64,000 nt of DNA from Bdellovibrionales bacterium Ga0074139 (lineage in GTDB: Bacteria; Bdellovibrionota; Bdellovibrionia; Bdellovibrionales; Bdellovibrionaceae). The notes under the pieces are model-generated. The model did not search any database and was not told the DNA's origin. It worked only from the letters and a program-made list of their open reading frames with translations. The translations under genes and the position numbers were made by a program. Of the stretch, positions 1-64,000 are shown piece by piece; within the stretch, counting starts at the first letter, position 1; every line of letters begins with the position of its first letter. The stretch is taken from NCBI GenBank assembly GCA_001464795.1, contig LNEB01000014.1, positions 124,001 through 188,000 of the forward strand, read 5' to 3'.

Positions 1-2
1 CA

Positions 3-362
3 AAAGATATCAGTCTGTTGCAGTTGTTCAAACAAGCCGAAGTCTTTTTATTGGCTGATCACCGATTGAATCCGCTACAGCTCAGTCGCTATTCCCAGTT
101 GGCGGCCCTTTCTGGTTTGTTTACAATTTTGGATACCCATCAAATCGAACCCCATTCCAGACTTTGGACTGTGGGTGAAAACTGTGAGCTGATCGAAAAA
201 GACCAAAGTCGACAAATTTTTGAGAATACCTGGTTGAACAGACTGACTAAAAATATCGATTACAGAAAAAAACCCAGATCTTCAGCGCGAGCCACCGATG
301 ATCAGTTGAATGAATTCAATCGTTGGATTGCTAAAACTCTAGCTGAGCCTCGCCGGATCTGA
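3..362 (+). CDS. C-terminal part of an unknown protein (cut by window edge)
   Basis: The frame is open from the first bases of the window to the TGA at 360-362, so this is most likely the end of a longer gene whose start lies to the left. The internal TTG at 18 is only one possible start. The visible 119 residues are soluble and mixed in character, with no signal peptide or membrane segment and a basic patch (YRKKPRSSAR) near the end. I do not recognise a family. It ends 12 nt before the glycosyltransferase gene on the same strand, so the two are probably co-transcribed. Confidence 0.55.
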   Translation, partial: KDISLLQLFKQAEVFLLADHRLNPLQLSRYSQLAALSGLFTILDTHQIEPHSRLWTVGENCELIEKDQSRQIFENTWLNRLTKNIDYRKKPRSSARATDDQLNEFNRWIAKTLAEPRRI

Positions 363-374
363 TAACCTAATTTC

Positions 375-1655
375 ATGAATCCATCTCGTATGAGGATCCT
401 ACTTGTGGGATCTCGATTTCAAGTTTTAAGTCGCGCCTCTGATGGTGGATTTCTTTGGCCCATGGCTAGAAGCTTGGCCCGTAAAGGTCTTGATGTAACT
501 GTTTTTTCCTCTAAAGGTTCAGTGGGAAAAAGCTTTATCGAGCGAGACGGAGTGAAAACTTATTTCTTACATAACTCAGATTCTCCTTATAAACATCTTT
601 CTTTCGATGAAGCTTGTCTTAGAAAATTCACCGAACTTCACAATCAAAATCCATTCCATATTGTGCATGGCCTTGATAACGGTGCTTTGAAAATTGCCAA
701 ACAAAAGCATAAATTTAAAATTGGTGTGGCCTTCGATGTGGAAGCGACTCACATGAGTCAGATATTTTCTATTCTGGGTCGCGGCCATGAAACTCTTGGG
801 TCATTACTGCAAATGGGCCTTGTTTTAACCTATAAATTTTTAACAACTTTTTTTTCCACAGACCGGGAATTATTATTAACGGCAGATGGAATGTTTGTGG
901 CTCATCCTCAGCAAAGATACTTACTTGAAAGATATTATCTTTACCCTGATTTAAAAACATACACTTTGCCCTATGGTTTGGAACTCAGCGACTTCAAAGG
1001 CCTTGAAGATCCCATAGCTGTGAAAAAAAAATGGAATCTTTCTGAAACATCGCAGGTGGCAGTTACATTTTCGGATTTAAATGAAATCCAAGAGATCATG
1101 CATTTACTAGCGGGTTTTGAAAAAGTGGCGGTTAAAAAACCATCCTCTTATTTGCTGATCATCGGAAATGGTCCCCTGCTTAAACAAGTGGAGTATGAAA
1201 TTTTACAACGAGCCCTGGGTAGCCGTGTTTTACTTTTAGGGGCGATTCCTGAGGATCAAGCCTTGGACCTTGTGGCTGTTAGTGATGTTTATATCAACCT
1301 CAGCTCTCGAACCACAGGCTTTGAAAGCTCTCTAATTGAAGCTATGGCTCAGAAGAAAGTCATTATCGGCTCTGAAGTCAGTCCTATTTCTCACATTATC
1401 GAAGACGGGGTGGATGGTTTTCTTTTGCGGCCGGCTGATAAAGAATCCCTTGCCAGCCTTTTGATTGAGATCTTCTCTGGCTCCATTCCTACCACTGAGC
1501 TAGGAGAAAGAGCCCGAAACAAGGTTTTGGAACTTTTTGACGTAAGAAAAATGACAGAACTCGCGATTAATGCATATCAGCAAATTCTTGTAACAGCCTC
1601 AGTCCGAGTGCCTGAAATAAATGCTTCGCATCAGCAAAAAGATTTACCTTTTTAA
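375..1655 (+). CDS. Glycosyltransferase, GT4-like (GT-B fold)
   Basis: A predicted retaining glycosyltransferase that would move a sugar from a nucleotide-sugar donor to an unidentified acceptor, probably in envelope polysaccharide or glycolipid synthesis. The N-terminus (MRILLVGSRF, then SDGGFLWPMARSLARKG) is the usual acceptor-domain start of GT-B enzymes. The C-terminal half has a donor-domain strand (LLIIGNGPL) and the EX7E-type signature around FESSLIEAMAQKKVIIGSE, followed by a GVDGFLL loop. The length of 426 aa is normal for GT4. Two in-frame ATGs (375 and 390) are possible; the second lies directly before the first beta strand and would suit the family equally well. Substrates cannot be predicted from sequence. 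Confidence 0.85.
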   Translation: MNPSRMRILLVGSRFQVLSRASDGGFLWPMARSLARKGLDVTVFSSKGSVGKSFIERDGVKTYFLHNSDSPYKHLSFDEACLRKFTELHNQNPFHIVHGLDNGALKIAKQKHKFKIGVAFDVEATHMSQIFSILGRGHETLGSLLQMGLVLTYKFLTTFFSTDRELLLTADGMFVAHPQQRYLLERYYLYPDLKTYTLPYGLELSDFKGLEDPIAVKKKWNLSETSQVAVTFSDLNEIQEIMHLLAGFEKVAVKKPSSYLLIIGNGPLLKQVEYEILQRALGSRVLLLGAIPEDQALDLVAVSDVYINLSSRTTGFESSLIEAMAQKKVIIGSEVSPISHIIEDGVDGFLLRPADKESLASLLIEIFSGSIPTTELGERARNKVLELFDVRKMTELAINAYQQILVTASVRVPEINASHQQKDLPF

Positions 1656-1720
1656 TTGCGGCTCGTGTAGTTAAATTGAAGTCGATTCAATAACTTATCA
1701 TTGAAAACTATGGGGAATAA

Positions 1721-2005
1721 ATGACGATCACAAAAGCGGAACTGATCAATGTTGTCGCAGAAAAAGCGGGAATTACTCGGGTCAAAGCAGAGACCGTTGT
1801 GAACACTATTTTTGACTCCATGGTGGAAGCTCTCTTGCGTGACGACAGAATCGAAATTCGTGGTTTTGGATCCTTTGTGAACCGTGAATACAAAGCCTAC
1901 AAGGGGCGTAATCCAAGAACGGGCGAAGTCATTGATGTGGAAGAAAAGAAACTTCCCTTCTTCAAAGTTGGCAAAGAATTGAAAGACGAAATCAATAAGT
2001 CTTAA
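1721..2005 (+). CDS. HU/IHF family DNA-binding protein
   Basis: A small nucleoid-associated protein that bends DNA as a dimer. It starts MTITKAELINVVAEKAG, the typical helical dimerisation part. The beta-arm region carries RNPRTGE, with the proline that intercalates DNA in HU and IHF, after the conserved IRGFGSF strand. The length of 94 aa is typical. IHF subunits and HU cannot be separated with confidence; the ending (FKVGKELKDEINKS) is somewhat more IHF-like. It stands alone, with a GGGGAATAA sequence before the ATG. Its 3' end overlaps the convergent epmA-like gene by 14 nt. Confidence 0.93.
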   Translation: MTITKAELINVVAEKAGITRVKAETVVNTIFDSMVEALLRDDRIEIRGFGSFVNREYKAYKGRNPRTGEVIDVEEKKLPFFKVGKELKDEINKS

Positions 2006-3158
2006 TCGGAAACAGCCTAACATTTTGAATTTTTTCAACTCCAAACATGGCCATAAAAAGTCTTTCAATTCCTAATGCGGCCCCAACCGATGGTGGCATT
2101 CCCGAATCCAAAGCTTTAAAAAAATCTTCGTCTAACTTGATGTCCAGCCCATCCGTTCTTTTTTTCAAATCGTTTTGTGACTGCTGCCTTTGCAAATGGG
2201 GATCATTCAGTTCATCAAAAGCATTGATGAGCTCCATGCCCTGCCAGTAAGCTTCAAATCTTCGAGCCCACCCGTCCGGACTGATTCTAGCTAATGCCGC
2301 TTGAAACGGCGGATAATTTTCAACAAAAATAAGTTCGTTCTTTGGGAAATGGGGCTCAATTTTTTCAAGCATAATAAGAAAAAATAAATCATCAATGGTG
2401 TAGGTCTCGTTTGTTTTTAAACCTAATTGATTGGCTAAATTTTGATAATCACTTCTTAACCAATCGGGTTTCAAATCAGCATCACAGTATTTTTTAAAAA
2501 GCGATGAAACCGAATAGCAACGCACTTGACTGGGACCTTGACATGGAAGTTTTTCTTTCAAAAAACCTATCAATTGAATCAGATCTGTTTGTAAAGTTTC
2601 AAGGCTTGCAAAACTGCGGTACCATTCTAGCAGCCAAAATTCAGGCTGGTGAAGGTTTGTGATTTCTGAGTTTCTGTAACACTTGGCCACTTCATAAATT
2701 CTTTCATAACCTAATGTCAGAGTTTTTTTGAGATGGATTTCGGGAGATGTGGGTAGATAACGAGTCTTTGCTTGTGATCCATTTTTCAACTGAGTTTCAA
2801 ACGGCTGCAAACTGGGTTCTGTTCCAGGGCATTTTACCAAACTAGGTGTGGAAATAAGTAAAAAATTTTGTGACTGAAAATACTCATGCACATAAAAAAA
2901 ATACTGTGACCATTTTTTGATGAATTCATTCGGTTCAGAAAACAGGCCGGGGGCTAATGCTTCAGCCACCAGAATCAATCGATCTTTTTGGTCAACAGCG
3001 ACCCAATCGTCTTTCTTAAATTTTTCGTATTCCGGTTGATAGACAACTTTTAAAACAGCTTGTGATTGCAAAGTTATAACTAACTGAGCACCTCGAACTT
3101 CAAGACTTTCAATTCGTCCGTAGGATTTCCATTGGGGATCAAAAGCAGGATAGTTCAT
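1992..3158 (-). CDS. epmA: EpmA-like EF-P lysine ligase (class II LysRS paralogue, GenX/PoxA type)
   Basis: EpmA attaches beta-lysine to a conserved lysine of elongation factor P, which helps ribosomes through proline stretches. The protein has the class II synthetase core. Motif 2 appears as CYRNSEITNLHQPEFWLLEW and motif 3 as GAALGIERLFMAMFG. There is no full LysRS anticodon-binding domain. At 388 aa it is about 60 residues longer than E. coli EpmA: roughly the first 85 residues form a beta-rich extension (YGRIESLEVRGAQLVITLQS) that might be a reduced OB fold. Its ATG shares one base with the stop of the upstream phosphodiesterase gene (TAATG), so the two are translationally coupled. Neither efp nor epmB is in the window. 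Confidence 0.82.
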   Translation of the reverse strand: MNYPAFDPQWKSYGRIESLEVRGAQLVITLQSQAVLKVVYQPEYEKFKKDDWVAVDQKDRLILVAEALAPGLFSEPNEFIKKWSQYFFYVHEYFQSQNFLLISTPSLVKCPGTEPSLQPFETQLKNGSQAKTRYLPTSPEIHLKKTLTLGYERIYEVAKCYRNSEITNLHQPEFWLLEWYRSFASLETLQTDLIQLIGFLKEKLPCQGPSQVRCYSVSSLFKKYCDADLKPDWLRSDYQNLANQLGLKTNETYTIDDLFFLIMLEKIEPHFPKNELIFVENYPPFQAALARISPDGWARRFEAYWQGMELINAFDELNDPHLQRQQSQNDLKKRTDGLDIKLDEDFFKALDSGMPPSVGAALGIERLFMAMFGVEKIQNVRLFPIKTY

Positions 3159-3919
3159 TACTGAGCACTCAATTGGTCTGGCAAAATTTCATCAGTAATT
3201 ACACTTCGAACCCGATTGCTTATAAGTAATTGATCTGCTGCTGCTAAATCGTTAACAGTCCAAACCACTTTTCGGTTAGCTGGGATATTTTTGTAGTGAT
3301 CTAAATCTTCCCACCTGACGTGTAGAAGATGGGGTTTTGCTAATTTCAAAAAAGTCATTTCCCTAGCTAAATAAGGGACATCCTGTTGTTGGGAAACCAA
3401 CAAGGCCCTGGGAACCTGAGGTAGCAGTTGATGCATCCAAGAAAGTGAAAATGGATTAAAACTAGAAAACAAAACCCGGGATTGATGATCGGGGTGAAGT
3501 TTAAAAAATTCCACTAACTTTTCTTCTAAGGCGTACTGCAATTTAGTTTCATTTTTGATTTCAAGATTGAAATATAAATTCTTTGAAGAATGAATAAACA
3601 CTTCTTCAAGTGTCGAAACTGGCGCTAAAGATTTTAATTTTTCAAAACTGATTTCTGAAATTTTAAAAGCAGTATCAGTGTCAAGAATGAAGGGATCATG
3701 AAAAAGAACAATTTTTTGATCTGCCGTTAGACGAAGATCGAGCTCGACGATAGCAAATTTTTTACTATCAGCTGCTTTTATAGAGGCAAGAGTATTTTGA
3801 GCCTGCCCGTCAACCCAATAGCCCCTGTGAGCTTGCAGTAACGGAATAGGAAATGTCAGTTCTTCCAATGAAGCCCAGTGATTTTCATGAAATGAAAAAT
3901 TCTTTGATAAACGAATCAT
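3158..3919 (-). CDS. Glycerophosphodiester phosphodiesterase family protein
   Basis: Predicted to hydrolyse glycerophosphodiesters to glycerol-3-phosphate and an alcohol. The family signature is visible in order: AHRGYW (catalytic HRG), ENTLAS-like NTLASIKAA, a metal-binding E/D strand (IVELDLRLTADQKIVLFHD) containing the second histidine, and a terminal AADQL...VITDEI typical of the barrel end. There is no signal peptide, so it is probably cytoplasmic and used in lipid headgroup salvage. It is the first gene of a two-gene unit with the EpmA-like gene, which starts at its last stop base. It lies 18 nt from the divergent secreted-protein gene at 3938. Confidence 0.85.
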   Translation of the reverse strand: MIRLSKNFSFHENHWASLEELTFPIPLLQAHRGYWVDGQAQNTLASIKAADSKKFAIVELDLRLTADQKIVLFHDPFILDTDTAFKISEISFEKLKSLAPVSTLEEVFIHSSKNLYFNLEIKNETKLQYALEEKLVEFFKLHPDHQSRVLFSSFNPFSLSWMHQLLPQVPRALLVSQQQDVPYLAREMTFLKLAKPHLLHVRWEDLDHYKNIPANRKVVWTVNDLAAADQLLISNRVRSVITDEILPDQLSAQ

Positions 3920-3937
3920 AACTGCTAACCTTTATAC

Positions 3938-4708
3938 ATGTGGAAGTTGCATCTCGCTATTGTTTTTTTCTTAATCCCCGCCTTTACATTTGCCAATGCC
4001 TGGTCACAAAAAGTTGTGAAAACTCACAACCAAACAAAACTAGCTGAATTGTGTAAAAAGGTCTCGAAGCGTATTCAAACGAAAGTTTGTAAATCCATAA
4101 AAAAAGAAGATTTAGAAGCTTCAGATAAAATGAAATGGGCTTTTGAGGATAAAAAGACCATTCGACTGAAATATAAAACTGCAACGGTTCGACTTCGAGC
4201 CACAGATGAACCTGGAACTTTCCTTGTGAATCGTAAATCCCTGTACTTAGAAGAGGTTGAATCGGATAAGGATCTAAGCAAAAAATTAACGAAGTTATTA
4301 GGCGAAGAAAATTTAGCTGCATTAAATCCGGTCTTGTTATTTTTGTTTCATAATTCCGAACATCAGACCTGTTTTGAATCGGATCAGTCTCTGAAAAACT
4401 GTGCCCTAGTCAGTCAATTCGAACGGGCTACCTTTGATAAAAAATCATCACAGAAAACCATGGATCAAGGCTTAAAATCCTTTGAAAACTTTAAAAGTAG
4501 CATTAACTACTTGTCTCCCGCTAGGGCCCTGGCCCTCAACCAATGCCAATGCGAAAAAGGACTTTGTGGAATGGATGCCAGCCAAACCACAAAGCCCTAT
4601 GATCAGTGCACCAAATCGATTAAAAAATTAAAAAAACAAACCAAAGATGTTGCCGGTTTTACCCAGTACTCAGAGCAAGTTCTTTCACTGTCTACAAAAG
4701 GAAAATAA
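3938..4708 (+). CDS. Secreted protein of unknown function, Lys-rich with a C-terminal Cys cluster
   Basis: I do not recognise a family. The N-terminus (MWKLHLAIVFFLIPAFTFANA) is a Sec signal peptide with a plausible cut after FANA. The mature part is very lysine-rich. It has two distinct cysteine groups: scattered single cysteines near the start and a tight CQCEKGLCGMDAS cluster near residue 203, which would form disulfides in the periplasm. The next gene starts directly after its stop codon with no gap, so the two are co-expressed and may act together at the envelope. Confidence 0.75.
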   Translation: MWKLHLAIVFFLIPAFTFANAWSQKVVKTHNQTKLAELCKKVSKRIQTKVCKSIKKEDLEASDKMKWAFEDKKTIRLKYKTATVRLRATDEPGTFLVNRKSLYLEEVESDKDLSKKLTKLLGEENLAALNPVLLFLFHNSEHQTCFESDQSLKNCALVSQFERATFDKKSSQKTMDQGLKSFENFKSSINYLSPARALALNQCQCEKGLCGMDASQTTKPYDQCTKSIKKLKKQTKDVAGFTQYSEQVLSLSTKGK

Positions 4709-5365
4709 ATGAAATTTGTAACACTCTTATTAGCAATTTTACTACCCTGGATGGCCTTTAGTCAGGACTCAGCTCTTGAGGTCATCGAAGAAACCACCAA
4801 AGAAAATTTAGTTAAAGATCCAAAACCAGTGCTCAGCAATTTGCTGGGACTGGGCTTGCGGGTCGGACTGCCTCACCCCCTCAGCTTGTCTGCTAATTAT
4901 TATGACTCCACTCGTAATTGGAGCGCTGAGGTCTTATTGGGATCCGCAACGCTTTCCTATCAGTCCACAGATGTAAAAATAGATAACTATGAAATTAATT
5001 TTCGCTGGCATCCTCAACAACAAGCCTTTTACTTGGGACTTGGTTACGGTCAACAAAACATTGAGATCAAAGAAAGTGATGTCATATCAGGCCAGACGGT
5101 CAATGGTGTCCTCGAAGTCGAATCACAATATCTGAAGCCCACAATTGGTTGGCTTTGGATGAAAAAGAATTCCTCATTTTTCTGGGGCTTCGAACTTGGT
5201 TGGCAATTCCCTAGCAACGATAAATCGGAATTCACCACGAGCCAGGACTTTTCAGGAGACCCTGATTACGACAAATTGGTAAAAGACATAGATGACATAG
5301 GAGATCAATTGGGAAAAACTTCAGTACCCAATATTGGTCTCATTAAATTAGGATGGTTCTTCTAA
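4709..5365 (+). CDS. Predicted outer-membrane beta-barrel protein
   Basis: The protein begins with a signal peptide (MKFVTLLLAILLPWMAFSQ). It continues with alternating short amphipathic strands rich in aromatics and glycine, such as LSLSANYYDSTRNWSAEVLL and FYLGLGYGQQNIEIK. It ends in an aromatic residue after a strand (IGLIKLGWFF), the usual signal for BAM-assisted barrel insertion. With about 200 mature residues, an eight-strand barrel is likely. Its start codon directly abuts the stop of the upstream secreted-protein gene. The exact function is unknown. Confidence 0.72.
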   Translation: MKFVTLLLAILLPWMAFSQDSALEVIEETTKENLVKDPKPVLSNLLGLGLRVGLPHPLSLSANYYDSTRNWSAEVLLGSATLSYQSTDVKIDNYEINFRWHPQQQAFYLGLGYGQQNIEIKESDVISGQTVNGVLEVESQYLKPTIGWLWMKKNSSFFWGFELGWQFPSNDKSEFTTSQDFSGDPDYDKLVKDIDDIGDQLGKTSVPNIGLIKLGWFF

Positions 5366-5384
5366 TTAAGGAGAACCCCCCTCA

Positions 5385-6761
5385 ATGATGTGGATCCATA
5401 AAATCACAGAGAAAACAACTCATCGCCAGATCAAAAATGAAAAGCTAGAAGAAAGCGAAACCACCATTGACCGGGGTGCAAGGGTTGAGGTTTTTGAAAA
5501 TGGGGTGATTGGCTACGCAGGCACTCAAGACATATCTTCAGAAGGCTTAATAAAAGCCGAACAAAAAGCCAGGCGCCTTTCGGTCGCTTCACAAAAAAAT
5601 CCTTTGTTTCGTTTCTCCGAAAACATCAGGCCTTTTGCAAAAGGTCAGTATAAATCTCCCATCCAAAAATCTTTGGATTCCGTCAGCCTTGAGGCTTTAA
5701 TGTCGCTACTGATTGATTGCACGAAAGCGATGAAGACCTCTGATGAAATTATTCTTAGGCAAGCCGGTGTCACCATAGTCGAAACTGAAATCCATTCCAC
5801 GGGTCCCCAGGGCCACGAAACCTTGCAAAATTTTTCTGTTATTTCTTTGAATTTCATGGCCACGGCTCAACGAGGTTCAGAGGTTCAGTACCGAACTTTA
5901 CATGGAAGAAGTGCTGCTTATCAAATTGGTGCCGAGCTTTTTTCAAGGCATCGTTTGATTCCCAATTGTGAGATGCTGGGAAGGCAAGCTTTAGAACTGC
6001 TGAATGCTGAAAATTGTCCCACTGACCAAGTGGATCTGATTCTAGCGCCTGATCAAATGTATATCCAAATACATGAATCCATAGGACACCCCTTAGAACT
6101 TGACCGAATCATCGGTGATGAAAGAAATTTTGCAGGCTGGAGTTTTGTACAACCCAAAGACTTTGGAAATCTTCAGTACGGATCCAAACTTATGAATGTC
6201 ACTTTTGATCCCTCACGTTTCGGTGAACTCGCCAGCTACGCTTTCGATGACAGTGGTATGAAAGCAGAGAAACAATTTTTGATAGAAAATGGAAAATTGG
6301 TCAGGGGATTAGGCGGACTTGAGTCTCAAGAAAGATCAGGTTTACCAGGAGTTGCGAATTTCCGATCTTCTAGCTGGAACAGAGCCCCCATTGATCGAAT
6401 GGCAAATATCAATCTGGAAGTGGGTAACACAGAAACTGAAGAGATGATTCAATCGATGAAAAAAGGACTGATCGTTCACTCGAATCGCTCGTGGTCTATC
6501 GATGATTACCGGGATAAATTTCAATTTGGCTGTGAATACGGACAATGGGTGGAAGACGGCAAGATTAAAAAAATTGTGAAGAATCCCAACTACCGAGGTC
6601 GAACTCTCGAGTTTTGGCGAAATCTTGCTTATGTTGGGAAAGACAGCGAAACCTTTGGCACTCTTAATTGCGGTAAAGGAGAGCCCTCGCAAATCATTCG
6701 TGTCGGGCACTCTTCGCCCTATTGTTTATTTAAAAACATTGAAATTTTTGGTGGAGGTTAA
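5385..6761 (+). CDS. tldD: TldD-like metalloprotease subunit
   Basis: TldD is the catalytic zinc subunit of the TldD/TldE protease, which degrades unfolded or leader peptides in the cytoplasm. The zinc site is seen as HESIGH near residues 230-235, matching the family HExxxH motif rather than classical HExxH. The following LELDRIIGDERNFAG stretch and the C-terminal NLNCGKGEPSQ-like segment also fit the family. The length of 458 aa is normal. The stop is followed after one base by the TldE-like gene, so the two subunits are made together. An AAGGAG-type ribosome site precedes the paired ATGs at 5385-5390. Confidence 0.9.
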   Translation: MMWIHKITEKTTHRQIKNEKLEESETTIDRGARVEVFENGVIGYAGTQDISSEGLIKAEQKARRLSVASQKNPLFRFSENIRPFAKGQYKSPIQKSLDSVSLEALMSLLIDCTKAMKTSDEIILRQAGVTIVETEIHSTGPQGHETLQNFSVISLNFMATAQRGSEVQYRTLHGRSAAYQIGAELFSRHRLIPNCEMLGRQALELLNAENCPTDQVDLILAPDQMYIQIHESIGHPLELDRIIGDERNFAGWSFVQPKDFGNLQYGSKLMNVTFDPSRFGELASYAFDDSGMKAEKQFLIENGKLVRGLGGLESQERSGLPGVANFRSSSWNRAPIDRMANINLEVGNTETEEMIQSMKKGLIVHSNRSWSIDDYRDKFQFGCEYGQWVEDGKIKKIVKNPNYRGRTLEFWRNLAYVGKDSETFGTLNCGKGEPSQIIRVGHSSPYCLFKNIEIFGGG

Positions 6762-6762
6762 A

Positions 6763-8100
6763 ATGAATTGGAAATCGAGCCTTCAACAATCGTTCGAAAA
6801 AAATACAGACATGATCTTACAGAAATTAGATGGTGAAACAGAAGTTTCTTTTTACCTCGAAGCTGAGGAAAGTGAGTTTGTCAGATTTTCAAAAGGTCAA
6901 GTCAGACAAGCCACAGCCGTGGATCAAGCTGAAGTGAATTTAACAATAAAAACAAAAACAAAAACCAGTAAAATTTCTTTTCCCATGACAGGAGTTATGG
7001 CTGAAGACCGTCAGCGATTTTTACTTTATTTTGGAAAAATTCAAAAAGAGCTTGAAGCCTTACCTGAAAATCCCTTTCCCATTCAGTTTGCAAGTTCCGG
7101 TCAAAGCTTCACCAACAAAGAAGGCCAAACACCCAATGCTGAATTTATCATTGATAAAGTAAAAGCGGATGCTTCCAAAGATGATTTTGTGGGCTATTTA
7201 GCTTCGGGCCCCATCGTTCGAGCTGTTAAAAATTCGAAGGGCACTTATCATTGGTACTCAACGGATCTTTATTTCGTGGACTACTCCCTTTTTGAAGGCC
7301 AACAAGCTGTGACAGCCAACGTGGCTGGTAGCCGTTGGGTGGAAGCGGATTGGCAAAACTCACTTTCAGAATCAAGGGCCTTTCTAGATCAAATGCGAAA
7401 ACCTAAAAAGGTTTTGCCGCGTGGCGAATACAAAGCCTACTTGGCTCCGTCAGCTGTTTCAGAACTTGTATCCACTGCCAGTTGGGGAGGTTTCTCACAA
7501 CACGCTTTCCAGGTTGGACAATGCGGACTTAAACAAGTTTTTGATGGCACAAAAAAACTTTCTTCCATGATCACACTCAAAGAAGATTTTACTCTAGGCC
7601 TGTGCCAACCTTTTAGCTCAAATGGTGAATTGGCTGAAAACACGGTCACATTGATCCATCAAGGCGTTGGTGAAAAACTTCTGACCTGCTCAAAATCAGC
7701 TGTGGAATACAAAGTTACCTCCACGGGTGCCAATGATTGGGAGCATGCTCAAACCTTAGACTTAGCTAAAGGTCAGTTGTCGAAAGAAAAAATTTTTAAA
7801 GAAATAGGTACGGGACTCTATTTATCTAATCTTCATTACGTGAATTGGTCTGATCGTCAGTCGGCGCGAATGACAGGAATGACTCGTTTTGCCTGTTTTT
7901 GGGTCGAGAATGGTGACATCGTTGGACCTTTACAGGACATGCGCTTTGATATCAGCTTGTATGACTTGTGGGGATCGCAACTTTTAGCATTGACTGATTT
8001 TCAAGAGACATCGGTGAATAACCTGACTTATATCAAACGTGGGCTTGGTGGCACTCGATTACCAGGAGCCTTGGTTGACGGATTTCGTCTCACTTTGTAA
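6763..8100 (+). CDS. pmbA: TldE/PmbA-like protease subunit
   Basis: Partner of the upstream TldD-like protein. TldE subunits have the same fold but lack the HExxxH zinc motif, and no such motif is present here. The N-terminal part (VRFSKGQVRQATAVDQAE) and the C-terminal AELVSTASWGG-like and GLYLSNLHY segments are characteristic. The frame is open upstream to 6625, but I chose the ATG at 6763. A strong GGAGG lies at 6753-6757, inside the end of tldD. This start gives 445 aa, the normal size, and leaves one base between the genes. Known substrates elsewhere are RiPP precursors and antitoxins; none is visible nearby. Confidence 0.88.
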   Translation: MNWKSSLQQSFEKNTDMILQKLDGETEVSFYLEAEESEFVRFSKGQVRQATAVDQAEVNLTIKTKTKTSKISFPMTGVMAEDRQRFLLYFGKIQKELEALPENPFPIQFASSGQSFTNKEGQTPNAEFIIDKVKADASKDDFVGYLASGPIVRAVKNSKGTYHWYSTDLYFVDYSLFEGQQAVTANVAGSRWVEADWQNSLSESRAFLDQMRKPKKVLPRGEYKAYLAPSAVSELVSTASWGGFSQHAFQVGQCGLKQVFDGTKKLSSMITLKEDFTLGLCQPFSSNGELAENTVTLIHQGVGEKLLTCSKSAVEYKVTSTGANDWEHAQTLDLAKGQLSKEKIFKEIGTGLYLSNLHYVNWSDRQSARMTGMTRFACFWVENGDIVGPLQDMRFDISLYDLWGSQLLALTDFQETSVNNLTYIKRGLGGTRLPGALVDGFRLTL

Positions 8101-8181
8101 TTTTCTTAAGACCAAAGCTTGATTTGATTTTTTCTCGAATTCGCTGTAGTTGTTAACTAGAAATTAACAATAGGAGATTCT

Positions 8182-8592
8182 ATGAACGCGATTACAAAAT
8201 TAATCGAAAATCTGTCTCAGAATACAAATGTCAAAAAATTCCTAGCTGACTTTGAAAAGCTCAGCAAAGACCTCAAAGTTCTGCAAGCTGACTTGAACAA
8301 AAAACTCAATTCTGAAAAAGAGCATGTGATCAAAAAAGCTCGAACTGAATACGGCAAGATTCTTTCAAAAGTAAAAACGGCTGAAAAAGATCTTAACAAA
8401 GAAGTCAATCAAGCCATTGTTAAAATCAAAAAATCGGCTGACCAGGTTGAAAAAAACTTGAACCAGTACAAAAAGAAAGCCAATCAGCAAAAGATGAAAG
8501 CTGAAAAAATTTTGAAAGCAGCCAAAACTTCTAAAAAGAAGGCTCCTGCTCGTAAAGCCACGACTAAAAAGAAGACCACTCGTAAAGCTTAA
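8182..8592 (+). CDS. Basic coiled-coil protein with a histone H1-like tail
   Basis: The first ~110 residues are charged and helical, with heptad spacing (LSKDLKVLQADLNKKLNSEK and similar), and would form a coiled coil. The last ~25 residues are almost only Lys, Ala, Arg and Thr (KKKAPARKATTKKKTTRKA), like the tail of eukaryotic H1 and bacterial histone H1-like proteins. There is no signal peptide or membrane segment. Nucleic-acid binding or nucleoid compaction is therefore a reasonable inference but is not shown. The AGGAG before the ATG is strong. A perfect hairpin follows 18 nt after the stop, so it is probably a single-gene unit. Confidence 0.75.
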   Translation: MNAITKLIENLSQNTNVKKFLADFEKLSKDLKVLQADLNKKLNSEKEHVIKKARTEYGKILSKVKTAEKDLNKEVNQAIVKIKKSADQVEKNLNQYKKKANQQKMKAEKILKAAKTSKKKAPARKATTKKKTTRKA

Positions 8593-8610
8593 GTCCCATC
8601 AGTTTCTGTG

Positions 8611-8635
8611 CTGTGGCAGAGTTCCTTTGCCACAG
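8611..8635 (+). terminator. Hairpin terminator candidate
   Basis: A perfect 8-bp stem, CTGTGGCA at 8611-8618 and TGCCACAG at 8628-8635, with a 9-nt loop. It sits just after the basic coiled-coil gene and well before gcvP. The T-tract after it is short (CCATTTTG), so termination may be partial. Confidence 0.55.
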
Positions 8636-8730
8636 CCATTTTGCCACGTTCCTACCGCAAAGAGTTAACCTCTAGCAACCTTTGAAAAATCAGTTATATT
8701 AAAGCTTCTCTTCGATGAAAGGCCTTCTTT

Positions 8731-11610
8731 ATGCCGTTAAATCCTTCAGTCCTATCAACAAAAAATGAATTCCACCAACGACACATTGGCCCCAGAAATG
8801 ATGATGTCAATTTGATGTTGAAAGAGCTCGGTTTTTCAAGCCTTGATGAAATGGCATCAAAGGTCATTCCAAAAAATATTTTTGCGCAAAAACCAATGAC
8901 CTTAGGTGAAGGACTTTCTGAGTTTGAACTTTTATCAGAGCTCAAAAAGAAAATGAGCAAAAACAAAGTCATGAAATCTTTAATCGGAATGGGTTACGCA
9001 GGAACCATCACTCCTAGCCCAATTCTAAGAAATGTATTTGAAAATCCTAATTGGTACACAGCCTACACTCCTTACCAACCCGAAATTTCTCAGGGTCGAT
9101 TGGAAGCTTTGCTTAATTTTCAAACTATGGTGTCTGATCTTACAGGAATGCAAATCTGCAATGCCTCTCTTCTGGATGAAGGCACCGCTACGGCTGAAGC
9201 CGTGGCCATGGCTCATGCTCTAGATAAAAAAGGCACATCTACTCGGTTTTTAGTTTCTAAAAACTTACATCCGCATATTTTAGAAGTTTTAAAAACAAGG
9301 TCCACTCCTGTGGGCTTTGATATGGTCATCTCTGAAAATGAAAAATTTGATTTCTCTGGTGGTGCTTTCGCTGTTGTTTTATCTTATCCGTCTACCACTG
9401 GTTCCGTGGAAGATTTAAAAGCGATTGTGGATCAAGCTCATTCGGCCGGTGCACTGGTTATTGTGACCACAGATCTATTGTCATTAACACTTTTAACTCC
9501 CCCAGGTGAATGGGGAGCTGACATCGTTGTTGGAAATTCTCAAAGATTTGGTGTTCCCTTCGGCTTCGGTGGCCCCCACGCAGCGTTTTTAGCCACTCAA
9601 GACGCCCACAAAAGATTATTGCCGGGTCGCCTGGTGGGTGTTTCCATTGACTCCCAAGGTAAGCGCGCTCTTCGTCTGACTTTGCAAACACGCGAGCAAC
9701 ATATCCGCCGCGAAAAAGCCACTTCCAATATTTGTACAGCTCAGGTGCTGCTTGCAAACATGGCCAGTTTTTATGCTGTTTATCACGGACCCCATGGTTT
9801 GAAAAAAATGGCAGAACGTGTTCACGCATTAACTAAAATTGCAGCCCACCAATTAAAATCACTCGGCTTCAAATTAGAATCCAACAGTTTCTTTGACACG
9901 TTAAGTGTCTTAACTGACAGAGCTGAAAACATTATGGACGAGGCCTTAGATCTGGATATCAATCTGCGACTTCATTCAAAAAACAAGGTGGGTTTCACAA
10001 TTGACGAAACTTGTGATTTAAAAACTGTTGAAAATATCATTCAAGCCTTTAATCACGGAAATCCTGTTAGCCTGAAGCTTGAACAAATTAACGAAGAACC
10101 CAGCTTTGATGTAAAGCTTAGAAGAACTTCAAAATTTTTAACTCATCCTACTTTTAATTCTCACCATTCTGAAACCGAGCTCATGCGCTACATCCAGAAT
10201 TTGCAAAGCAAGGATATCACTCTCACTCAATCCATGATTCCACTTGGATCCTGCACAATGAAATTGAATGCAGCCACAGAACTGATACCGGTTTCTTGGC
10301 CTGAAATTAATCAGCTTCATCCTTTTGCTCCGCTGGAACAAGCCATTGGACTTTTAGAAATGATTGATGATCTAGAAAAAAAATTATGTGACATCACAGG
10401 CTTTGCAGCTGTTAGCTTACAGCCCAATTCAGGTGCCCAGGGCGAATACGCAGGCCTACTTGTAATCCGAGAGTATCATCACTCTAGAAAACAAGCACAC
10501 AGAAAAATTTGTCTCATTCCTTCCAGTGCCCATGGAACAAACCCAGCCTCTGCCGTGATGGTGGGTTATGACGTTGTCGTTGTGAATTGTGATGCCAACG
10601 GAAATGTGGACGTGGCTGATCTTAAAATGAAAGCTGAAAAGCATTCTGAAAATTTAGCAGCTCTAATGGTCACCTATCCTTCCACTCACGGAGTGTTTGA
10701 AGAAGCAATCACAGAAATTTGTGACATTATACATGCTCATGGCGGACAAGTTTATATGGACGGTGCCAATATGAACGCCTTAGTCGGCGTATGTAAGCCC
10801 GGCGAATTCGGTCCAGACGTCTCTCACATGAATTTACATAAAACTTTTGCCATACCCCATGGTGGTGGTGGACCCGGTGTAGGTCCAATTGGTGTTCGAG
10901 CTCATCTGGCTCCGTTTTTACCAAGACACTCCATGGTTCCTGAAATGGGCTCTAAAACCGGAGTTTCTGCTGTGACATCAGCGCCTTGGGGAAGTGCTTC
11001 GATCTTGCCGATCTCTTGGTCTTATATTTCCATGATGGGCGCTGAGGGCTTAAAAAAAGCCACTTTAATTTCAATATTAAGTGCCAACTACATGGCAAAA
11101 AAATTAGAAAAGCACTACCCCATTCTTTACAAAGGTAAAGAAGGTATGATTGCTCACGAATGTATTTTGGATTTAAGACCACTTAAGAAGACCAGTGAAA
11201 TTGATGTCACAGATGTGGCTAAACGTTTGATGGACTTTGGTTTTCACGCTCCTACCATGAGCTTTCCAGTGGCAGGAACTTTAATGATTGAACCCACTGA
11301 AAGCGAATCCAAAGCTGAAATGGATCGATTCATTGATGCCATGGTGACCATTCGCCTTGAAATCACTGAGGTTGAAAAAGGACAAGTCGACAAACAGGAT
11401 AATGTTTTAAAAAATGCGCCTCATACAATGGAAGTTTTAATGAATGACGAATGGAAACATTCTTATTCAAGACAAAAAGCAGCTTACCCACTTCCATGGC
11501 TTAAGAAAAACAAGACCTTTGCTAGCGTTTCCCGCGTTGATAATGCCTACGGTGACAGAAACATAGTTTGTTCTTGTCCACCAATGGAAGAGTACCAACA
11601 GAACGTTTAG
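8731..11610 (+). CDS. gcvP: Glycine dehydrogenase (decarboxylating), P protein
   Basis: P protein of the glycine cleavage system. It uses PLP to decarboxylate glycine and passes the aminomethyl group to the lipoyl arm of GcvH. The 959 residues are the full-length single-chain form (an alpha-beta fusion), not the split type. The N-terminus has the usual FHQRHIGP block. The PLP lysine is in [16 protein letters not shown] (about K704), and the C-terminal domain includes CPPMEEY. The gcvT and gcvH genes are on the same strand 2.8 kb downstream, after three unrelated genes. The upstream region holds no recognisable glycine riboswitch. The stop overlaps the convergent cpaF by 4 nt. Confidence 0.97.
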
Positions 11611-12704
11611 GAAAGTGCTATTTTCTTTTCAGGATCAAAGAAGTCAGCTGGAAATCTGACTTTCGAGGTCGGAATTTGCAGCTGGTCTTCTACAAACTTA
11701 GGTACATGACCTGTTGATTTAATCACATCACCAGACATATGGAAGATGTGATTCAGAATGTAGTTTTCTCCGTCACGACCTACAATCTCTGCTATTTCAG
11801 AGATTTGTCTTTTGCCTTCAAGTGATCGACCAGTTTGAACAATAAAATTGATGGTGCCTGCTATATCCTCTTGAATCATCTTCAGTGGAGCGTCCATTCC
11901 CACTCTTAAAACCATTGATTCCAATCGTCTTAACGCATCTTTTGCCGTGTTAGCATGAATCGTTGTCATACTGCCTTCGTGACCTGTGTTCATCGCCATC
12001 AACATGTCCCAGGCCTCAGTGCCGCGGCACTCTCCGATAATAATTCGGTCAGGACGCATTCTTAGAGCATTTCTTAAAAGTGCATCCATTCCAAGACCAG
12101 GATCGGATCCGATGGCAGGTCGAGTTTCCATGCGAACAATATTTTTAACCTTCAACTGCAACTCAGCAGTATCTTCAATGGTGACCACTCGCTCGCGAGC
12201 TTTGACAAATCCACTTAAGATATTAAGAAGCGTAGTTTTTCCACTGCCGGTTCCACCACTAACAACAATATTTTGTTTAGCTGCCACCGCTTGGCTTAAA
12301 AAATAAATGGCCTTAGCATCAAGATGCCCCATGGCAACTAGCTCTTGGTAAGTTTTTGACTGATTTGTCGGTTTTCGAATCGTAATCGAGGGTCCATCCA
12401 AAGCCACTGGTGGGATAACAATATTTAAACGAAATCCATCATTCAACCGGGCATCCAAACAAGGTGACTTACGGTTTAATTCTTTTCCTGTAAAAACAGC
12501 AAGAGCCATTACAAATCTTGTAAGCGAATCATCATCTTTAAATTTGACGGGTGACTCTTCAATGACACCATTTCGTTCAACAAAAATGGTATGCCAACTG
12601 TTAACCATAATTTCAGAAACAGTTGGATCCAACAGCAAAGGCCTGATGGGCCCGGCTTCCGTTCGCCAGTCTTGATTAATCATGGGTTGCACGGGTTGAG
12701 ACAT
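11607..12704 (-). CDS. cpaF: CpaF-type secretion ATPase (Tad/type II-IV family), apparently orphan
   Basis: A hexameric ATPase that powers pilus or secretion machines, CpaF/TadA branch. Seen in order: the N-terminal [14 protein letters not shown] block, the RLNIVIPP and SITIRKP segments that bind nucleotide, Walker A ([12 protein letters not shown]), an Asp box ([14 protein letters not shown]), and a Walker B-type [16 protein letters not shown] with the following [12 protein letters not shown]. At 365 aa it is shorter than many CpaF proteins, mainly at the N-terminus. No other Tad or type II/IV secretion genes are beside it, so its machine must be encoded elsewhere. The start is the ATG at 12704; the gene reads away from the methyltransferase gene. 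Confidence 0.88.
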
Positions 12705-12788
12705 GATTAATTATCGACAGAAAATCATATAAACTTGATCTCGACCAAAGTTGGTGCAACTAAGCAGCTGTTATGCTAACCCAGTGTT

Positions 12789-13766
12789 ATGAAATACCGA
12801 CATTACCAACTTCCTGATTCTTTACACCCTCGAATCCTACAAATTTTTAAGGATCAAGGTTGGGACTGGAGTCCTAAAAAAATTGCTGATGATATTTTAA
12901 GACTTTCTGATTTTTATATTCAAAATCCCAAAGCTGTTACTCCTTGGGATCAACCTTGGGCACAAAAAGCATTACTTTGCTACTACTGGCCTTTAAATAC
13001 ATTACGTTTTCAATCTGTTTATGACGAACTCCAACAGTCCGATTATTTTAGCGGTATTGATCAATTCATCGATTTTGGTGCCGGGCCAGCAACAGCCGCT
13101 TCAATTTTACATGAAAAAAAACAAAACGTTCTAGCCGTTGAAACATCCTCTGTTCCCCAGAAGTGGTTTCCTGAAATTCAGTGGGCCACACAGTTTCAAG
13201 TTCAACCTAAATCCTGTTTTATTCTTTCCTATTCTTTAACAGAAATGAGCCAACTCCCTGCACAAGCTTTGAAAGCTGATGCACTTATCATCATCGAGCC
13301 AGCCTCTCAGGTTGATGGTCGAAATTTACTTCATTTAAGAAAAAATTTGCTTGATCAACAGTATTCTGTTTGGGCTCCATGCTCTCATCAAAAAGATTGT
13401 CCACTTCTACTTCACTCAAAATCTGACTGGTGCCATGACCGCATTCATTTCGAAGCACCTGAATGGTTTTTACAAATTGAACATTTTTTACCTATTAAAA
13501 ATAAAACGCTCACCATGAGTTACTTGGCCGTTAAAAAACAAGCTCCCGCACAGCCAGAATGGGCACGCTTGACCGGTGACTTGATGAAAGAAAAAGGGAA
13601 ATCCAGGCAACTGATCTGCCGAGGTCCAGACCGAGAATTTCTAGCATGGATGCACCGTGACGGTGACGCACCCGAGTTTTTTCGTGGTGAAAAAGTTCTT
13701 ATTCATGATTTTGAACATAAATCGAATGAACTTCGAGTCAAATCCATGAAAAGATGGGTACGCTAA
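12789..13766 (+). CDS. Rsm22-like ribosomal methyltransferase family protein
   Basis: A SAM-dependent methyltransferase of the Rsm22 family, which is linked to the small ribosomal subunit. The SAM-binding loop appears as FIDFGAGPATAAS. The family's cysteine cluster is present as APCSHQKDCPLLLHS followed by SDWCHDRIHFE, which in related proteins binds metal or an Fe-S cluster. A second half with RLTGDLMKEKGKSRQLICR matches the C-terminal part of the family. The length of 325 aa is normal. The target of bacterial members is not firmly established. It is a stand-alone gene, divergent from cpaF. Confidence 0.75.
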   Translation: MKYRHYQLPDSLHPRILQIFKDQGWDWSPKKIADDILRLSDFYIQNPKAVTPWDQPWAQKALLCYYWPLNTLRFQSVYDELQQSDYFSGIDQFIDFGAGPATAASILHEKKQNVLAVETSSVPQKWFPEIQWATQFQVQPKSCFILSYSLTEMSQLPAQALKADALIIIEPASQVDGRNLLHLRKNLLDQQYSVWAPCSHQKDCPLLLHSKSDWCHDRIHFEAPEWFLQIEHFLPIKNKTLTMSYLAVKKQAPAQPEWARLTGDLMKEKGKSRQLICRGPDREFLAWMHRDGDAPEFFRGEKVLIHDFEHKSNELRVKSMKRWVR

Positions 13767-13832
13767 GCAGTTTTTTATTGAATTACTTAAATTAAAAGTT
13801 AGACACTTGTTTAAACACGAAGGAGTCTAAAA

Positions 13833-14348
13833 CTGCGTAAGCTCGCACTGTATATTTCTATGACTGCTGACGGAATGATTGCAAGATCAGATGGCCGAAC
13901 AGATTGGATTTTAACTGATCAAGATTACGAGTTCGAAACATTTTTTAAAGATGTCGACACTCTTATTATGGGGCGAAAAACTTTCGAAAAATGTTTAAGC
14001 CTTGGACCCTGGCCCTATGACCAACTCCAAACCTATGTTTTTTCTAGATCCTTAAAAAATGATTTTGGCTCATCAGTTACCGTTGTTGATCGTGATCCCT
14101 CCACTTTTATCGAAGAACTTAAAGAAAAATCAGGCAATAAAATTTGGCTTGTTGGTGGTGCAGAAATTATTAAGGAATTGATGAGTGAAAACCTGGTGGA
14201 TCAAGTGATTTTCAATATTCACAAAGAAATACTTGGCCAAGGAATTCAACTTTTCCCCTTGGCCATGCACTCTATGTTTTGGACTTTGGAAAGCAGTCAA
14301 GAGTACCCTTCCGGCGTTGTGCAAACTCGCTATGTGATGAGCCCTTAA
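13833..14348 (+). CDS. Dihydrofolate reductase-fold protein (RibD C-terminal family), CTG start
   Basis: A small reductase-like protein of the RibD C-terminal/DHFR fold, with a likely NADPH site (LIMGRKTFEKC) and a second segment KIWLVGGAEIIKELM. Members of this group usually begin M-R-K-L-x-L-Y-I-(S/A)-M-(S/T)-x-D-G. The first ATG (13860) would cut off that first strand. Upstream in frame the codons read CTG CGT AAG CTC GCA CTG TAT ATT TCT. An AGGAG lies at 13821-13825, 7 nt before this CTG, and an in-frame stop lies at 13812. I therefore place the start at the CTG at 13833, giving 171 aa. No other usual start codon exists in that interval. The substrate is unknown. Confidence 0.75.
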   Translation: MRKLALYISMTADGMIARSDGRTDWILTDQDYEFETFFKDVDTLIMGRKTFEKCLSLGPWPYDQLQTYVFSRSLKNDFGSSVTVVDRDPSTFIEELKEKSGNKIWLVGGAEIIKELMSENLVDQVIFNIHKEILGQGIQLFPLAMHSMFWTLESSQEYPSGVVQTRYVMSP

Positions 14349-14393
14349 TTTTTGTGATTGACGACCAGCCTATGGGTTTGATTCTCTCGGTGC

Positions 14394-15476
14394 ATGCAAA
14401 GAACACCCCTCTATAATGATCATGTTAAATTGAATGCTAAAATTGTCGAATTTGCCGGCTGGGAAATGCCGATTCAATACTCAGGTTTAAAAGAAGAACA
14501 TCTTAACGTCCGAAAAAATGTAGGATTATTTGATGTCTCCCATATGGGTGAGATCCGGGTTAAAGGTCCCCACGCAATTAAAACTTTGCAATGGTTAACA
14601 ACTAACAATGTGGAAGCTTTGGAAAAGGGTCAGGCTCAGTATTCACTGCTTCCCAATTCTGATGGTGGCCTTGTTGATGACATTATTGTGTATTGCTTAG
14701 AAAAAAACTCTGACTATTTAGTATGTGTTAATGCCTCCAATGAAAAAAAAGATTGGGAACATTTTCAAAAAAATAACCAAGGGGCCGAACTTATAAATGA
14801 AAGCTCAGCTTGGGGACAAATTGCTGTACAAGGACCCAAAGCTCAAGAACTCATCGAAAAAGTCACTGGCATCAAGGCTTCAGCGATGAAGCCCTTCCAA
14901 ACTCAAAGTATGAAATGGCAAGGGTCAGAACTTATTTTTGCCTCCACAGGCTACACAGGCGAAAAAGGTGGAGAAATCTTTATTGAATCCTCATCCACTT
15001 CAAAACTTTGGAATCAATTATTAGAAAAGGGTCAAGACTTAGGGGTCCTTCCCATCGGCCTCGGTGCTAGGGACACACTTCGCACAGAAATGAAATACTC
15101 TTTGTACGGTCACGAAATCAATGATGTCAGCAACCCCTATGAAGCAGGCTTGGGCTGGGTGATCAAACCCGCAGCCAAAGATTTTTTAGGAAAGACTCCC
15201 ATTGTGACCCGTAAGGAACAGGGTTTGACGCGAAGCTTAATTGGTTTCAAAACCATCGAACGTGGCATTCCCAGACAGGACTACACTCTGCATGACCTTG
15301 CTGGAAATAAAATTGGCTTCGTGACCAGCGGAACTCATTCCCCTTCACTGGACGCGGCCATAGGAATCGGTTATGTTCAGACTCAATTTTCAAATTTAAG
15401 CACTGAAATAACGGTGGACATACGCGGGAAAAAAATTAAATCCATCGTCTGTAAAACACCTTTTATTAACAACTAA
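14394..15476 (+). CDS. gcvT: Aminomethyltransferase (glycine cleavage T protein)
   Basis: T protein takes the aminomethyl group from GcvH, releases ammonia and forms 5,10-methylene-tetrahydrofolate. The sequence has the classic start (RTPLYNDHVKLNAKIVEFAG), the WEMPIQY block, GLFDVSHMGEIRVKG, and GYTGEKGGEIF in the central folate-binding part. ARDTLRTEMKYSLYGHEI provides the family's conserved Asp/Arg region. At 360 aa it is full length. It is followed 11 nt later by gcvH on the same strand, so the two form an operon. Confidence 0.96.
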   Translation: MQRTPLYNDHVKLNAKIVEFAGWEMPIQYSGLKEEHLNVRKNVGLFDVSHMGEIRVKGPHAIKTLQWLTTNNVEALEKGQAQYSLLPNSDGGLVDDIIVYCLEKNSDYLVCVNASNEKKDWEHFQKNNQGAELINESSAWGQIAVQGPKAQELIEKVTGIKASAMKPFQTQSMKWQGSELIFASTGYTGEKGGEIFIESSSTSKLWNQLLEKGQDLGVLPIGLGARDTLRTEMKYSLYGHEINDVSNPYEAGLGWVIKPAAKDFLGKTPIVTRKEQGLTRSLIGFKTIERGIPRQDYTLHDLAGNKIGFVTSGTHSPSLDAAIGIGYVQTQFSNLSTEITVDIRGKKIKSIVCKTPFINN

Positions 15477-15487
15477 GGAGCTCGACC

Positions 15488-15877
15488 ATGGCTTATCATA
15501 TTCCTGAAGACTATTATTACACCAAAGAGCACGAGTGGGCTCAGGTCGACGAAAACATCGTAACCGTTGGTATTACAGAATTTGCCCAGACTCAGTTGGG
15601 TGAGGTTGTTTACGTTGACCTTCCAGAAGAAGGTCAAAAAGTGACTCAAGGAACATCTTTTGGAGTTGTTGAGTCCGTTAAAGCGGTCAGTGACCTTTAC
15701 TGCCCTGTTTCTGGGACAGTGATTGAAGTGAACACGACTTTGATGGATGACCCTGCCTCATTGAATGATGATCCTATTAATCAAGGTTGGTTGGTTCGCA
15801 TCGAAATGGACAGCGAAAAGGAACTCGCAAACCTTATGCGAGCTCCTGAATATAAAAAGTTGATTGCCGACAAGTAG
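15488..15877 (+). CDS. gcvH: Glycine cleavage H protein (lipoyl carrier)
   Basis: Carries the lipoyl arm that shuttles intermediates between P, T and L proteins. The lipoyl lysine is the K in SVKAVSD within GVVESVKAVSDLYCPVSG. The KEHEWA start and the NDDPINQGWLV block are typical. The length of 129 aa is normal. A TAAGGAG ribosome site lies just before the ATG, across the gcvT stop. No lipoate ligase/synthase or lpd gene is in the window. Confidence 0.97.
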   Translation: MAYHIPEDYYYTKEHEWAQVDENIVTVGITEFAQTQLGEVVYVDLPEEGQKVTQGTSFGVVESVKAVSDLYCPVSGTVIEVNTTLMDDPASLNDDPINQGWLVRIEMDSEKELANLMRAPEYKKLIADK

Positions 15878-15907
15878 TTTATCGTTTAGTTTCAATTCTT
15901 CAAAAGT

Positions 15908-15992
15908 GCCCAGTTGGTGTAATTGGTAGCCACGCCAGGCTTAGAATCTGGTGCTTCACGGCGTGGGGGTTCAAGTCCCTCACTGGGCACCA
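15908..15992 (+). tRNA. tRNA-Leu(UAG)
   Basis: The acceptor stem is GCCCAGT/ACTGGGC with an A discriminator and encoded CCA ending at 15992. The anticodon stem CCAGG/TCTGG holds the loop CTTAGAA, giving anticodon UAG (leucine, codon CUA). A long variable arm (TGCTTCACGGCGT) fits a class II tRNA. The T arm has GGGGG-TTCAAGT-CCCTC. Leader and trailer bases flanking the tRNA are also complementary (TCAAAAGT at 15900-15907 and ACTTTTGA at 15992-15999). Confidence 0.93.
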
Positions 15993-16002
15993 CTTTTGAT
16001 CT

Positions 16003-16332
16003 TTACTGACATTTCGGAATCAACTCAAAACTTCCCGTCGATTGATGAAGATTAGCTTTGGCATTATCAATAGCCAAACTTTTATCAAAATTATATAGAC
16101 CACACTCGTAACTGAATCCTTCTCCTGTTTTTGCTACAGAGATAAACTCACCGGCAGAATTTTTAAAAACAGCTGATTGATTGCATTGTGCATAAGCTCT
16201 GTGTCCATAAAAACAATCTGATCCTCTGGCCGAGCATTTAATCTCTGATACCGCCTGTAAACAAACTGTCCCTGCTGGTAGTTGTGCTTGAACTGCTGTA
16301 GCTAGCATAATAAGGGATAAAATCAATTTCAT
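16003..16332 (-). CDS. Small secreted Cys-containing protein
   Basis: I do not recognise a family. The protein has a clear signal peptide (MKLILSLIMLATAVQAQ) and a mature part of about 92 residues with cysteines spread along it (VCLQ, IKCSARGSDCFYG, AQCNQ, YECGLYN, PKCQ). These suggest a disulfide-stabilised small extracellular or periplasmic domain. An AAGGAG lies before the ATG. It is the most downstream gene of the minus-strand run of secreted proteins up to 20274. Confidence 0.7.
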   Translation of the reverse strand: MKLILSLIMLATAVQAQLPAGTVCLQAVSEIKCSARGSDCFYGHRAYAQCNQSAVFKNSAGEFISVAKTGEGFSYECGLYNFDKSLAIDNAKANLHQSTGSFELIPKCQ

Positions 16333-16421
16333 AAAAACTCCTTTGTTTTTGTTAAACCGAATTTAGATGAATTTGCTTTTTATCTCTAGGGACAAAAAAG
16401 TGTCAAAAAGTTAGACAAGAG

Positions 16422-16643
16422 TTACTTCTCCATCTCCTCGATGAGTGCAATCATTTGATCTTCAGTAAGACCGCATTCCACTTGTTTTTTATAAGCTAAA
16501 ACTGCAGCTTCGCTTGGCGTTTGTGCTTGCATAATTTCTTGAATACAACTGTAAGCCTTTTGCACCTCAGCTTGGTTGCCTCCACTTTTTTCATCACAAC
16601 CAATCAAGAATAATCCGATTATAACTAATATTAAGTATTTCAT
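16422..16643 (-). CDS. Small lipoprotein, unknown function
   Basis: The 73-residue product starts MKYLILVIIGLFLIGCDEKS. LIGC is a good lipobox, so Cys16 should be lipidated. The aspartate at position +2 after the Cys would, in E. coli, favour retention in the inner membrane. The short helical mature part has one cysteine pair candidate (YSCIQE and VECGLT). It lies 2 nt after the upstream lipoprotein gene on the same strand, so it belongs to that operon. Confidence 0.7.
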   Translation of the reverse strand: MKYLILVIIGLFLIGCDEKSGGNQAEVQKAYSCIQEIMQAQTPSEAAVLAYKKQVECGLTEDQMIALIEEMEK

Positions 16644-16645
16644 TT

Positions 16646-17260
16646 CTATAGCCTTTCATTTTTTATGGTCAATCGATGATGGGTCGAAACCTGAATCACA
16701 GAGCCATAGGTTATTTTTAAATAAATTCCGAATGTATGTTTTAAAAGATCACAAATTTCCAAGCTTGTAGATTCTTTCGGAAGCCGAACGATGACAAAGC
16801 CATCGACAATACGAATACGAACTTGCTGAGTTAATTTTCTTTCAACCTTTCCGTTCTGTATCACTTTTTCAACATGCACGAAGATCGGCCCGTCGTGATT
16901 TTCACCCTCAAGTGGAATCTTCCAAATTATTTCATGATTCCACTTGGGAATGTTCCAAGGAGCCCCCAGCATTGCTGTGAGGGCCTGAACATTGGTGTCG
17001 ATGGCATCCGTCAGCCTTTCAATCAATGGAAGATGTATTAAAACATTAGGCTGCGATGTCAGCTGCAAAACTTGGTTGGCATCACTTCTAATTGCACTTC
17101 GCAAGTTTGAAAATTGGCCTAACTGACTAAGCTCACCACAGTCAGCTTTTAAGTCATGAATATCCTGCGCACTTATTCCCTGCCTTAAAGAGGCCTGATG
17201 GGACCTCAAGCATCCCACCAAGCTGAAACTGAGAATAAAAACCATTATAAAATTATTCAT
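16646..17260 (-). CDS. Lipoprotein, unknown function
   Basis: I chose the ATG at 17260 rather than the upstream codon at 17281. It begins the signal sequence MNNFIMVFILSFSLVGCLRS with a LVGC lipobox. The mature part of about 185 residues has a helical half (LPLIERLTDAIDTNVQALTA) and a beta-rich second half (ILWKIPLEGENHDGPIFV-like strands). It has no match I can name. It overlaps the upstream gene by 8 nt and is followed 2 nt later by the small lipoprotein gene, so translation is coupled. Confidence 0.7.
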   Translation of the reverse strand: MNNFIMVFILSFSLVGCLRSHQASLRQGISAQDIHDLKADCGELSQLGQFSNLRSAIRSDANQVLQLTSQPNVLIHLPLIERLTDAIDTNVQALTAMLGAPWNIPKWNHEIIWKIPLEGENHDGPIFVHVEKVIQNGKVERKLTQQVRIRIVDGFVIVRLPKESTSLEICDLLKHTFGIYLKITYGSVIQVSTHHRLTIKNERL

Positions 17261-17675
17261 AAATTGTCCGATCGAACGCATCCAGATTTCTTTCTATTAC
17301 AAGCTTTTGAATGACAGTGACAGACCTTAAATAAGTTCGAAATTCAGATATTTCTTTACTTGTCAGTTGGTGACTATTGGCTTTTTCAATAAAAGCACCG
17401 GATTCCATCTTTTTTTCAATTTGTGAAAGTTCTGCTTTAAGATCTTTAGTTGAAAGTCCTTTATAATAAGCTTCCAAATCAAAAAAATCTGGAACTTCCT
17501 GTTGCTGATCATCGACTTTTTTGATTGCTTCGGATTCATTGGTTAAAACCTTATTGAGTATCAGATGTTGGCCTTCTGAAACATGGGCTTTCGCCAATGG
17601 AGATTGGCGATCACTTTTCTTATAAAGAACAATAACAACAATGATAACTAGAATAAAAATAATTAGTTTTTTCAT
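17253..17675 (-). CDS. Single-pass membrane protein, unknown function
   Basis: The first 20 residues are a strong hydrophobic segment (KKLIIFILVIIVVIVLYKK) with no clear cleavage site, so it is probably an anchored inner-membrane protein. The rest is a ~115-residue charged helical domain (LKAELSQIEKKMESG, EFRTYLRSVTVIQKLVIERN) outside the membrane. No family is recognised. It lies 9 nt from the gene upstream and overlaps the lipoprotein gene downstream by 8 nt. Confidence 0.68.
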   Translation of the reverse strand: MKKLIIFILVIIVVIVLYKKSDRQSPLAKAHVSEGQHLILNKVLTNESEAIKKVDDQQQEVPDFFDLEAYYKGLSTKDLKAELSQIEKKMESGAFIEKANSHQLTSKEISEFRTYLRSVTVIQKLVIERNLDAFDRTIYE

Positions 17676-17684
17676 AGCAAATTC

Positions 17685-18626
17685 CTATTTTAGAATGAGT
17701 TTCATTTTTACAGGTTGGCTTGTTCCATAGACGGATGGAATTTCAAAGGACTGACTATTTTTTTTCCATACTGAACTCAAATTCAAGTAGCTATCGACGA
17801 ATAAAAATTCCATCAGACCATCAATATAAGTTTCAATTTTATCATTGGAATTAGTCGGGTTCTTGACTAATTGACCTGCTATTTTAGTTCCTAATAGAGC
17901 AGCCTGTGATCTGAATGATCTTGGTTTTTTCAATATTTCTGTATAAGCATCAGCAATGCTGTTATATAGATCTTTGACTTTTATGTATTCGTCATGATCA
18001 ATTTTTGTCATGGCTTCAACAACAAATGAAACCTGTGCCTGACCGCTGATTAAATCACAAGCAGTATCAAGACTTGTGACTTGTAATTGTAGTTCATTTC
18101 TTTTTTGAATCAATTGAACTGGATTTAATTTTAACCCCAATGTTTGAGACAAATGAGAAAATGACTTTTCTGAAACTTGAAGCTCTAAATTTCCGACTGA
18201 GGAATAGTCCAAAAGAAGCTCTTGAGTTTTCTGCGTGAAGCCTGGAAGATGATCTTTTGCTGCCACTCGGTCAGAAATATCACTCAAAACCCGTCGGCCC
18301 TCATCACTCAGAATATCACTATCCATGGTTAAATTTGTGGAAATTTCTGCGACAAAATTTCGCCCTAGGCTATTAACCAAGGGTCTTTTTCGCACCAAAT
18401 CCCAAGCCCAGGCTCGGTCGACTTTAACCTGACCATTTTGGTCGTAAGTCAATTTGTGCAAGTCCTGGCAGGCTTTAGTTAACTCAGAGTTTGTGTTTAC
18501 TATTTTTGCCACTGTAGAGGCAAGATAAGGGCTTTGCCAAAACTGAGCTTTTGCCCAGTGAACATCTGCCCCCAGGGCAGATGTCGTTAGTGTCATCATT
18601 AACATTATATTTTTTAGTGTTTTCAT
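17685..18626 (-). CDS. Secreted helical protein, unknown function
   Basis: A signal peptide (MKTLKNIMLMMTLTTSALGA) is followed by a ~290-residue, mostly helical mature protein with only two cysteines (KACQDL and TACDLISG). No enzyme motif is visible. It sits between a membrane-anchored protein gene downstream and the large coiled-coil secreted protein gene upstream (22 nt gap). All read in one direction, so they probably form one envelope complex or secreted set. Function unknown. Confidence 0.7.
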   Translation of the reverse strand: MKTLKNIMLMMTLTTSALGADVHWAKAQFWQSPYLASTVAKIVNTNSELTKACQDLHKLTYDQNGQVKVDRAWAWDLVRKRPLVNSLGRNFVAEISTNLTMDSDILSDEGRRVLSDISDRVAAKDHLPGFTQKTQELLLDYSSVGNLELQVSEKSFSHLSQTLGLKLNPVQLIQKRNELQLQVTSLDTACDLISGQAQVSFVVEAMTKIDHDEYIKVKDLYNSIADAYTEILKKPRSFRSQAALLGTKIAGQLVKNPTNSNDKIETYIDGLMEFLFVDSYLNLSSVWKKNSQSFEIPSVYGTSQPVKMKLILK

Positions 18627-18648
18627 TTTTTAATTCCTTTTATAATTT

Positions 18649-20274
18649 TTAGGGGTTGTAAATTGTGATCCAAGGTTTAGAAGTCACGAGGTCGCGGCTC
18701 CAGGTTTCAGTCACTTGAATATCTTGAAGACTTGTTATGTTGGTTGCTCTTGAAGATTTGCCAAAAACCGAGTCAAGCACATTTAAAATCAGTGCGCCCC
18801 CATTACAGTAGACGTTTGTTGGGCAAACTTTTTGTAATCCTTCAGCCAATACAACTGCGCCGTGAGGACCTGGTTTTGCAGCTGCTAAAACACTATTTCG
18901 ATCGATCAATGTTGGTATTGCCATATTTGCAATTCGTGTAAATATTTGGTGTCTTAAGTCCTTTTCAATAGCCAAACGTTGCTCTTCAGTTACAGAATTC
19001 GATGCATCTTGTTGGGACCAATCAATTGAAAATTCATCCTTGAATTCATTTCTTTCATCCACAGACGAAGAAGTTCTTGAACTGAAAAATCCACCTCTTT
19101 TTTTGAATTGGACAATTTTTTGATACAATTTATGCATATTGTACTTGGCCGTTACTTTTAGATTAAAAGTCGTTGGAAAATCATAAGTGACAGCTAAGCC
19201 ATACTTCATTGATTTCACACCTGGGTCATTTTCAATCCCGAAGTCCATAGGTTTTAATAGCGGACAAGTTCCAATTAAACTTAAAGCAATGTTGGCATTG
19301 AACGAGTCAGGATAGGAATCTAACTGAATGGCTCCTACACTTCGTCTACCAGGCAGATCAAAAGATAATATAGCATCCTCTGATGGCAAGTCCTGTAAAC
19401 CAGCAATACTAGGATATACATTCACATTTGAAGTTTGGATTTTTTCAAATGAGAATCCTGTGTTACTAGCTTTTAATGTTTCTAAATTTTTATCCCAAGA
19501 ACCTGTATATTTAAAGCTTGCACGAGCGCCCATCAATTTTCCGTACTTAGAATAAAGTGTTTCAAAGTGATTTCTATTTTCTGAAATTAATTCGAAAACT
19601 CTCTTGTTCTGTTTTTCAAAGAAGCTCAAATTCTCTTTTGCTCTTTCGACAGCGTTTTTTCGACGTTCATATTCACGAACTTCTGTTGACCGAGAACGAG
19701 CAAAGGCTCTTCTTTCTTTCATAAGCTCTCGTTTTTCAGTCATTAGATTTTTTGCTTCATCTCGCTCAAGAGTGCAGTCTTGCTGACAATCATTCAATTT
19801 TTCATAGAGCTCTTCAATTTTGGCTTCGATATCTGAAATTTGAGAATCCATATCAACAAGCTGTTTCATATCTGCAGAATCAGTATAAAGGCCCAGCTCT
19901 GTATTCGCTTTAATCACTTCTTGTACTAGCTTTTCAGATTCTTTAGATTTTTGTGTCGCTTCATTTGTCAGCTCAGCATATCTTTCGTTGAGCTGTTTAA
20001 CGAATCCTCTTGAAGCCTTGAGATCCTCACAAAATATAACATTGGCTGTAATCGTATGAAGATCACCGACTTGGGCTTCAGCGGTATTGGGTGGCAACAC
20101 AAAAACTTTATTGGGATCCGTATCATCCATAACAATGTTTGAGTTTGTGTTGTTGAGAATCGCTGAGATTTTTGTGATTTCTTTGGGGTAAAGCGTGGGT
20201 GCCGCATAGGCTTGGCTGGATAGCCAAGCAGTAGCTCCGACCACCACTTTTAAAAATTTCATGTTCTGTTTCAT
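18649..20274 (-). CDS. Secreted coiled-coil protein, unknown function
   Basis: The reading frame is open to 20361, but the ATG at 20274 is the likely start. It is preceded by AAGGAG and begins a good signal peptide (MKQNMKFLKVVVGATAWLSS, cut after AYA). This gives 541 aa. Residues ~75-240 are a long charged coiled coil (KEIEELYEKLND-like heptads, RDEAKNLMTEKRELMKERRA). The C-terminal half is mixed and contains a strand-rich segment and a Cys pair (CPTNVYCNGG). No family is recognised. It is first in the minus-strand set 16003-20274 and lies 169 nt from the divergent TIGR02147 gene. Confidence 0.7.
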   Translation of the reverse strand: MKQNMKFLKVVVGATAWLSSQAYAAPTLYPKEITKISAILNNTNSNIVMDDTDPNKVFVLPPNTAEAQVGDLHTITANVIFCEDLKASRGFVKQLNERYAELTNEATQKSKESEKLVQEVIKANTELGLYTDSADMKQLVDMDSQISDIEAKIEELYEKLNDCQQDCTLERDEAKNLMTEKRELMKERRAFARSRSTEVREYERRKNAVERAKENLSFFEKQNKRVFELISENRNHFETLYSKYGKLMGARASFKYTGSWDKNLETLKASNTGFSFEKIQTSNVNVYPSIAGLQDLPSEDAILSFDLPGRRSVGAIQLDSYPDSFNANIALSLIGTCPLLKPMDFGIENDPGVKSMKYGLAVTYDFPTTFNLKVTAKYNMHKLYQKIVQFKKRGGFFSSRTSSSVDERNEFKDEFSIDWSQQDASNSVTEEQRLAIEKDLRHQIFTRIANMAIPTLIDRNSVLAAAKPGPHGAVVLAEGLQKVCPTNVYCNGGALILNVLDSVFGKSSRATNITSLQDIQVTETWSRDLVTSKPWITIYNP

Positions 20275-20386
20275 TTTAAGTTTCTCCTTTAATTTTGAGA
20301 GTCTCGCTTTGAGACACCCATCGGTTGTGAAGCAGAACCTAAAGCTTTTAATGCGATGCATATAGATTTATTAATTTAAAGTTTAA

Positions 20387-20415
20387 GTTAATAATTAATT
20401 TTTTTGTTAATAATT
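20387..20415. repeat. Direct repeat in an intergenic region (possible operator)
   Basis: GTTAATAATT occurs at 20387-20396 and again at 20406-20415, 19 nt apart. It lies between the divergent coiled-coil gene and the TIGR02147 gene. The area is AT-rich, so chance is possible. The second TIGR02147 locus lacks the same repeat. Confidence 0.3.
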
Positions 20416-20443
20416 TGATCTAAGTGTCCGATACTAAACAAGT

Positions 20444-21247
20444 ATGAGGATCTACGATTTTTTACAATATAAGCCCTTTTTATTAGAATTTATGGCTTCA
20501 TTTCCCAAAAAAGGCAGAGGTCAGGCTCTGAAACTTTCTAAATATTTAGGGGTCAGTTCTGTTGTGATCAGCCAGATTCTAAAAGCCGATCGCCACTTCA
20601 CAACCGAGCAAGCCTTAAGCATTACTGAATTTTATGGTTTTGACGAAAGAGCCACCGAGTACTTTCTTAATATGGTCGCAAAAGATAAATCAGGGACTCA
20701 TCAATTGGCACAGCACTATTTGAAGAAACTTAAAAAAATCCAGAGCGAAGAAACGCAAGTTAAAAGTCGAATCGTGCAAGCTCAACAATTGACTGAAATT
20801 CAAACCGCTCAATTTTATTCCAATTGGTTTTATAGCGGAGTTCGTCTGCTCAGTTCCATTCCTGAATATAAAACAATAGATGATTTTGCATCTTACTTGG
20901 GTCTCAGTCGCGCTAAAGTACGCGAAGTCGTTAATTTTTTAATCCAACTGGGCCTTTGCGTAGAGGAAAATGGATCCATCACGATGGGGCCATCCGCAAC
21001 TTACTTGGATCCGACATCTGCCTTTGCGAATAACCACAGAAGAAATTGGCGCGGCAAAGCCATTGAAAAAATGAGTGAGCCTGCTGCCAACGACTTATTT
21101 TACACAAGCCCCATGTCTCTATCAGTAGCTGATGTTAAAAATATTCGAAAAGATATTTTAGCGTTCGTAGGAACAGTTTCAAAAAGAGTGGCTGATTCCC
21201 CAAGTGAAACAGTGGCGTGTCTAAATATTGATTTATTTGAGTTCTGA
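20444..21247 (+). CDS. TIGR02147/DUF4423 family protein (putative regulator)
   Basis: This family is found mainly in Fibrobacter and Bdellovibrio-like bacteria and is usually annotated only as conserved. The N-terminal part (YLGVSSVVISQILKADRHFT followed by EQALSITEFYGF) looks like a helix-turn-helix DNA-binding domain. The middle (LSRAKVREVVNFLIQLGL) resembles a winged-helix segment. The end is FNIDLFEF-like, as in its paralogue at 49101-49916, which ends in a comparable CFNMDWFWL. The two share the same layout and length (267 and 271 aa). Its stop overlaps the convergent HExxH lipoprotein gene by 15 nt. A regulatory role is inferred, not shown. Confidence 0.85.
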   Translation: MRIYDFLQYKPFLLEFMASFPKKGRGQALKLSKYLGVSSVVISQILKADRHFTTEQALSITEFYGFDERATEYFLNMVAKDKSGTHQLAQHYLKKLKKIQSEETQVKSRIVQAQQLTEIQTAQFYSNWFYSGVRLLSSIPEYKTIDDFASYLGLSRAKVREVVNFLIQLGLCVEENGSITMGPSATYLDPTSAFANNHRRNWRGKAIEKMSEPAANDLFYTSPMSLSVADVKNIRKDILAFVGTVSKRVADSPSETVACLNIDLFEF

Positions 21248-23206
21248 GGGAAAGTTTTTATTTAATTCTTGAAGCGCATCTAACAAATGTTGTTTTGATA
21301 GAGCTAAGGCTTTGCGCTTATCTACTCCAAGCTCAATAGGAATAACAAACTTATAATAAAATTGCTTAGCAGAGTAACGCGAGGATTCAAGTTCATCTTT
21401 AATTGGATTGTTTGATTCATTAATGAAAACATTATCGACCTGCATCCATGCTTTCTTTACTAGCTTTAAAGCTGCTTCAAATTTCTCATAATTTTCTCCG
21501 ACTGAACCCTTAAAAAAATGAGGATATACAAAGTCTGGCATATCATAAGTAAGATCCATTATTAAATGCCCTAGTATTTCATTAATTTTGTTTTGATCGT
21601 GTTCACTTTGAAGAATAAAATCTAATTCATCAATTTTACCGATAGCAGATTTTATGTTTGTCTTTACTTCTTTAGAAGTTGAAATTGGCTCTAAGAATGC
21701 TTCATATTTATTAAGTTGGCTTTCAAATTCGCTAATTACCTTTTTTTGCTCTTCGTCATTATCAAATTTAAGCTTAGTTGCTATTTCCACAATTAACTCA
21801 AGTGCCTTTTTGAATTGCAAATTTTTGGGGAATGAAGAAATCTTTGATAAATCTATGCAAATCTCATTTTTTTGCAAAGACTGTTCAAAGCTTGGACAAG
21901 AATTAATATTATGAATAATAATTGAATATTTAAAAATGTAATCTCCAAATGTGTGCAGTTGAAGATCCATTTCCTGAAGTGGACTGTACAAATCATATTC
22001 ATCTTTAAAGTTTTTAAATATGAAAACTGCATCATTAAAGGCCTGCCACGCTGACCTATTTTCATCTGATATATTTTCATTCAAATTGATGTCGGGAAAA
22101 TTTCTTTGCAATGAAATGAGCCCTGATTCTAAATTGTCTTTAACTACTGCGAGAGGAAATTTTAAATTTTCATTCGACGGATGATCAGACATCTGAGCAG
22201 TCACAATATTGGTATAGTTTGCATAGGTATCGCCAATCGCACGAGGCACAGATAATATTTTAAAAAAGGAATCGTTTGTGACATTATTTTTGGAGATGAA
22301 TACACGGTGTAGCACTGACGCCGCTTCCTTTGCTTTAGCAATGCTTTCAGCTAGTTTCCAAATATCTTCACCAATTGCTCCAAAGTAAAACTCAGTGCCA
22401 CGAAAGTATTCCATTTCAAAAGTTAAACTTACAAGAGCTTGATAGACTAATGGCAGTAATTTCTCTTTAGATTCATTTTTTTTCAGCAACAGAATAATTT
22501 GATCAACTGATGAAATTGCACTTTTGAGATTGTTTTTAATAGCAAGTATCTCTTGATCCTTATCATAAAAGGTTTTGTATTTAGTCAATTGATGATTGAT
22601 ATATTTATGTAGCTTTAATGCCTCTGTCTCTTTAAAACCTTCTAGGTGAGCTATCTCGTGAATCAAAAGTCCAATCATCTCTTTAAATAAAGATTCTTTT
22701 GGAATTTTTCTTAAGTTTTCTATACTTAAACAAACATCAGCTCCAATTCTGTGACTACTGACTGATGCATCTGAGTGTCGATGACCTTCAGCTGCACAGG
22801 GTCCCTTTGATTTCCATACAATATTTCCTTTTTTAAATTTTTGCTTAAATAATCCTTCGGGTGTAATAATAGGAAAGATCTTTTTTTGCTCTTTATGATC
22901 CCAACCTTTTGGATAAAAAATCTTCATTGCCACTGGATCAAGTTCTGAATTCCTTAAACTTAAAATGATGTCCCGTATTGGATTAACTTTGTAAAGTTCA
23001 TCTCCATTAATATCTTGTATAGCAACGATCGCACTTTGAACGGCAAACCTGACTTCTTCCTCGGTACTACCCAAAGCGTCCCCACCACCCACATCCTGCC
23101 CACCCTGTGGGGTAGCAGTCGCCTGGGGGGCTGTTGATTTTGAGGGAGTTTTGTTACAACTCACAACCAACATCGAAAACAGAATAAGGATTAGGATTTT
23201 CAACAT
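21233..23206 (-). CDS. Large lipoprotein with HExxH motif (metallopeptidase-like)
   Basis: The signal sequence MLKILILILFSMLVVSCNKT has a VVSC lipobox. A low-complexity linker leads to GGQDVGGGDALG. A possible zinc-binding HEIAH follows at residues 183-187 (LLIHEIAHLEGF), with E193-E195 nearby as possible third ligands. The remaining 450 residues are helical and contain two similar blocks (SAISSVDQIILLLKK / SAIGKIDELDFILQS), which suggests an internal duplication. No named peptidase family is recognised. The GGG-rich linker and HE-type helix recur in the protein at 50534-51952, which also lies next to a TIGR02147 gene. Confidence 0.72.
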   Translation of the reverse strand: MLKILILILFSMLVVSCNKTPSKSTAPQATATPQGGQDVGGGDALGSTEEEVRFAVQSAIVAIQDINGDELYKVNPIRDIILSLRNSELDPVAMKIFYPKGWDHKEQKKIFPIITPEGLFKQKFKKGNIVWKSKGPCAAEGHRHSDASVSSHRIGADVCLSIENLRKIPKESLFKEMIGLLIHEIAHLEGFKETEALKLHKYINHQLTKYKTFYDKDQEILAIKNNLKSAISSVDQIILLLKKNESKEKLLPLVYQALVSLTFEMEYFRGTEFYFGAIGEDIWKLAESIAKAKEAASVLHRVFISKNNVTNDSFFKILSVPRAIGDTYANYTNIVTAQMSDHPSNENLKFPLAVVKDNLESGLISLQRNFPDINLNENISDENRSAWQAFNDAVFIFKNFKDEYDLYSPLQEMDLQLHTFGDYIFKYSIIIHNINSCPSFEQSLQKNEICIDLSKISSFPKNLQFKKALELIVEIATKLKFDNDEEQKKVISEFESQLNKYEAFLEPISTSKEVKTNIKSAIGKIDELDFILQSEHDQNKINEILGHLIMDLTYDMPDFVYPHFFKGSVGENYEKFEAALKLVKKAWMQVDNVFINESNNPIKDELESSRYSAKQFYYKFVIPIELGVDKRKALALSKQHLLDALQELNKNFPSELK

Positions 23207-23366
23207 ATCGGTAAAGACTGCACAATGGAATCCACATTGGTTTCCAATTCATTGAAGCTAATGCTCTATAGCTGTATCAATTTTAGTCACTAAGACACAG
23301 TTTGCTTCTTATCATAAGTATCCAGAAAGACATATCAAACCCCAGAATTACAGACTAATAATAGGA

Positions 23367-24638
23367 ATGCTAAATGCTCAAATTAGAAAAAAAAAGGTGG
23401 TTATCGTTGGGGCTGGTTTTGCTGGTCTTAATGCTGCCAAAAAACTATCCAATGAAGATAACCTATCCGTTATTTTGATAGACCACAAAAATCATCATTT
23501 GTTTCAACCCTTGCTTTATCAAGTTGCTACGGCTGGTTTAGATCCCTCAGATATTGCTGTTCCAATTCGGGGTGAATTCGCTGAAAACTCCAATGTGGTC
23601 GTTCATTTAGCAAAAGTGGAATTCATTGACCTAGAAAAGCAAAAAGTGACTTTATTAAATTCCGCAGATCCAGTGGATTATGATTACTTAATTTTAGCTT
23701 GTGGTGCTCAACATAGTTATTTTGGTAATCACAGTTGGGAACAATGGGCACCGGGTCTGAAAACCTTAGAACAGGCCACTGAAATCAGGCACCGAATTCT
23801 TTCAGCCTTTGAAAAAGCAGAAAATGAAACAGATCCTGAAATGCAAAAACGCTACCTCAACTTTGTCGTTGTTGGTGGAGGACCCACAGGAGTCGAGTTA
23901 GCAGGTGCTATTGCTGAAATAAGTAGAAAAGTATTAGTCAACGATTTCAAAGTCATCAACCCTGCCTTAGCCCAGGTTTATCTTTTTGAAGCAGGACCAA
24001 GACTACTAGCAGACTTCGAACCTAGTTTGTCCGCAAAAGCCAAAAAAGATTTAGAAATTTTAGGGGTCACAGTTTTAGTTAATCAAAAAGTGGAAAACAT
24101 CACGCAACATGGTGTTTTTTATTCTGATCAATTAATATCAAGCGAGTCTATTTTTTGGGCAGCTGGAGTGCAGGCTAGACAAATTCCCACAACTCCAAGC
24201 TTACAGCAAGACAAAGCAGGCAAAGTCTATGTAGAACCCAATTTAACAATTAAAGGTTTTAGTAATGCTTTTGTTGTAGGTGATATGGCTCACGTTGAAA
24301 CCACTGAATCAAAAATTGTACCTGGGGTTGCGCCTGCTGCCATTCAAATGGGTCTGCATGTTGCGAAATCTATTGTAAAAAATAAAAATGAAATATTTCA
24401 CTATTATGACAAAGGTTTAATGGCCACCATCGGAAAAAATAAAGCTGTTATGCAATCACCAGGAAAATTTTTTAAGTTTGATGGTCGTATCGCTTGGTGG
24501 GCCTGGTTGTTAATTCACGTTCTTTATCTAGTCGGGTTTCGAAACAGACTATCTGTTTTATCACAATGGGTTTGGAGTTATTTGTTTTCAAAACATGGCT
24601 CAAGATTGATCACAAATTCAACCTGGGAAAACAATTAA
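23367..24638 (+). CDS. ndh: Type II NADH dehydrogenase (NDH-2) family FAD oxidoreductase
   Basis: A single-subunit, non-proton-pumping NADH:quinone oxidoreductase of the inner membrane face. The FAD-binding GxGxxG is VVIVGAGFAGLNAAKKL near the N-terminus. The NAD site is VVVGGGPTGVELAGAIAE around residue 170. The quinone-site region appears as GVAPAAIQMG. The C-terminal part has an amphipathic/hydrophobic stretch (WWAWLLIHVLYLVGFRNR) that docks these enzymes to the membrane. At 423 aa it has the usual size. The gene stands alone, 101 nt before the PYP cluster. Whether the two are linked is unknown; an AT-only inverted repeat lies between them. Confidence 0.9.
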   Translation: MLNAQIRKKKVVIVGAGFAGLNAAKKLSNEDNLSVILIDHKNHHLFQPLLYQVATAGLDPSDIAVPIRGEFAENSNVVVHLAKVEFIDLEKQKVTLLNSADPVDYDYLILACGAQHSYFGNHSWEQWAPGLKTLEQATEIRHRILSAFEKAENETDPEMQKRYLNFVVVGGGPTGVELAGAIAEISRKVLVNDFKVINPALAQVYLFEAGPRLLADFEPSLSAKAKKDLEILGVTVLVNQKVENITQHGVFYSDQLISSESIFWAAGVQARQIPTTPSLQQDKAGKVYVEPNLTIKGFSNAFVVGDMAHVETTESKIVPGVAPAAIQMGLHVAKSIVKNKNEIFHYYDKGLMATIGKNKAVMQSPGKFFKFDGRIAWWAWLLIHVLYLVGFRNRLSVLSQWVWSYLFSKHGSRLITNSTWENN

Positions 24639-24707
24639 AAAAATTTTAACTCAATTGAAATTTTTTAAGCACTAAAACTGGTATCAAGTAACCATCGTTT
24701 AAACCGA

Positions 24708-24730
24708 AGAAGACGTCACAAACATCTTCT
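24708..24730 (+). promoter_or_regulatory. Short hairpin next to the ribosome site of the PYP cluster
   Basis: AGAAGA at 24708-24713 can pair with TCTTCT at 24725-24730. The GAGG ribosome site follows at once, 6 nt before the ATG at 24740. The stem is only 6 bp, so a regulatory role is possible but weakly supported. Confidence 0.25.
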
Positions 24731-24739
24731 GAGGTCACA

Positions 24740-26194
24740 ATGTCAGTTAAAGAAAATATTCTTAAAAATTTAACTCCAACTGATTTAGATAAAAAATTTA
24801 AAGAGCTTCTTGATTGTCTGCCACCATTTGAAGAACAAGAACTTTTAAAAGCTAAAAATTGGTTTGATGAAAAAGTTGATTCCGTTACCCAAATTGTAAA
24901 CGACATTGTGATTGAAAATGACGAGCAGGAATTGGTATTTCAATTATCAACGATTTGGTTGCAACTGCGTCTTGAGTGGAATCTTTATAATCTACAAATG
25001 CAATATCAAACGATGACGCTTGGGCAAGCAAAGCCTTGGCTTATGATCAAAGGATCATGTTTAAGTTATTTAGTCGAGTTATTTGAATTCAGTATCGATT
25101 CTTACCGTGTTTTTTGGCTCTCTAGATTAGCCACTGATCCTATCCAAGCCGTGTCGAATCGAATCGAGTTGGTCGATCGAATGCTAAGCATAACTCAAAC
25201 CACAGATAAAGAATTACAAACTGTTACTAATGATATTATCCAGGTTCGGGATTATGTCAGTCGATTGATTACCTCTGAAGATTCCGTCAAGCAGTTTCAC
25301 ACCTATATTGAAGCCTTGCTGGAAAAGACCAGCACTCTTGTGCAATTTACAACTAATGATTTTAAAAATTGTATTGAGTCCAGTTTGATTAAAGGATTTG
25401 CAAAAGAATCTCTTCGTTTCGTACTCAATCATAATATCAATGGTGAAACATTTTTTTTAAGACCCGAAGTTTCCCAAATTCTTTTAGAAATAACCACAAA
25501 GTGGATAGGCAATTTGGTTCAAGTATCACTTGAAAAAAGTGTAGAAGAACGAGTTGCAGTGAATAAGTCACAACACGTTAACATTTCTTGGTCCATTGAA
25601 AAAAAAGAAGGTAAGATTTTTTTTAGTCTTATAGATGACGGGGCTGGAAAAAACCCATTAATTCTTGAAACTGATCAATACAGAAATTTACAGATGGCAG
25701 GATCTGTTTTGAATACCCCTGGTGAAGGTTCAAAATTAGAGATCTCAATGTGTGCCACCCCCATAAGCCTTTATTGCATTTCAAACATTGATGAAAATAA
25801 AAAAATTAAAGTGGCCTTTGAAGCTGATGAAATTTTATCAGTGGAAAGTCATTATAAATCCATTACTCATGCCTTCGGCCATCCCTGTGTGGTTTCTGAT
25901 GCAAATGAAATGTACATACTGGTCGATTTGACTGAAATCTTTCAACAGTCACCTTTAAAAAAATCAACTTTTGTATTTTTAAAAACGAAAGAACCAAAAT
26001 CAGGATTTCCTATTTGTTTGCAGCTTAGCTCTGTCGAAGGTTTTACCCATGCTAGTCTTGCTACTGGTGGGGCCCTTGCGCAAAGTCCTTACTCCCGTGG
26101 ATTTTTTATTTATCGTCAAGAAGTTATAACAGTTCTAGATTCCATTATCATTGTACAAAATCTGAATACACAACGCCAAGAGGCTGCAGCATGA
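24740..26194 (+). CDS. Divergent CheA-like protein with degenerate ATPase and CheW-like end
   Basis: Residues ~245-340 align with the CheA ATPase domain. EERVAVNKSQHVNISWSIEK then FSLIDDGAG matches the CheA EER(I/V)A-GK...EVxDDGxG stretch without gaps, and the GSVLNTPGEGSKLEISM end also fits. However, the N-box reads LVQVSLEKSVEER. Val262 stands where CheA has the Mg-binding Asn of LxRNxxDHGIE, and two residues are deleted. There is no HPt domain with a phospho-acceptor histidine; the first 240 residues are helical and unknown. Residues ~340-484 are strand-rich and could be a CheW-like domain (inference). So it looks like a pseudokinase or scaffold. Its stop overlaps the lyase start by 4 nt (ATGA). 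Confidence 0.68.
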   Translation: MSVKENILKNLTPTDLDKKFKELLDCLPPFEEQELLKAKNWFDEKVDSVTQIVNDIVIENDEQELVFQLSTIWLQLRLEWNLYNLQMQYQTMTLGQAKPWLMIKGSCLSYLVELFEFSIDSYRVFWLSRLATDPIQAVSNRIELVDRMLSITQTTDKELQTVTNDIIQVRDYVSRLITSEDSVKQFHTYIEALLEKTSTLVQFTTNDFKNCIESSLIKGFAKESLRFVLNHNINGETFFLRPEVSQILLEITTKWIGNLVQVSLEKSVEERVAVNKSQHVNISWSIEKKEGKIFFSLIDDGAGKNPLILETDQYRNLQMAGSVLNTPGEGSKLEISMCATPISLYCISNIDENKKIKVAFEADEILSVESHYKSITHAFGHPCVVSDANEMYILVDLTEIFQQSPLKKSTFVFLKTKEPKSGFPICLQLSSVEGFTHASLATGGALAQSPYSRGFFIYRQEVITVLDSIIIVQNLNTQRQEAAA

Positions 26195-27600
26195 AGCCAA
26201 CTTGGAGTGAGCTTATGGCTTGGGGTGAGATAACGACTGAGTACCAATCTGATGTAAATCAAATAATTGCAGTCAGAAGAAGTTATGAAAATTTGCAAAC
26301 CATCATGAAAGATGGAAAGCAATCCATATACGGTTTGCATACAGGCTATGGGTCCAATGTAACCGATGCAGTATCTAGCCAAGACTGGAAAGATCACCAG
26401 CTTCATCTGCTCAATTACTTAAATGTGGGTCAGGGTCCCCTGTTTCAAGAAAGAGTTGTCAGACGAGCTCTGCGACTTCAAGCCTATAAAGTTGGATTGG
26501 GATATTCAGGTGTTCATCCAGAAACCTTTGATCTTTTGGTTCAACTTTCGAATTCAAAAAAACTACCTGAAGTTCCTATTTGGGGTTCACTCGGCGCTAG
26601 TGGTGACTTAATTCCCATGGCTCATGCAGTAGCTCCGTTGTTTCACAACCGAGACCCAAAAAGTCCAAGAGATGTGATTGCACTGGTCAATACCAATGCC
26701 ATGATGGCAAGTTACGCCATTGAAATCGCAGAGACCACAAAGCAACTTTTAGCTTCAACCCATAAAATCACTGGACTTGTGGGATATGCATTAGGGCTGA
26801 CTTCTGAAAATCAATCTCCTTGGAGCCTCAAAACACAAAATGAGCTTGAATGGGCTGATCTTTCAGCACAAAAAATCATGAACTTCAAAGAAGATTTCAT
26901 TCATCAACACAATTTTCGATTTTCAGAGAAAAGAAGAAATCTGATACCAACTCAAGAAAAATACTCAATTAGATGTGCACCGCAGATTTTAGGAAATGCT
27001 GAGGAAAATTTAAATTTTGCAGTTTCTAAAATTCTTCGTGAAGCCCTTAGTGTGGCTGACAATCCTTTAATACCACAAAATTCCAATGATCAAGTCTGTC
27101 ATGGAGGTTTGTTTTATACGTCCTATCTCGCAACAGCTTCAGACTTGATGAATGATATCATCTTTCGTTGTTGTGAAATCTTAGACCGACAGATTTTAAT
27201 ACTTATGGATTCCAATTTGAGCCATGGGTTACCAGTGAACCTCGAGATCTCAAAGTTTGACCACTGTAAAGGTTTACATCAACTTATTTCTAGTCTTTTA
27301 CAAATATTAAAATCTAAGTCCACACCTAGTCGCAATTTAAGTTTTTCCTGCGAAGGTAATAATCAAGATGTTGTCCCATGCTCAATGAATGCTCTGCATT
27401 TAGTGAGCGAAAACTTAGTTGTTGCTCGAAAAATCATTGAAACCTCAGATTTTACCGCTCAGCGGGCCTGCTACATAGCCTCTGAGCAAATGGTGCCAAG
27501 TGACCTCACTTTACAAAAATTTAAATCTAAATTTCAAACTGAGATGGTCTCGGTTGAAGACATAAACAATAAAAAAGGAGAAACCTATGAGTTTCGTTGA
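26191..27600 (+). CDS. tal: Aromatic amino-acid ammonia lyase, predicted tyrosine ammonia lyase for PYP chromophore
   Basis: Member of the MIO-dependent lyase family (HAL/PAL/TAL). The self-cyclising Ala-Ser-Gly is at residues 136-138 in GSLGASGDLIPMAH. The catalytic tyrosine is in IYGLHTGYGSNV (Y47). The substrate-selectivity pair, aligned without gaps from the MIO site, is Tyr76-Leu77. Rhodobacter TAL has His-Leu there, PAL has Phe-Leu and histidine lyase has Ser-His. The Leu fits a phenyl ring rather than imidazole. Together with PYP and a CoA ligase, this points to deamination of tyrosine to p-coumarate. At 469 aa it is shorter than most HALs (~510). It overlaps the pyp gene by 14 nt. Confidence 0.88.
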   Translation: MKPTWSELMAWGEITTEYQSDVNQIIAVRRSYENLQTIMKDGKQSIYGLHTGYGSNVTDAVSSQDWKDHQLHLLNYLNVGQGPLFQERVVRRALRLQAYKVGLGYSGVHPETFDLLVQLSNSKKLPEVPIWGSLGASGDLIPMAHAVAPLFHNRDPKSPRDVIALVNTNAMMASYAIEIAETTKQLLASTHKITGLVGYALGLTSENQSPWSLKTQNELEWADLSAQKIMNFKEDFIHQHNFRFSEKRRNLIPTQEKYSIRCAPQILGNAEENLNFAVSKILREALSVADNPLIPQNSNDQVCHGGLFYTSYLATASDLMNDIIFRCCEILDRQILILMDSNLSHGLPVNLEISKFDHCKGLHQLISSLLQILKSKSTPSRNLSFSCEGNNQDVVPCSMNALHLVSENLVVARKIIETSDFTAQRACYIASEQMVPSDLTLQKFKSKFQTEMVSVEDINNKKGETYEFR

Positions 27601-27961
27601 TCCAAGTGTATTAACAAAGTTAGCACAACTCACTCGTGAGGATGCAGATAAGGCACCATTCGGAGTCGTTAAAGTTGATTCAACTGGGAAAATTTTAATG
27701 TACAATCAGTACGAATCACAAATGGCTGGAGTCGCTGCAAGTGCAGCAGAGGGAAAAAATTTCTTCACTGAAATTGCACCTTGCACGAACAATCGCTTAT
27801 TCTTCGGCAAATTTCAACAAGGCCTACAAAACGGTGAGCTTGATTCTGAATTTGGCTATACTTTCACTTATAAAATGAAACCAACTAACGTCACAATTCG
27901 CCTGATGCACGATAAGTCATCAAAAACGAACTGGGTATTTGTTCAGAAAAAAGCAGCTTAA
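27587..27961 (+). CDS. pyp: Photoactive yellow protein (PYP), blue-light photoreceptor
   Basis: A 124-residue PAS-fold protein that binds p-coumarate through a thioester and is a blue-light sensor in other bacteria. Cys66 in EIAPCTNN matches the chromophore-binding Cys69 of Halorhodospira PYP. Tyr39 and Glu43 (LMYNQYESQMAG) match the hydrogen-bonding Tyr42 and Glu46. Tyr91, Phe93, Tyr95 and Met97 (YTFTYKM) match Tyr94, Phe96, Tyr98 and Met100. KNFF, FYGKF-like FFGKF and the WVFV end are also kept. The Thr50 and Arg52 positions are Ala47 and Val49 here. The ATG lies inside the end of the lyase gene behind a strong AAGGAG (27575-27580). Confidence 0.95.
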   Translation: MSFVDPSVLTKLAQLTREDADKAPFGVVKVDSTGKILMYNQYESQMAGVAASAAEGKNFFTEIAPCTNNRLFFGKFQQGLQNGELDSEFGYTFTYKMKPTNVTIRLMHDKSSKTNWVFVQKKAA

Positions 27962-27974
27962 ACTAGGAGGTTTT

Positions 27975-28349
27975 ATGGAATTTGATCAAACCGAACTTTT
28001 GATGGCTTTAAAAAGCCTCGAGTCTCAGCTTGTTTCTTTGTATGCAGAAAAACAAGAACATGGAGACCCCTCTGCACTTCATGAATCGATTCGAAATCTT
28101 GAGGCTCAACTTTGTGATATGTATGAAGAGCGTAGTCATTGGATTATGTCTCCTGCATCTGCACAAGCAGGCTTAGAAAGCTTAGAAGCTCAAGTCATTT
28201 CATTGACTGATGAAAAAATGGAGCACCAAAAAACAATTGAACGTTATCAACAGGAAATCCAAGAACTCAGACTCAAAGCGAAAGCTTTAGGTGCAGCTGT
28301 TTTTGAAGCTTCTATGTTTGGTAACGATCAATTAAAAAAAGTAGGATAA
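27975..28349 (+). CDS. Small three-repeat coiled-coil protein of the PYP cluster
   Basis: I chose the ATG at 27975, 4 nt after a perfect TAGGAGG, over the longer frame that starts inside pyp. The 124-residue product contains three related units: SLESQLVSLYAEKQEH (14-29), NLEAQLCDMYEERSHW (41-56) and SLEAQVISLTDEKMEH (69-84). They are spaced 27 and 28 residues apart. A continuous coiled coil follows (QKTIERYQQEIQELRLKAKAL), then a short tail. It has no signal peptide or known catalytic motif. The position between pyp and the ligase gene suggests a partner or adaptor of PYP. I know no named family. Confidence 0.72.
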   Translation: MEFDQTELLMALKSLESQLVSLYAEKQEHGDPSALHESIRNLEAQLCDMYEERSHWIMSPASAQAGLESLEAQVISLTDEKMEHQKTIERYQQEIQELRLKAKALGAAVFEASMFGNDQLKKVG

Positions 28350-28352
28350 ATC

Positions 28353-29606
28353 ATGGAACCCTTTGAGCAATTAAAAAAAATAATGGCAGATAAGCTTAAA
28401 TCACCAACTGTTTTTTTTAGTGCCAAAGATAATGACGTGCTTTCGGGTCTTGCTTTGTGGCGCAGGGCCCATGATCGTCGCCATGAATTACGTGATGAAG
28501 GTTATAAAAAAGGAGATCTCTATTTTTGTGAAAAGCCTAATGGGTTTGAGTTTCTTGTCGATTTAGTGGCCTGTATTGTTGGACAGTATCGATTTTTTCC
28601 ATGCCATTCATTGACACCGGAAGAGAAACAAAAATCCATTAAAATGGCAGAAACAAATCCAGAGATCTCTGTATTTTTAGCAACTGGTGGAACAATTAGT
28701 CGAAAGATTGTAGGACTTTCTGAAACTGTGCTGATTCACCAAATGGAAGTTCATTCCAAGATTTTAAATCTCAAGCCTGAGGAACCCAGGCTTTGTACTT
28801 TGCCCTGGACACATAGCTTTGGCTTTGTTCTTGATTTACTCTTAGGAATTTATAATCAGCAAACTCTTATTATTTCTCGAAATTCCAGTGCTCAAGAAAT
28901 ATTGAAGTGTGTTGAAAATTATCAAATACAACATCTCGCCTGTGTACCCAGAGTTTTAGAAGCTTTAAGACAAAGAAACCAAAATACAGACCTATCACAA
29001 GTTCAGGTTCACTTCGGCGGTGCCTACCTATCTAAAGATACCTTAGATTGGGGAAAAACTGCTTTAAAAGAAATCATTGAAGGATATGGCTTAACAGAGG
29101 CAGGTCCAGGAGTACTTATGGATGGAAGACCCGCAGGTTGTGAAGTCCTGTTAAGGCCTTCTAAGTTCAATCAATTACAAGAGCTTTGGGTAAAGACTCA
29201 TTATCCATGTTTTTGGAATAATAAAATAACCTGTGAAGAAGGATTTTTTAATACTTCCGATTTAGCCGTCCAAATTAACGACAAAATTCTGATAAAAGGT
29301 CGCGATTCTGATTTAATCAAAACAACAAATGGACAATGGATCAGTCGTTTTGATTTGAACAATGAAATCAAAACTGCTTTGGGATCCAATTACGTCGACT
29401 ATGATCCAGTGAAACAAATAGTAAAGACAGTTGTTTCGAATCAAAATAGTTATACACATATAGATTCACAAAAAAAAATTAAAAAAATACTCGGCTTTGA
29501 AATTCATATCGAAATCTTTCAAGCCGATAATGAGTTCTGGAAGTCAGTTTCTGAAAGTCGCAAGAAAAGCATTGAAGATCACCTAAAGGATCTTAAAGTT
29601 GCTTAG
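28353..29606 (+). CDS. pcl: AMP-forming acyl-CoA ligase, predicted p-coumarate:CoA ligase
   Basis: An adenylate-forming enzyme of the ANL family, predicted to convert p-coumarate to p-coumaroyl-CoA for loading onto PYP. Visible motifs are a P-loop-like FLATGGTISRKIVG (the usual TSGTTGxPK, altered), FGGAYLSKDT, the A5 motif EGYGLTEAGPG, and the hinge region FFNTSDLAVQIN...LIKGRDSDLIKTTNG. At 417 aa it is much shorter than typical 4-coumarate ligases (~540), with a reduced N-terminal domain. Short PYP-associated ligases are known from purple bacteria. It lies 3 nt after the repeat-protein gene. Substrate assignment rests on context. Confidence 0.85.
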   Translation: MEPFEQLKKIMADKLKSPTVFFSAKDNDVLSGLALWRRAHDRRHELRDEGYKKGDLYFCEKPNGFEFLVDLVACIVGQYRFFPCHSLTPEEKQKSIKMAETNPEISVFLATGGTISRKIVGLSETVLIHQMEVHSKILNLKPEEPRLCTLPWTHSFGFVLDLLLGIYNQQTLIISRNSSAQEILKCVENYQIQHLACVPRVLEALRQRNQNTDLSQVQVHFGGAYLSKDTLDWGKTALKEIIEGYGLTEAGPGVLMDGRPAGCEVLLRPSKFNQLQELWVKTHYPCFWNNKITCEEGFFNTSDLAVQINDKILIKGRDSDLIKTTNGQWISRFDLNNEIKTALGSNYVDYDPVKQIVKTVVSNQNSYTHIDSQKKIKKILGFEIHIEIFQADNEFWKSVSESRKKSIEDHLKDLKVA

Positions 29607-29663
29607 ATAAATTTAATACTAGGCTGGACTGTACTAATTTATAGCTAATGTCGATAATAGATT

Positions 29664-31580
29664 ATGCAGTTTTGGACCGTAGCAAAAATCATAGCTTTAT
29701 CCATAAGCCTTTATTTTTTATGGCGTGCTTTAAAAAAAGTTAAAGCCCAAAAAGATGATATTTCTGAAATAATGAAACTTTCAGAAAACCTACAAATGAT
29801 GACTAATATTGGTGGCTGGCAAGTCGACATTGAAACACAAAAATCGATTTGGACCACTCAAACTTATAAAATTCATGAAATTCCTGAAGGAACACCCACT
29901 GGTGTTGCAATGGGAATAGAATTCTACACTGGAGACGACAAAAAAAGAATTGATCAAGCGGTACATAATTGTATTTTAGGCATTCCATTCAGAGAAGTTC
30001 TTAAATTTAGATCTGCAAAAGGAACTAATAAATGGGTCGAGTGTGCTGGAGAGCCTGTTTATAATAATGAAAACAAATTGTACAAATTGCGCGGCACCAT
30101 TCAAGATGTAACAGAGTCTGTTAATTTAAAAAATCAATTATCTTTAATTCTTAATCACTCACCGGCTGCTGTATATGAATGCTTGAGTAATAAAAATTGG
30201 ACGATGAAATATATTAGTTCATTTATTGAAAAATTGAGTGGCTATCCTTCGACTGATTTTATAAATGACCAGGTTCGATCTTATGCCTCAATTATACATC
30301 CAGAGGATTTAAAATTTGTCTCAAATACAATTTCAAAATCCATAGAATCATTAATAGACTTTGATATTAACTACAGAATCATTACAAAAAGCGGTGAGAT
30401 CAAACAGGTTTGGGAAAGAGGCTCCTTTGAATCCAGCAGTGGAAATCTGATAGGTATTATTTTTGATCAAACCGAGCAAAAAAGTGTCGAACAGATGCTT
30501 ACTGAATCACAAAAAGTCGCAAAATTAGGGAACTGGTCATTTGATCTCAAGACTCAAGAAATAAAATGGTCTCAGCAAATGTATCAACTTTTTCCTGAAA
30601 ATCCTGAACTGGGTCCTCCTTCATTTGAAAAACATAAATCAACTATTCATCCTGATGATCAAGAAAGATGGAGCTCTACTGTTAACGAATGTATTCAAAA
30701 TGGAACTCCTTATAAATTTCGATTCCGTGTTGTTCATCCTGACAAAACTGTTTGGCTAGAAGCCATAGGTAAAGCGACAAAGGATCCGAATGGAAATATC
30801 ATCGCCTTAAATGGAACAGGTCAAGATGTCACTGAAACAGTACAAATTGAGGAATCATTAAACATTCAAAGACTTAAAAATATTCAAACGGCGAAGTTAG
30901 CATCCCTGGGTGAAATGTCAGCTGGAGTTGCTCACGAAATAAATAACCCCCTTGCTATTGTATCTGGAAATCTACAAATTTTACTTTCAAGTGCCACAGA
31001 CAATGAAAAATTAAATAAAAAATTAGAAGTCATGCTTAAAGCCACTGAAAGAATAGCAAAAATAGTTCATGGTCTTAAGAAGTTTGCACGCATGAGTGAT
31101 CAAAATGAAAGAAAACCACAGCTTTTATATCAAATTGTCCAAGAAACATTATACATTTTAGAAATCAAAGCGAAAATGAACCACACACAGTTGACTATGG
31201 AAAACACAAGCCAGTCACTTGTCTTTTGTAATCAACTTGAAATTGAACAAGTTATAATTAATTTAGTAACTAATAGTTTAGATGCCATTAAAAATTTAAA
31301 TGAGAAATGGATTATCATCAGAATCTTTGATCAAGGTCATCAAGTCATATTACAAGTGGAAGACTCTGGATTGGGAATTAGTGCGAGTATTGAGAGTAAG
31401 TTGTTTGATCCATTCTTTACCACAAAACCTGTCGGCGAAGGCACTGGCTTAGGCCTTTCGATCACTAAGGGAATTTTAGATGATCACAAGGCAGAAATAA
31501 GTCTTAATAAATCCTCTGCTAATACTTGTTTCGAAATTCGCTTTCCTGTCCATATCGACGGCCTGAAAAATGCCATTTAA
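29664..31580 (+). CDS. Membrane-anchored histidine kinase with three PAS domains
   Basis: Domain order: a short N-terminal hydrophobic helix (VAKIIALSISLYFLW), three PAS/PAC units (about residues 40-152, 155-272, 275-395), HisKA with the phospho-acceptor His424 in GEMSAGVAHEINNPL, and an HATPase_c domain. The ATPase has the N-box IINLVTNSLDAI, a G1 box EDSGLGIS (about 567) and the FFTTKPVGEGTGLGLSITKG lid. PAS 1 and 3 have the IGGW/LGNW entry typical of the PAS_3 fold. No haem, flavin or bilin site is evident, so a light signal would have to come from PYP. It follows the ligase gene by 57 nt and overlaps the receiver gene by 11 nt. Confidence 0.9.
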   Translation: MQFWTVAKIIALSISLYFLWRALKKVKAQKDDISEIMKLSENLQMMTNIGGWQVDIETQKSIWTTQTYKIHEIPEGTPTGVAMGIEFYTGDDKKRIDQAVHNCILGIPFREVLKFRSAKGTNKWVECAGEPVYNNENKLYKLRGTIQDVTESVNLKNQLSLILNHSPAAVYECLSNKNWTMKYISSFIEKLSGYPSTDFINDQVRSYASIIHPEDLKFVSNTISKSIESLIDFDINYRIITKSGEIKQVWERGSFESSSGNLIGIIFDQTEQKSVEQMLTESQKVAKLGNWSFDLKTQEIKWSQQMYQLFPENPELGPPSFEKHKSTIHPDDQERWSSTVNECIQNGTPYKFRFRVVHPDKTVWLEAIGKATKDPNGNIIALNGTGQDVTETVQIEESLNIQRLKNIQTAKLASLGEMSAGVAHEINNPLAIVSGNLQILLSSATDNEKLNKKLEVMLKATERIAKIVHGLKKFARMSDQNERKPQLLYQIVQETLYILEIKAKMNHTQLTMENTSQSLVFCNQLEIEQVIINLVTNSLDAIKNLNEKWIIIRIFDQGHQVILQVEDSGLGISASIESKLFDPFFTTKPVGEGTGLGLSITKGILDDHKAEISLNKSSANTCFEIRFPVHIDGLKNAI

Positions 31581-31911
31581 AATTTATTACCTTGATGACG
31601 AACCCGAATTATTAGAATTATTTGTCGATTGTTTCTCGGCTCCCGATCGCATGATTAAAATATTTACGGATCATTCAGCTGCAATAGCAGCCATACAAGA
31701 ACTTTCACCAGACTTACTCATTTTAGACTACCGATTACCTAATACGACAGGTGATCATGTGGCCATGTCTGTGAATGCAGAAATTGCTAAAATTTTGATC
31801 ACTGGAGATTTAGAAGTCGTCCCAAAAGCTCATTTTTTGAAGATTTTTAGAAAGCCCTATAATTTAAATGAGCTTCAAGATTTTATTAAAATACGTCAAA
31901 AAAATTGCTGA
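31570..31911 (+). CDS. Stand-alone receiver-domain response regulator
   Basis: A single CheY-like receiver domain of 113 aa with no output domain. The acidic pair is Asp9-Asp10 (YYLDDEP), the phospho-acceptor is Asp53 (LLILDYRLP), the Thr is in LITGD and the Lys is in FRKPYN. The start codon lies inside the 3' end of the kinase gene (11-nt overlap), so it is the cognate partner. Output must pass through protein-protein contact, as with CheY or a phosphorelay. Its stop overlaps the convergent Omp85 gene by 16 nt, closing the PYP cluster. Confidence 0.9.
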   Translation: MPFKIYYLDDEPELLELFVDCFSAPDRMIKIFTDHSAAIAAIQELSPDLLILDYRLPNTTGDHVAMSVNAEIAKILITGDLEVVPKAHFLKIFRKPYNLNELQDFIKIRQKNC

Positions 31912-33179
31912 ACTCCGAGACTTAAATTCATAGTGTCGTTTTTAATGATGGGCTTTGCATAATCAAGCCTAACTACAAACCGATAAAACTTAGGTAGAAT
32001 GATTCTTACACCTGTTCCCACACTTGCTGCATGAATCTGATTAAGTGCAGAAAACTGATCAGCGACCATAGCAAAATCTAGAAAACCAATTGTTTGTATT
32101 AGAAAACTGGGTTTTTGCATAAAAAGATATCTGATTTCTGAGTTGCTCAATCCATAATGGCGAGCTGAAAATCGATTGTCTGCAAAGCCCCTGATTCGGT
32201 CCAGCCCCCCTAGATAATGCCAATACTGAAGCACATCTGTTGTCGTCGATCCTATAAGAATACGTTGAGCCAACTGCCAATCAGGTAAAACTGGCTTATA
32301 GTAGTTAAAACTAATGTCCCCTTGAACAAATGATTCCACTTTCGAATTAAGTGGCTCGGCGTATCCAAAGTAAAACCCCAATAAGGATCCACTCAATGAT
32401 TGCGGATCGCCATTGATGCTACCAAACTCCAGTCCTAATTTAGTTATAAAGAGTTCTGTTTCGGGTGGAAGTGCAAGGTTAGACCCAATTTCATTTAATA
32501 CTTCGTCAGATAGTAATCTTGTGGAAAATTGATCTTTATTGTAATCAATTGAAATTCTAGCAATTTTATCTTTTGCAAATTCTTTAAAGTAATCAGCATA
32601 GATTTTTTCTCTCTCTTGCAGAAAACCATTTTTAATATTAGGCCCACTTGTTTCTTGATCATATTTAATACGAATTCTTTTTGTATTCCAGTACTGTAAA
32701 TCGATCCCCTGATCTTGGCCTAAAAATCTTGGGTTTTTAAACCAAACCACACCGGATCCAGCCCCTTCCAAGTTTTCGTACTGTAAGCCCGCTTCTAAAT
32801 ATTCACCAAAAATATTAGGGTCATAAACACCGACAGTGTATTGTGAAACACCACCACCCGAATTGACTTTTAATATAGGAATGGTTGTCCATTTTTCGGT
32901 GACTTGAACTACGAGTTGTTTATTTTGTAAATCTTGATCAATAAGTTGATAGGTAACTGTTGAAAATAAACCCGTTCTTTTGAGGCGACTGATTCCCTCA
33001 TCAATTTGAACTAAACTTATCTTATCTTGGGGTCTTATTTTTAGCTCACGAAGGATCACGCTACTTTTAGTCTTATGATTGCCAGAAATCTCGATGGAGC
33101 TGACAGTTAGAACTTCTGATAAACAAACTAAGGGTAGAAGAAACAAGAAATTAACAATAAACAGGCTGACTCTTTGCAT
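31896..33179 (-). CDS. Omp85-superfamily outer-membrane protein with one POTRA domain
   Basis: A signal peptide (SLFIVNFLFLLPLVCLSEV region) is followed by one POTRA domain (VSSIEISGNHKTKSSVILRE to LVVQVTEKW) and a C-terminal barrel of about 330 residues. The barrel contains HYLGGLDRIRGFADNRFSAR, a version of the family's RGF-containing loop that folds into the barrel. It ends MNLSLGVQQFF with a terminal Phe. BamA has five POTRAs and TamA three, so this is a short member of unknown cargo, perhaps patatin- or TPS-like transport or lipid handling. It overlaps the receiver gene convergently by 16 nt. Confidence 0.82.
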   Translation of the reverse strand: MQRVSLFIVNFLFLLPLVCLSEVLTVSSIEISGNHKTKSSVILRELKIRPQDKISLVQIDEGISRLKRTGLFSTVTYQLIDQDLQNKQLVVQVTEKWTTIPILKVNSGGGVSQYTVGVYDPNIFGEYLEAGLQYENLEGAGSGVVWFKNPRFLGQDQGIDLQYWNTKRIRIKYDQETSGPNIKNGFLQEREKIYADYFKEFAKDKIARISIDYNKDQFSTRLLSDEVLNEIGSNLALPPETELFITKLGLEFGSINGDPQSLSGSLLGFYFGYAEPLNSKVESFVQGDISFNYYKPVLPDWQLAQRILIGSTTTDVLQYWHYLGGLDRIRGFADNRFSARHYGLSNSEIRYLFMQKPSFLIQTIGFLDFAMVADQFSALNQIHAASVGTGVRIILPKFYRFVVRLDYAKPIIKNDTMNLSLGVQQFF

Positions 33180-33243
33180 AAATAATTAACTCTCTTATCT
33201 CTCAAGTTGTCAACTTTCCTTCGATTTGTGTTAGTGTGATGAA

Positions 33244-33861
33244 ATGATATTTGAACCAATAAATTTACATTTTGATATTCAACAACTTCAACAGCACTTA
33301 AAAGATCATGTGTTGGCCTTCGAGCCCGCTCAACAATCACCTCAATTTGGTGGTTGGTCAGTGCTTTCATCTGATGGTCATTATAAAGATGGTTGGCATG
33401 CTGGTTTTTTAGCCATAAAAGATGGCCTCACTGACGAACAAAAGCTTCAAGCCTTACAAAAATTAGGTGGAAAAAAAACTTCTGAATATGTTGTTCCCAC
33501 AGAAATTTGCACGGGCTACTTAGATGAAGTGATTAAATCTATTATTCAAAATGGCTTTGAACCTAAAAGGGCTCGAATCATTAAGCTATTAGCCCATTCA
33601 GAATCTGTTTGGCATCGGGACTCACCCGATCATATTGACGCTGTTAGATTGCATATTCCTATTCTTACAAATCCGGAATGTTTTTTCGAAATTTCTAAAA
33701 CTGATCGTCAGCACATTCCAGCTAACGGCCAAGCTTATCTAGTCCGAGTCAATCGACTTCACCGGGTTGTGAACCATGGCCCCACTGATCGCTATCATAT
33801 GGTGATGGACGTGGTTGATAACCAAGGAATCAGTCAATTTCATAAACCCATTTCCAACTGA
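33244..33861 (+). CDS. Aspartyl/asparaginyl beta-hydroxylase-like protein
   Basis: A 2-oxoglutarate/Fe(II)-type double-stranded beta-helix protein related to the AspH family. The iron-binding set is visible as the His-x-Asp-like WHRDSPDH, the RLHIPILTNPECFFE strand, and the distal His in LVRVNRLHRVVNHGPTDRYH; the final Arg would hold 2-oxoglutarate. The length of 205 aa suits a single catalytic domain. No signal peptide or membrane segment is seen, so it is probably cytosolic, and its substrate (protein or small molecule) is unknown. It is a single gene. Confidence 0.72.
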   Translation: MIFEPINLHFDIQQLQQHLKDHVLAFEPAQQSPQFGGWSVLSSDGHYKDGWHAGFLAIKDGLTDEQKLQALQKLGGKKTSEYVVPTEICTGYLDEVIKSIIQNGFEPKRARIIKLLAHSESVWHRDSPDHIDAVRLHIPILTNPECFFEISKTDRQHIPANGQAYLVRVNRLHRVVNHGPTDRYHMVMDVVDNQGISQFHKPISN

Positions 33862-33942
33862 CTAAAATTTTGACAGCTTTTAACATGCTTAATCCAATGT
33901 AATCCAGTTCCCCAGGTCCCTGGATTGCACTTCTATCCACCT

Positions 33943-34662
33943 ATGCGATTGCTTTTATTGATCTCACTTTTTACTTCAAATGCCATGGCCATCGTCAATG
34001 GCTCAGTTTTAGACAATGAAGACTACCCTTCAGTCATTCGAATTTTGCAGCTGAGTCCCAAGGAAAATGATTATTCAAAATGTACTGCGACTTTTATTAC
34101 AAAAAAAATTGCTATAACAGCAGGCCATTGTGTATTTGAAAATGACTACGTTTATTGGCACCAATCCAAAGATCAAAAAATTGAAGATATGAATAAAGCC
34201 AAGGTTATAACAAATTGGTATCAACACAATGAAAACCAACTTGTAAACCCCTTGGATGTTGCTCTGATCGAATTTCAAGAAGAAATAGGAACAGTGGAGT
34301 TCAGTATAGATTTCAAACCACGTGCTCATAGCATTTTAAAATACGTTGGCTACGGTTCAGAAAAAAATCCTTTTGTTGATGTGATGGCCTATCTAGAACG
34401 ATGGACTGAGTTTAGAAAAAATTGGGGTCAATCAAAAATTTCAAAGGAAAGTGAAAATCATTATCTGTTACTTTCCAATGAAGCCAGAAGCTTTGCTGCA
34501 TCTGGAGATTCAGGAGCTCCTTTAATTGAAAACGATAGAATTGTAGGAATTTTAAATGCAGCCGAAAGAAATGAAGTGGACGGCGAATACGGCGTTATTA
34601 ATTATGTACTAAGACTCGATCATCCTTTAGTTCAATTTTTAATTGAACCCTATTTGAAATAA
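33943..34662 (+). CDS. Secreted trypsin-like serine protease (S1)
   Basis: The ATG at 33943 starts a compact signal peptide (MRLLLLISLFTSNAMA); the TTG at 33925 is less likely. Cleavage after AMA would expose IVNGS, the trypsin-type mature N-terminus. The triad is His62 (ITAGHC), Asp in PLDVALIEF, and Ser190 (ASGDSGAPL). The S1-pocket position 189 (six before the Ser) appears to be Phe rather than Asp, so trypsin-like specificity is not expected. The mature domain of ~223 aa is full size. A hairpin (34667-34700) follows the stop. Confidence 0.88.
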   Translation: MRLLLLISLFTSNAMAIVNGSVLDNEDYPSVIRILQLSPKENDYSKCTATFITKKIAITAGHCVFENDYVYWHQSKDQKIEDMNKAKVITNWYQHNENQLVNPLDVALIEFQEEIGTVEFSIDFKPRAHSILKYVGYGSEKNPFVDVMAYLERWTEFRKNWGQSKISKESENHYLLLSNEARSFAASGDSGAPLIENDRIVGILNAAERNEVDGEYGVINYVLRLDHPLVQFLIEPYLK

Positions 34663-34666
34663 AAAT

Positions 34667-34700
34667 AGGCCGTCTCGAAATTTTCAGTCAAAGACGGCCT
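34667..34700 (-). terminator. Terminator of the stress operon, possibly bidirectional
   Basis: A perfect 9-bp stem, AGGCCGTCT (34667-34675) and AGACGGCCT (34692-34700), with a 16-nt loop. On the minus strand it is followed by TATTTTTATTT, a good T-tract, so it should end the minus-strand genes 34736-35963. On the plus strand it follows the protease gene with a weaker tail. Confidence 0.75.
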
Positions 34701-34735
34701 TAAAAGACTTTGAACTCCTGTGTATGTATTCAGAA

Positions 34736-35317
34736 CTAAAGAGTTCCAATCCTTGAGTCATTGTCTCGATCTTTAAAAAAAGTTGGCTTCGATGTGTCCC
34801 TGCTCTCTGATGTTACAGATATATCTTCTGCATCAGTGCGCTCTAGACATTCTTTCGCTTTTTTAACTTCCTCAGAAGAGTCAGTATGAACTGACAATAA
34901 AATACCGCCTGTTTTCAAAAAGCCCTCATAGCGCTTGGCTTCATACTCGGGTATTCCCATTCCTATTAAGGCTCCTGTGACTCCACCCACTGTGCCACCC
35001 ACGCCTGCTCCAGCTAATGCTGCCATGATAGGACCTGCTGCAATGAAAGGACCCACACCTGGGATAGCTAAAGCACCAACTCCAACTAATAATCCTAGTG
35101 TTCCACCTACGACTGCACCCGTTCCGGCACCAGTAGCTGCACCCTCAGGAGCTTTTGTTCCTTTAGTATGAGCAAAATCCTGTGAACCTGCTCGGTCAGG
35201 CATGAGGACAGAAATTTCTGATGCGAAAAATCCATCTGACTTTAATGCATCAACAGCAATTTCCACAGCCGTACGAGATTTATAAATTCCTAAAACAGCT
35301 TTACTTTTTCCACTCAT
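34736..35317 (-). CDS. YflT-like general stress protein with glycine zipper
   Basis: Residues ~1-45 (AVLGIYKSRTAVEIAVDALK...EISVLMPD) and ~140-170 resemble the split alpha-beta fold of general stress protein 17M/YflT. Between them is a Gly/Ala-rich stretch (GAATGAGTGAVVGGTLGLLV, then GPIMAALAGAGVGGTVGG) of glycine-zipper type that may insert in or contact a membrane. Proteins of this kind are usually stress-induced. The gene is downstream of the BON-domain gene by 9 nt, and its end is followed by a strong terminator. Confidence 0.72.
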   Translation of the reverse strand: MSGKSKAVLGIYKSRTAVEIAVDALKSDGFFASEISVLMPDRAGSQDFAHTKGTKAPEGAATGAGTGAVVGGTLGLLVGVGALAIPGVGPFIAAGPIMAALAGAGVGGTVGGVTGALIGMGIPEYEAKRYEGFLKTGGILLSVHTDSSEEVKKAKECLERTDAEDISVTSESRDTSKPTFFKDRDNDSRIGTL

Positions 35318-35326
35318 AAAAAACTC

Positions 35327-35695
35327 CTATTTTGTAATTGTTAACTCATTTGTGACCTTTGACGCCCCAGCAACGGAGTTGGCAAATTTCATTATGCTGT
35401 TCTGTTCAAATAAAGAACGAACAGGACCTTTCAATACAACACTTCCATTGGTCGTAATGATTTTAACGTTTTGTGCATAAGTAGAAAAATTCTTCTGCTT
35501 CATAATTTCACGCCGAATCTGTGCTGTAATCTGCATATCATTTTCGCTATTACTTTGTTGATCAGAAGTTAGTATTCCCACATTGGGATTTCCTTTATTA
35601 AAGTCTGAATTATCTGTGTTTGTCTGAGCAAAAAGTGCGAGCCCGAATGAGACAAACATGATCGACATTAATATAATGTTACTTTTTATTTTCAT
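35327..35695 (-). CDS. BON-domain periplasmic protein (OsmY-like)
   Basis: The product has a signal peptide (MKIKSNIILMSIMFVSFGLA) and a single BON domain (TAQIRREIMKQKNFSTYAQN to VVLKGPVRSLFEQ, then VTNELTITK). BON domains are found in osmotic-shock proteins and are thought to bind phospholipid membranes. I prefer the ATG at 35695; a GTG four codons upstream (35707) is also in frame. It lies between the two other small stress-type genes on the same strand. Confidence 0.78.
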   Translation of the reverse strand: MKIKSNIILMSIMFVSFGLALFAQTNTDNSDFNKGNPNVGILTSDQQSNSENDMQITAQIRREIMKQKNFSTYAQNVKIITTNGSVVLKGPVRSLFEQNSIMKFANSVAGASKVTNELTITK

Positions 35696-35717
35696 AGAGA
35701 CCCACACTTTCTAGCAA

Positions 35718-35963
35718 TTAAGCTCTGTCTGCTTTTTCGTTTTTGTTTTGTGCAGAACCAGAATCACGATTAGATTGTGGATTCATCAAAGGTTTTTCAT
35801 AATTACTTTTAGAACCAATGCGTTGATCATCTTTTTCTTCAGAATGACCTGATTGTCCAGATGATGATTGATCAGATGAATGTCTTTCTTTCTTCTCATC
35901 TCTCTGCATAGATTGATCTTTTTGATTCTCGTGCTTCTTTTGACCATTAATTTCTGAATTCAT
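35718..35963 (-). CDS. Small hydrophilic, probably disordered protein
   Basis: 81 residues made nearly only of Ser, Gln, Asn, Lys, Glu, Asp and Gly, with no hydrophobic core (for example KKHENQKDQSMQRDEKKERH). Such hydrophilin-like composition is common in desiccation- or osmotic-stress proteins, which matches its place at the head of the YflT/BON gene set. No family is recognised. A clear AAGGAG lies before the ATG at 35963. The region upstream contains a hairpin at 36013-36029. Confidence 0.62.
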   Translation of the reverse strand: MNSEINGQKKHENQKDQSMQRDEKKERHSSDQSSSGQSGHSEEKDDQRIGSKSNYEKPLMNPQSNRDSGSAQNKNEKADRA

Positions 35964-36012
35964 AGTGACTCCTTGTTAAGTGTTTCTTTTTGTCTGAACT
36001 TGCAAGGTTTCA

Positions 36013-36029
36013 GCCATTCATGAAATGGC
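36013..36029. promoter_or_regulatory. Small inverted repeat upstream of the stress operon
   Basis: GCCATT (36013-36018) and AATGGC (36024-36029) form a perfect 6-bp palindrome with a 5-nt spacer, 50 nt upstream of the hydrophilic-protein start. It could be an operator or 5'-UTR hairpin. Confidence 0.25.
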
Positions 36030-36152
36030 GTAGAATTGAATTTACTACTTCAGCAGGGGTATAAATCGCCATCGAGTCCAAAATTTACACTTCAGATGAT
36101 ATTTGAAAAATTCTCTGCTATAGAAGCTCAACTAACCCGATGAGGAGATTTT

Positions 36153-36578
36153 ATGATTAAAATAGTTATGTGTTTATTACTAGGTGCAACATCAGTTTTT
36201 GCTTTGTCCAGACAAGACGCTCGAGTCGCAAAAGAGCGCATGAGCCGCTGCCAATTTAATGATGCTGTTTGCGCTGGAAATGTTTTGATTGATGCAATGG
36301 TAGCCAGTGGCAATAATCAAGATGGAACTCGTCCTCCCCGTTATTCTCAAGAAAAAGCAGTGACAGTTTATCAATTTAACAACTGCACAGGTGCAGTTCA
36401 AAGAACTGTCATTGTTAAAGAAGGACAACTTCAAGATGCTATTAATAGCTGCACAGCTGGGGATGCTTCTTTCAGTAATTCCTATGCAATTGACGGAAAG
36501 TGCGAAGAAGGCAGTTCATTTGGACCTTCTTCATCCATTTGCACGACGGCTGTTATTAAAGCCAATACTCAATTTTAG
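36153..36578 (+). CDS. Small secreted Cys-containing protein, unknown function
   Basis: A signal peptide (MIKIVMCLLLGATSVFAL) is followed by ~123 residues with an even number of spread cysteines (SRCQFNDAVCAGN, NNCTGAVQ, NSCTAGD, GKCEEGS, SICTTA), so probably disulfide-bonded. GAGGAG precedes the ATG. I see no family signature. It ends 3 nt before the convergent GreA-like gene. Confidence 0.7.
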   Translation: MIKIVMCLLLGATSVFALSRQDARVAKERMSRCQFNDAVCAGNVLIDAMVASGNNQDGTRPPRYSQEKAVTVYQFNNCTGAVQRTVIVKEGQLQDAINSCTAGDASFSNSYAIDGKCEEGSSFGPSSSICTTAVIKANTQF

Positions 36579-36581
36579 TCA

Positions 36582-37070
36582 TTATTGAACATCAAGGATT
36601 TCATACTCAATGAAATCCTTGTTAGTATCCACAGTGATCACTTGGCCTTTTTTTTGCCCTAATAAAGCCCGGCCCAAGGGGCTTTGCCCAGTGATCACTT
36701 TAATTTTAGCTCCATTATAATCCAGAGCTATTCCCGCCCCTTTAGGCATCAAGAAAACAATCTGCTTTTTATCTTCGTTAGCAAGCTCTACGATTGCTGA
36801 AACCTGAACAGGATCAGTTGCGCTAAAATTACGGATTTGTAAACCTCGGCAATAACTAAGGGCTTCTTCGATTTCAAAAGCCCGTTTAGACTGAGCACCG
36901 GCTATATAAGAAGCTTCCAGTGCACGGGTATCATATTCGTTTTCAGGCTGGCTTTCTTCATTGGTGGCTGCCTCATGGGACGCCTTGGCTGCCTCTATTA
37001 ATGCCTGTAAGTCGACTTCAAGGACTTCTATCATACTTTTTAGCAGCTGATTCTTATCGATTTTGTTCAT
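36582..37070 (-). CDS. GreA/GreB-family transcription factor
   Basis: Gre factors reach into the secondary channel of RNA polymerase and help it cut backtracked RNA. The C-terminal FKBP-like domain is clear (ITGQSPLGRALLGQKKGQVI). The N-terminal coiled coil (MNKIDKNQLLKSMIEVLEVDL...) bears a tip QPENEYDTRALEAS. Aligned with the GreA tip GDLKENAEY, the Glu is kept but the catalytic Asp position reads Ser, so cleavage activity is uncertain. The length of 162 aa is normal. It is a single gene. A non-cleaving Gre homologue of the Gfh or Rnk kind is an alternative. Confidence 0.8.
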   Translation of the reverse strand: MNKIDKNQLLKSMIEVLEVDLQALIEAAKASHEAATNEESQPENEYDTRALEASYIAGAQSKRAFEIEEALSYCRGLQIRNFSATDPVQVSAIVELANEDKKQIVFLMPKGAGIALDYNGAKIKVITGQSPLGRALLGQKKGQVITVDTNKDFIEYEILDVQ

Positions 37071-37218
37071 TGTTTATACATATCATAGTTTTTTTTGAAA
37101 TGAATCCCTGTCAAAAAAGTATCAGAGGAAAACTTGGCTTAAGACATGCAATATGGGCTTTTGAGTTCTATTTTAGGGTCAAAGTGACCCCAAAATTTAA
37201 AGTTTTAAGGAGTCTCCC

Positions 37219-40200
37219 GTGAAATTTCAGTCCTCTCTATCACTTGCCATTTTGCTTAGTTTCGTATTTCAAACTGCAGCCTACTCACAAAGCAGACCCA
37301 TCAATAAGTTTCGGGCTCAGGCCACTTCTAGCCTGCCCAGCTTTCGCTACGACGACTATGATCTGGAAAAATATCAAAGCTTAAAAAGAGACGCTGATCG
37401 TAGACTAACTGATGCACAAAGAAATTTTGAATCAATTAACAGAGATTACAATCAGGCGGTCGAAAAAGAAAACCGTATTAATCAAAATCTCCAGCAGCAA
37501 TCAAGACAATTAGAAATTGCTAAACGTGATGAATCTCGATTGCAAAATGAAATCTCTCAAAATCAGCAACAAATAGCTCAATTGGAAAGAAAAATACCCC
37601 AAATTAAAAGCGAACAGGACAGTTTGCAAAGCCAAGTCAATTCCACTAATCAAGTGATTGCAGATCTTAATTCTAAGCTTTCCCAGGCTACAACTGATGA
37701 AGAAAAACAAAGAATCTCTCGACAAATAGAAAGCCAAACCCAAGTTCTTAATAATTTGAACTCTCAGTTAACTGCCAAAGGCCGTGAACTTTCACAGTCT
37801 GAATCAGAGCTTGCAAAATCCCGCAGTGATTTAACAAGCAACGGCCGAAGCCTTGAATCCAAGCGCCGTGAGTCACAAAACTTAGAATCATCCATCAGTG
37901 ATTTACAAAGGCAAACCGAATCAGCACGTAGGGAAACTCGTGAGCGCGAAAGAGCTCGTGACATCAGTCGTGACGAAGTTCAAAGTCGCTCACGTGAAGT
38001 GGAAGTGGCTGAAAGAAACTACAATCAAGTAGCTCGTAATATAGAAATCGCTAAACAAGTTTTAGAGGATCAAGCCATTGAACAAGGCTCTATGGACGGT
38101 CAGCTTGAAGGATCAGAGCTTGGAGCCTCAAGAGGATCCAGAGATGGACAAAATGAAGGAACTCAACGTGGCCGTGAGCAAGGGATCACCGATGGACGCA
38201 AACGTGATTATAACACTGGCTATGCTGCTGGCGAATCAAAGGCCACTGAAGATGCCATCGCGGAATCTGAAAAAGCAGCCCAAGTGAATGGAAAAAAAGA
38301 TGGATTGGCTCGTGGGCAAACTGATGGTTTAGCTAACGCTTATAACTTAGGTTTAAACGAAGGCATTAAGCATGGTGAAGAAACTGGAAGTGACCGTGAG
38401 GCTTATGCATTAGGTCGAAAAGAAGGTGAAGCTGCAGGATTAGTTAAAGCTATCGATGATGCTAAACCTCAAGAGCCTTTGGGTTATGATGCTAAAGAAA
38501 AAGAATACCTCTCAGCCCCACTTAATAAAGTCATTGTTGGCGACTCTAATTTAGCTAAAAAGTTTGAAGGACTTCAAGGTCGATTTTCTGAAGAGGGTGA
38601 TGATCGTTACTACAGACCTCAACCCGGAGTGATTCCCCATCCTAGATTAGAAACTTATTACCTCACTGCTTATGACCGTGCCTATAGAACGGAACTAAGT
38701 TCTACCTACAGATCTGTTTACCGCAGAGAGTATGACTCCAGCTACTCTTCAAGTTACAGAAGAAACTACGATGAAAATTACTCTAAACGTTATGCTGACT
38801 CTGAAAAATCAGGCTATGACACAGGATACAGAGACACTTATCAAGTTGAGTATGATGCGAACTACAGAGTTCGTTATGCTGTGATTTACAAATTTTATTA
38901 TGATCAAAATTTTGAAAAATTTAAATTGGATGCGGCCGAAAGAGCACGTGGATTTAAAGATGGAAACAGAACAGCATCTAAAGCTAAAGGTTATAAGGAA
39001 GGCTTCCAGGCCAGTTACGCTGCCAACATCGAGATTGAAAAGCGTAAAGCCTTTGCTGCCGGACAAGCTCGCGCCAAGAACCTCTATGATAACAATGCTG
39101 TCATTCAAGTGACTTCCCTTGAATTAAAAGAAATGGATGTTGATGGTATAAATCGTCCAGGTGAATCCTTAGCAGTTGTCATGAAACTTAAAAATTTCGG
39201 ACTGAAAGCAAAATCAGATTTACAGTCTGAAATCTTGAATGCTCAAGGTGCTTTAAGCCTTACACAGTTAAAAATGATGACTGGATCCATCCCTGCGCAA
39301 AGTGATGCAACAGTTGTAGTTCCCACCCAATCATTGGTAACAAGATCGGCTGTCGATGGCTCTAACTTACAGGCTACACTACAAGCTGTAAGTGGATCTA
39401 TTGTGCATGCTTCTCAAAGAATCAGCTTAAGTGTTCAATATCCCACACTGACAAAACTGATTAACTTTGATGGAATTTTAATTCCAGGAGTGGCAACGCC
39501 AGTGAAAGTCAGAGTTCTCAATCGCTCTAAAAAAGCACAAAACTTAAACTTATCAATTCTGGTTGATAATTCAAAAGTGGAGCAATCACAAAATCAATTG
39601 CAAGCTCAGTTGCAAGCTGGTGAACAAAAAGAACTGAATTTAATTTTAACTGGAAAAATGGAAGCCAGGTTTGAAGAGTCTCCTCTTGAAATTACAACCA
39701 CTCAAGGCAGCGATCAGTTTGCCATGTTTGAATCTATGAAAATGACCATCATTCGAAAACATACACCCACAGCTGATTCCAAGGGCCTGATTATTAGTTC
39801 TAACTTAGCACTTGGTGCTGGTAAAAAACTTTTCGGAGTGGACAAACTGGACACTTGGGATTTGCGTGTTGATGGATCCATTGACTCTATTACGAAAATT
39901 GCAAGCTACCAAAGCAAAGTCATTCATGTTCTCGCTGATTTGAATTCCGAAGTGGATGCTAAAACAGCTGCTGTTTTAAAAGATTTCATAGCCAAAAACG
40001 GATCTGTCATTGTTTGGGGTTCAAAACTGGATCGCTCACCACTAGGCCAAGTGATCATGCAGTCAGCAGGTGTTTCTGTACTGCAATCGCAGAATCTTAA
40101 TGGACAAGTGATTGGAATTGAAAAATTAAACGGCCTTAACATGAATTACCAAGGCGAGATAAGTGTATTAAGAACTAATAGCTTAAAAGGTTCCTATGCT

Positions 40201-40743
40201 TTGAATTCTGCCTCTGGTGTTATGGGTGTTATCACATCAGGAAATGGTATCAGTGAAAGCACAGCACAAGTGGCTGTCATTGGACTCGATATGTTATCTT
40301 TGACAGATCTTGAGGTTCAATCTGTTATGAATAGAATTGATGTTTTAAGATCAAGTTTTGAAAATAAAATGAGATTAGCTTCTAATCAGCCGAACACTCA
40401 AATGGCACTGATTGTTCATGATCTTACAGATGAAATGGTCTCTGCAGAGCTACTAGGAACTGGCAACTTTTATAAAAATAATTCTGAAAAGAATAAAATC
40501 TTCAGAGTCGGTAAGCGCATGATTGGTGAAGCAGGAAGAAAATCAGCTCAGGCCATTCAATTGGGTAAAAGTTATGCACAGTTGATTAAAGTCATTGAAA
40601 CAAAATTAAACAAAGAAAAATGGAGAGCTGAATTAGTATTAGACAAGCGTCATGGAAGTTTTGTTAATGCTAGAAGTATTAAGGATCTTTTCTGTGAAAA
40701 TAATAGAAACAGCACTTATTGCCAAAGTGGTCCCAATAATTAA
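37219..40743 (+). CDS. Large secreted repeat protein: coiled coil, GxxxG repeats, Tyr-rich repeats, Ig-like domains
   Basis: A GTG start at 37219 with AAGGAG upstream opens a signal peptide (cut after AAYS). Residues ~45-285 are a long Gln/Arg/Glu coiled coil. Residues ~287-410 are Gly-spaced repeats (MDGQLEGSELGASRGSRDG and onward), as in the FliH GxxxG region. Residues ~480-570 are Tyr repeats with a period near four (YRSVYRREYDSSYSSSYRRN). Two Ig/CARDB-like domains (~625-840) follow. Then comes an alpha/beta domain (~850-1000: GLIISSNLALGAG, GSVIVWGSKLD) that resembles a class I amidotransferase fold. The family is not recognised. A structural or adhesion role at the envelope is inferred. 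It is coupled to the next gene by a TAATG overlap. Confidence 0.8.
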   Translation: MKFQSSLSLAILLSFVFQTAAYSQSRPINKFRAQATSSLPSFRYDDYDLEKYQSLKRDADRRLTDAQRNFESINRDYNQAVEKENRINQNLQQQSRQLEIAKRDESRLQNEISQNQQQIAQLERKIPQIKSEQDSLQSQVNSTNQVIADLNSKLSQATTDEEKQRISRQIESQTQVLNNLNSQLTAKGRELSQSESELAKSRSDLTSNGRSLESKRRESQNLESSISDLQRQTESARRETRERERARDISRDEVQSRSREVEVAERNYNQVARNIEIAKQVLEDQAIEQGSMDGQLEGSELGASRGSRDGQNEGTQRGREQGITDGRKRDYNTGYAAGESKATEDAIAESEKAAQVNGKKDGLARGQTDGLANAYNLGLNEGIKHGEETGSDREAYALGRKEGEAAGLVKAIDDAKPQEPLGYDAKEKEYLSAPLNKVIVGDSNLAKKFEGLQGRFSEEGDDRYYRPQPGVIPHPRLETYYLTAYDRAYRTELSSTYRSVYRREYDSSYSSSYRRNYDENYSKRYADSEKSGYDTGYRDTYQVEYDANYRVRYAVIYKFYYDQNFEKFKLDAAERARGFKDGNRTASKAKGYKEGFQASYAANIEIEKRKAFAAGQARAKNLYDNNAVIQVTSLELKEMDVDGINRPGESLAVVMKLKNFGLKAKSDLQSEILNAQGALSLTQLKMMTGSIPAQSDATVVVPTQSLVTRSAVDGSNLQATLQAVSGSIVHASQRISLSVQYPTLTKLINFDGILIPGVATPVKVRVLNRSKKAQNLNLSILVDNSKVEQSQNQLQAQLQAGEQKELNLILTGKMEARFEESPLEITTTQGSDQFAMFESMKMTIIRKHTPTADSKGLIISSNLALGAGKKLFGVDKLDTWDLRVDGSIDSITKIASYQSKVIHVLADLNSEVDAKTAAVLKDFIAKNGSVIVWGSKLDRSPLGQVIMQSAGVSVLQSQNLNGQVIGIEKLNGLNMNYQGEISVLRTNSLKGSYALNSASGVMGVITSGNGISESTAQVAVIGLDMLSLTDLEVQSVMNRIDVLRSSFENKMRLASNQPNTQMALIVHDLTDEMVSAELLGTGNFYKNNSEKNKIFRVGKRMIGEAGRKSAQAIQLGKSYAQLIKVIETKLNKEKWRAELVLDKRHGSFVNARSIKDLFCENNRNSTYCQSGPNN

Positions 40744-41324
40744 TGCGACTTTTAATAATCCTTTTACTGAGCCCAGCCATCAGCTGGGCTCAAGTGCAAA
40801 TAGCGCTGTTTGATTCAGGTTTGAATCATCCTCACGGAAAAGCTGTTCATCAGTTTTTAAAAAAAGAAATTTCGTTCTGTCAAACTTGTCAAATCCTACA
40901 TCATGATTTTTTTGATCAAGATGGAAAAGTTGATATTCAAAAATTAGAGTCTCAGCTTAATGATTTGCCGGCTGGAATCAAAATCATTCACTTCAGTTGG
41001 AACGTTCCCTTTGAGGCAAAATATAAAAATGTGATCTCACTCTTAGAAAAAAAAATTAAAAATGGAATTTATGTTGTGGCTGCCAGTGGGGAAAGTCAGA
41101 ACCCATCTGAAATAGCTCTTCCCGTCAGTGAAACTGTGATGGGTCGGGTCAAGGGAGTCATCCTTGTCGGAGAATTGAATTCCAAAGGAAGATTATCCAA
41201 TTCTTCCTTCTTTGGTGATGAGATAAAAATCATGCACCCCAGCCAACCTGGACACCCAGGTTCCAGCTTTACAAGTCTATTAGAAACGGCCCGAATCGTT
41301 CGTCAGCTTTTTAAAGACAAATAA
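40743..41324 (+). CDS. Secreted reduced subtilase-like (S8) protein
   Basis: The signal peptide is MRLLIILLLSPAISWAQ. VQIALFDSGLNHPHGKAVHQ looks like a shortened subtilase start, with a DSG box almost fused to an HG box. Strands IYVVAASGESQNP and GVILVGELNSKGRLSNSSFFG match the AAGN and later S8 core. GHPGSSFTSLLETARIV resembles the GTS-x-A serine helix. The usual oxyanion Asn is not seen. At 193 aa the protein is far below the ~270 of subtilisin, so activity is doubtful. Its ATG shares a base with the stop of the giant repeat protein gene. Its 3' end overlaps the convergent nucleosidase gene by 22 nt. Confidence 0.6.
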   Translation: MRLLIILLLSPAISWAQVQIALFDSGLNHPHGKAVHQFLKKEISFCQTCQILHHDFFDQDGKVDIQKLESQLNDLPAGIKIIHFSWNVPFEAKYKNVISLLEKKIKNGIYVVAASGESQNPSEIALPVSETVMGRVKGVILVGELNSKGRLSNSSFFGDEIKIMHPSQPGHPGSSFTSLLETARIVRQLFKDK

Positions 41325-41842
41325 AAATCTAGCAGTTTTGTTGCACAGGCTTTTAACTGAGAATCCCAATCACGACGCAAATTTTGATCAGAATTATCGG
41401 TGACAAATTTAACACTCGAGATGGGAATATTAAATTCTTGGCTGACATGGGCCAGACTATAAATTTCCATGTCCATCAGTTGCCACTGCAAACTGGATTC
41501 TCCCACTTCAATGTAGTCAGCACTTGCACAGGTGACCTTTGAAAGATCAGTAAAGGTTTTTAACTTCAAAGCTTTTTGCATCCAAGGCAGGACGGGTTCC
41601 CTGCGCACTGTGGATTCTACTTCTAGTAAAGTTCCAATTTCAAAATGCCTGCTGCCAGCAGAACCCAAATTAAGGATGTGCTTGGGTCGCTTTTTTAATA
41701 TTAATTGCGTCAGCTTCATTGCTGAATTGATTTTCCCAACTCCAGTATATTGAATCTCAATCCCTTGAGCTTCAAAGAGACCCTGGGATTCCAATGGTAA
41801 AGCCATAATCAGTAGAGTTTTTTCCAGGTCAAAAGGTGACAT
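41303..41842 (-). CDS. 5'-methylthioadenosine/S-adenosylhomocysteine nucleosidase-like protein
   Basis: A short (179 aa) nucleoside phosphorylase-superfamily protein. IQYTGVGKINSAMKLTQLI and HILNLGSAGSRHFEIGTL match the phosphate/ribose parts of Pfs. LMDMEIYSLAHVSQEF carries the ribose-binding Met-Glu pair, and SVKFVTDNSDQ holds the catalytic Asp. Typical MTA/SAH nucleosidases are ~230 aa, so loops are missing. It starts 28 nt from the divergent aldolase-mtnA-mtnP operon, which handles the same metabolite, supporting an MTA substrate. Futalosine hydrolase is a less likely alternative. Confidence 0.72.
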   Translation of the reverse strand: MSPFDLEKTLLIMALPLESQGLFEAQGIEIQYTGVGKINSAMKLTQLILKKRPKHILNLGSAGSRHFEIGTLLEVESTVRREPVLPWMQKALKLKTFTDLSKVTCASADYIEVGESSLQWQLMDMEIYSLAHVSQEFNIPISSVKFVTDNSDQNLRRDWDSQLKACATKLLDFYLSLKS

Positions 41843-41870
41843 AAGTCTATCATGAGGTTATGAAAGCTGC

Positions 41871-42530
41871 ATGACAAGTTCAGAATTAAGCCTCCACTCG
41901 CGAAAACTCTTAGAGCTCTGCCAAAGGTTGCACAACCGAAATATGTTAGCTGCGGCTGACGGAAATTTAAGTGTTAAATTGAACGATAATTTAATTCTTA
42001 TTACTCCCTCTGGTCAGGCAAAAGCATTCATGCACCCTGATGATATGGCTTTGATGGATTTGCAAGGCAATGCCATCAAAGGTAAACCATCAACTGAAAA
42101 ACTTATGCATCTGCAAATCTATCAAAGTTGCTCGAAGGCCAGGGCCGTGGTTCATGCACACCCTGTCACGGCTACAGCTTGGTCCATTGCAAAGCCTGAA
42201 TTACAGCAACTACCTGCAGAAGCTCTTTCTGAAGTCATTTTAGCGACCGGTGGAATTCCCATAGCCCCCTACGCTAGGCCAGGAACTCAAGCCATGGGAG
42301 ATGTTCTAAAAACTTTTCTTCCTGGGCATCGTGCTTTGATTTTACGTCGCCATGGAGCCTTAACCTGGGGTGAAGATTTAGAAGAGGCCTACCGAGGCAT
42401 GGAAAGAATTGAACATTCTGCACAAGTTTTGATGGCGGCTCATCAGCTGGGGGGAATTACTGTTCTTCCAGATGAAGAAGTGAAACATCTTTATGCAATG
42501 AGAAAACATATCGGTGAGGTTCTGTTGTGA
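41871..42530 (+). CDS. Class II aldolase family: predicted 5-methylthioribulose-1-phosphate aldolase (or MtnB)
   Basis: Class II aldolase/adducin fold with zinc ligands in VVHAHPVTATAW and the distal RHGALTWGEDLEEAYRGME. The GNLSVKL and ITPSGQAKAF blocks bind phosphate, and the catalytic Glu lies in STEKLMHLQIY. The next two genes are mtnA and mtnP. In the universal methionine salvage route MtnB (same fold) would be followed by MtnC/MtnD, which are absent here. The DHAP shunt instead splits methylthioribulose-1-phosphate into DHAP and an aldehyde using exactly this trio. I favour the shunt aldolase. It overlaps mtnA by 4 nt (GTGA). Confidence 0.75.
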   Translation: MTSSELSLHSRKLLELCQRLHNRNMLAAADGNLSVKLNDNLILITPSGQAKAFMHPDDMALMDLQGNAIKGKPSTEKLMHLQIYQSCSKARAVVHAHPVTATAWSIAKPELQQLPAEALSEVILATGGIPIAPYARPGTQAMGDVLKTFLPGHRALILRRHGALTWGEDLEEAYRGMERIEHSAQVLMAAHQLGGITVLPDEEVKHLYAMRKHIGEVLL

Positions 42531-43576
42531 TCAACTGTGAATCCACAGCACTTAAATTTCGCTATTCTTCTTCAAAAAAGTTATTAGAATTCGAACTTTT
42601 AGATCAAACTTTATTACCCCACTCTGAATTTTGGATTCAAATCTTAAACACAACTCAACTGATTGAATGTATTCAATCCTTACGGGTTCGCGGTGCTCCA
42701 CTGATTGGAATAGCCGCTGTCTTTGGTTTGGCACAAGCCGCAACACAAACGAAGTCCACTGATGAGTTAATAAAGATATTTCAATTGCTTTATGAATCAA
42801 GACCGACAGCTGTCAATTTGATGAATTGTTTGGACTTGATGAAACCACTATTACAAGAAGGCACCGACGTTCAGAAGTATGTGGATAAAGCCGTTGAAAT
42901 CTTTCATCAGGATGTGCAACTTTGTAATTCACTAAGTCACTACGGATCATCGCTGATTGAAGATGGTGATCAAATCATCACACATTGTAATACTGGTGGC
43001 CTTGCCACTGCAGGCCTCGGAACGGCATTGGGCGCAATCCTCCATGCTCATCATTCAGGAAAAAAAATCCATGTGTACGTCGATGAAACTCGCCCTTTAC
43101 TTCAAGGTGCCAGACTCACAGCATGGGAACTGCAAAAACATAAAGTTCCCATGACTCTTATTACAGATAACATGGCAGCTCACCTGATGAGTCTTAAAAA
43201 AGTAACTAAAGCCTTTGTAGGCTCAGATCGAATCGCTGCTAATGGTGACTTTGCAAATAAAATTGGAACCTACGGATTGGCAGTGCATTGTCATTTCCAC
43301 AAAATCCCGTTTTATGTCGTAGCTCCTTCCACAACCGTCGATCCCGATTGTCAAAATGGATCCCATATTCATATTGAGCTAAGAAAAAATTCTGAGGTCA
43401 TGGGCTTTAAAGGTCATCTCGGAGAAACACAATGGGCCCCGGCAAATACATTATGTTACAATCCTGCTTTTGACGTGACTCCCGCTGAACTCACGTCGGC
43501 TTGGGTTCTAGAAACAGGAATTTTTTTAAAGAAACAAGTGGATCAAGGAATTTTTAAAAAAAGGAATCAATCATGA
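42527..43576 (+). CDS. mtnA: S-methyl-5-thioribose-1-phosphate isomerase
   Basis: Converts 5-methylthioribose-1-phosphate to the ribulose form. Catalytic signatures are the Cys in ITHCNTGGLATAGLGTALG and the Asp in VGSDRIAANGDFANKIGTY. VDETRPLLQGARLTAWEL is the family's best-kept block. At 349 aa it is full length. It starts with GTG in a 4-nt GTGA overlap with the aldolase gene and ends in an ATGA overlap with mtnP, so all three are tightly coupled. eIF2B-like relatives lack these catalytic residues. Confidence 0.95.
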   Translation: MINCESTALKFRYSSSKKLLEFELLDQTLLPHSEFWIQILNTTQLIECIQSLRVRGAPLIGIAAVFGLAQAATQTKSTDELIKIFQLLYESRPTAVNLMNCLDLMKPLLQEGTDVQKYVDKAVEIFHQDVQLCNSLSHYGSSLIEDGDQIITHCNTGGLATAGLGTALGAILHAHHSGKKIHVYVDETRPLLQGARLTAWELQKHKVPMTLITDNMAAHLMSLKKVTKAFVGSDRIAANGDFANKIGTYGLAVHCHFHKIPFYVVAPSTTVDPDCQNGSHIHIELRKNSEVMGFKGHLGETQWAPANTLCYNPAFDVTPAELTSAWVLETGIFLKKQVDQGIFKKRNQS

Positions 43577-44427
43577 TTGGTGTTATTGGTGGATCTGGTT
43601 TTGAAAAATTTGAAGCCTTCGAAACTCTTCAGTTGCTAGACAGAGAAACTCCTTTTGGATTAGCCTCAAGTGGTTTTAAAAAAGTTAAAATAGGAACTCA
43701 AGAGTTCCTATTTATGTCGCGCCACGGGGATCATCATGAACATTTACCTAGTGAAGTGAACTACCGAGCCAACGTATTTGCGATGAAAAAAAATGGTGTT
43801 ACAGCCTTAGTTTCATTTAGTGCCGTTGGGTCTTTAAGAAAAGAATTCAAGCCAGGTGACATGGTTGTACCCTACCAATACATTGACCGAACAAAATCAC
43901 TAAGAAAACATACTTTTCTTGGTGAAGGCTTAATAGGGCATGTTTCTTTAGCTGAACCTATATGCCAAAAAATGGCTCTCAATTTACAAGGAGCTTTTAA
44001 AGCTCAGGGTTTTGAAATTCATTACGGTCAAACTTATATTTGTATTGAAGGCCCTTATTTTTCAACGAAGGCGGAAAGCCATGCCTACAGGGATATGAAA
44101 GCTGATATTATTGGAATGACTAACTTTCCTGAATACGCCCTAGCCCGGGAAGCAGGACTACCTTACTTACCTTGCTGTTTTGTAACAGATTATGACTGTT
44201 GGGATGACTCAAGACCTCATGTTACTGTGGAAGAAGTTATAAAGGTGATGAAAGAAAATAATCAAAAAGCCTTTCAAACTTTGCAGTTTATTTTACAGCA
44301 AAAAAATATTTCTGAAGGTAGCTCGGCCTACGATGGTGGACTTCGTACTGGACTTTTCATGGCACCTGAACAAATTCCTGCTGACAAAAAACACTGGCTT
44401 CAAATTTTAACTGAAAGATCAAAATGA
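43573..44427 (+). CDS. mtnP: S-methyl-5'-thioadenosine phosphorylase
   Basis: Phosphorolyses MTA (a polyamine and quorum-signal by-product) to adenine and methylthioribose-1-phosphate. The phosphate site is IGVIGGSGFEKFE and SRHGDHHEHLPSEVNYRAN. The substrate side is GPYFSTKAESHAYRDMKADI and IGMTNFPEYALAREAGLPY. The length of 284 aa is normal for MTAP. The ATGA overlaps at both ends join it to mtnA and to the small secreted-protein gene. It belongs to the purine nucleoside phosphorylase family, so purine nucleosides are possible alternative substrates; context favours MTA. Confidence 0.92.
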   Translation: MIGVIGGSGFEKFEAFETLQLLDRETPFGLASSGFKKVKIGTQEFLFMSRHGDHHEHLPSEVNYRANVFAMKKNGVTALVSFSAVGSLRKEFKPGDMVVPYQYIDRTKSLRKHTFLGEGLIGHVSLAEPICQKMALNLQGAFKAQGFEIHYGQTYICIEGPYFSTKAESHAYRDMKADIIGMTNFPEYALAREAGLPYLPCCFVTDYDCWDDSRPHVTVEEVIKVMKENNQKAFQTLQFILQQKNISEGSSAYDGGLRTGLFMAPEQIPADKKHWLQILTERSK

Positions 44428-44879
44428 AATTTTTAATTTTAATTCTCTTTTCGAAGTTTACATTTGCACAAAATCAACAATGTTTACAACTCAACGGCAA
44501 ATGGGCTGGTGATTGCATTTATCAAAGTCAACAATACGGAAATTTAGCAGGAGAAATTGAATTTCTATTTCAACAAAACTCGTGCTCTCAAATTTCCATT
44601 AATGGGAACCCGATGAATATTCCTGGTCAATTCAAAGATGAAGAAACATCAGGCTTTGATAAAACACGAACATTGCTTGATCTTTACTGGACTGACTATC
44701 GCAAAAATAAACTTGGTTATGATTATGAATACCACTTCGTAAAAAATGGGACCATCAAAGATGAGGTAAAATTAAAAGGTTACTTTTTCTTTAATGACAA
44801 AGTGCTTAACCTCGTTCAACAAGGCACTGTTGATCGGGACAAAGTCAAAATTATGTGTCGATTGCGTTTAAGCCGCTGA
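44424..44879 (+). CDS. Small secreted protein, unknown function
   Basis: The signal peptide is MKFLILILFSKFTFAQ. The mature ~135 residues are beta-rich with a Cys pattern (QQCLQLNGKWAGDCIYQ, NSCSQIS, IMCRLRL) and look like a small lipocalin- or avidin-like barrel (GKWAGD start, strands of ~8 residues); this is only an impression. It overlaps mtnP by 4 nt but has no obvious part in MTA metabolism. Its stop overlaps the convergent kinase gene by 12 nt. Confidence 0.65.
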   Translation: MKFLILILFSKFTFAQNQQCLQLNGKWAGDCIYQSQQYGNLAGEIEFLFQQNSCSQISINGNPMNIPGQFKDEETSGFDKTRTLLDLYWTDYRKNKLGYDYEYHFVKNGTIKDEVKLKGYFFFNDKVLNLVQQGTVDRDKVKIMCRLRLSR

Positions 44880-46484
44880 GTTCTGCTGAATTTTTTCAGC
44901 CAATGGAATTTGTAATTCAAAGCAGCTATTTGAAATATTGCGATTTAGAATGAGATGCCCCTTGTGTTCGATGGCTATAGACTTTGAAATACTAAGTCCC
45001 AAACCAGTTCCTTTTCCAGCTGGTTTAGTTGTAAAAAAAGGTGTCATCAGTTTCTCTTCAATTTCTGGTGAAACTCCGGCACCCGAATCCCAAACACGTA
45101 TAATACCCATAGAATTTTGCTCTAATATTTCAATAAAAACTGTGGCTTCTGATAATCCATCAAGCGCATCGCGAGCATTATTTATTAGATTCATCACAAC
45201 TTGTGAAACCTGAGCATAACGGCCGTAAACAACAATGGGCTCCATTGGGAATCTGAAATCTAATTTAATTCCTCTGGTGATAAACTGCTGGTGGGAAAAC
45301 TCGATCGTTTCTTCAATAATTGTTTTGAGTTCTACATCAGCAAATGGATCACGACTGGCATCCCGTGAGATGGATCTTAAACCTTTAATAATTTTTGCAA
45401 TACGCATGGAATATTTAACTAGACGGTCACAATAATCATTTAATTTTTCTTTTTCAATACTACCCTTTTTTTCTACTGTTGCTTTCATCAATTCTGCTAA
45501 GCCTACAATTACATTTAGGGGATTATTGATTTCATGTGCAATGCCACCAGCGGTCTCGCCCAATGTTGCAAGTCTAGCAGCCTCTGTTTGTCTGGCTCGG
45601 CTAGTTTGCAATTCAGATTCCAGCTGCTTCCGCTGAGAAATATCTCTTAAAATGGCAACAATAACTTGTCTGCCATCTTGAAATTTAAATGTGGTTCTTT
45701 TTGAAAGTGAAGTCATCGTTTGATTGTTATTAAATTTTAAAGATTCCTCAATTTCGATGGGGTGACCAGCATTAACCGCCTCTTCATCGTAGGCACGAAT
45801 CAGCTGGGCCACTTGATGGTCAAAGATTTCAAAATCGTTCTTACTGGTCAGCTCATTAAGGCTTTTCCCAACCAATTTTGAAAAGGCTTGGTTTGAATAA
45901 ATCCATTTGTATTCACTACTTTTCACGTAAATGGGATCTGGAATGGCATCCATGACCCCTTGAATAAATTCAGACTGCTGATGAAGTTTTATCTCTGCAG
46001 ATCTTTGTGCGGTGATGTCAATGGCTGTTAAAGTTGCACCTATAACAGTATCAGACTCATCTCGGATGGGAAAAATATGATACATATAAAATTTCCACTC
46101 ATCATTTGTAGTTTTGACTAAACGAATTTCACCATCAGTTGTTGATCCTGTTTTTAAAACATTTTTGATTTCAGAATCAAAATGCAATTTGCAAGTATCT
46201 GCCACTTCAGCATCTGAAAATAAATGTGAAGAGGTCCACCCATATTCTGAGGCTGCTGTATTGGCTGTGACCACTTGAAGACTTTGATCGACAATAATAA
46301 ATAGATCTGGGGAATTTTGTATGACTTTCTGAAATACAGACAGTTTTTGATTTTCAACAGAGGTAAGAATATTCATATCCGATGAGAGTTTGAACTGATT
46401 ATAGACATGCTTCGTCTTCTTTATTTGCCGCTGCAAAAAAAATGATAGTACAGCAACAGTTAATAGCAGAAGTGCATAAATCAT
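44868..46484 (-). CDS. Membrane-anchored PAS histidine kinase
   Basis: Domain order: one N-terminal transmembrane helix (IYALLLLTVAVLSFFLQ), two PAS domains (about residues 50-165 and 170-285), HisKA with His317 (TAGGIAHEINNPLNVIVG), and HATPase_c (VVMNLINNARDAL, RVWDSGAGVS, FFTTKPAGKGTGLGLSISKS). The layout is like the PYP-cluster kinase but with one PAS fewer. No receiver-domain partner is adjacent, so it is an orphan. The sensed signal is unknown. Confidence 0.9.
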   Translation of the reverse strand: MIYALLLLTVAVLSFFLQRQIKKTKHVYNQFKLSSDMNILTSVENQKLSVFQKVIQNSPDLFIIVDQSLQVVTANTAASEYGWTSSHLFSDAEVADTCKLHFDSEIKNVLKTGSTTDGEIRLVKTTNDEWKFYMYHIFPIRDESDTVIGATLTAIDITAQRSAEIKLHQQSEFIQGVMDAIPDPIYVKSSEYKWIYSNQAFSKLVGKSLNELTSKNDFEIFDHQVAQLIRAYDEEAVNAGHPIEIEESLKFNNNQTMTSLSKRTTFKFQDGRQVIVAILRDISQRKQLESELQTSRARQTEAARLATLGETAGGIAHEINNPLNVIVGLAELMKATVEKKGSIEKEKLNDYCDRLVKYSMRIAKIIKGLRSISRDASRDPFADVELKTIIEETIEFSHQQFITRGIKLDFRFPMEPIVVYGRYAQVSQVVMNLINNARDALDGLSEATVFIEILEQNSMGIIRVWDSGAGVSPEIEEKLMTPFFTTKPAGKGTGLGLSISKSIAIEHKGHLILNRNISNSCFELQIPLAEKIQQNSAA

Positions 46485-46600
46485 ACCTTATTAACGTCAT
46501 ATTGAAGCCTTATCTTAAGCTAGACCAAAGTCGATCGATTTAACTGTTTTTAGAATTTGCCGATAAGAGTAACAGAAATAACAAACAAGAAGGAGTCGAC

Positions 46601-46897
46601 ATGAGTTCCTATGATTACGCAGGTCTTTACCAATTTCTGCATCAAACCCCCGAGCAAGGTCTTCGAAAGATGTTGGTAGATCAAAAATCATTCACAGACC
46701 TACATTTCAATTTAATGCTTAAGATTGTTCGCGGCTGCACAGAAGCTGATTTTGCCATGCATGCTGAAAAAGCTGATTTTCCAAAAGTGAAAATGGGCCC
46801 TGCAGATCACAAAATAAAAGAAAAATTTTGGGGAGACCTGACAACTGTTTGTAGCTCTCGTGGGATTTTAGGTCCTGCTCAAAAAGCAGCTGCTTAG
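46601..46897 (+). CDS. Small conserved-looking cytosolic protein, unknown function
   Basis: 98 residues, soluble, with no signal peptide. The sequence has a small helical start (YDYAGLYQFLHQTPEQGLRK) and a KMGPADHKIKEKFWGDL segment. AAGGAG stands well placed before the ATG. I do not recognise a family. It lies 8 nt before the RlmM-like gene and could be co-transcribed with it. Confidence 0.6.
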   Translation: MSSYDYAGLYQFLHQTPEQGLRKMLVDQKSFTDLHFNLMLKIVRGCTEADFAMHAEKADFPKVKMGPADHKIKEKFWGDLTTVCSSRGILGPAQKAAA

Positions 46898-46904
46898 TTT
46901 AAAA

Positions 46905-47804
46905 ATGAAATATGCTTATTTGGCTTTCGAAGATTATGAAAATGAACTTGAAAGTGAAATAAAGTTTAAAAAAATAAAATTGACGACTCAAATGGGTCGT
47001 CTTTTTTTTTCAGATGAATGGGCTACTTTTCATTGGGCCCAGCTAAGCCTGAAAAACTTCAAAAAGGTCAATTTCAAATCCATCAATGACGCTATTAAAA
47101 TCTTAAAAGCAGAAAATCTTTATTGGGGGGCTTACTCTTACCAATTACACAGAAGAACAGAGTTGATTCAAAACGGTTTGCAAAATCGTAAAATTTCAGA
47201 AATTCCCTTTTTAGCAAAGCCTACAAATAGAAATTATGGATTTTGGTTTTTACTTGATAGCAATACTCTTTTGTATTCCGCCAAAACTGATTCTAGTCAC
47301 CCGCTTGGTTTTGTAAGAATTAAAGAAGCCCTTCAGGGTCCACCCTCAAGAGCCTACCAGAAACTTTATGAAGCTTTAACAGTTCACACCGAACCTCCAG
47401 CGGCTGGCACTCAAGTTTTAGACTTGGGATCTTGCCCCGGGGGTTGGACATGGGTCCTGCACGAGCTGGGTTGCCAGGTGATCAGTGTGGATAAAGCTCC
47501 CTTGGACGATTCTTTAAATGATAAAAAACGCATCACTTATTTAAAAAAGGATGCTTTTAAATTAGATCCCCTATCAATCGAAAATCCTGAATGGTTATTT
47601 TCAGATATCATTTGTGAGCCAGAAGCTTTACTGGAACTTGTTTTAAAGTGGCAAAAAGCTTATCCAAAACTAAAATTTTTATGCACGATTAAGTACAAAG
47701 GCCCCACTGATTTCAAAACTACTGATATATTTGCTAAAATCCCTGGCTCGAAGCTCATTCATTTATGCTGCAATAAGCACGAAATGACCTGGATCAAAAA
47801 CTAA
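46905..47804 (+). CDS. RlmM-like 23S rRNA 2'-O-ribose methyltransferase
   Basis: The C-terminal Rossmann domain has VLDLGSCPGGWTWVLHELG, VISVDKAPLD, YLKKDAFKLDP and WLFSDIICEPEAL, then the catalytic Lys in CTIKYKGP. This follows RlmM (which methylates C2498 of 23S rRNA) and the FtsJ fold K-D-K-E pattern. The N-terminal 120 residues would be a THUMP-like or substrate-binding part. At 299 aa it is shorter than E. coli RlmM (366). tRNA-Leu(CAG) follows 42 nt later. The target is inferred from homology. Confidence 0.75.
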   Translation: MKYAYLAFEDYENELESEIKFKKIKLTTQMGRLFFSDEWATFHWAQLSLKNFKKVNFKSINDAIKILKAENLYWGAYSYQLHRRTELIQNGLQNRKISEIPFLAKPTNRNYGFWFLLDSNTLLYSAKTDSSHPLGFVRIKEALQGPPSRAYQKLYEALTVHTEPPAAGTQVLDLGSCPGGWTWVLHELGCQVISVDKAPLDDSLNDKKRITYLKKDAFKLDPLSIENPEWLFSDIICEPEALLELVLKWQKAYPKLKFLCTIKYKGPTDFKTTDIFAKIPGSKLIHLCCNKHEMTWIKN

Positions 47805-47846
47805 TTGACCAAAACTGAGGGGTTCGCTAACTGATGATCTCCAGCC

Positions 47847-47930
47847 GCGCGGGTGGTGAAATGGTAGACACGCAGGTCTCAGAAGCCTGTTCCGAAAGGT
47901 GTGGGGGTTCAAGTCCCCCCTCGCGCACCA
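47847..47930 (+). tRNA. tRNA-Leu(CAG)
   Basis: The acceptor stem is GCGCGGG/CTCGCGC (one G-T pair), with A discriminator and encoded CCA ending at 47930. The anticodon stem CAGGT/GCCTG holds the loop CTCAGAA, giving anticodon CAG (leucine, CUG). The variable arm TTCCGAAAGGTG is long, as expected for leucine tRNA. GGGGGTTCAAGTCCCCC is the T arm. Confidence 0.95.
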
Positions 47931-48050
47931 CTTCCGACTTGTTCCACCCCACAAAACTATTGCATTATTGCTCAAATGCTAACTCAATTAAGTTTTCATA
48001 TGTATTCTAATTAAGAACACATAATCCAGAAATGACATCGGAGACCTAAT

Positions 48051-49097
48051 ATGCAAAGAGCAAACTATTTATTGTTTGGAATCGCAACCTTATTAACAGC
48101 ATGTTCGACTGCACCGAAAATCAAGGAAGCTGTCCCAGTACAGAATAAAATTTTGCCGGTGGCACATGCACCCAAATTGATTCAGCACGCATCAGATTCA
48201 GTTCTATTGTTGATATTTGCAGATCGACCGAAAGTTACTAATTTATCAACGGAAAAGAAAATGTCTGACTTTTTTAACCCGCAAATACCTTTTTCAAATC
48301 TTGAGAAATATATCGTTGCGTCTCAAATCGAAGTCTGCAAAAAAAACAAAAAAATGACTCATTGTCCAGTCAGTCGTGAAATGTTGACTGCAACAGCTTT
48401 CCTTATGAAGGACCGAAAGCATCTGTATACGAACTATCACCCCTTTTTCGAATACATAAAAAAAATTATTAAAATAGATACAAACAAGGATTCTCCAAAA
48501 GTTACTGCGAACAAGATAGCTCTCGCTCGGTTACCGATTTTTTTGGTGAATAGTAAGGGACAGTTTCTTATTAGTCCGCACTTGAATACTGTGACTATAT
48601 CTAATTTATCTTTGATGAATCTTTTCCCAAAAAATGAATCTGCTCTGCTAAGTGACTATGATTTTGTCGAGCTTGAACTTGATTCCGATCTTTCCGATAT
48701 ACTTCCTCTTGAAATTGCTCAAGCCGATGAAAGTGAGATCGTCTACCTTCTGGGTTATCCTACCGAGAATCCTAATGAATCAACTGATGGTTCTCATCTC
48801 AGTCTTCACTTTTCAACGGGGAAGTATCTGCCTTACGATCAAGCGGCAGAAAAACTTAAGTTGAGCCCAGTGAGTTTGTTATCAAAACAATTAGCAGATC
48901 TCGCAAACAATGCGACATTTTACTACGAAGGTAAGTCTGTACCAGGAATGAGCGGAGGGTCCTATCTCAATCGTTTCGGAAAAGTTGTTGGCATTCATCG
49001 CGGAACCCGAGAATCAGCAGAAAATTTGGAACTTTCCATCGGAATAAAATCACAATTTATGATGAGTTTTCCATTTTCTATAAAGAGTTACAAATGA
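48051..49097 (+). CDS. Trypsin-like protease-fold lipoprotein
   Basis: The signal sequence (MQRANYLLFGIATLLTACST) has a LTAC lipobox. A chymotrypsin-fold core is visible. His130 is in KHLYTNYHPF (compare the TNYHV form of bacterial trypsin-like proteins), an Asp is in LLSDYDFVELEL, and Ser301 is in VPGMSGGSYLNRFGKVVGIH, the usual GxSGG-x...VGIH block. So it is probably an active lipid-anchored protease, or a close relative. Length 348 aa. A decayed fragment of a similar C-terminal block lies at 58138-58341. Confidence 0.75.
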   Translation: MQRANYLLFGIATLLTACSTAPKIKEAVPVQNKILPVAHAPKLIQHASDSVLLLIFADRPKVTNLSTEKKMSDFFNPQIPFSNLEKYIVASQIEVCKKNKKMTHCPVSREMLTATAFLMKDRKHLYTNYHPFFEYIKKIIKIDTNKDSPKVTANKIALARLPIFLVNSKGQFLISPHLNTVTISNLSLMNLFPKNESALLSDYDFVELELDSDLSDILPLEIAQADESEIVYLLGYPTENPNESTDGSHLSLHFSTGKYLPYDQAAEKLKLSPVSLLSKQLADLANNATFYYEGKSVPGMSGGSYLNRFGKVVGIHRGTRESAENLELSIGIKSQFMMSFPFSIKSYK

Positions 49098-49100
49098 GCC

Positions 49101-49916
49101 TCAATTTGAATTCAACCAAAACCAATCCATATTGAAACACCCGACATCTTCACTTTTCGAATCTTTCAACATACTAGAAAATTTTTGAATAAGATCTGTT
49201 ATTTCTTGTTTAAACTTAACAAAATCACTTTTTGATAAAACCATAGGGCAAGTAAACATAAGCTCATCATTTGTTAAATTCTCGGACCGAAGTAAAGCCT
49301 GCAGTCTCCAATTTTGGTGATGTTTAAGAACATGTAATGAATCTCTGCTGACTAAAGTGCGAGCCGGACCCATTTTATACTTCCCCTTATTTTCCACTAC
49401 CAGACCGACTTGACTTAAAAAATCCAATTTAGGAATCACTTCCACACGAGGTAATTTAAATTTTGATATCATCTGTTCAACAGTGATACCTTCTTTTTCA
49501 GTGTCACAAAAAAGACGAATAGCCGAGTAGAGAAAACTGGAATAAAAAATAAGACGTGCTTCTTCTGACAGTTCGGACTCGTGCTCAAATCTTTTTTTAA
49601 CTTTTGTGGCTTCACTTTTAAGCTGTTGAAGTTTGTCTAAGATATGTTTTTTAAAATCGCCAGTTGCAGCTCTTTCCAATTGCACAAGATGAATAAAATA
49701 CTCCAGCTCTAAAGTGGTCAGCTGAAGATATCGACCTAAAGAGAAAGCTTGTTCGATGGAAAGCTCTCGCTCTCCTTTTAAAATCAAACTCATCAAAGCC
49801 CCATGGATTTGGCAACTGGCGGCCCACTTGGACATCTCTCCATAGCCACCCTTTGGTTTCGTCTTCAAAGTCTCTTTTAAGTAGGCTCTATAGTTTAAGT
49901 AGTTGAAAATACTCAT
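49101..49916 (-). CDS. TIGR02147/DUF4423 family protein (second copy)
   Basis: A paralogue of the protein at 20444-21247. The same build is seen: YLNYRAYLKETLK-like start, an HTH-like QIHGALMSLILKGERELSIE, SLGRYLQLTTLELEYFIHL, the middle IAREIFY-type helices, FKLPRVEVIPKLDFLSQVGL and VGCFNMDWFW at the end. Function is unproven; a DNA-binding or regulatory role is inferred from the HTH-like part. It ends 3 nt from the convergent lipoprotein gene. Divergently upstream are the secreted-protein genes starting at 50067. Confidence 0.83.
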   Translation of the reverse strand: MSIFNYLNYRAYLKETLKTKPKGGYGEMSKWAASCQIHGALMSLILKGERELSIEQAFSLGRYLQLTTLELEYFIHLVQLERAATGDFKKHILDKLQQLKSEATKVKKRFEHESELSEEARLIFYSSFLYSAIRLFCDTEKEGITVEQMISKFKLPRVEVIPKLDFLSQVGLVVENKGKYKMGPARTLVSRDSLHVLKHHQNWRLQALLRSENLTNDELMFTCPMVLSKSDFVKFKQEITDLIQKFSSMLKDSKSEDVGCFNMDWFWLNSN

Positions 49917-50026
49917 AATTATATATCGGCACTTAATGTTTATATCTTTACAAAAAGTTAAAACTTCTGTTTCTATTTTACAAAATTGATGTGGAATAGA
50001 GATTGGACGCAGTGCATAATTACTCC

Positions 50027-50044
50027 AAGTTGAATGATCAACTT
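50027..50044. promoter_or_regulatory. Perfect inverted repeat upstream of a secreted-protein gene
   Basis: AAGTTGA (50027-50033) and TCAACTT (50038-50044) with a 4-nt spacer. The repeat is 22 nt before the ATG at 50067 and close to the divergent TIGR02147 gene. It is a candidate operator for that protein or a leader hairpin; there is no independent support. Confidence 0.35.
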
Positions 50045-50066
50045 AACAACAAACAAGGAGAACGAA

Positions 50067-50435
50067 ATGAAAAAAGCAATCTTAGTAGTAATGGTAAGTT
50101 TAATGGGCGTAAACGTATTAGCAGCAGAGAAAGTCAGCTGTTTGGTCAACAAATTTGAAGGTTCCGTCTTCAATTTGTCGGATGACCAAACGATCACATT
50201 CAAAGGAGATCTCAAGTCTGGCGAAGCACTTCTGGTCGACAACAGTGGATTTGCACGTGTGGTTCCGGACACTTCAGCCATCTCGAAAAACAATCAGCTC
50301 TTCCAAGTAGCTGCATTGTCGAGTTTAGTTATCATAGGCAACGTCCAAAGCCAGACAACTGCAATGGGAAACCGTGGAGTTACAATTACAGATACAAAAG
50401 AAGGAATCTCTGTGACTTGCGGAATTACGGAGTAA
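50067..50435 (+). CDS. Small secreted protein, unknown function
   Basis: I use the ATG at 50067, with AAGGAG upstream and a good signal peptide (MKKAILVVMVSLMGVNVLAA), in place of the longer frame from 50034. The 122-residue product has a beta-rich mature domain (VSCLVNKFEGSVFNLSDDQT, FKGDLKSGEALLVDN) and two cysteines likely to pair (VSCLV, VTCGIT). It resembles small periplasmic beta proteins but no family is recognised. A hairpin lies between it and the next gene. Confidence 0.7.
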   Translation: MKKAILVVMVSLMGVNVLAAEKVSCLVNKFEGSVFNLSDDQTITFKGDLKSGEALLVDNSGFARVVPDTSAISKNNQLFQVAALSSLVIIGNVQSQTTAMGNRGVTITDTKEGISVTCGITE

Positions 50436-50466
50436 ACAAAATAAGCAATTTAGCCCCCCCCTCACA

Positions 50467-50513
50467 CAACTTCGAGATGACAATAATGCCCCCATTTTGT
50501 GGTCTCGAAGTTG
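50467..50513 (+). terminator. Long-stem inverted repeat between genes (terminator or attenuator)
   Basis: CAACTTCGAGA (50467-50477) and TCTCGAAGTTG (50503-50513) form a perfect 11-bp stem with a 25-nt loop. It follows the gene ending at 50435 and precedes the ATG at 50534. The tail CAATTTTG has only a short T run. It could also be a regulatory hairpin for the next gene. Confidence 0.5.
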
Positions 50514-50533
50514 CAATTTTGGAGTGTATCATT

Positions 50534-51952
50534 ATGAAAAATTCTGTCCTATTCATTTTAATTATTTTTGTCTTACGCCTCAATGCTTACGCGCAGCCTG
50601 TGCTGTCTCAATTTGGTACACAACAAGGTCAACACACATCTCAAAGTGTAAGCGAAAAACGTCTTGAATTCAAAAGATCAACACTGCAGAAGTCCTCAAC
50701 GATCAACAGCCTGTCTCAACAAGAACAAAAATTTATTATTCAAAACGTACTTAAGAAAAAAGGTCTTATTAGTTCTGGCGGTGGTGATGCTGGCGGTGGA
50801 AACTTACTTGATGGTCGTCCAATTGAAAATTTTGCTTCGGACATGAGTGGCACACCTGAAATGATACAAGCAATTAGAATTGCCAACTTAATTGGTGATG
50901 TGAAATTTCAGAGCCTCAACAAAATCATAAAATCAATAGTAGAGAAAAAAACATGGTATCTCGTTCCCATCCACTTGCCTGCTCTGTCAGAAGATAAAAT
51001 TGGAACTCCTTTTGCTTCAACCCAAGGAGCTCTGCAGGACTTTGAAGAAGTTTGGATTGATAAAAATCGTTATGATCTTATGAGTTTTAAAGAAAAAGTG
51101 ATCCTGCTTGTTCATGAAATTTTTATGGGTCTTAAAATTTTCAAAAGTGAATCTATTTATCAACAATGCAAATGGGCAGAACCCTTTTATGAAGGTTGCC
51201 TAAAATTTGAAAGTATTAATTCGCGTAAGCCACTCTTACTGACTCCCTCTGACTACCAAGACATTAGAAAACTAGGAGCTCAGTTTTCCCGAAACTATGA
51301 CCTATTGATGACATCCACATACCGAAACGAATTGATTGAAAAAATATCATCTCTAGTCTTTGAGAATGGTGGCTTTGATTCTCAATTTATAAAACCCTCC
51401 AGGTCTAATTTCGCTATTCGCAAATTTACAGGCCAAGATATTCTTAACGCAATTAAAAACCAATCCTCCGTTCAAGGCCTTCCTTTGTATTGTAATCACA
51501 AAATTGTCGAGGACATGGAAGATCATCAGTATCGAATGAAGTCCCATTCATTAGCAGAGATTCAACATTCTATAAAAGATGACAAAGTCTTATTCGAAGT
51601 GAAACTCAGAGACAGCAACACTAATAAAGTAACTCTTTATAATACTTATAATTTTGATATTGATACTCAACATACCAATTCTTTAACACTTGGGTTTGAT
51701 TTAAATCAATCGGCATACCATTTTCAAAGCTTCGTCCAAGTTGATTCAAAATTAGATCGATCGCGTAACGTTGGAATGATTGCAATCGGACTAACTCCTT
51801 CGCTCAACATACGATCCTTAACTTTTGCAACTATTAATTGGCAAAAAGCAAATCAGATCAATCTTTACGACGGGAAAGACGTATTCAAATGTTTAGCAAA
51901 TGAAGAGTACTTATGTGTTGGTGCTGATTGTATCAAAAACATCTTACAATAA
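50534..51952 (+). CDS. Secreted protein with GGG-rich linker and degenerate HE-type motif
   Basis: The frame is open from 50417, but the ATG at 50534 starts the signal peptide (MKNSVLFILIIFVLRLNAYA). This gives 472 aa. A GGGDAGGGN linker follows near residue 80, like GGQDVGGGD of the lipoprotein at 21233-23206. Later comes LLVHEIFMGLKIF (His194), placed like that protein's HEIAH but lacking the second His, so zinc catalysis is unlikely. It is followed by an M48-type protease gene 10 nt after its stop and preceded by a hairpin. Family unknown. Confidence 0.7.
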   Translation: MKNSVLFILIIFVLRLNAYAQPVLSQFGTQQGQHTSQSVSEKRLEFKRSTLQKSSTINSLSQQEQKFIIQNVLKKKGLISSGGGDAGGGNLLDGRPIENFASDMSGTPEMIQAIRIANLIGDVKFQSLNKIIKSIVEKKTWYLVPIHLPALSEDKIGTPFASTQGALQDFEEVWIDKNRYDLMSFKEKVILLVHEIFMGLKIFKSESIYQQCKWAEPFYEGCLKFESINSRKPLLLTPSDYQDIRKLGAQFSRNYDLLMTSTYRNELIEKISSLVFENGGFDSQFIKPSRSNFAIRKFTGQDILNAIKNQSSVQGLPLYCNHKIVEDMEDHQYRMKSHSLAEIQHSIKDDKVLFEVKLRDSNTNKVTLYNTYNFDIDTQHTNSLTLGFDLNQSAYHFQSFVQVDSKLDRSRNVGMIAIGLTPSLNIRSLTFATINWQKANQINLYDGKDVFKCLANEEYLCVGADCIKNILQ

Positions 51953-51962
51953 AGGACTCAAA

Positions 51963-52811
51963 ATGAAATTTCTTCTACCATCTCTTTTATTCCTAACAGC
52001 TCAAGCTTTTAATGCGTCAGCATCAGCTGAAAACATTTTACCACTCATGTTATCTTCAACTAAAACCATAGCTCCTCGTATTCAGAAAAAAGTAGATCAA
52101 GAATGGAAAACGGCATCAGAGATGGTCGTAGATCCCGAAATTTTAAGTCCAGATGAATGTGCTCTATTTCAAAAATACACATTAGATCTTTTAAAAAAAA
52201 TAATTTCAAAATCAAAAATTGAATCACAAACAAAAAATTTGTTCTTTACCATGAACTGCTCAAGCCGAGAGAAAACAGCTCTCAATGCTTTTTTGATTTC
52301 TCGCACACTTGTATTGGATTCAGGTTATTTTGGTGCACTCACGACTGAGGATGCCTTAGTTGCACTACTTACCCATGAACTTTCTCATCATCTTCTTAAG
52401 CACCCAGAAGTGACAATGCAATTCAAAGAAGAACTTGAAAAGCTCAAACTAAAATATGATCCTGAAGGTGATGAGCCATGGCCAGGAGAATTACTGCCTG
52501 ATCATCTTCATCAGATCGAAAAGGAAGCTGATTTGAGCTCCATCCGTCTTCTCGTTAATGCCGGTTACTCTTTGAAAGGGATTCATGAGCTGCTTGGTAT
52601 CCTTGAAGAACCTGAAACTGTCAGAGACACTCACGACTCTCCAAATAATCGAATAAAAATAGTCGAAGAAAGTGCTTTGGAACTTGGAGTTAAAGATTCT
52701 TTGACTCGTCCATTTCCTAAAAATGTACAGCAGGCTATTAGGACTTATTTCTCATCTTCGCAACCAGATGTGAGAGTTAAGAAAAAGGCCATGCGTACGA
52801 AAGTACTTTAG
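51963..52811 (+). CDS. Secreted M48-like zinc metalloprotease
   Basis: The ATG at 51963 starts MKFLLPSLLFLTAQAFNASA, a Sec signal peptide; the longer frame from 51900 is not needed. The zinc site is HELSHH (His138-Glu139-xx-His142), with the third ligand in HQIEKEADLSSIRLLVNAG, the M48-type ExxxD helix. At 282 aa with no membrane segments it fits the periplasmic BepA/LoiP-like type (outer-membrane quality control) rather than HtpX. It is the last of three secreted-protein genes in a row. Confidence 0.85.
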   Translation: MKFLLPSLLFLTAQAFNASASAENILPLMLSSTKTIAPRIQKKVDQEWKTASEMVVDPEILSPDECALFQKYTLDLLKKIISKSKIESQTKNLFFTMNCSSREKTALNAFLISRTLVLDSGYFGALTTEDALVALLTHELSHHLLKHPEVTMQFKEELEKLKLKYDPEGDEPWPGELLPDHLHQIEKEADLSSIRLLVNAGYSLKGIHELLGILEEPETVRDTHDSPNNRIKIVEESALELGVKDSLTRPFPKNVQQAIRTYFSSSQPDVRVKKKAMRTKVL

Positions 52812-52874
52812 CTTAGAAATTTAAACTTAATATGACTAATATATAAATTAGTAACTAAAACAGGAGATCTTGAA

Positions 52875-53312
52875 ATGAAAACAATAACAAAATTAACCCT
52901 CGCAACAGCTATCTTAACAATTACAACTGCAGCTCAGGCTTTTGTAGTTCCATTCGAAGTCAGCAAAAATGGTGAATTTACAGTTGGATATGACAGCAGC
53001 TCGAACTCAAAAATAAAAAAAGAAATAAATGTTGAGTTTAACACAAAAGACAATTCAAAAGCACGAATCATGATCGATGGAGTAGATTTAAATCAAGCAG
53101 ACCGCGAAGGTAGCAAAATTTCGGCTTATGCTAAAAACCCCGTTCGATATAACTATTACGTTGTTGATCTGGCTCCACTTAAACAAGACGACAGAATTAT
53201 GGCTGGAAAATCAGGTGCCTCTACAACTTTTTGCCCCGCTGACAGTAATAGTCTTGTAAAAGCTTATAAGGGCGATGGCTCTATGGAAGTTTTTTGCGCA
53301 ACTATTAAATAG
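52875..53312 (+). CDS. Small secreted protein, unknown function
   Basis: The product has a signal peptide (MKTITKLTLATAILTITTAA, then QAF) and ~123 mature residues of beta-rich sequence (FTVGYDSSSNSKIKKEINVE, KARIMIDGVDLNQADREGS) with two late cysteines (TFCPAD and EVFCATIK) that may pair. AGGAG lies before the ATG. No family is recognised. It is near but 63 nt apart from the M48 gene. Confidence 0.7.
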   Translation: MKTITKLTLATAILTITTAAQAFVVPFEVSKNGEFTVGYDSSSNSKIKKEINVEFNTKDNSKARIMIDGVDLNQADREGSKISAYAKNPVRYNYYVVDLAPLKQDDRIMAGKSGASTTFCPADSNSLVKAYKGDGSMEVFCATIK

Positions 53313-53388
53313 TGCGCAGATGAATTTATAAGTTTTTGAACAATGGGGTCGAATTGACTCCTACCACCCTCTTAATTAGTCTTAAAAC

Positions 53389-53928
53389 ATGCTCAAATTA
53401 ATCATCGCTCTTTGTTTATTTTTATCCAGTTGCTCACATCCGCCAAAAGCGAAACTTAATTCTAAAAGTGTTTCTGAACCGGTTATTTTACAAATTAATG
53501 AAACAAAAAAGGTAGAGGAAGCTTATCCGCTGACCCCTGAAAAACGTCAAAATCAGACTGACTACAATCCGGTCATGCCAATTGGAAGTGGCTCAAGCGC
53601 TGACATTGCTTTGCTTGGTGCACTGCTGGGAATTTTTGCAATCACAAAATCCAACGAACCACGCAAAGACTTGCGCGGCACCTGTATGTACGGTGAACCC
53701 GAAGTCATGATTTCTGCAACTCCATGCATTCACGTGAAAGTAAAACTATTAACTCAAGACAACCGAATCGCCTCTGAAATGACAACCAATGAAATGGGTG
53801 ACTTCCGCTTTTTTGTTCCAGCTCACAAAACTTACAGCTTACAAGTGATTGATAGAAAAGGCCGAAATGCATTATTGCAAAAGCAAGTGGGACGGTCTGA
53901 TTACGTTACTATTTTTATTAAGCCTTAA
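53389..53928 (+). CDS. Lipoprotein with transthyretin/CnaB-like carboxypeptidase regulatory domain
   Basis: The lipobox is SSCS in MLKLIIALCLFLSSCSHPPK. After a short linker and one hydrophobic patch (ADIALLGALLGIFAI), the C-terminal 80 residues have the pattern of a small Ig-like regulatory domain: PCIHVKVKLLTQDNRIASEM, TNEMGDFRFFVPAHKTYSLQ, then GRSDYVTIFI. Such domains are structural and mediate contacts. Its stop is 6 nt from the convergent CheB-CheR hybrid gene. Confidence 0.72.
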   Translation: MLKLIIALCLFLSSCSHPPKAKLNSKSVSEPVILQINETKKVEEAYPLTPEKRQNQTDYNPVMPIGSGSSADIALLGALLGIFAITKSNEPRKDLRGTCMYGEPEVMISATPCIHVKVKLLTQDNRIASEMTTNEMGDFRFFVPAHKTYSLQVIDRKGRNALLQKQVGRSDYVTIFIKP

Positions 53929-53934
53929 TGGCTG

Positions 53935-56900
53935 TTATTGCCCAGATCCCAAAATCGCCTGTTTCAACTCTTCATTTTCAAAAGGCTTTCTTAAATAGCT
54001 ATTCACCAAAGGATTAGGACCAGCCGTTAAATCGATTAAGTTTTTGTCAGTGGGATCACCAGTAATAATGATACAATTCACACTTTTTGAAAGACCAATT
54101 TTAACTTTTCTTATCAATTCATGACCCTTCATTCCCGGCATGTGCATATCAGTGATAATGACATCGAAATCATTTTTAACCACCAAATCATAAGCTATAT
54201 AACCGTTTTCAGCTTTGACCACTGTGCAACCAAAGGCTTCAATATCTTCTGCTATAAGATCTCTTAATATGGGCTCATCTTCGACAAGAAGAACTCGAAG
54301 ACCTGTACCATCCAAGTTACTTTCTTCATCATTTTTTACATTGGAAATCAATGTCTGGTTTTCAGCAAAGCTAGGAATACTATGCTGAGCCTCAGGAAAA
54401 ATAATTCGAAACTGAGATCCTTTACCTAGCTCGCTATGAAACTCAATTCTTCCTTTATTATCTTCAACTAAGCGCTTTGTTATAGATAAACCTAAACCCG
54501 TACCTAAACCAATAGGTTTAGTTGTAAAAAATGCTTCAAATATTTTCGGATAAATGGATTTATCGATGCCGGTGCCCGTGTCAGTAACTTCAATTACAAC
54601 TTGTAAATCAGTATTACGAGTAACACTGACTCCAATGATTTTTTGGGATGATGTCATTAAAGAATCTTTTGCATTCGAAATTAAATTCATCAAAGCTTGC
54701 TGAATTTGTCCAAAATTGACATAAATATAAAAATCATTAAGTGGTAAAGTATAATTAAGCTGAACTTCTTCTTTTAAATATATTTCTTTAAGTAATCGAA
54801 CCAGTTCTTCTACTAAATTACGTGCCGAATAGGATCCTAACGATGTGTTTTCAGTTCTAGCAAATACACGAAGTCCATTGACAATGTTTCGAATTCTTAA
54901 GGAAGCCGAATCCTGATTTTCAAAAGAAGTCTTTATTGCATTTGTCATCAAACGAGATTCTTCAATTTTTCTTTTTAAATTTTTCTGCTCACCCATGAGG
55001 ATTGCAAGCGGATTATTAATTTCATGTCCTACACTAGCGGCTAGTTCACCGATGGAAGCTAATTTTGCATGTTGAAGACTAACTCGACGTTCTTCATCTA
55101 ATCTTTGTTCTGCTAAAGAAATGTCAGTGTTATCAATATTAACACCAATAATTCGGTAAGGCTCACCTTTCGAATTTTTAAAAATTTTACCTGAAGACCT
55201 AATATACCTTACTTCATTATTTCTTAAGATTCTAAAATTAAGGTCATAGTTTTTTCCTTGTTTAATAAATTCATTAAGGGAATTTGGAGCCGTTAGTTTG
55301 TCTTCAGAAACAAGGAGAGATACCCAGCTATTATAATTTAAAGGTTCTGAAGAATAATCAATTCCATATATATCATACATTTGCTGGTCCCAGAAAAGCT
55401 GATTAGAATCAATTTTCCAATCCCAAATTCCAATTTTAGCTGCAGAAATAGCAAGACTCATTCTCTCCTTTTGCAATTTTACATCCGTCACATTGACTAA
55501 GCTTAGAACATGACCTTGATGCTGACCTATGCTGCTTAGATAAGGATAAATATGACATATGAAACTTTGATTTTTTTGAGTTTCAATTTCAATTTGCATT
55601 GAAACTTTATCACCTTTTGATATTTTATTTTTCAATTCACTTAAGTGAAGACCAAACTCAAGTTCGAAAATGTTTCTACCCACATCACTTTTTCTTACAA
55701 AAAACAAACTTTCTACGACTGGTGTTATTCTTCGAATCAGCCCTTCTTTATCTAAAAAGATAAAACCGACATCTGTGGAATTAATAAGGTTATTCAAATC
55801 ATTATTAATGGACATTATTTCATCTATTTTGGATTGAAGTTCAGTGTTGGAAGTATAGAGCTCTTCATTGACAGAGTTCAGCTCTTCGTTTGTAGACTGA
55901 AATTCTTCATTTGTTGTTTGAAGCTCTTCGTTTGTGGTTTGAAACTCTTCGTTTGTACTTTGAAGTTCCTCGTTGGCCAGTTGCAACTCAGTCAGAACAC
56001 TTTGCAAATCCATTTGAACTTGATCTAATTCCACTTTTAGTGAATTTATAACATGGGAATCAGACTGGGAACTTTGAATAATGACTTCATTTGAAGTTTG
56101 CAAAAATGATCCCATTTGACAAATGAAATAGCCTCTTTGATCAGAACCTTGAATCCATTTTGTCGAAAAAGTAACTTCAGAAATAGTATGTCTTTGATTT
56201 TCAAACTTGAAACCTTCAAATTGTACAATACTTTTAGTCTTTTTGGCCTCAATCATTGATGATTTCAAAGCAAAAGCTAATTTTTCATTAATAAGGGAAG
56301 TAACAGAAGTTGTCAGCAAACCTTCCGAAGAACCTTGTAAAATTTCTCGAGCTTTTCCAAAAACAGCGTGTATTTCGTAAAACTCATTAACGATCAAAGA
56401 ATCAGGATACAGTATTGAAATTACATCATTGAGTACGTTACCTTTTGTTAAGCTTCTGTCAGATCTGTAGCTATCTTTTTGAATAGCTGGTACTTCGAAT
56501 GTTTTTGGAATTTTCCAACTTGTAATAAGCCTTCTGTCCAAGTGGACTGTCTTTTTATACAACCGCCATTTTGGATGAATAATTTCAAAATTTTTCTGCA
56601 AGAAACCCAATGATTCAGAGGGTCCCAAAACTAGAAGTCCACCCATTTTTAAACTAAATACTAAATTAATTAATGCTAAATTTTGTGCATCAATAGTTAA
56701 GTAAATAAGAAGATTGCGACAAACGACCAAATCGATACCCGAAAACGGAGGAGAGCTAACCACATCATTTTTAGAGAAAATGACTAAATCTCGATATTTC
56801 TTTTTTAAAACGCAATGGGAATCTCGCTTGTCAAAATATTTATCAACCAAAACAGGGTCAATTTTTGCAGTGGATTCAATCGGGTATGTGGCACGTCCGG

Positions 56901-57936
56901 CAAATGCTAGATTTTTCAGACTCAGATCAGTCGCAAAAATTTTAATTGGGTTTTTAATTTTTCTTAAATCAAAGCTTTCTTGAACCATTATTAAAAGTGA
57001 ATAGGCTTCTTCACCGCTTGCACATCCAACAGACCAAATTCGAAATTCTTCACTTTTTGTAGGATTGTAAGCATCTATTTGATCTTTAAGTGTTTCAAAA
57101 AATTCTGGGTCCCTAAAAAACTCTGTTACGGATATTAAAATATCTTCAAAAACTAAATCAATTTCTTTTGGATTAAGCTTTAGAAAATTGAGATAATCAT
57201 CGGCTTCTAAATAATTTTTAGAAATCATTTGTTTTGCGATACGGCGACATAGAGTTGTTGGCTTGTAGTCCCTTATCCTAAAAGCATTGTCCTGGCTCAG
57301 AAGATCTTCAAAACTTTTAAGATTCGCTTGAATTTTTAGAAAAAGGGAATGACCAGTGTCAGTCTTTTCAAGACTTGATTTTGTAATTTCTGAAAAAACA
57401 TCAGAGGCTTTTAATATTTTTGAATAGTAACCACTTTTTATAATGGCGTTTGGTAGTTCTGGATATTCAGCTTCGGTGGGTTCTTGAACATAAACTTCAC
57501 CCCCCGATTCAATAATATTTTGACAGCCGATTTCTCCACTACCCATAGAGCCTGATAAAATAATACCTGTTGATTGAGGACCGTACTCTTTTGAAATGGA
57601 CTTAAAAAACTGATCTATTGCGTACTGATAAGTATTGGCTTCAGGTAACAAAGCTAATTTAAAAACACCTAGCGTAATTTGCGCTTGGAACCCTGGTGGG
57701 ATAAGATAAATTGTATTTTCTTGAACTATAAGATCATTTTCAGCATTCACAACAGGAAATGAAACTTTTCCTGACAACAGCTCTTTCATTAAGCTTTTAG
57801 AATTAGGATCCAGATGCTGAATTATAACGTAAGAAGTGGGTCTTTCGAGTACTTCTATTTGGCTTAGTATTTCAATTAATGGCGACAGACCACCAGATGA
57901 TGCACCAATACCTACCACTGAAAGCTTTTTAAACAT
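53935..57936 (-). CDS. CheB-CheR-coiled-coil-PAS-histidine kinase-receiver hybrid (1333 aa)
   Basis: Domain order: CheB methylesterase-like (Ser13 in IGASSGGL, His41 in IIQHLDPNS; but Ser133 stands where LSGxGSDGxxG has the catalytic Asp), CheR methyltransferase-like (WSVGCASGEEAYSL, VCRNLLIYL), a heptad coiled coil with near-identical NEE(L/F)Q(T/S) units, two PAS domains, HisKA (His971 in VGHEINNPLAI), HATPase (TDTGTGID, GLGTGLGLSITKR) and a C-terminal receiver (Asp1263 in DVIITDMHMPG). Related CheB/CheR hybrids exist in many environmental bacteria. Chemoreceptor links are inferred only. No methyl-accepting protein gene lies nearby. Confidence 0.92.
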   Translation of the reverse strand: MFKKLSVVGIGASSGGLSPLIEILSQIEVLERPTSYVIIQHLDPNSKSLMKELLSGKVSFPVVNAENDLIVQENTIYLIPPGFQAQITLGVFKLALLPEANTYQYAIDQFFKSISKEYGPQSTGIILSGSMGSGEIGCQNIIESGGEVYVQEPTEAEYPELPNAIIKSGYYSKILKASDVFSEITKSSLEKTDTGHSLFLKIQANLKSFEDLLSQDNAFRIRDYKPTTLCRRIAKQMISKNYLEADDYLNFLKLNPKEIDLVFEDILISVTEFFRDPEFFETLKDQIDAYNPTKSEEFRIWSVGCASGEEAYSLLIMVQESFDLRKIKNPIKIFATDLSLKNLAFAGRATYPIESTAKIDPVLVDKYFDKRDSHCVLKKKYRDLVIFSKNDVVSSPPFSGIDLVVCRNLLIYLTIDAQNLALINLVFSLKMGGLLVLGPSESLGFLQKNFEIIHPKWRLYKKTVHLDRRLITSWKIPKTFEVPAIQKDSYRSDRSLTKGNVLNDVISILYPDSLIVNEFYEIHAVFGKAREILQGSSEGLLTTSVTSLINEKLAFALKSSMIEAKKTKSIVQFEGFKFENQRHTISEVTFSTKWIQGSDQRGYFICQMGSFLQTSNEVIIQSSQSDSHVINSLKVELDQVQMDLQSVLTELQLANEELQSTNEEFQTTNEELQTTNEEFQSTNEELNSVNEELYTSNTELQSKIDEIMSINNDLNNLINSTDVGFIFLDKEGLIRRITPVVESLFFVRKSDVGRNIFELEFGLHLSELKNKISKGDKVSMQIEIETQKNQSFICHIYPYLSSIGQHQGHVLSLVNVTDVKLQKERMSLAISAAKIGIWDWKIDSNQLFWDQQMYDIYGIDYSSEPLNYNSWVSLLVSEDKLTAPNSLNEFIKQGKNYDLNFRILRNNEVRYIRSSGKIFKNSKGEPYRIIGVNIDNTDISLAEQRLDEERRVSLQHAKLASIGELAASVGHEINNPLAILMGEQKNLKRKIEESRLMTNAIKTSFENQDSASLRIRNIVNGLRVFARTENTSLGSYSARNLVEELVRLLKEIYLKEEVQLNYTLPLNDFYIYVNFGQIQQALMNLISNAKDSLMTSSQKIIGVSVTRNTDLQVVIEVTDTGTGIDKSIYPKIFEAFFTTKPIGLGTGLGLSITKRLVEDNKGRIEFHSELGKGSQFRIIFPEAQHSIPSFAENQTLISNVKNDEESNLDGTGLRVLLVEDEPILRDLIAEDIEAFGCTVVKAENGYIAYDLVVKNDFDVIITDMHMPGMKGHELIRKVKIGLSKSVNCIIITGDPTDKNLIDLTAGPNPLVNSYLRKPFENEELKQAILGSGQ
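55861..55986 (-). repeat. In-frame 21-nt tandem repeats coding for heptads
   Basis: About six degenerate 21-nt units (plus strand pattern (g/a)(c/t)TCTTC(g/a)TTTGT...TTGAA) encode the seven-residue NEE(L/F)Q(T/S)T units of the hybrid kinase. The repeat keeps the frame, so it sets the length of the coiled coil between CheR and PAS. Slippage could change that length between strains. Confidence 0.7.
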
Positions 57937-58137
57937 TCGACCTCTATTAAAGAACTATGGGTGATCGCAAATGTGAATACAAGTCATCATACAAATCAAT
58001 ATTTTGTGTTGAGCAGAATAAAATTGAACAAAACTCACTATAGTATAACAATAGTACACAGTTACGCAGCGAAGGGCTCAAAAAATGAGTCCCCAGATTT
58101 TATCTCATTTACATTAAAATCAGGCACAAATGCAGGA

Positions 58138-58341
58138 CTAAGGATTATCAGCCATAGCATCGTTGATGAACTTGATTTGTCCATCTAACGAATGAACCGC
58201 TCTGTTACTCTCGGTTCTGTTAGCTGAAGAATGAATTCCAACGATCAAAAGCTCTTCGCCGTTTTGAATGATCAAAGGGCCTCCGCTCATACCCACATAC
58301 GTAGAACATTCGTGAGTCAGAAAATTCTGGCTAGGAAAAAT
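58138..58341 (-). pseudogene. Decayed C-terminal fragment of a trypsin-like serine protease
   Basis: Reading the minus strand from 58341 down to the TAG at 58138-58140 gives an uninterrupted ~67-residue sequence. It contains ECSTYVGMSGGPLII, ELLIVGIHSSAN and DGQIKFINDAM, the serine-loop and last strands of a chymotrypsin-fold protease. The frame meets a stop just upstream (TGA at 58342-58344), and no His or Asp part is found before it. The 615-nt region 57937-58551 otherwise contains no intact gene. It is similar in type to the intact protein at 48051-49097. Confidence 0.72.
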
Positions 58342-58522
58342 TCAAGTATACCAATTAAACTCACAGGTAAAGTAGCAAACAAGTTTTCTTAATGTTTCAA
58401 TTTGAGACTAATTCCAAATTGCAGTCCCTTTGGTGGCACTTCCTTTGCGTAATCCATTTATAGGTTGGCTGCGGTTCACTTCCCTTTCATAAGAGAAGTT
58501 TTCCCTGGCAAAAATTGCGTAA

Positions 58523-58541
58523 ATGACGCCTAAAACGTCAT
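58523..58541 (+). promoter_or_regulatory. Short leader hairpin before a secreted-protein gene
   Basis: ATGACG (58523-58528) pairs with CGTCAT (58536-58541), loop 7 nt. It is directly before the GGAGG ribosome site and the ATG at 58552. It may affect translation; no direct evidence. Confidence 0.3.
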
Positions 58542-58551
58542 CGGAGGATCA

Positions 58552-58959
58552 ATGTTACGTTTACTTTGTCTTATTTTAGCACTTCATTCGTCGGCTGCTT
58601 ATGCCGCCATCTCTGAGCTGAGTGGCTTTGATATAAGAAAAAAAACTGAACGCTATGAGCTCATGTTAGGCCCCGAAAATGATCTTTTAGAAGAACGAGA
58701 TCTTGTTGTTTTCAAAATAAGTAATTCAAAACGTAAAAAAATTTTTAGTGGCAGCGTAGTCTTCACTCAAGAAGATCCAACCAAAGATATCGAAGCCATC
58801 TATAAAACTGAAAATCTCACCTTACAGCTTGGAACCCTACAGCCCAATCTGGATAAACGAACGGGTAAAAGAGTTATAGTGGTGAAAATGAATCCCCTTG
58901 ATCCCAAGCGAAAGACTTTGGTTTTTGAATCCAAAGAAGTGCTTAATTCTATAGAATAA
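58552..58959 (+). CDS. Small secreted protein, unknown function
   Basis: The product has a signal peptide (MLRLLCLILALHSSAAYAA) and a ~115-residue, charged, beta-rich mature region (LVVFKISNSKRKKIFSGSVV, GKRVIVVKMNPLDPKRKTLV). There are no cysteines in the mature part. A GGAGG ribosome site lies 4 nt before the ATG. I do not recognise a family. It is followed 121 nt later by the repeat lipoprotein gene, so coregulation is uncertain. Confidence 0.7.
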   Translation: MLRLLCLILALHSSAAYAAISELSGFDIRKKTERYELMLGPENDLLEERDLVVFKISNSKRKKIFSGSVVFTQEDPTKDIEAIYKTENLTLQLGTLQPNLDKRTGKRVIVVKMNPLDPKRKTLVFESKEVLNSIE

Positions 58960-59080
58960 TGACCATTTTTGGCTTTTGTTCAAACCCTATACGGTCAACA
59001 AAACCTAAAGTGGCTTATATTAACATCGAAGCGGGTCCTAGAAGTGCAATGATTTAAAGATTAGGACTTAGGAGAAATTT

Positions 59081-60553
59081 ATGAAATTTTTATTGTTGGC
59101 TCTATCTGCATCACTCTTAACAGTTGGCTGTTCACAGCCCAAAAACCGCTTAACTGATGATAAAAATACATCTTACCAGAAAAAATTGGCCAAAGAAAAT
59201 GCAGCTAAAACAGCCTCTGCTCAAGAAAAAGTAGTTTTAGACCTTAAAACTCCTGAAGGCACTGTACAAATTCCAATCGACACAAACTTAAACAAACCAA
59301 CAGTAGCAAGAACTGATGAAGACCGACTTCCTGAAGTGACCGTGCCTAAGCCTGCTGTTACTGGCGCGCCTGTTGTCTTAGAAAAATCAGGTGCTGCATC
59401 AACAGCTTCTGCAGCTGCAGAAGTCACTGCTCAGCCAGCTGCTCAACCAGATACTCAAGCAGCTTCAGAGGCAGCAACAGCACCGGCCGAGGCCGTACAA
59501 ACACCTATTGATACCGAAAAAAGTCGTGAAAAAGCACAAAAGGACATCGCTGCTGCTGCAGGTGTTGATCAATCTTACAAATTAAATTTTGAAGAAGTCA
59601 TGTCTTTGTTTAAACAAATTTTTTTAGTGATTCCAGATCAAGCATCAGTGGTTAATTCAATTAGACTTTTCAACTCTCCTGAATCAGGATTGGATCTTAG
59701 CAAATTAGGTTTGAAAATTAATGGAACTGAAACAGGCCTCGATCTTGGAATTACAAGTGAAGACAAAGACCTTGTTCTATTCAAAGACGTAAAATTCAAG
59801 TTTGGAACTCCTGCGTTGTTGAATTCAGATGGCATTCAGCTTTTAACAGCCTGTGCTGATGAAAAATGTACTATTATTTTGATCTCCTTTACAAAAGTAA
59901 AAGACGGCAATGTTTTGTTTAATCTTCCTAACTTTGTGAAAATAGAAAATAACACCCTGACAGCTGCTGGCTTAAAAACAGACGCTGAGTATGCTAAAGA
60001 GGCCGAGGAATTTGCTAAGAAAAATCCTTCTCAAGCCGGTTCACAAACAAGTGCTGAAGAAACTAAGCCAGTACCTGCCCAAGAAAAGCTCAACTTGTTT
60101 GAACTTAATTCTGTCCGAGAACAAATCACTCGCACGGGTTTAGTAAAAAGTGACGACGAACTGAATCGTCTTACAACATCATTCATTTCACCTGATCTCA
60201 AGATGGATCCAAGTAAAGTGGGAGTTGCTTTTGGCGGTGATGCAGAAGTTCTTCACCTGATTATTGGATATGACAATCAAGCTATTGCTGAAGCAGGAGA
60301 TTTAAAATTTCAGTTCGGTACAGCAATTAAGAGAAACTTGGAAAACAACTTCGTATTCAGCGGGATCTGCAGTAATGAAAAGTGCGAAATTATTTTTGCA
60401 GCCTTCACAAAAATTGAAAATGATAAGATGGTTTTTAATCTTCCTTTAATATTAAGAAAATCAAACAACCAAATTCAAATGGTTGGCCTAAAAACACCTG
60501 CTGAGTATGAAGCTGAAGCGCGTGAATTTTTACAGTCTGAACAAAAGAAATAA
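59081..60553 (+). CDS. Lipoprotein with Ala/Pro-rich linker and two repeated domains
   Basis: The lipobox is TVGCS in MKFLLLALSASLLTVGCSQP. A low-complexity Ala/Gln/Thr/Pro linker (about residues 85-150) spaces the lipid anchor from two similar domains of ~130 residues (about 160-315 and 335-485). Both have parallel segments such as FGTPALLNSDGIQLLTACAD / FGTAIKRNLENNFVFSGICS, EKCTIILISFTKVKDGNVLF / EKCEIIFAAFTKIENDKMVF, and end in GLKTDAEYAKEAEEFAKK / GLKTPAEYEAEAREFLQS. This shows an internal duplication. The linker suggests it spans towards another layer such as peptidoglycan. The family is not known to me. Confidence 0.8.
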   Translation: MKFLLLALSASLLTVGCSQPKNRLTDDKNTSYQKKLAKENAAKTASAQEKVVLDLKTPEGTVQIPIDTNLNKPTVARTDEDRLPEVTVPKPAVTGAPVVLEKSGAASTASAAAEVTAQPAAQPDTQAASEAATAPAEAVQTPIDTEKSREKAQKDIAAAAGVDQSYKLNFEEVMSLFKQIFLVIPDQASVVNSIRLFNSPESGLDLSKLGLKINGTETGLDLGITSEDKDLVLFKDVKFKFGTPALLNSDGIQLLTACADEKCTIILISFTKVKDGNVLFNLPNFVKIENNTLTAAGLKTDAEYAKEAEEFAKKNPSQAGSQTSAEETKPVPAQEKLNLFELNSVREQITRTGLVKSDDELNRLTTSFISPDLKMDPSKVGVAFGGDAEVLHLIIGYDNQAIAEAGDLKFQFGTAIKRNLENNFVFSGICSNEKCEIIFAAFTKIENDKMVFNLPLILRKSNNQIQMVGLKTPAEYEAEAREFLQSEQKK

Positions 60554-60562
60554 ACTCTTGAG

Positions 60563-61243
60563 CTATTTTCTACGGAACCATTTGGAAAATAGCTCGGCAT
60601 AAAGCTCGCGAACAAGATTAAATAGTTCAGGGCTGGATCCCGTTTCTTTCAAAAATTGAACTCCAAATTCAAACTCATTTTTAGTGGCTTTAGAAAACCG
60701 AACATGACCGTACTCAATAAATTCAGCACGAGCTCCAATTTTTAACTTAAGCCCGATGTGGGATCCCATATCCCACTTAATTCCTTGGCTTATTTTTAAA
60801 CTACAACCACCCTCACTAATATCCACAAGCTTGGCTTGTTCGCTCATTCGGTGACCGTTTAATTCAAACACTTGCACATGAGCAGGGTAATTAGCTGGCA
60901 ATCTTAAGCGAAAACTTTGTCGTCTTTGAACTTTATAAAGGGGTCCTTCGATGACCACAAAAAACTCTGTGCCTGTATCTAAAACAAAGGCCTGAGAAAA
61001 AAAACGATCCCCATTATGATTAATCTGAATTGACAGTTGTTCCTGCGTAAGTGGTCGCATGGAAATAGGATACGTTAGTTGTAATTTGAATGGTGGAATC
61101 CATTTTTTGACTTTTGTCAGTAGTGTTTTTTGATCAGTGAATTTTATAAATAAGTCAGATTGCTGATTCGCAAATTCAGAAAGTAATTGGTCTCTTTCTG
61201 CTGATCTTGGTATCATTTGAAAAATTTTTTGATCCATAGTCAT
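60563..61243 (-). CDS. PilZ-domain protein (c-di-GMP binding), YcgR-like layout
   Basis: The C-terminal PilZ domain has both c-di-GMP motifs: RxxxR in QRRQSFRLRLP and DxSxxG in LVDISEGGCSLKI. The N-terminal ~100 residues form a beta-rich PilZN-like domain (YPISMRPLTQEQLSIQINHN). The length of 226 aa is close to YcgR-type flagellar brakes, so a motility role is possible, but no flagellar genes are nearby. It ends 9 nt from the convergent lipoprotein gene. Confidence 0.85.
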   Translation of the reverse strand: MTMDQKIFQMIPRSAERDQLLSEFANQQSDLFIKFTDQKTLLTKVKKWIPPFKLQLTYPISMRPLTQEQLSIQINHNGDRFFSQAFVLDTGTEFFVVIEGPLYKVQRRQSFRLRLPANYPAHVQVFELNGHRMSEQAKLVDISEGGCSLKISQGIKWDMGSHIGLKLKIGARAEFIEYGHVRFSKATKNEFEFGVQFLKETGSSPELFNLVRELYAELFSKWFRRK

Positions 61244-61285
61244 TTCTCTTCATTTTAGAAGTGTTTAACTGCATAATGCAACGAT

Positions 61286-61834
61286 ATGAAAAGATTTTTA
61301 ATTCTCCTCACAATCATTTTTGCCCCGGGCTTTCTACTAGCAACGACAAGCACGCTGTATAACATTAAAGCCTCTTCTATTGACGGAAAACCTGTTGCAA
61401 TGAATCAGTACAAGGGCAAGGTTCTAATTATTGTGAATACAGCTTCTCAGTGTGGCTATACCCCACAGCTAAAAGGTCTAGAGGCAATCTATAAGAAGTA
61501 TAAATCAAAGGGACTAGAAGTATTGGCTTTTCCAAGTAACGACTTTAAACAAGACCCTAGCTCGAATACAGAAATCATGTCCTATGCTCAAAAGAACTTT
61601 CAGGTCTCATTTCCTTTTTTCGAAAAGAATTCAGTGGTCGGAGCAAGCCAGCAACCGGTTTACAAATATTTAACTGATAAGCAACCTGCTACGGTTTTTA
61701 AAGATGTGGCATGGAACTTTGAAAAGTTCATTGTTGGTAAAAATGGCGAAGTCTTGGCTCGATTTCCATCAAGTACCACACCCGAGTCCGAACAGATGAT
61801 TGAAGCCATTGAAAAAGCTTTAGCTAAAAAATAA
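61286..61834 (+). CDS. Secreted glutathione peroxidase-family protein, 1-Cys type
   Basis: The signal peptide (MKRFLILLTIIFAPGFLLAT) targets it to the periplasm. The peroxidatic Cys is in NTASQCGYTPQLKGLE (Cys in place of Sec), with the catalytic Trp and Asn in VAWNFEKFIVG. The usual second positions are changed: FPCNQF is FPSNDF, and the resolving Cys of thioredoxin-dependent members is Ala (IMSYAQKNF). So it cannot form the standard disulfide and would need another thiol donor. The length of 182 aa is normal. Its stop is 1 nt from that of convergent murB. Confidence 0.88.
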   Translation: MKRFLILLTIIFAPGFLLATTSTLYNIKASSIDGKPVAMNQYKGKVLIIVNTASQCGYTPQLKGLEAIYKKYKSKGLEVLAFPSNDFKQDPSSNTEIMSYAQKNFQVSFPFFEKNSVVGASQQPVYKYLTDKQPATVFKDVAWNFEKFIVGKNGEVLARFPSSTTPESEQMIEAIEKALAKK

Positions 61835-61835
61835 T

Positions 61836-62732
61836 TTACCAATCTCCCAGGCGAACAACTTCAGTCTGCATTTGCACTCCAGTTTGTTGAAACACTGTGC
61901 TTTGAACCTTCATCATCAAATCCCAAGTATCTTGGGCTGTTGCCTGTCCAAGATTAACGATAAAATTACAATGCTTCTGAGAAACCTCAGCTTCACCTAT
62001 GCGTTGCCCCTTAAGACCACAACTTTGAATTAATTGTGCAGCTCTATGGCCGGGAGGATTTATAAAAACTGAACCACAGGATGGCATATCTAAAGGCTGC
62101 TTAGAAAGTCGATTTCTATTGGCTTCTTTCACTTTTTTTAAAATTTCAGAATCTTTGTTGGAAGAATATTTGAGCTTTGCTTTAATAATCACACCTGGCT
62201 GCCAACCGTTACAATGACGGTATTGCCAATTCAATTCAGAATGTTGAAACTCAACTTCCTCAAAACTATTATCTAGTCTACGTAGCACAGTAAAAGAATG
62301 AACAATCTCGCCAAATTCTTTAGGAACAAAAGGCTCTGAGACACCTGCATTCATTACAATCCCGCCACCGACGTCACCAGGTAATCCAGCTAAAAACAAA
62401 GCAGCAGGAAGTTGATATTTTAAAAAAACTTTTAATATTTCTGATTTCGCTGTGCCACTGAGACAGTGGATATGAATTTCGTTCTTTTCTTCTAAAACCT
62501 GGACTGAAGAAAATTTTCTTAAACTGATTGTAAGTCCACGGATTCCTTTATCTGCGATTAAAACGTTTGTTCCACCGCCCATAAATGTGACAGATAACTT
62601 TTGTTTTAATGCCCAAAGCCAAGCTTCTTTTAATTCATCAACATTCGTTGGGAAACATAAATAGTCGGCGCTACCACCGATCAACCAAGAAGTATAAGGC
62701 GCCAGTTTAACATTTTCTTTTATTTCAATCAT
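61836..62732 (-). CDS. murB: UDP-N-acetylenolpyruvoylglucosamine reductase
   Basis: Reduces UDP-GlcNAc-enolpyruvate to UDP-MurNAc, an early step of peptidoglycan synthesis. FAD-binding block SWLIGGSADYLCFP and VTFMGGGTNVLIADKG; the catalytic Ser is in MPSCGSVFINPPGHRAAQL, and the final Glu is in MQTEVVRLG. The length of 298 aa fits the short MurB type (type II, as in Gram-positives and many others). Its ATG overlaps the murC stop by 4 nt (ATGA). Confidence 0.95.
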   Translation of the reverse strand: MIEIKENVKLAPYTSWLIGGSADYLCFPTNVDELKEAWLWALKQKLSVTFMGGGTNVLIADKGIRGLTISLRKFSSVQVLEEKNEIHIHCLSGTAKSEILKVFLKYQLPAALFLAGLPGDVGGGIVMNAGVSEPFVPKEFGEIVHSFTVLRRLDNSFEEVEFQHSELNWQYRHCNGWQPGVIIKAKLKYSSNKDSEILKKVKEANRNRLSKQPLDMPSCGSVFINPPGHRAAQLIQSCGLKGQRIGEAEVSQKHCNFIVNLGQATAQDTWDLMMKVQSTVFQQTGVQMQTEVVRLGDW

Positions 62733-64000
62733 AGTGATTCAAGAACCTGCATGCCAATTTTCCAACCATCACCAGCACCCAAAGTTACAAATACGTCACC
62801 TGGTTTTAAAATATTTTTTATATTCTGAGCTAATTGTTCATCTTTTGCTAAATAAATTTTATTAGCATGTTGAACTTCTTCAACTAATCTTTTTGAGTTG
62901 ATTCCTTCGATGGAGGTTTCACCTGCTGGATAAATATCAGTTAAGATAATTTGATCACACTGAGAAAAACATTTTGTAAATTCGAACCAACAACTTTCTG
63001 TTCGACTAAAGCGATGGGGTTGAAACATGACAACAATTCTTTGCTCAGGGTATTTTTCTCTGAATCCAGACAAAGTGGCTTTTACTTCTGTTGGATGATG
63101 ACCATAATCATCATAAACCTGAATATTGTTTTTTTCGCCCTTAAACTGAAATCGACGGTCAACACCTCTGAATGACTTAAGACCCTTTTGACAAACATCG
63201 AATGAAATTCCGGCAGTTAATCCTATAATGATTGCAGCTGTTGCATTTAAAGCATTATGTTGTCCTGGCAAATGGCATTCAAAATTTCCAAGAAGCTTTA
63301 AGGATGAATTTTTCTTATCTGAGACGAGCAACTCATAATGACCCTTTTCACCTTTAATTTGATAATCATTATTAGCACCAAATCCATAGGTCACAATTTG
63401 TTTAGGATAATTTTGAAAGGTTTCATTTATAATAGGATCATCACCACAGACTATCACTTGCCCATAAAAAGGTGTTTTCAATGCAAAGTCTAAAAAGGCT
63501 TGTTTCAGATTATCAAAACTTTTGTAATGATCCATGTGATCCGAATCAATATTTGTAATCACAGAAATTTCTGGTGCTAGCTTATGAAAACTTCCATCAC
63601 TTTCATCAGCTTCAGCAATCAGCCACTCGCCTTTACCAAGTACAGCAGTGGAGCCAATATTTTCAAGTCGACCACCGACAACAATTGTAGGATCCAATCC
63701 TGATTCAATAAATAAAGAAGACACAAAACTTGTAGTGGTTGTTTTACCGTGTGTTCCAGCAATGGCTATCCCACGCTTTAGACGCATAATTTCAGCTAAG
63801 GCTTCAGCTCTGGGAATTAATGGAACTCCCTTTGCCCTGGCTGCCATAATTTCAGGATTTTTCATACTGATGGCGCTCGAGTAAACCAAAACATCTGAAT
63901 GCCCGATTTGACTTTCATCATGCCCAATGAAGACTTTGACTCCTAGTTTCTTAAGACGTGTGGTGTTGGCATTTTCTGAAGCATCACTACCTGTGACCTC
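62729..64000 (-). CDS. murC: UDP-N-acetylmuramate--L-alanine ligase (start beyond window)
   Basis: Adds L-alanine to UDP-MurNAc using ATP. The ATP loop is GIAGTHGKTTTTSFV. EADESDGSF, ITNIDSDHMDHY and PHRFSRTE follow in family order. The internal ATG at 63889 is not the true start: the same frame stays open to the window edge and encodes MurC-like sequence (EVTGSDASENANTTRLKKLG and onward). So the N-terminus lies to the right of 64000. murC and murB form the usual mur operon, overlapping by 4 nt. Confidence 0.96.
   Translation of the reverse strand, partial: EVTGSDASENANTTRLKKLGVKVFIGHDESQIGHSDVLVYSSAISMKNPEIMAARAKGVPLIPRAEALAEIMRLKRGIAIAGTHGKTTTTSFVSSLFIESGLDPTIVVGGRLENIGSTAVLGKGEWLIAEADESDGSFHKLAPEISVITNIDSDHMDHYKSFDNLKQAFLDFALKTPFYGQVIVCGDDPIINETFQNYPKQIVTYGFGANNDYQIKGEKGHYELLVSDKKNSSLKLLGNFECHLPGQHNALNATAAIIIGLTAGISFDVCQKGLKSFRGVDRRFQFKGEKNNIQVYDDYGHHPTEVKATLSGFREKYPEQRIVVMFQPHRFSRTESCWFEFTKCFSQCDQIILTDIYPAGETSIEGINSKRLVEEVQHANKIYLAKDEQLAQNIKNILKPGDVFVTLGAGDGWKIGMQVLESL

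Follow-up and report, generated by a model that had tools for sequence, protein, structure and literature searches.

Which partners relay the signal of a photoactive yellow protein (PYP) whose gene lies among chromophore-synthesis genes, a CheA-like gene, a coiled-coil-like gene and a kinase-receiver pair? The main text of a 2025 survey names the signal chain after PYP as an important knowledge gap (PMC12826048). The locus that raises this question lies in a Bdellovibrionota genome whose nearest named kin are the Pseudobdellovibrionaceae, within a stretch of 64,000 nucleotides that was analysed as a whole (the window). Relatives were taken from 369 Bdellovibrionota genomes and from 23 PYP loci on GTDB contigs, which span Bdellovibrionota, Gemmatimonadota, Planctomycetota, Myxococcota, Pseudomonadota and Spirochaetota.

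Gene content and chromophore genes of the locus

The + strand carries all seven ORFs of the locus, tightly packed. ORF coordinates and family searches bear out the near-gapless run of seven genes on one strand that the sequence-only reading had described, at the same positions. From the CheA-like gene to the receiver gene, the successive junctions are a 4-bp overlap, a 14-bp overlap, gaps of 13, 3 and 57 bp, and an 11-bp overlap. Promoter and terminator scans of the locus returned no more sites than shuffled sequence. Some 100 bp separate the CheA-like gene from the end of a type II NADH dehydrogenase-like gene (23367-24638, same strand) before it. An empty-site comparison with same-genus genomes recovered neither of the flanking genes (NDH-2, Omp85) at the thresholds applied.

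The PYP (27587-27961, + strand) matches TIGR02373 (E 1e-33) and PYP entries of the PDB (E 3e-25). In an alignment, its Tyr39, Glu43 and Cys66 correspond to Tyr42, Glu46 and Cys69 of Halorhodospira halophila PYP. The TIGR02373 score of 115.9 bits lies under the model cut-off of 143.05, and the window protein is thus a divergent PYP. This low score weakens the claim of an equivalog, not that of PYP homology, and PYPs published for the same branch are equally diverse. The gene overlapping pyp on its upstream side (26191-27600, + strand; PF00221, E 1e-70) encodes an aromatic ammonia-lyase of the MIO type that keeps the ASG MIO triad, the catalytic Tyr, YSIRC and NNQD in the alignment. Its selectivity pair is Tyr-Leu, as in all aligned pyp-linked lyases of Bdellovibrionota; the His-Leu pair of the R. 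sphaeroides tyrosine ammonia-lyase (TAL) is absent from it and present in spirochaete and Gemmatimonadota lyases. We infer tyrosine as substrate, and the enzyme is a probable TAL. The AMP-binding enzyme (28353-29606, + strand; PF00501, E 1e-19), which is conserved at most pyp loci, is probably a p-coumarate-CoA ligase.

A chromophore-complete pyp locus with added signalling genes in a Bdellovibrionota genome, as proposed before, is therefore supported. Like the published three-gene operon pyp-pCL-TAL of H. halophila (PMC12826048), the window pairs PYP with its own TAL and p-coumarate-CoA ligase genes; unlike that operon, it also holds the coiled-coil-like protein (hereafter coil) and the QM/pseudo-CheA protein described below. 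The assertion that known clusters contain tal, pyp and pcl only was too narrow, since GGDEF/EAL and kinase genes occur in pyp operons according to the main text of the 2025 survey (PMC12826048).

The CheA-like protein and its N-terminal domain

The first gene of the locus (24740-26194, + strand) encodes a 484-aa protein without a Pfam match. Its descent from CheA is deduced from an AlphaFold model (pLDDT 85, 22-row alignment) and a fold search. Residues 146-472 of the predicted model match the CheA P3-P4-P5 (CheW-like) region with Z of 20-22; for the last part of the model the match is to CheA P5 (Z 17, rmsd 2.1). The predicted fold and domain order are thus the same as in CheA (PDB 1b3q, 3ja6 and 6s1k), but no match to an Hpt domain with the phospho-accepting His was found in the protein, and another domain, which we call QM, occupies the N-terminus instead. 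The N-box Asn, the F and G2 boxes and the ATP lid are likewise missing, a loss seen in all nine aligned homologues; four true CheAs encoded at related loci retain them. The window protein does have the DDGxG G1 box. We predict a CheA-derived pseudokinase (pseudo-CheA) from which kinase action would not be expected by known chemistry. The earlier description as CheA-like holds for the predicted P3-P4-P5 fold but needs the qualification that this is a putative pseudokinase with neither Hpt nor ATP lid. A plasmid search for pseudo-CheA found none.

The QM domain (24740-25186, + strand) is helical, with invariant W80 and N84 and an NLQMQYQ segment in the alignment. Proteins consisting of QM only have no Pfam match, and a PDB sequence search with QM gave weak, non-significant matches only, to the N-terminal domains of RseA and of an AlgU regulator (E 0.16-0.37). 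The VIA-align fold search returned no entry for the QM part, and as it covered mainly residues 200-472 this is no proof of a new fold. QM is probably a new PYP-linked helical domain. In a profile search it turned up on its own, as the N-terminal part of pseudo-CheA or the C-terminal part of CheA, and in a single frame with PYP (locus L019).

Coil and QM around PYP genes

The coil gene (27975-28349, + strand) falls into no described family, and its start is most likely the ATG at 27975 rather than that of the longer TTG ORF at 27939. The motif positions define three repeats (LESQLVSLYAE, LEAQLCDMYEE and LEAQVISLTDE, the third one degenerate), a pattern that suggests a coiled coil, and the product is a candidate PYP partner. 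The motif [LIVM]xxQLxx[LMFV]Yx[EDL] was defined on the first loci and held in the Spirochaetota and Myxococcota loci retrieved afterwards. It is present in 31 of 36 pyp loci, with 61 occurrences at 1.5 kb or less from PYP genes (106 kb) versus 2 in 515 kb elsewhere, both of these in a single L022 coil gene that lies some 5 kb away from PYP. Neither the motif nor QM was found at control PYP loci on Alpha- and Betaproteobacteria plasmids, or at the lower-scoring PYPs of Myxococcota. In Myxococcota, the top-scoring PYPs carry a fused MerR-type HTH and have a coil gene adjoining and no QM. In L120-L124 of this phylum the HTH is N-terminal and the adjacent QLxxLYxE coil gene is small; these HTH-PYP proteins are probable light-dependent transcription regulators. 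The spirochaete coil and QM proteins of L108, L116, L117 and L118 have in common, by eye, a short C-terminal tail of the IxxxGxKKIxVRK type.

QM profile matches are found at nearly every pyp locus. The domain is adjacent to or fused with PYP in six phyla, a count that is biased because the QM seeds were taken from pyp loci. Within the 369 Bdellovibrionota genomes, PYP is present in 14 and a close PYP in 11; QM was detected in every one of these 11 and in a single further genome, 12 in all. The chance of this overlap is about 1e-17, a value that overstates independence given the origin of the seeds. In the twelfth QM genome (G097), a pseudo-CheA gene at the end of a contig has TAL, ligase, CheA and MCP genes as neighbours. 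No QM copy away from pyp was found in nine genomes reached from the pyp loci of other phyla. QM is rare, as indicated by its presence in 1 of 300 Burkholderiales and 1 of 237 Myxococcota genomes, each being the seed itself. Spirochaetota have it in 13 of 296 genomes; among the 10 that are not seeds, six have PYP within about 1 kb, two have QM on truncated contigs and two have no PYP nearby. QM genes without PYP in the examined stretch were seen in the spirochaete loci L112 and L117 and in an extra copy in G097 (L101). In a PYP tree, most coil- or QM-linked PYPs form a group of 30 rows (support 89/85) that leaves out the H. halophila type, with many forks unresolved on this short alignment. The window PYP differs from H. 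halophila PYP in belonging to the other branch and in its CTNN motif.

PYP genes are repeatedly accompanied by TAL, ligase, coil and one domain of the CheA-like protein. The same genes surround PYP at 22 other loci, which makes their grouping more than chance. The sequence-only reading had proposed a module of seven genes. Five of them (CheA-like, lyase, PYP, coil and ligase) do recur together in relatives, so that for these five the possibility of their never occurring together falls away; the kinase-receiver pair does not follow them. Two arrangements can be distinguished. The type I arrangement (window, L015-L018) comprises pseudo-CheA, TAL, ligase, coil and PYP, whose order and orientation differ from locus to locus. 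In three of these loci (L015 8756-9952, L016 8722-9984, L018 7736-9043), the gene immediately upstream of PYP encodes a conserved protein of about 400 aa with a signal-like N-terminus and no Pfam match; it is absent from the window. Type II loci (L026, L028, L029, L031, L034 and L035) encode a catalytic CheA (Hpt and HATPase) that ends in QM, and their PYP has an N-terminal extension bearing the coil motif. A CheX gene and a single-domain receiver gene are located downstream in L026 and L031, and about 6 kb off in L034. MCP or CheA genes adjoin the module at all type II loci, and MCP genes adjoin it in L015, L021, L100, L108 and L111. Two type II genomes, G176 and G178 (90 and 92% complete), have no detected MCP; their loci, L034 and L026 respectively, combine the catalytic CheA-QM with the coil-PYP fusion. 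Natural fusions comprise coil-PYP (L026 and its kin), PYP-QM (L019), QM-coil (L116) and CheA-QM. In L116 the single QM-coil protein adjoins PYP.

Possible routes of PYP signalling

We consider it rather probable that PYP signals via coil and QM into the chemotaxis machinery, here through pseudo-CheA as an adaptor, by a mechanism that we infer as follows. Judging from their families, the lyase and the CoA ligase would make p-coumaroyl-CoA from tyrosine, to be loaded onto Cys66 of the blue-light sensor PYP, which light would then alter. The coil, as a direct PYP partner or as a scaffold, may pass the signal to QM, as strict gene linkage and the natural fusions suggest. QM would serve pseudo-CheA as input domain, and pseudo-CheA, by its predicted structure, still has a dimerisation, an ATPase-fold and a CheW-like domain. 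Since phosphotransfer features are missing from its sequence, pseudo-CheA most likely docks into a chemoreceptor array or pairs with a separate true CheA, and light would thereby shift kinase output. No MCP or true CheA gene was found beside the cluster in the window. The host genome encodes five MCPs and a separate CheA/CheW set away from the pyp locus, so that pseudo-CheA is probably an array adaptor and light-dependent motility is a plausible and likely outcome. The predation choice suggested earlier is unsupported. This genome also encodes, near an MCP, a 497-aa protein with three tandem CheW domains (G000:C10:8208-9623).

The gene order of the window could also mean that PYP signals via the adjacent kinase and receiver, with pseudo-CheA and coil as accessory proteins. 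The histidine kinase (29664-31580, + strand) was assigned by family search an N-terminal hydrophobic helix, three PAS domains, HisKA and HATPase; the single-domain receiver (31570-31911, + strand; PF00072, E 3e-8), whose gene overlaps the kinase gene by 11 bp, is its likely partner. The pair lies on the same strand, 57 bp past the ligase gene, with no terminator-like site in between, and some published pyp operons hold HisKA/HATPase genes. However, these kinase genes are mostly upstream of pyp in the operons that the survey's main text describes (PMC12826048), and the pair adjoins pyp at no other locus examined, whereas coil and QM are nearly always near. The receivers near some type II pyp loci are distinct from the window receiver and accompanied by a CheX gene. 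Signalling through this pair is therefore unlikely, its membership of the module as first proposed is unsupported, and the two genes are probably neighbours, either independent or added late. That the CheA-like protein is itself an active kinase under PYP control is very improbable: it has a CheA fold with the G1 box, and the catalytic CheA of type II loci shares its QM domain, but the absence of Hpt and the loss of N-box Asn, F/G2 boxes and lid throughout the homologues speak against it.

QM and coil could instead aid holo-PYP assembly or chromophore loading, as a chaperone or a TAL-ligase scaffold, with no role in signalling. In many loci they are indeed tied to TAL and ligase as closely as to PYP. 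Yet the Myxococcota coil loci, L113 and L116 have coil or QM with PYP and no TAL or ligase in the examined stretch, and the fusion of QM to both CheA and pseudo-CheA points to signalling, which leaves the assembly role quite unlikely. Least probable of all is that these genes were co-transferred horizontally without any functional tie. PYP has a scattered distribution in the phylum (14 of 369 genomes) and its transfer is documented (main text of PMC9664959), but coil and QM stay linked despite varied gene order, and several kinds of fusion join them to PYP or to each other.

Coil and QM add two apparently undescribed families of putative PYP partners to what is known of PYP signalling. In surveys of 789 and 984 PYP homologues, the neighbours described include GGDEF/EAL, histidine kinase and MCP genes, and no coiled-coil partner or CheA-derived neighbour was found in their main texts, to which this comparison is confined (PMC9664959, PMC12826048). 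Clade B PYPs adjoin a chemoreceptor without sensory domain (Xing et al. 2022, PMC9664959). They resemble the loci described here in linking a single-domain PYP to chemotaxis, MCPs adjoining coil-PYP in L108 and L111, but differ in that coil, QM or a CheA-derived protein do not figure in the main text and in that the window cluster is without MCP. Coupling of PYP to chemotaxis, as proposed for the window, has precedents in published MCP-PYP fusions (main text of PMC12826048) and in the binding of Ppr to CheW (PMC2993699); unlike these, coupling in the window would use separate coil and QM proteins towards CheA or pseudo-CheA.

More broadly, PYP, coil and QM may constitute an unrecognised light unit, in which QM reads PYP and plugs into CheA or pseudo-CheA and which would replace MCPs altogether in the type II genomes where none was detected; we rate the chances of this wider proposal as even. 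As no MCP was detected in G176 and G178, PYP may take the receptor's place there, and these genomes possibly have a receptor-free, light-driven CheA pathway. If true, this would be direct optical control of a CheA pathway, and a natural light-input domain for CheA would serve optogenetics. Output appears to differ by lineage, since many Myxococcota coil-PYP loci have HTH-PYP fusions and no QM.

The same partners lie beside or are fused to PYP-type sensors in six phyla, which suggests how such sensors relay their signal and makes the two conserved families concrete candidates for binding. Both show linkage to PYP and fusion with it or with one another, and for that reason coil and QM stand out as the leading candidates for a next step. 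Laboratory tests of the idea are feasible in a named strain, Sphaerotilus natans ATCC 13338 (L025), which has coil, PYP, QM, pseudo-CheA and an AMP-binding ligase. In the pyp clusters of L024, L025 and L027 (Sphaerotilus and a Gemmatimonadaceae MAG), an HDOD gene adjoins QM or is located between QM and pseudo-CheA.
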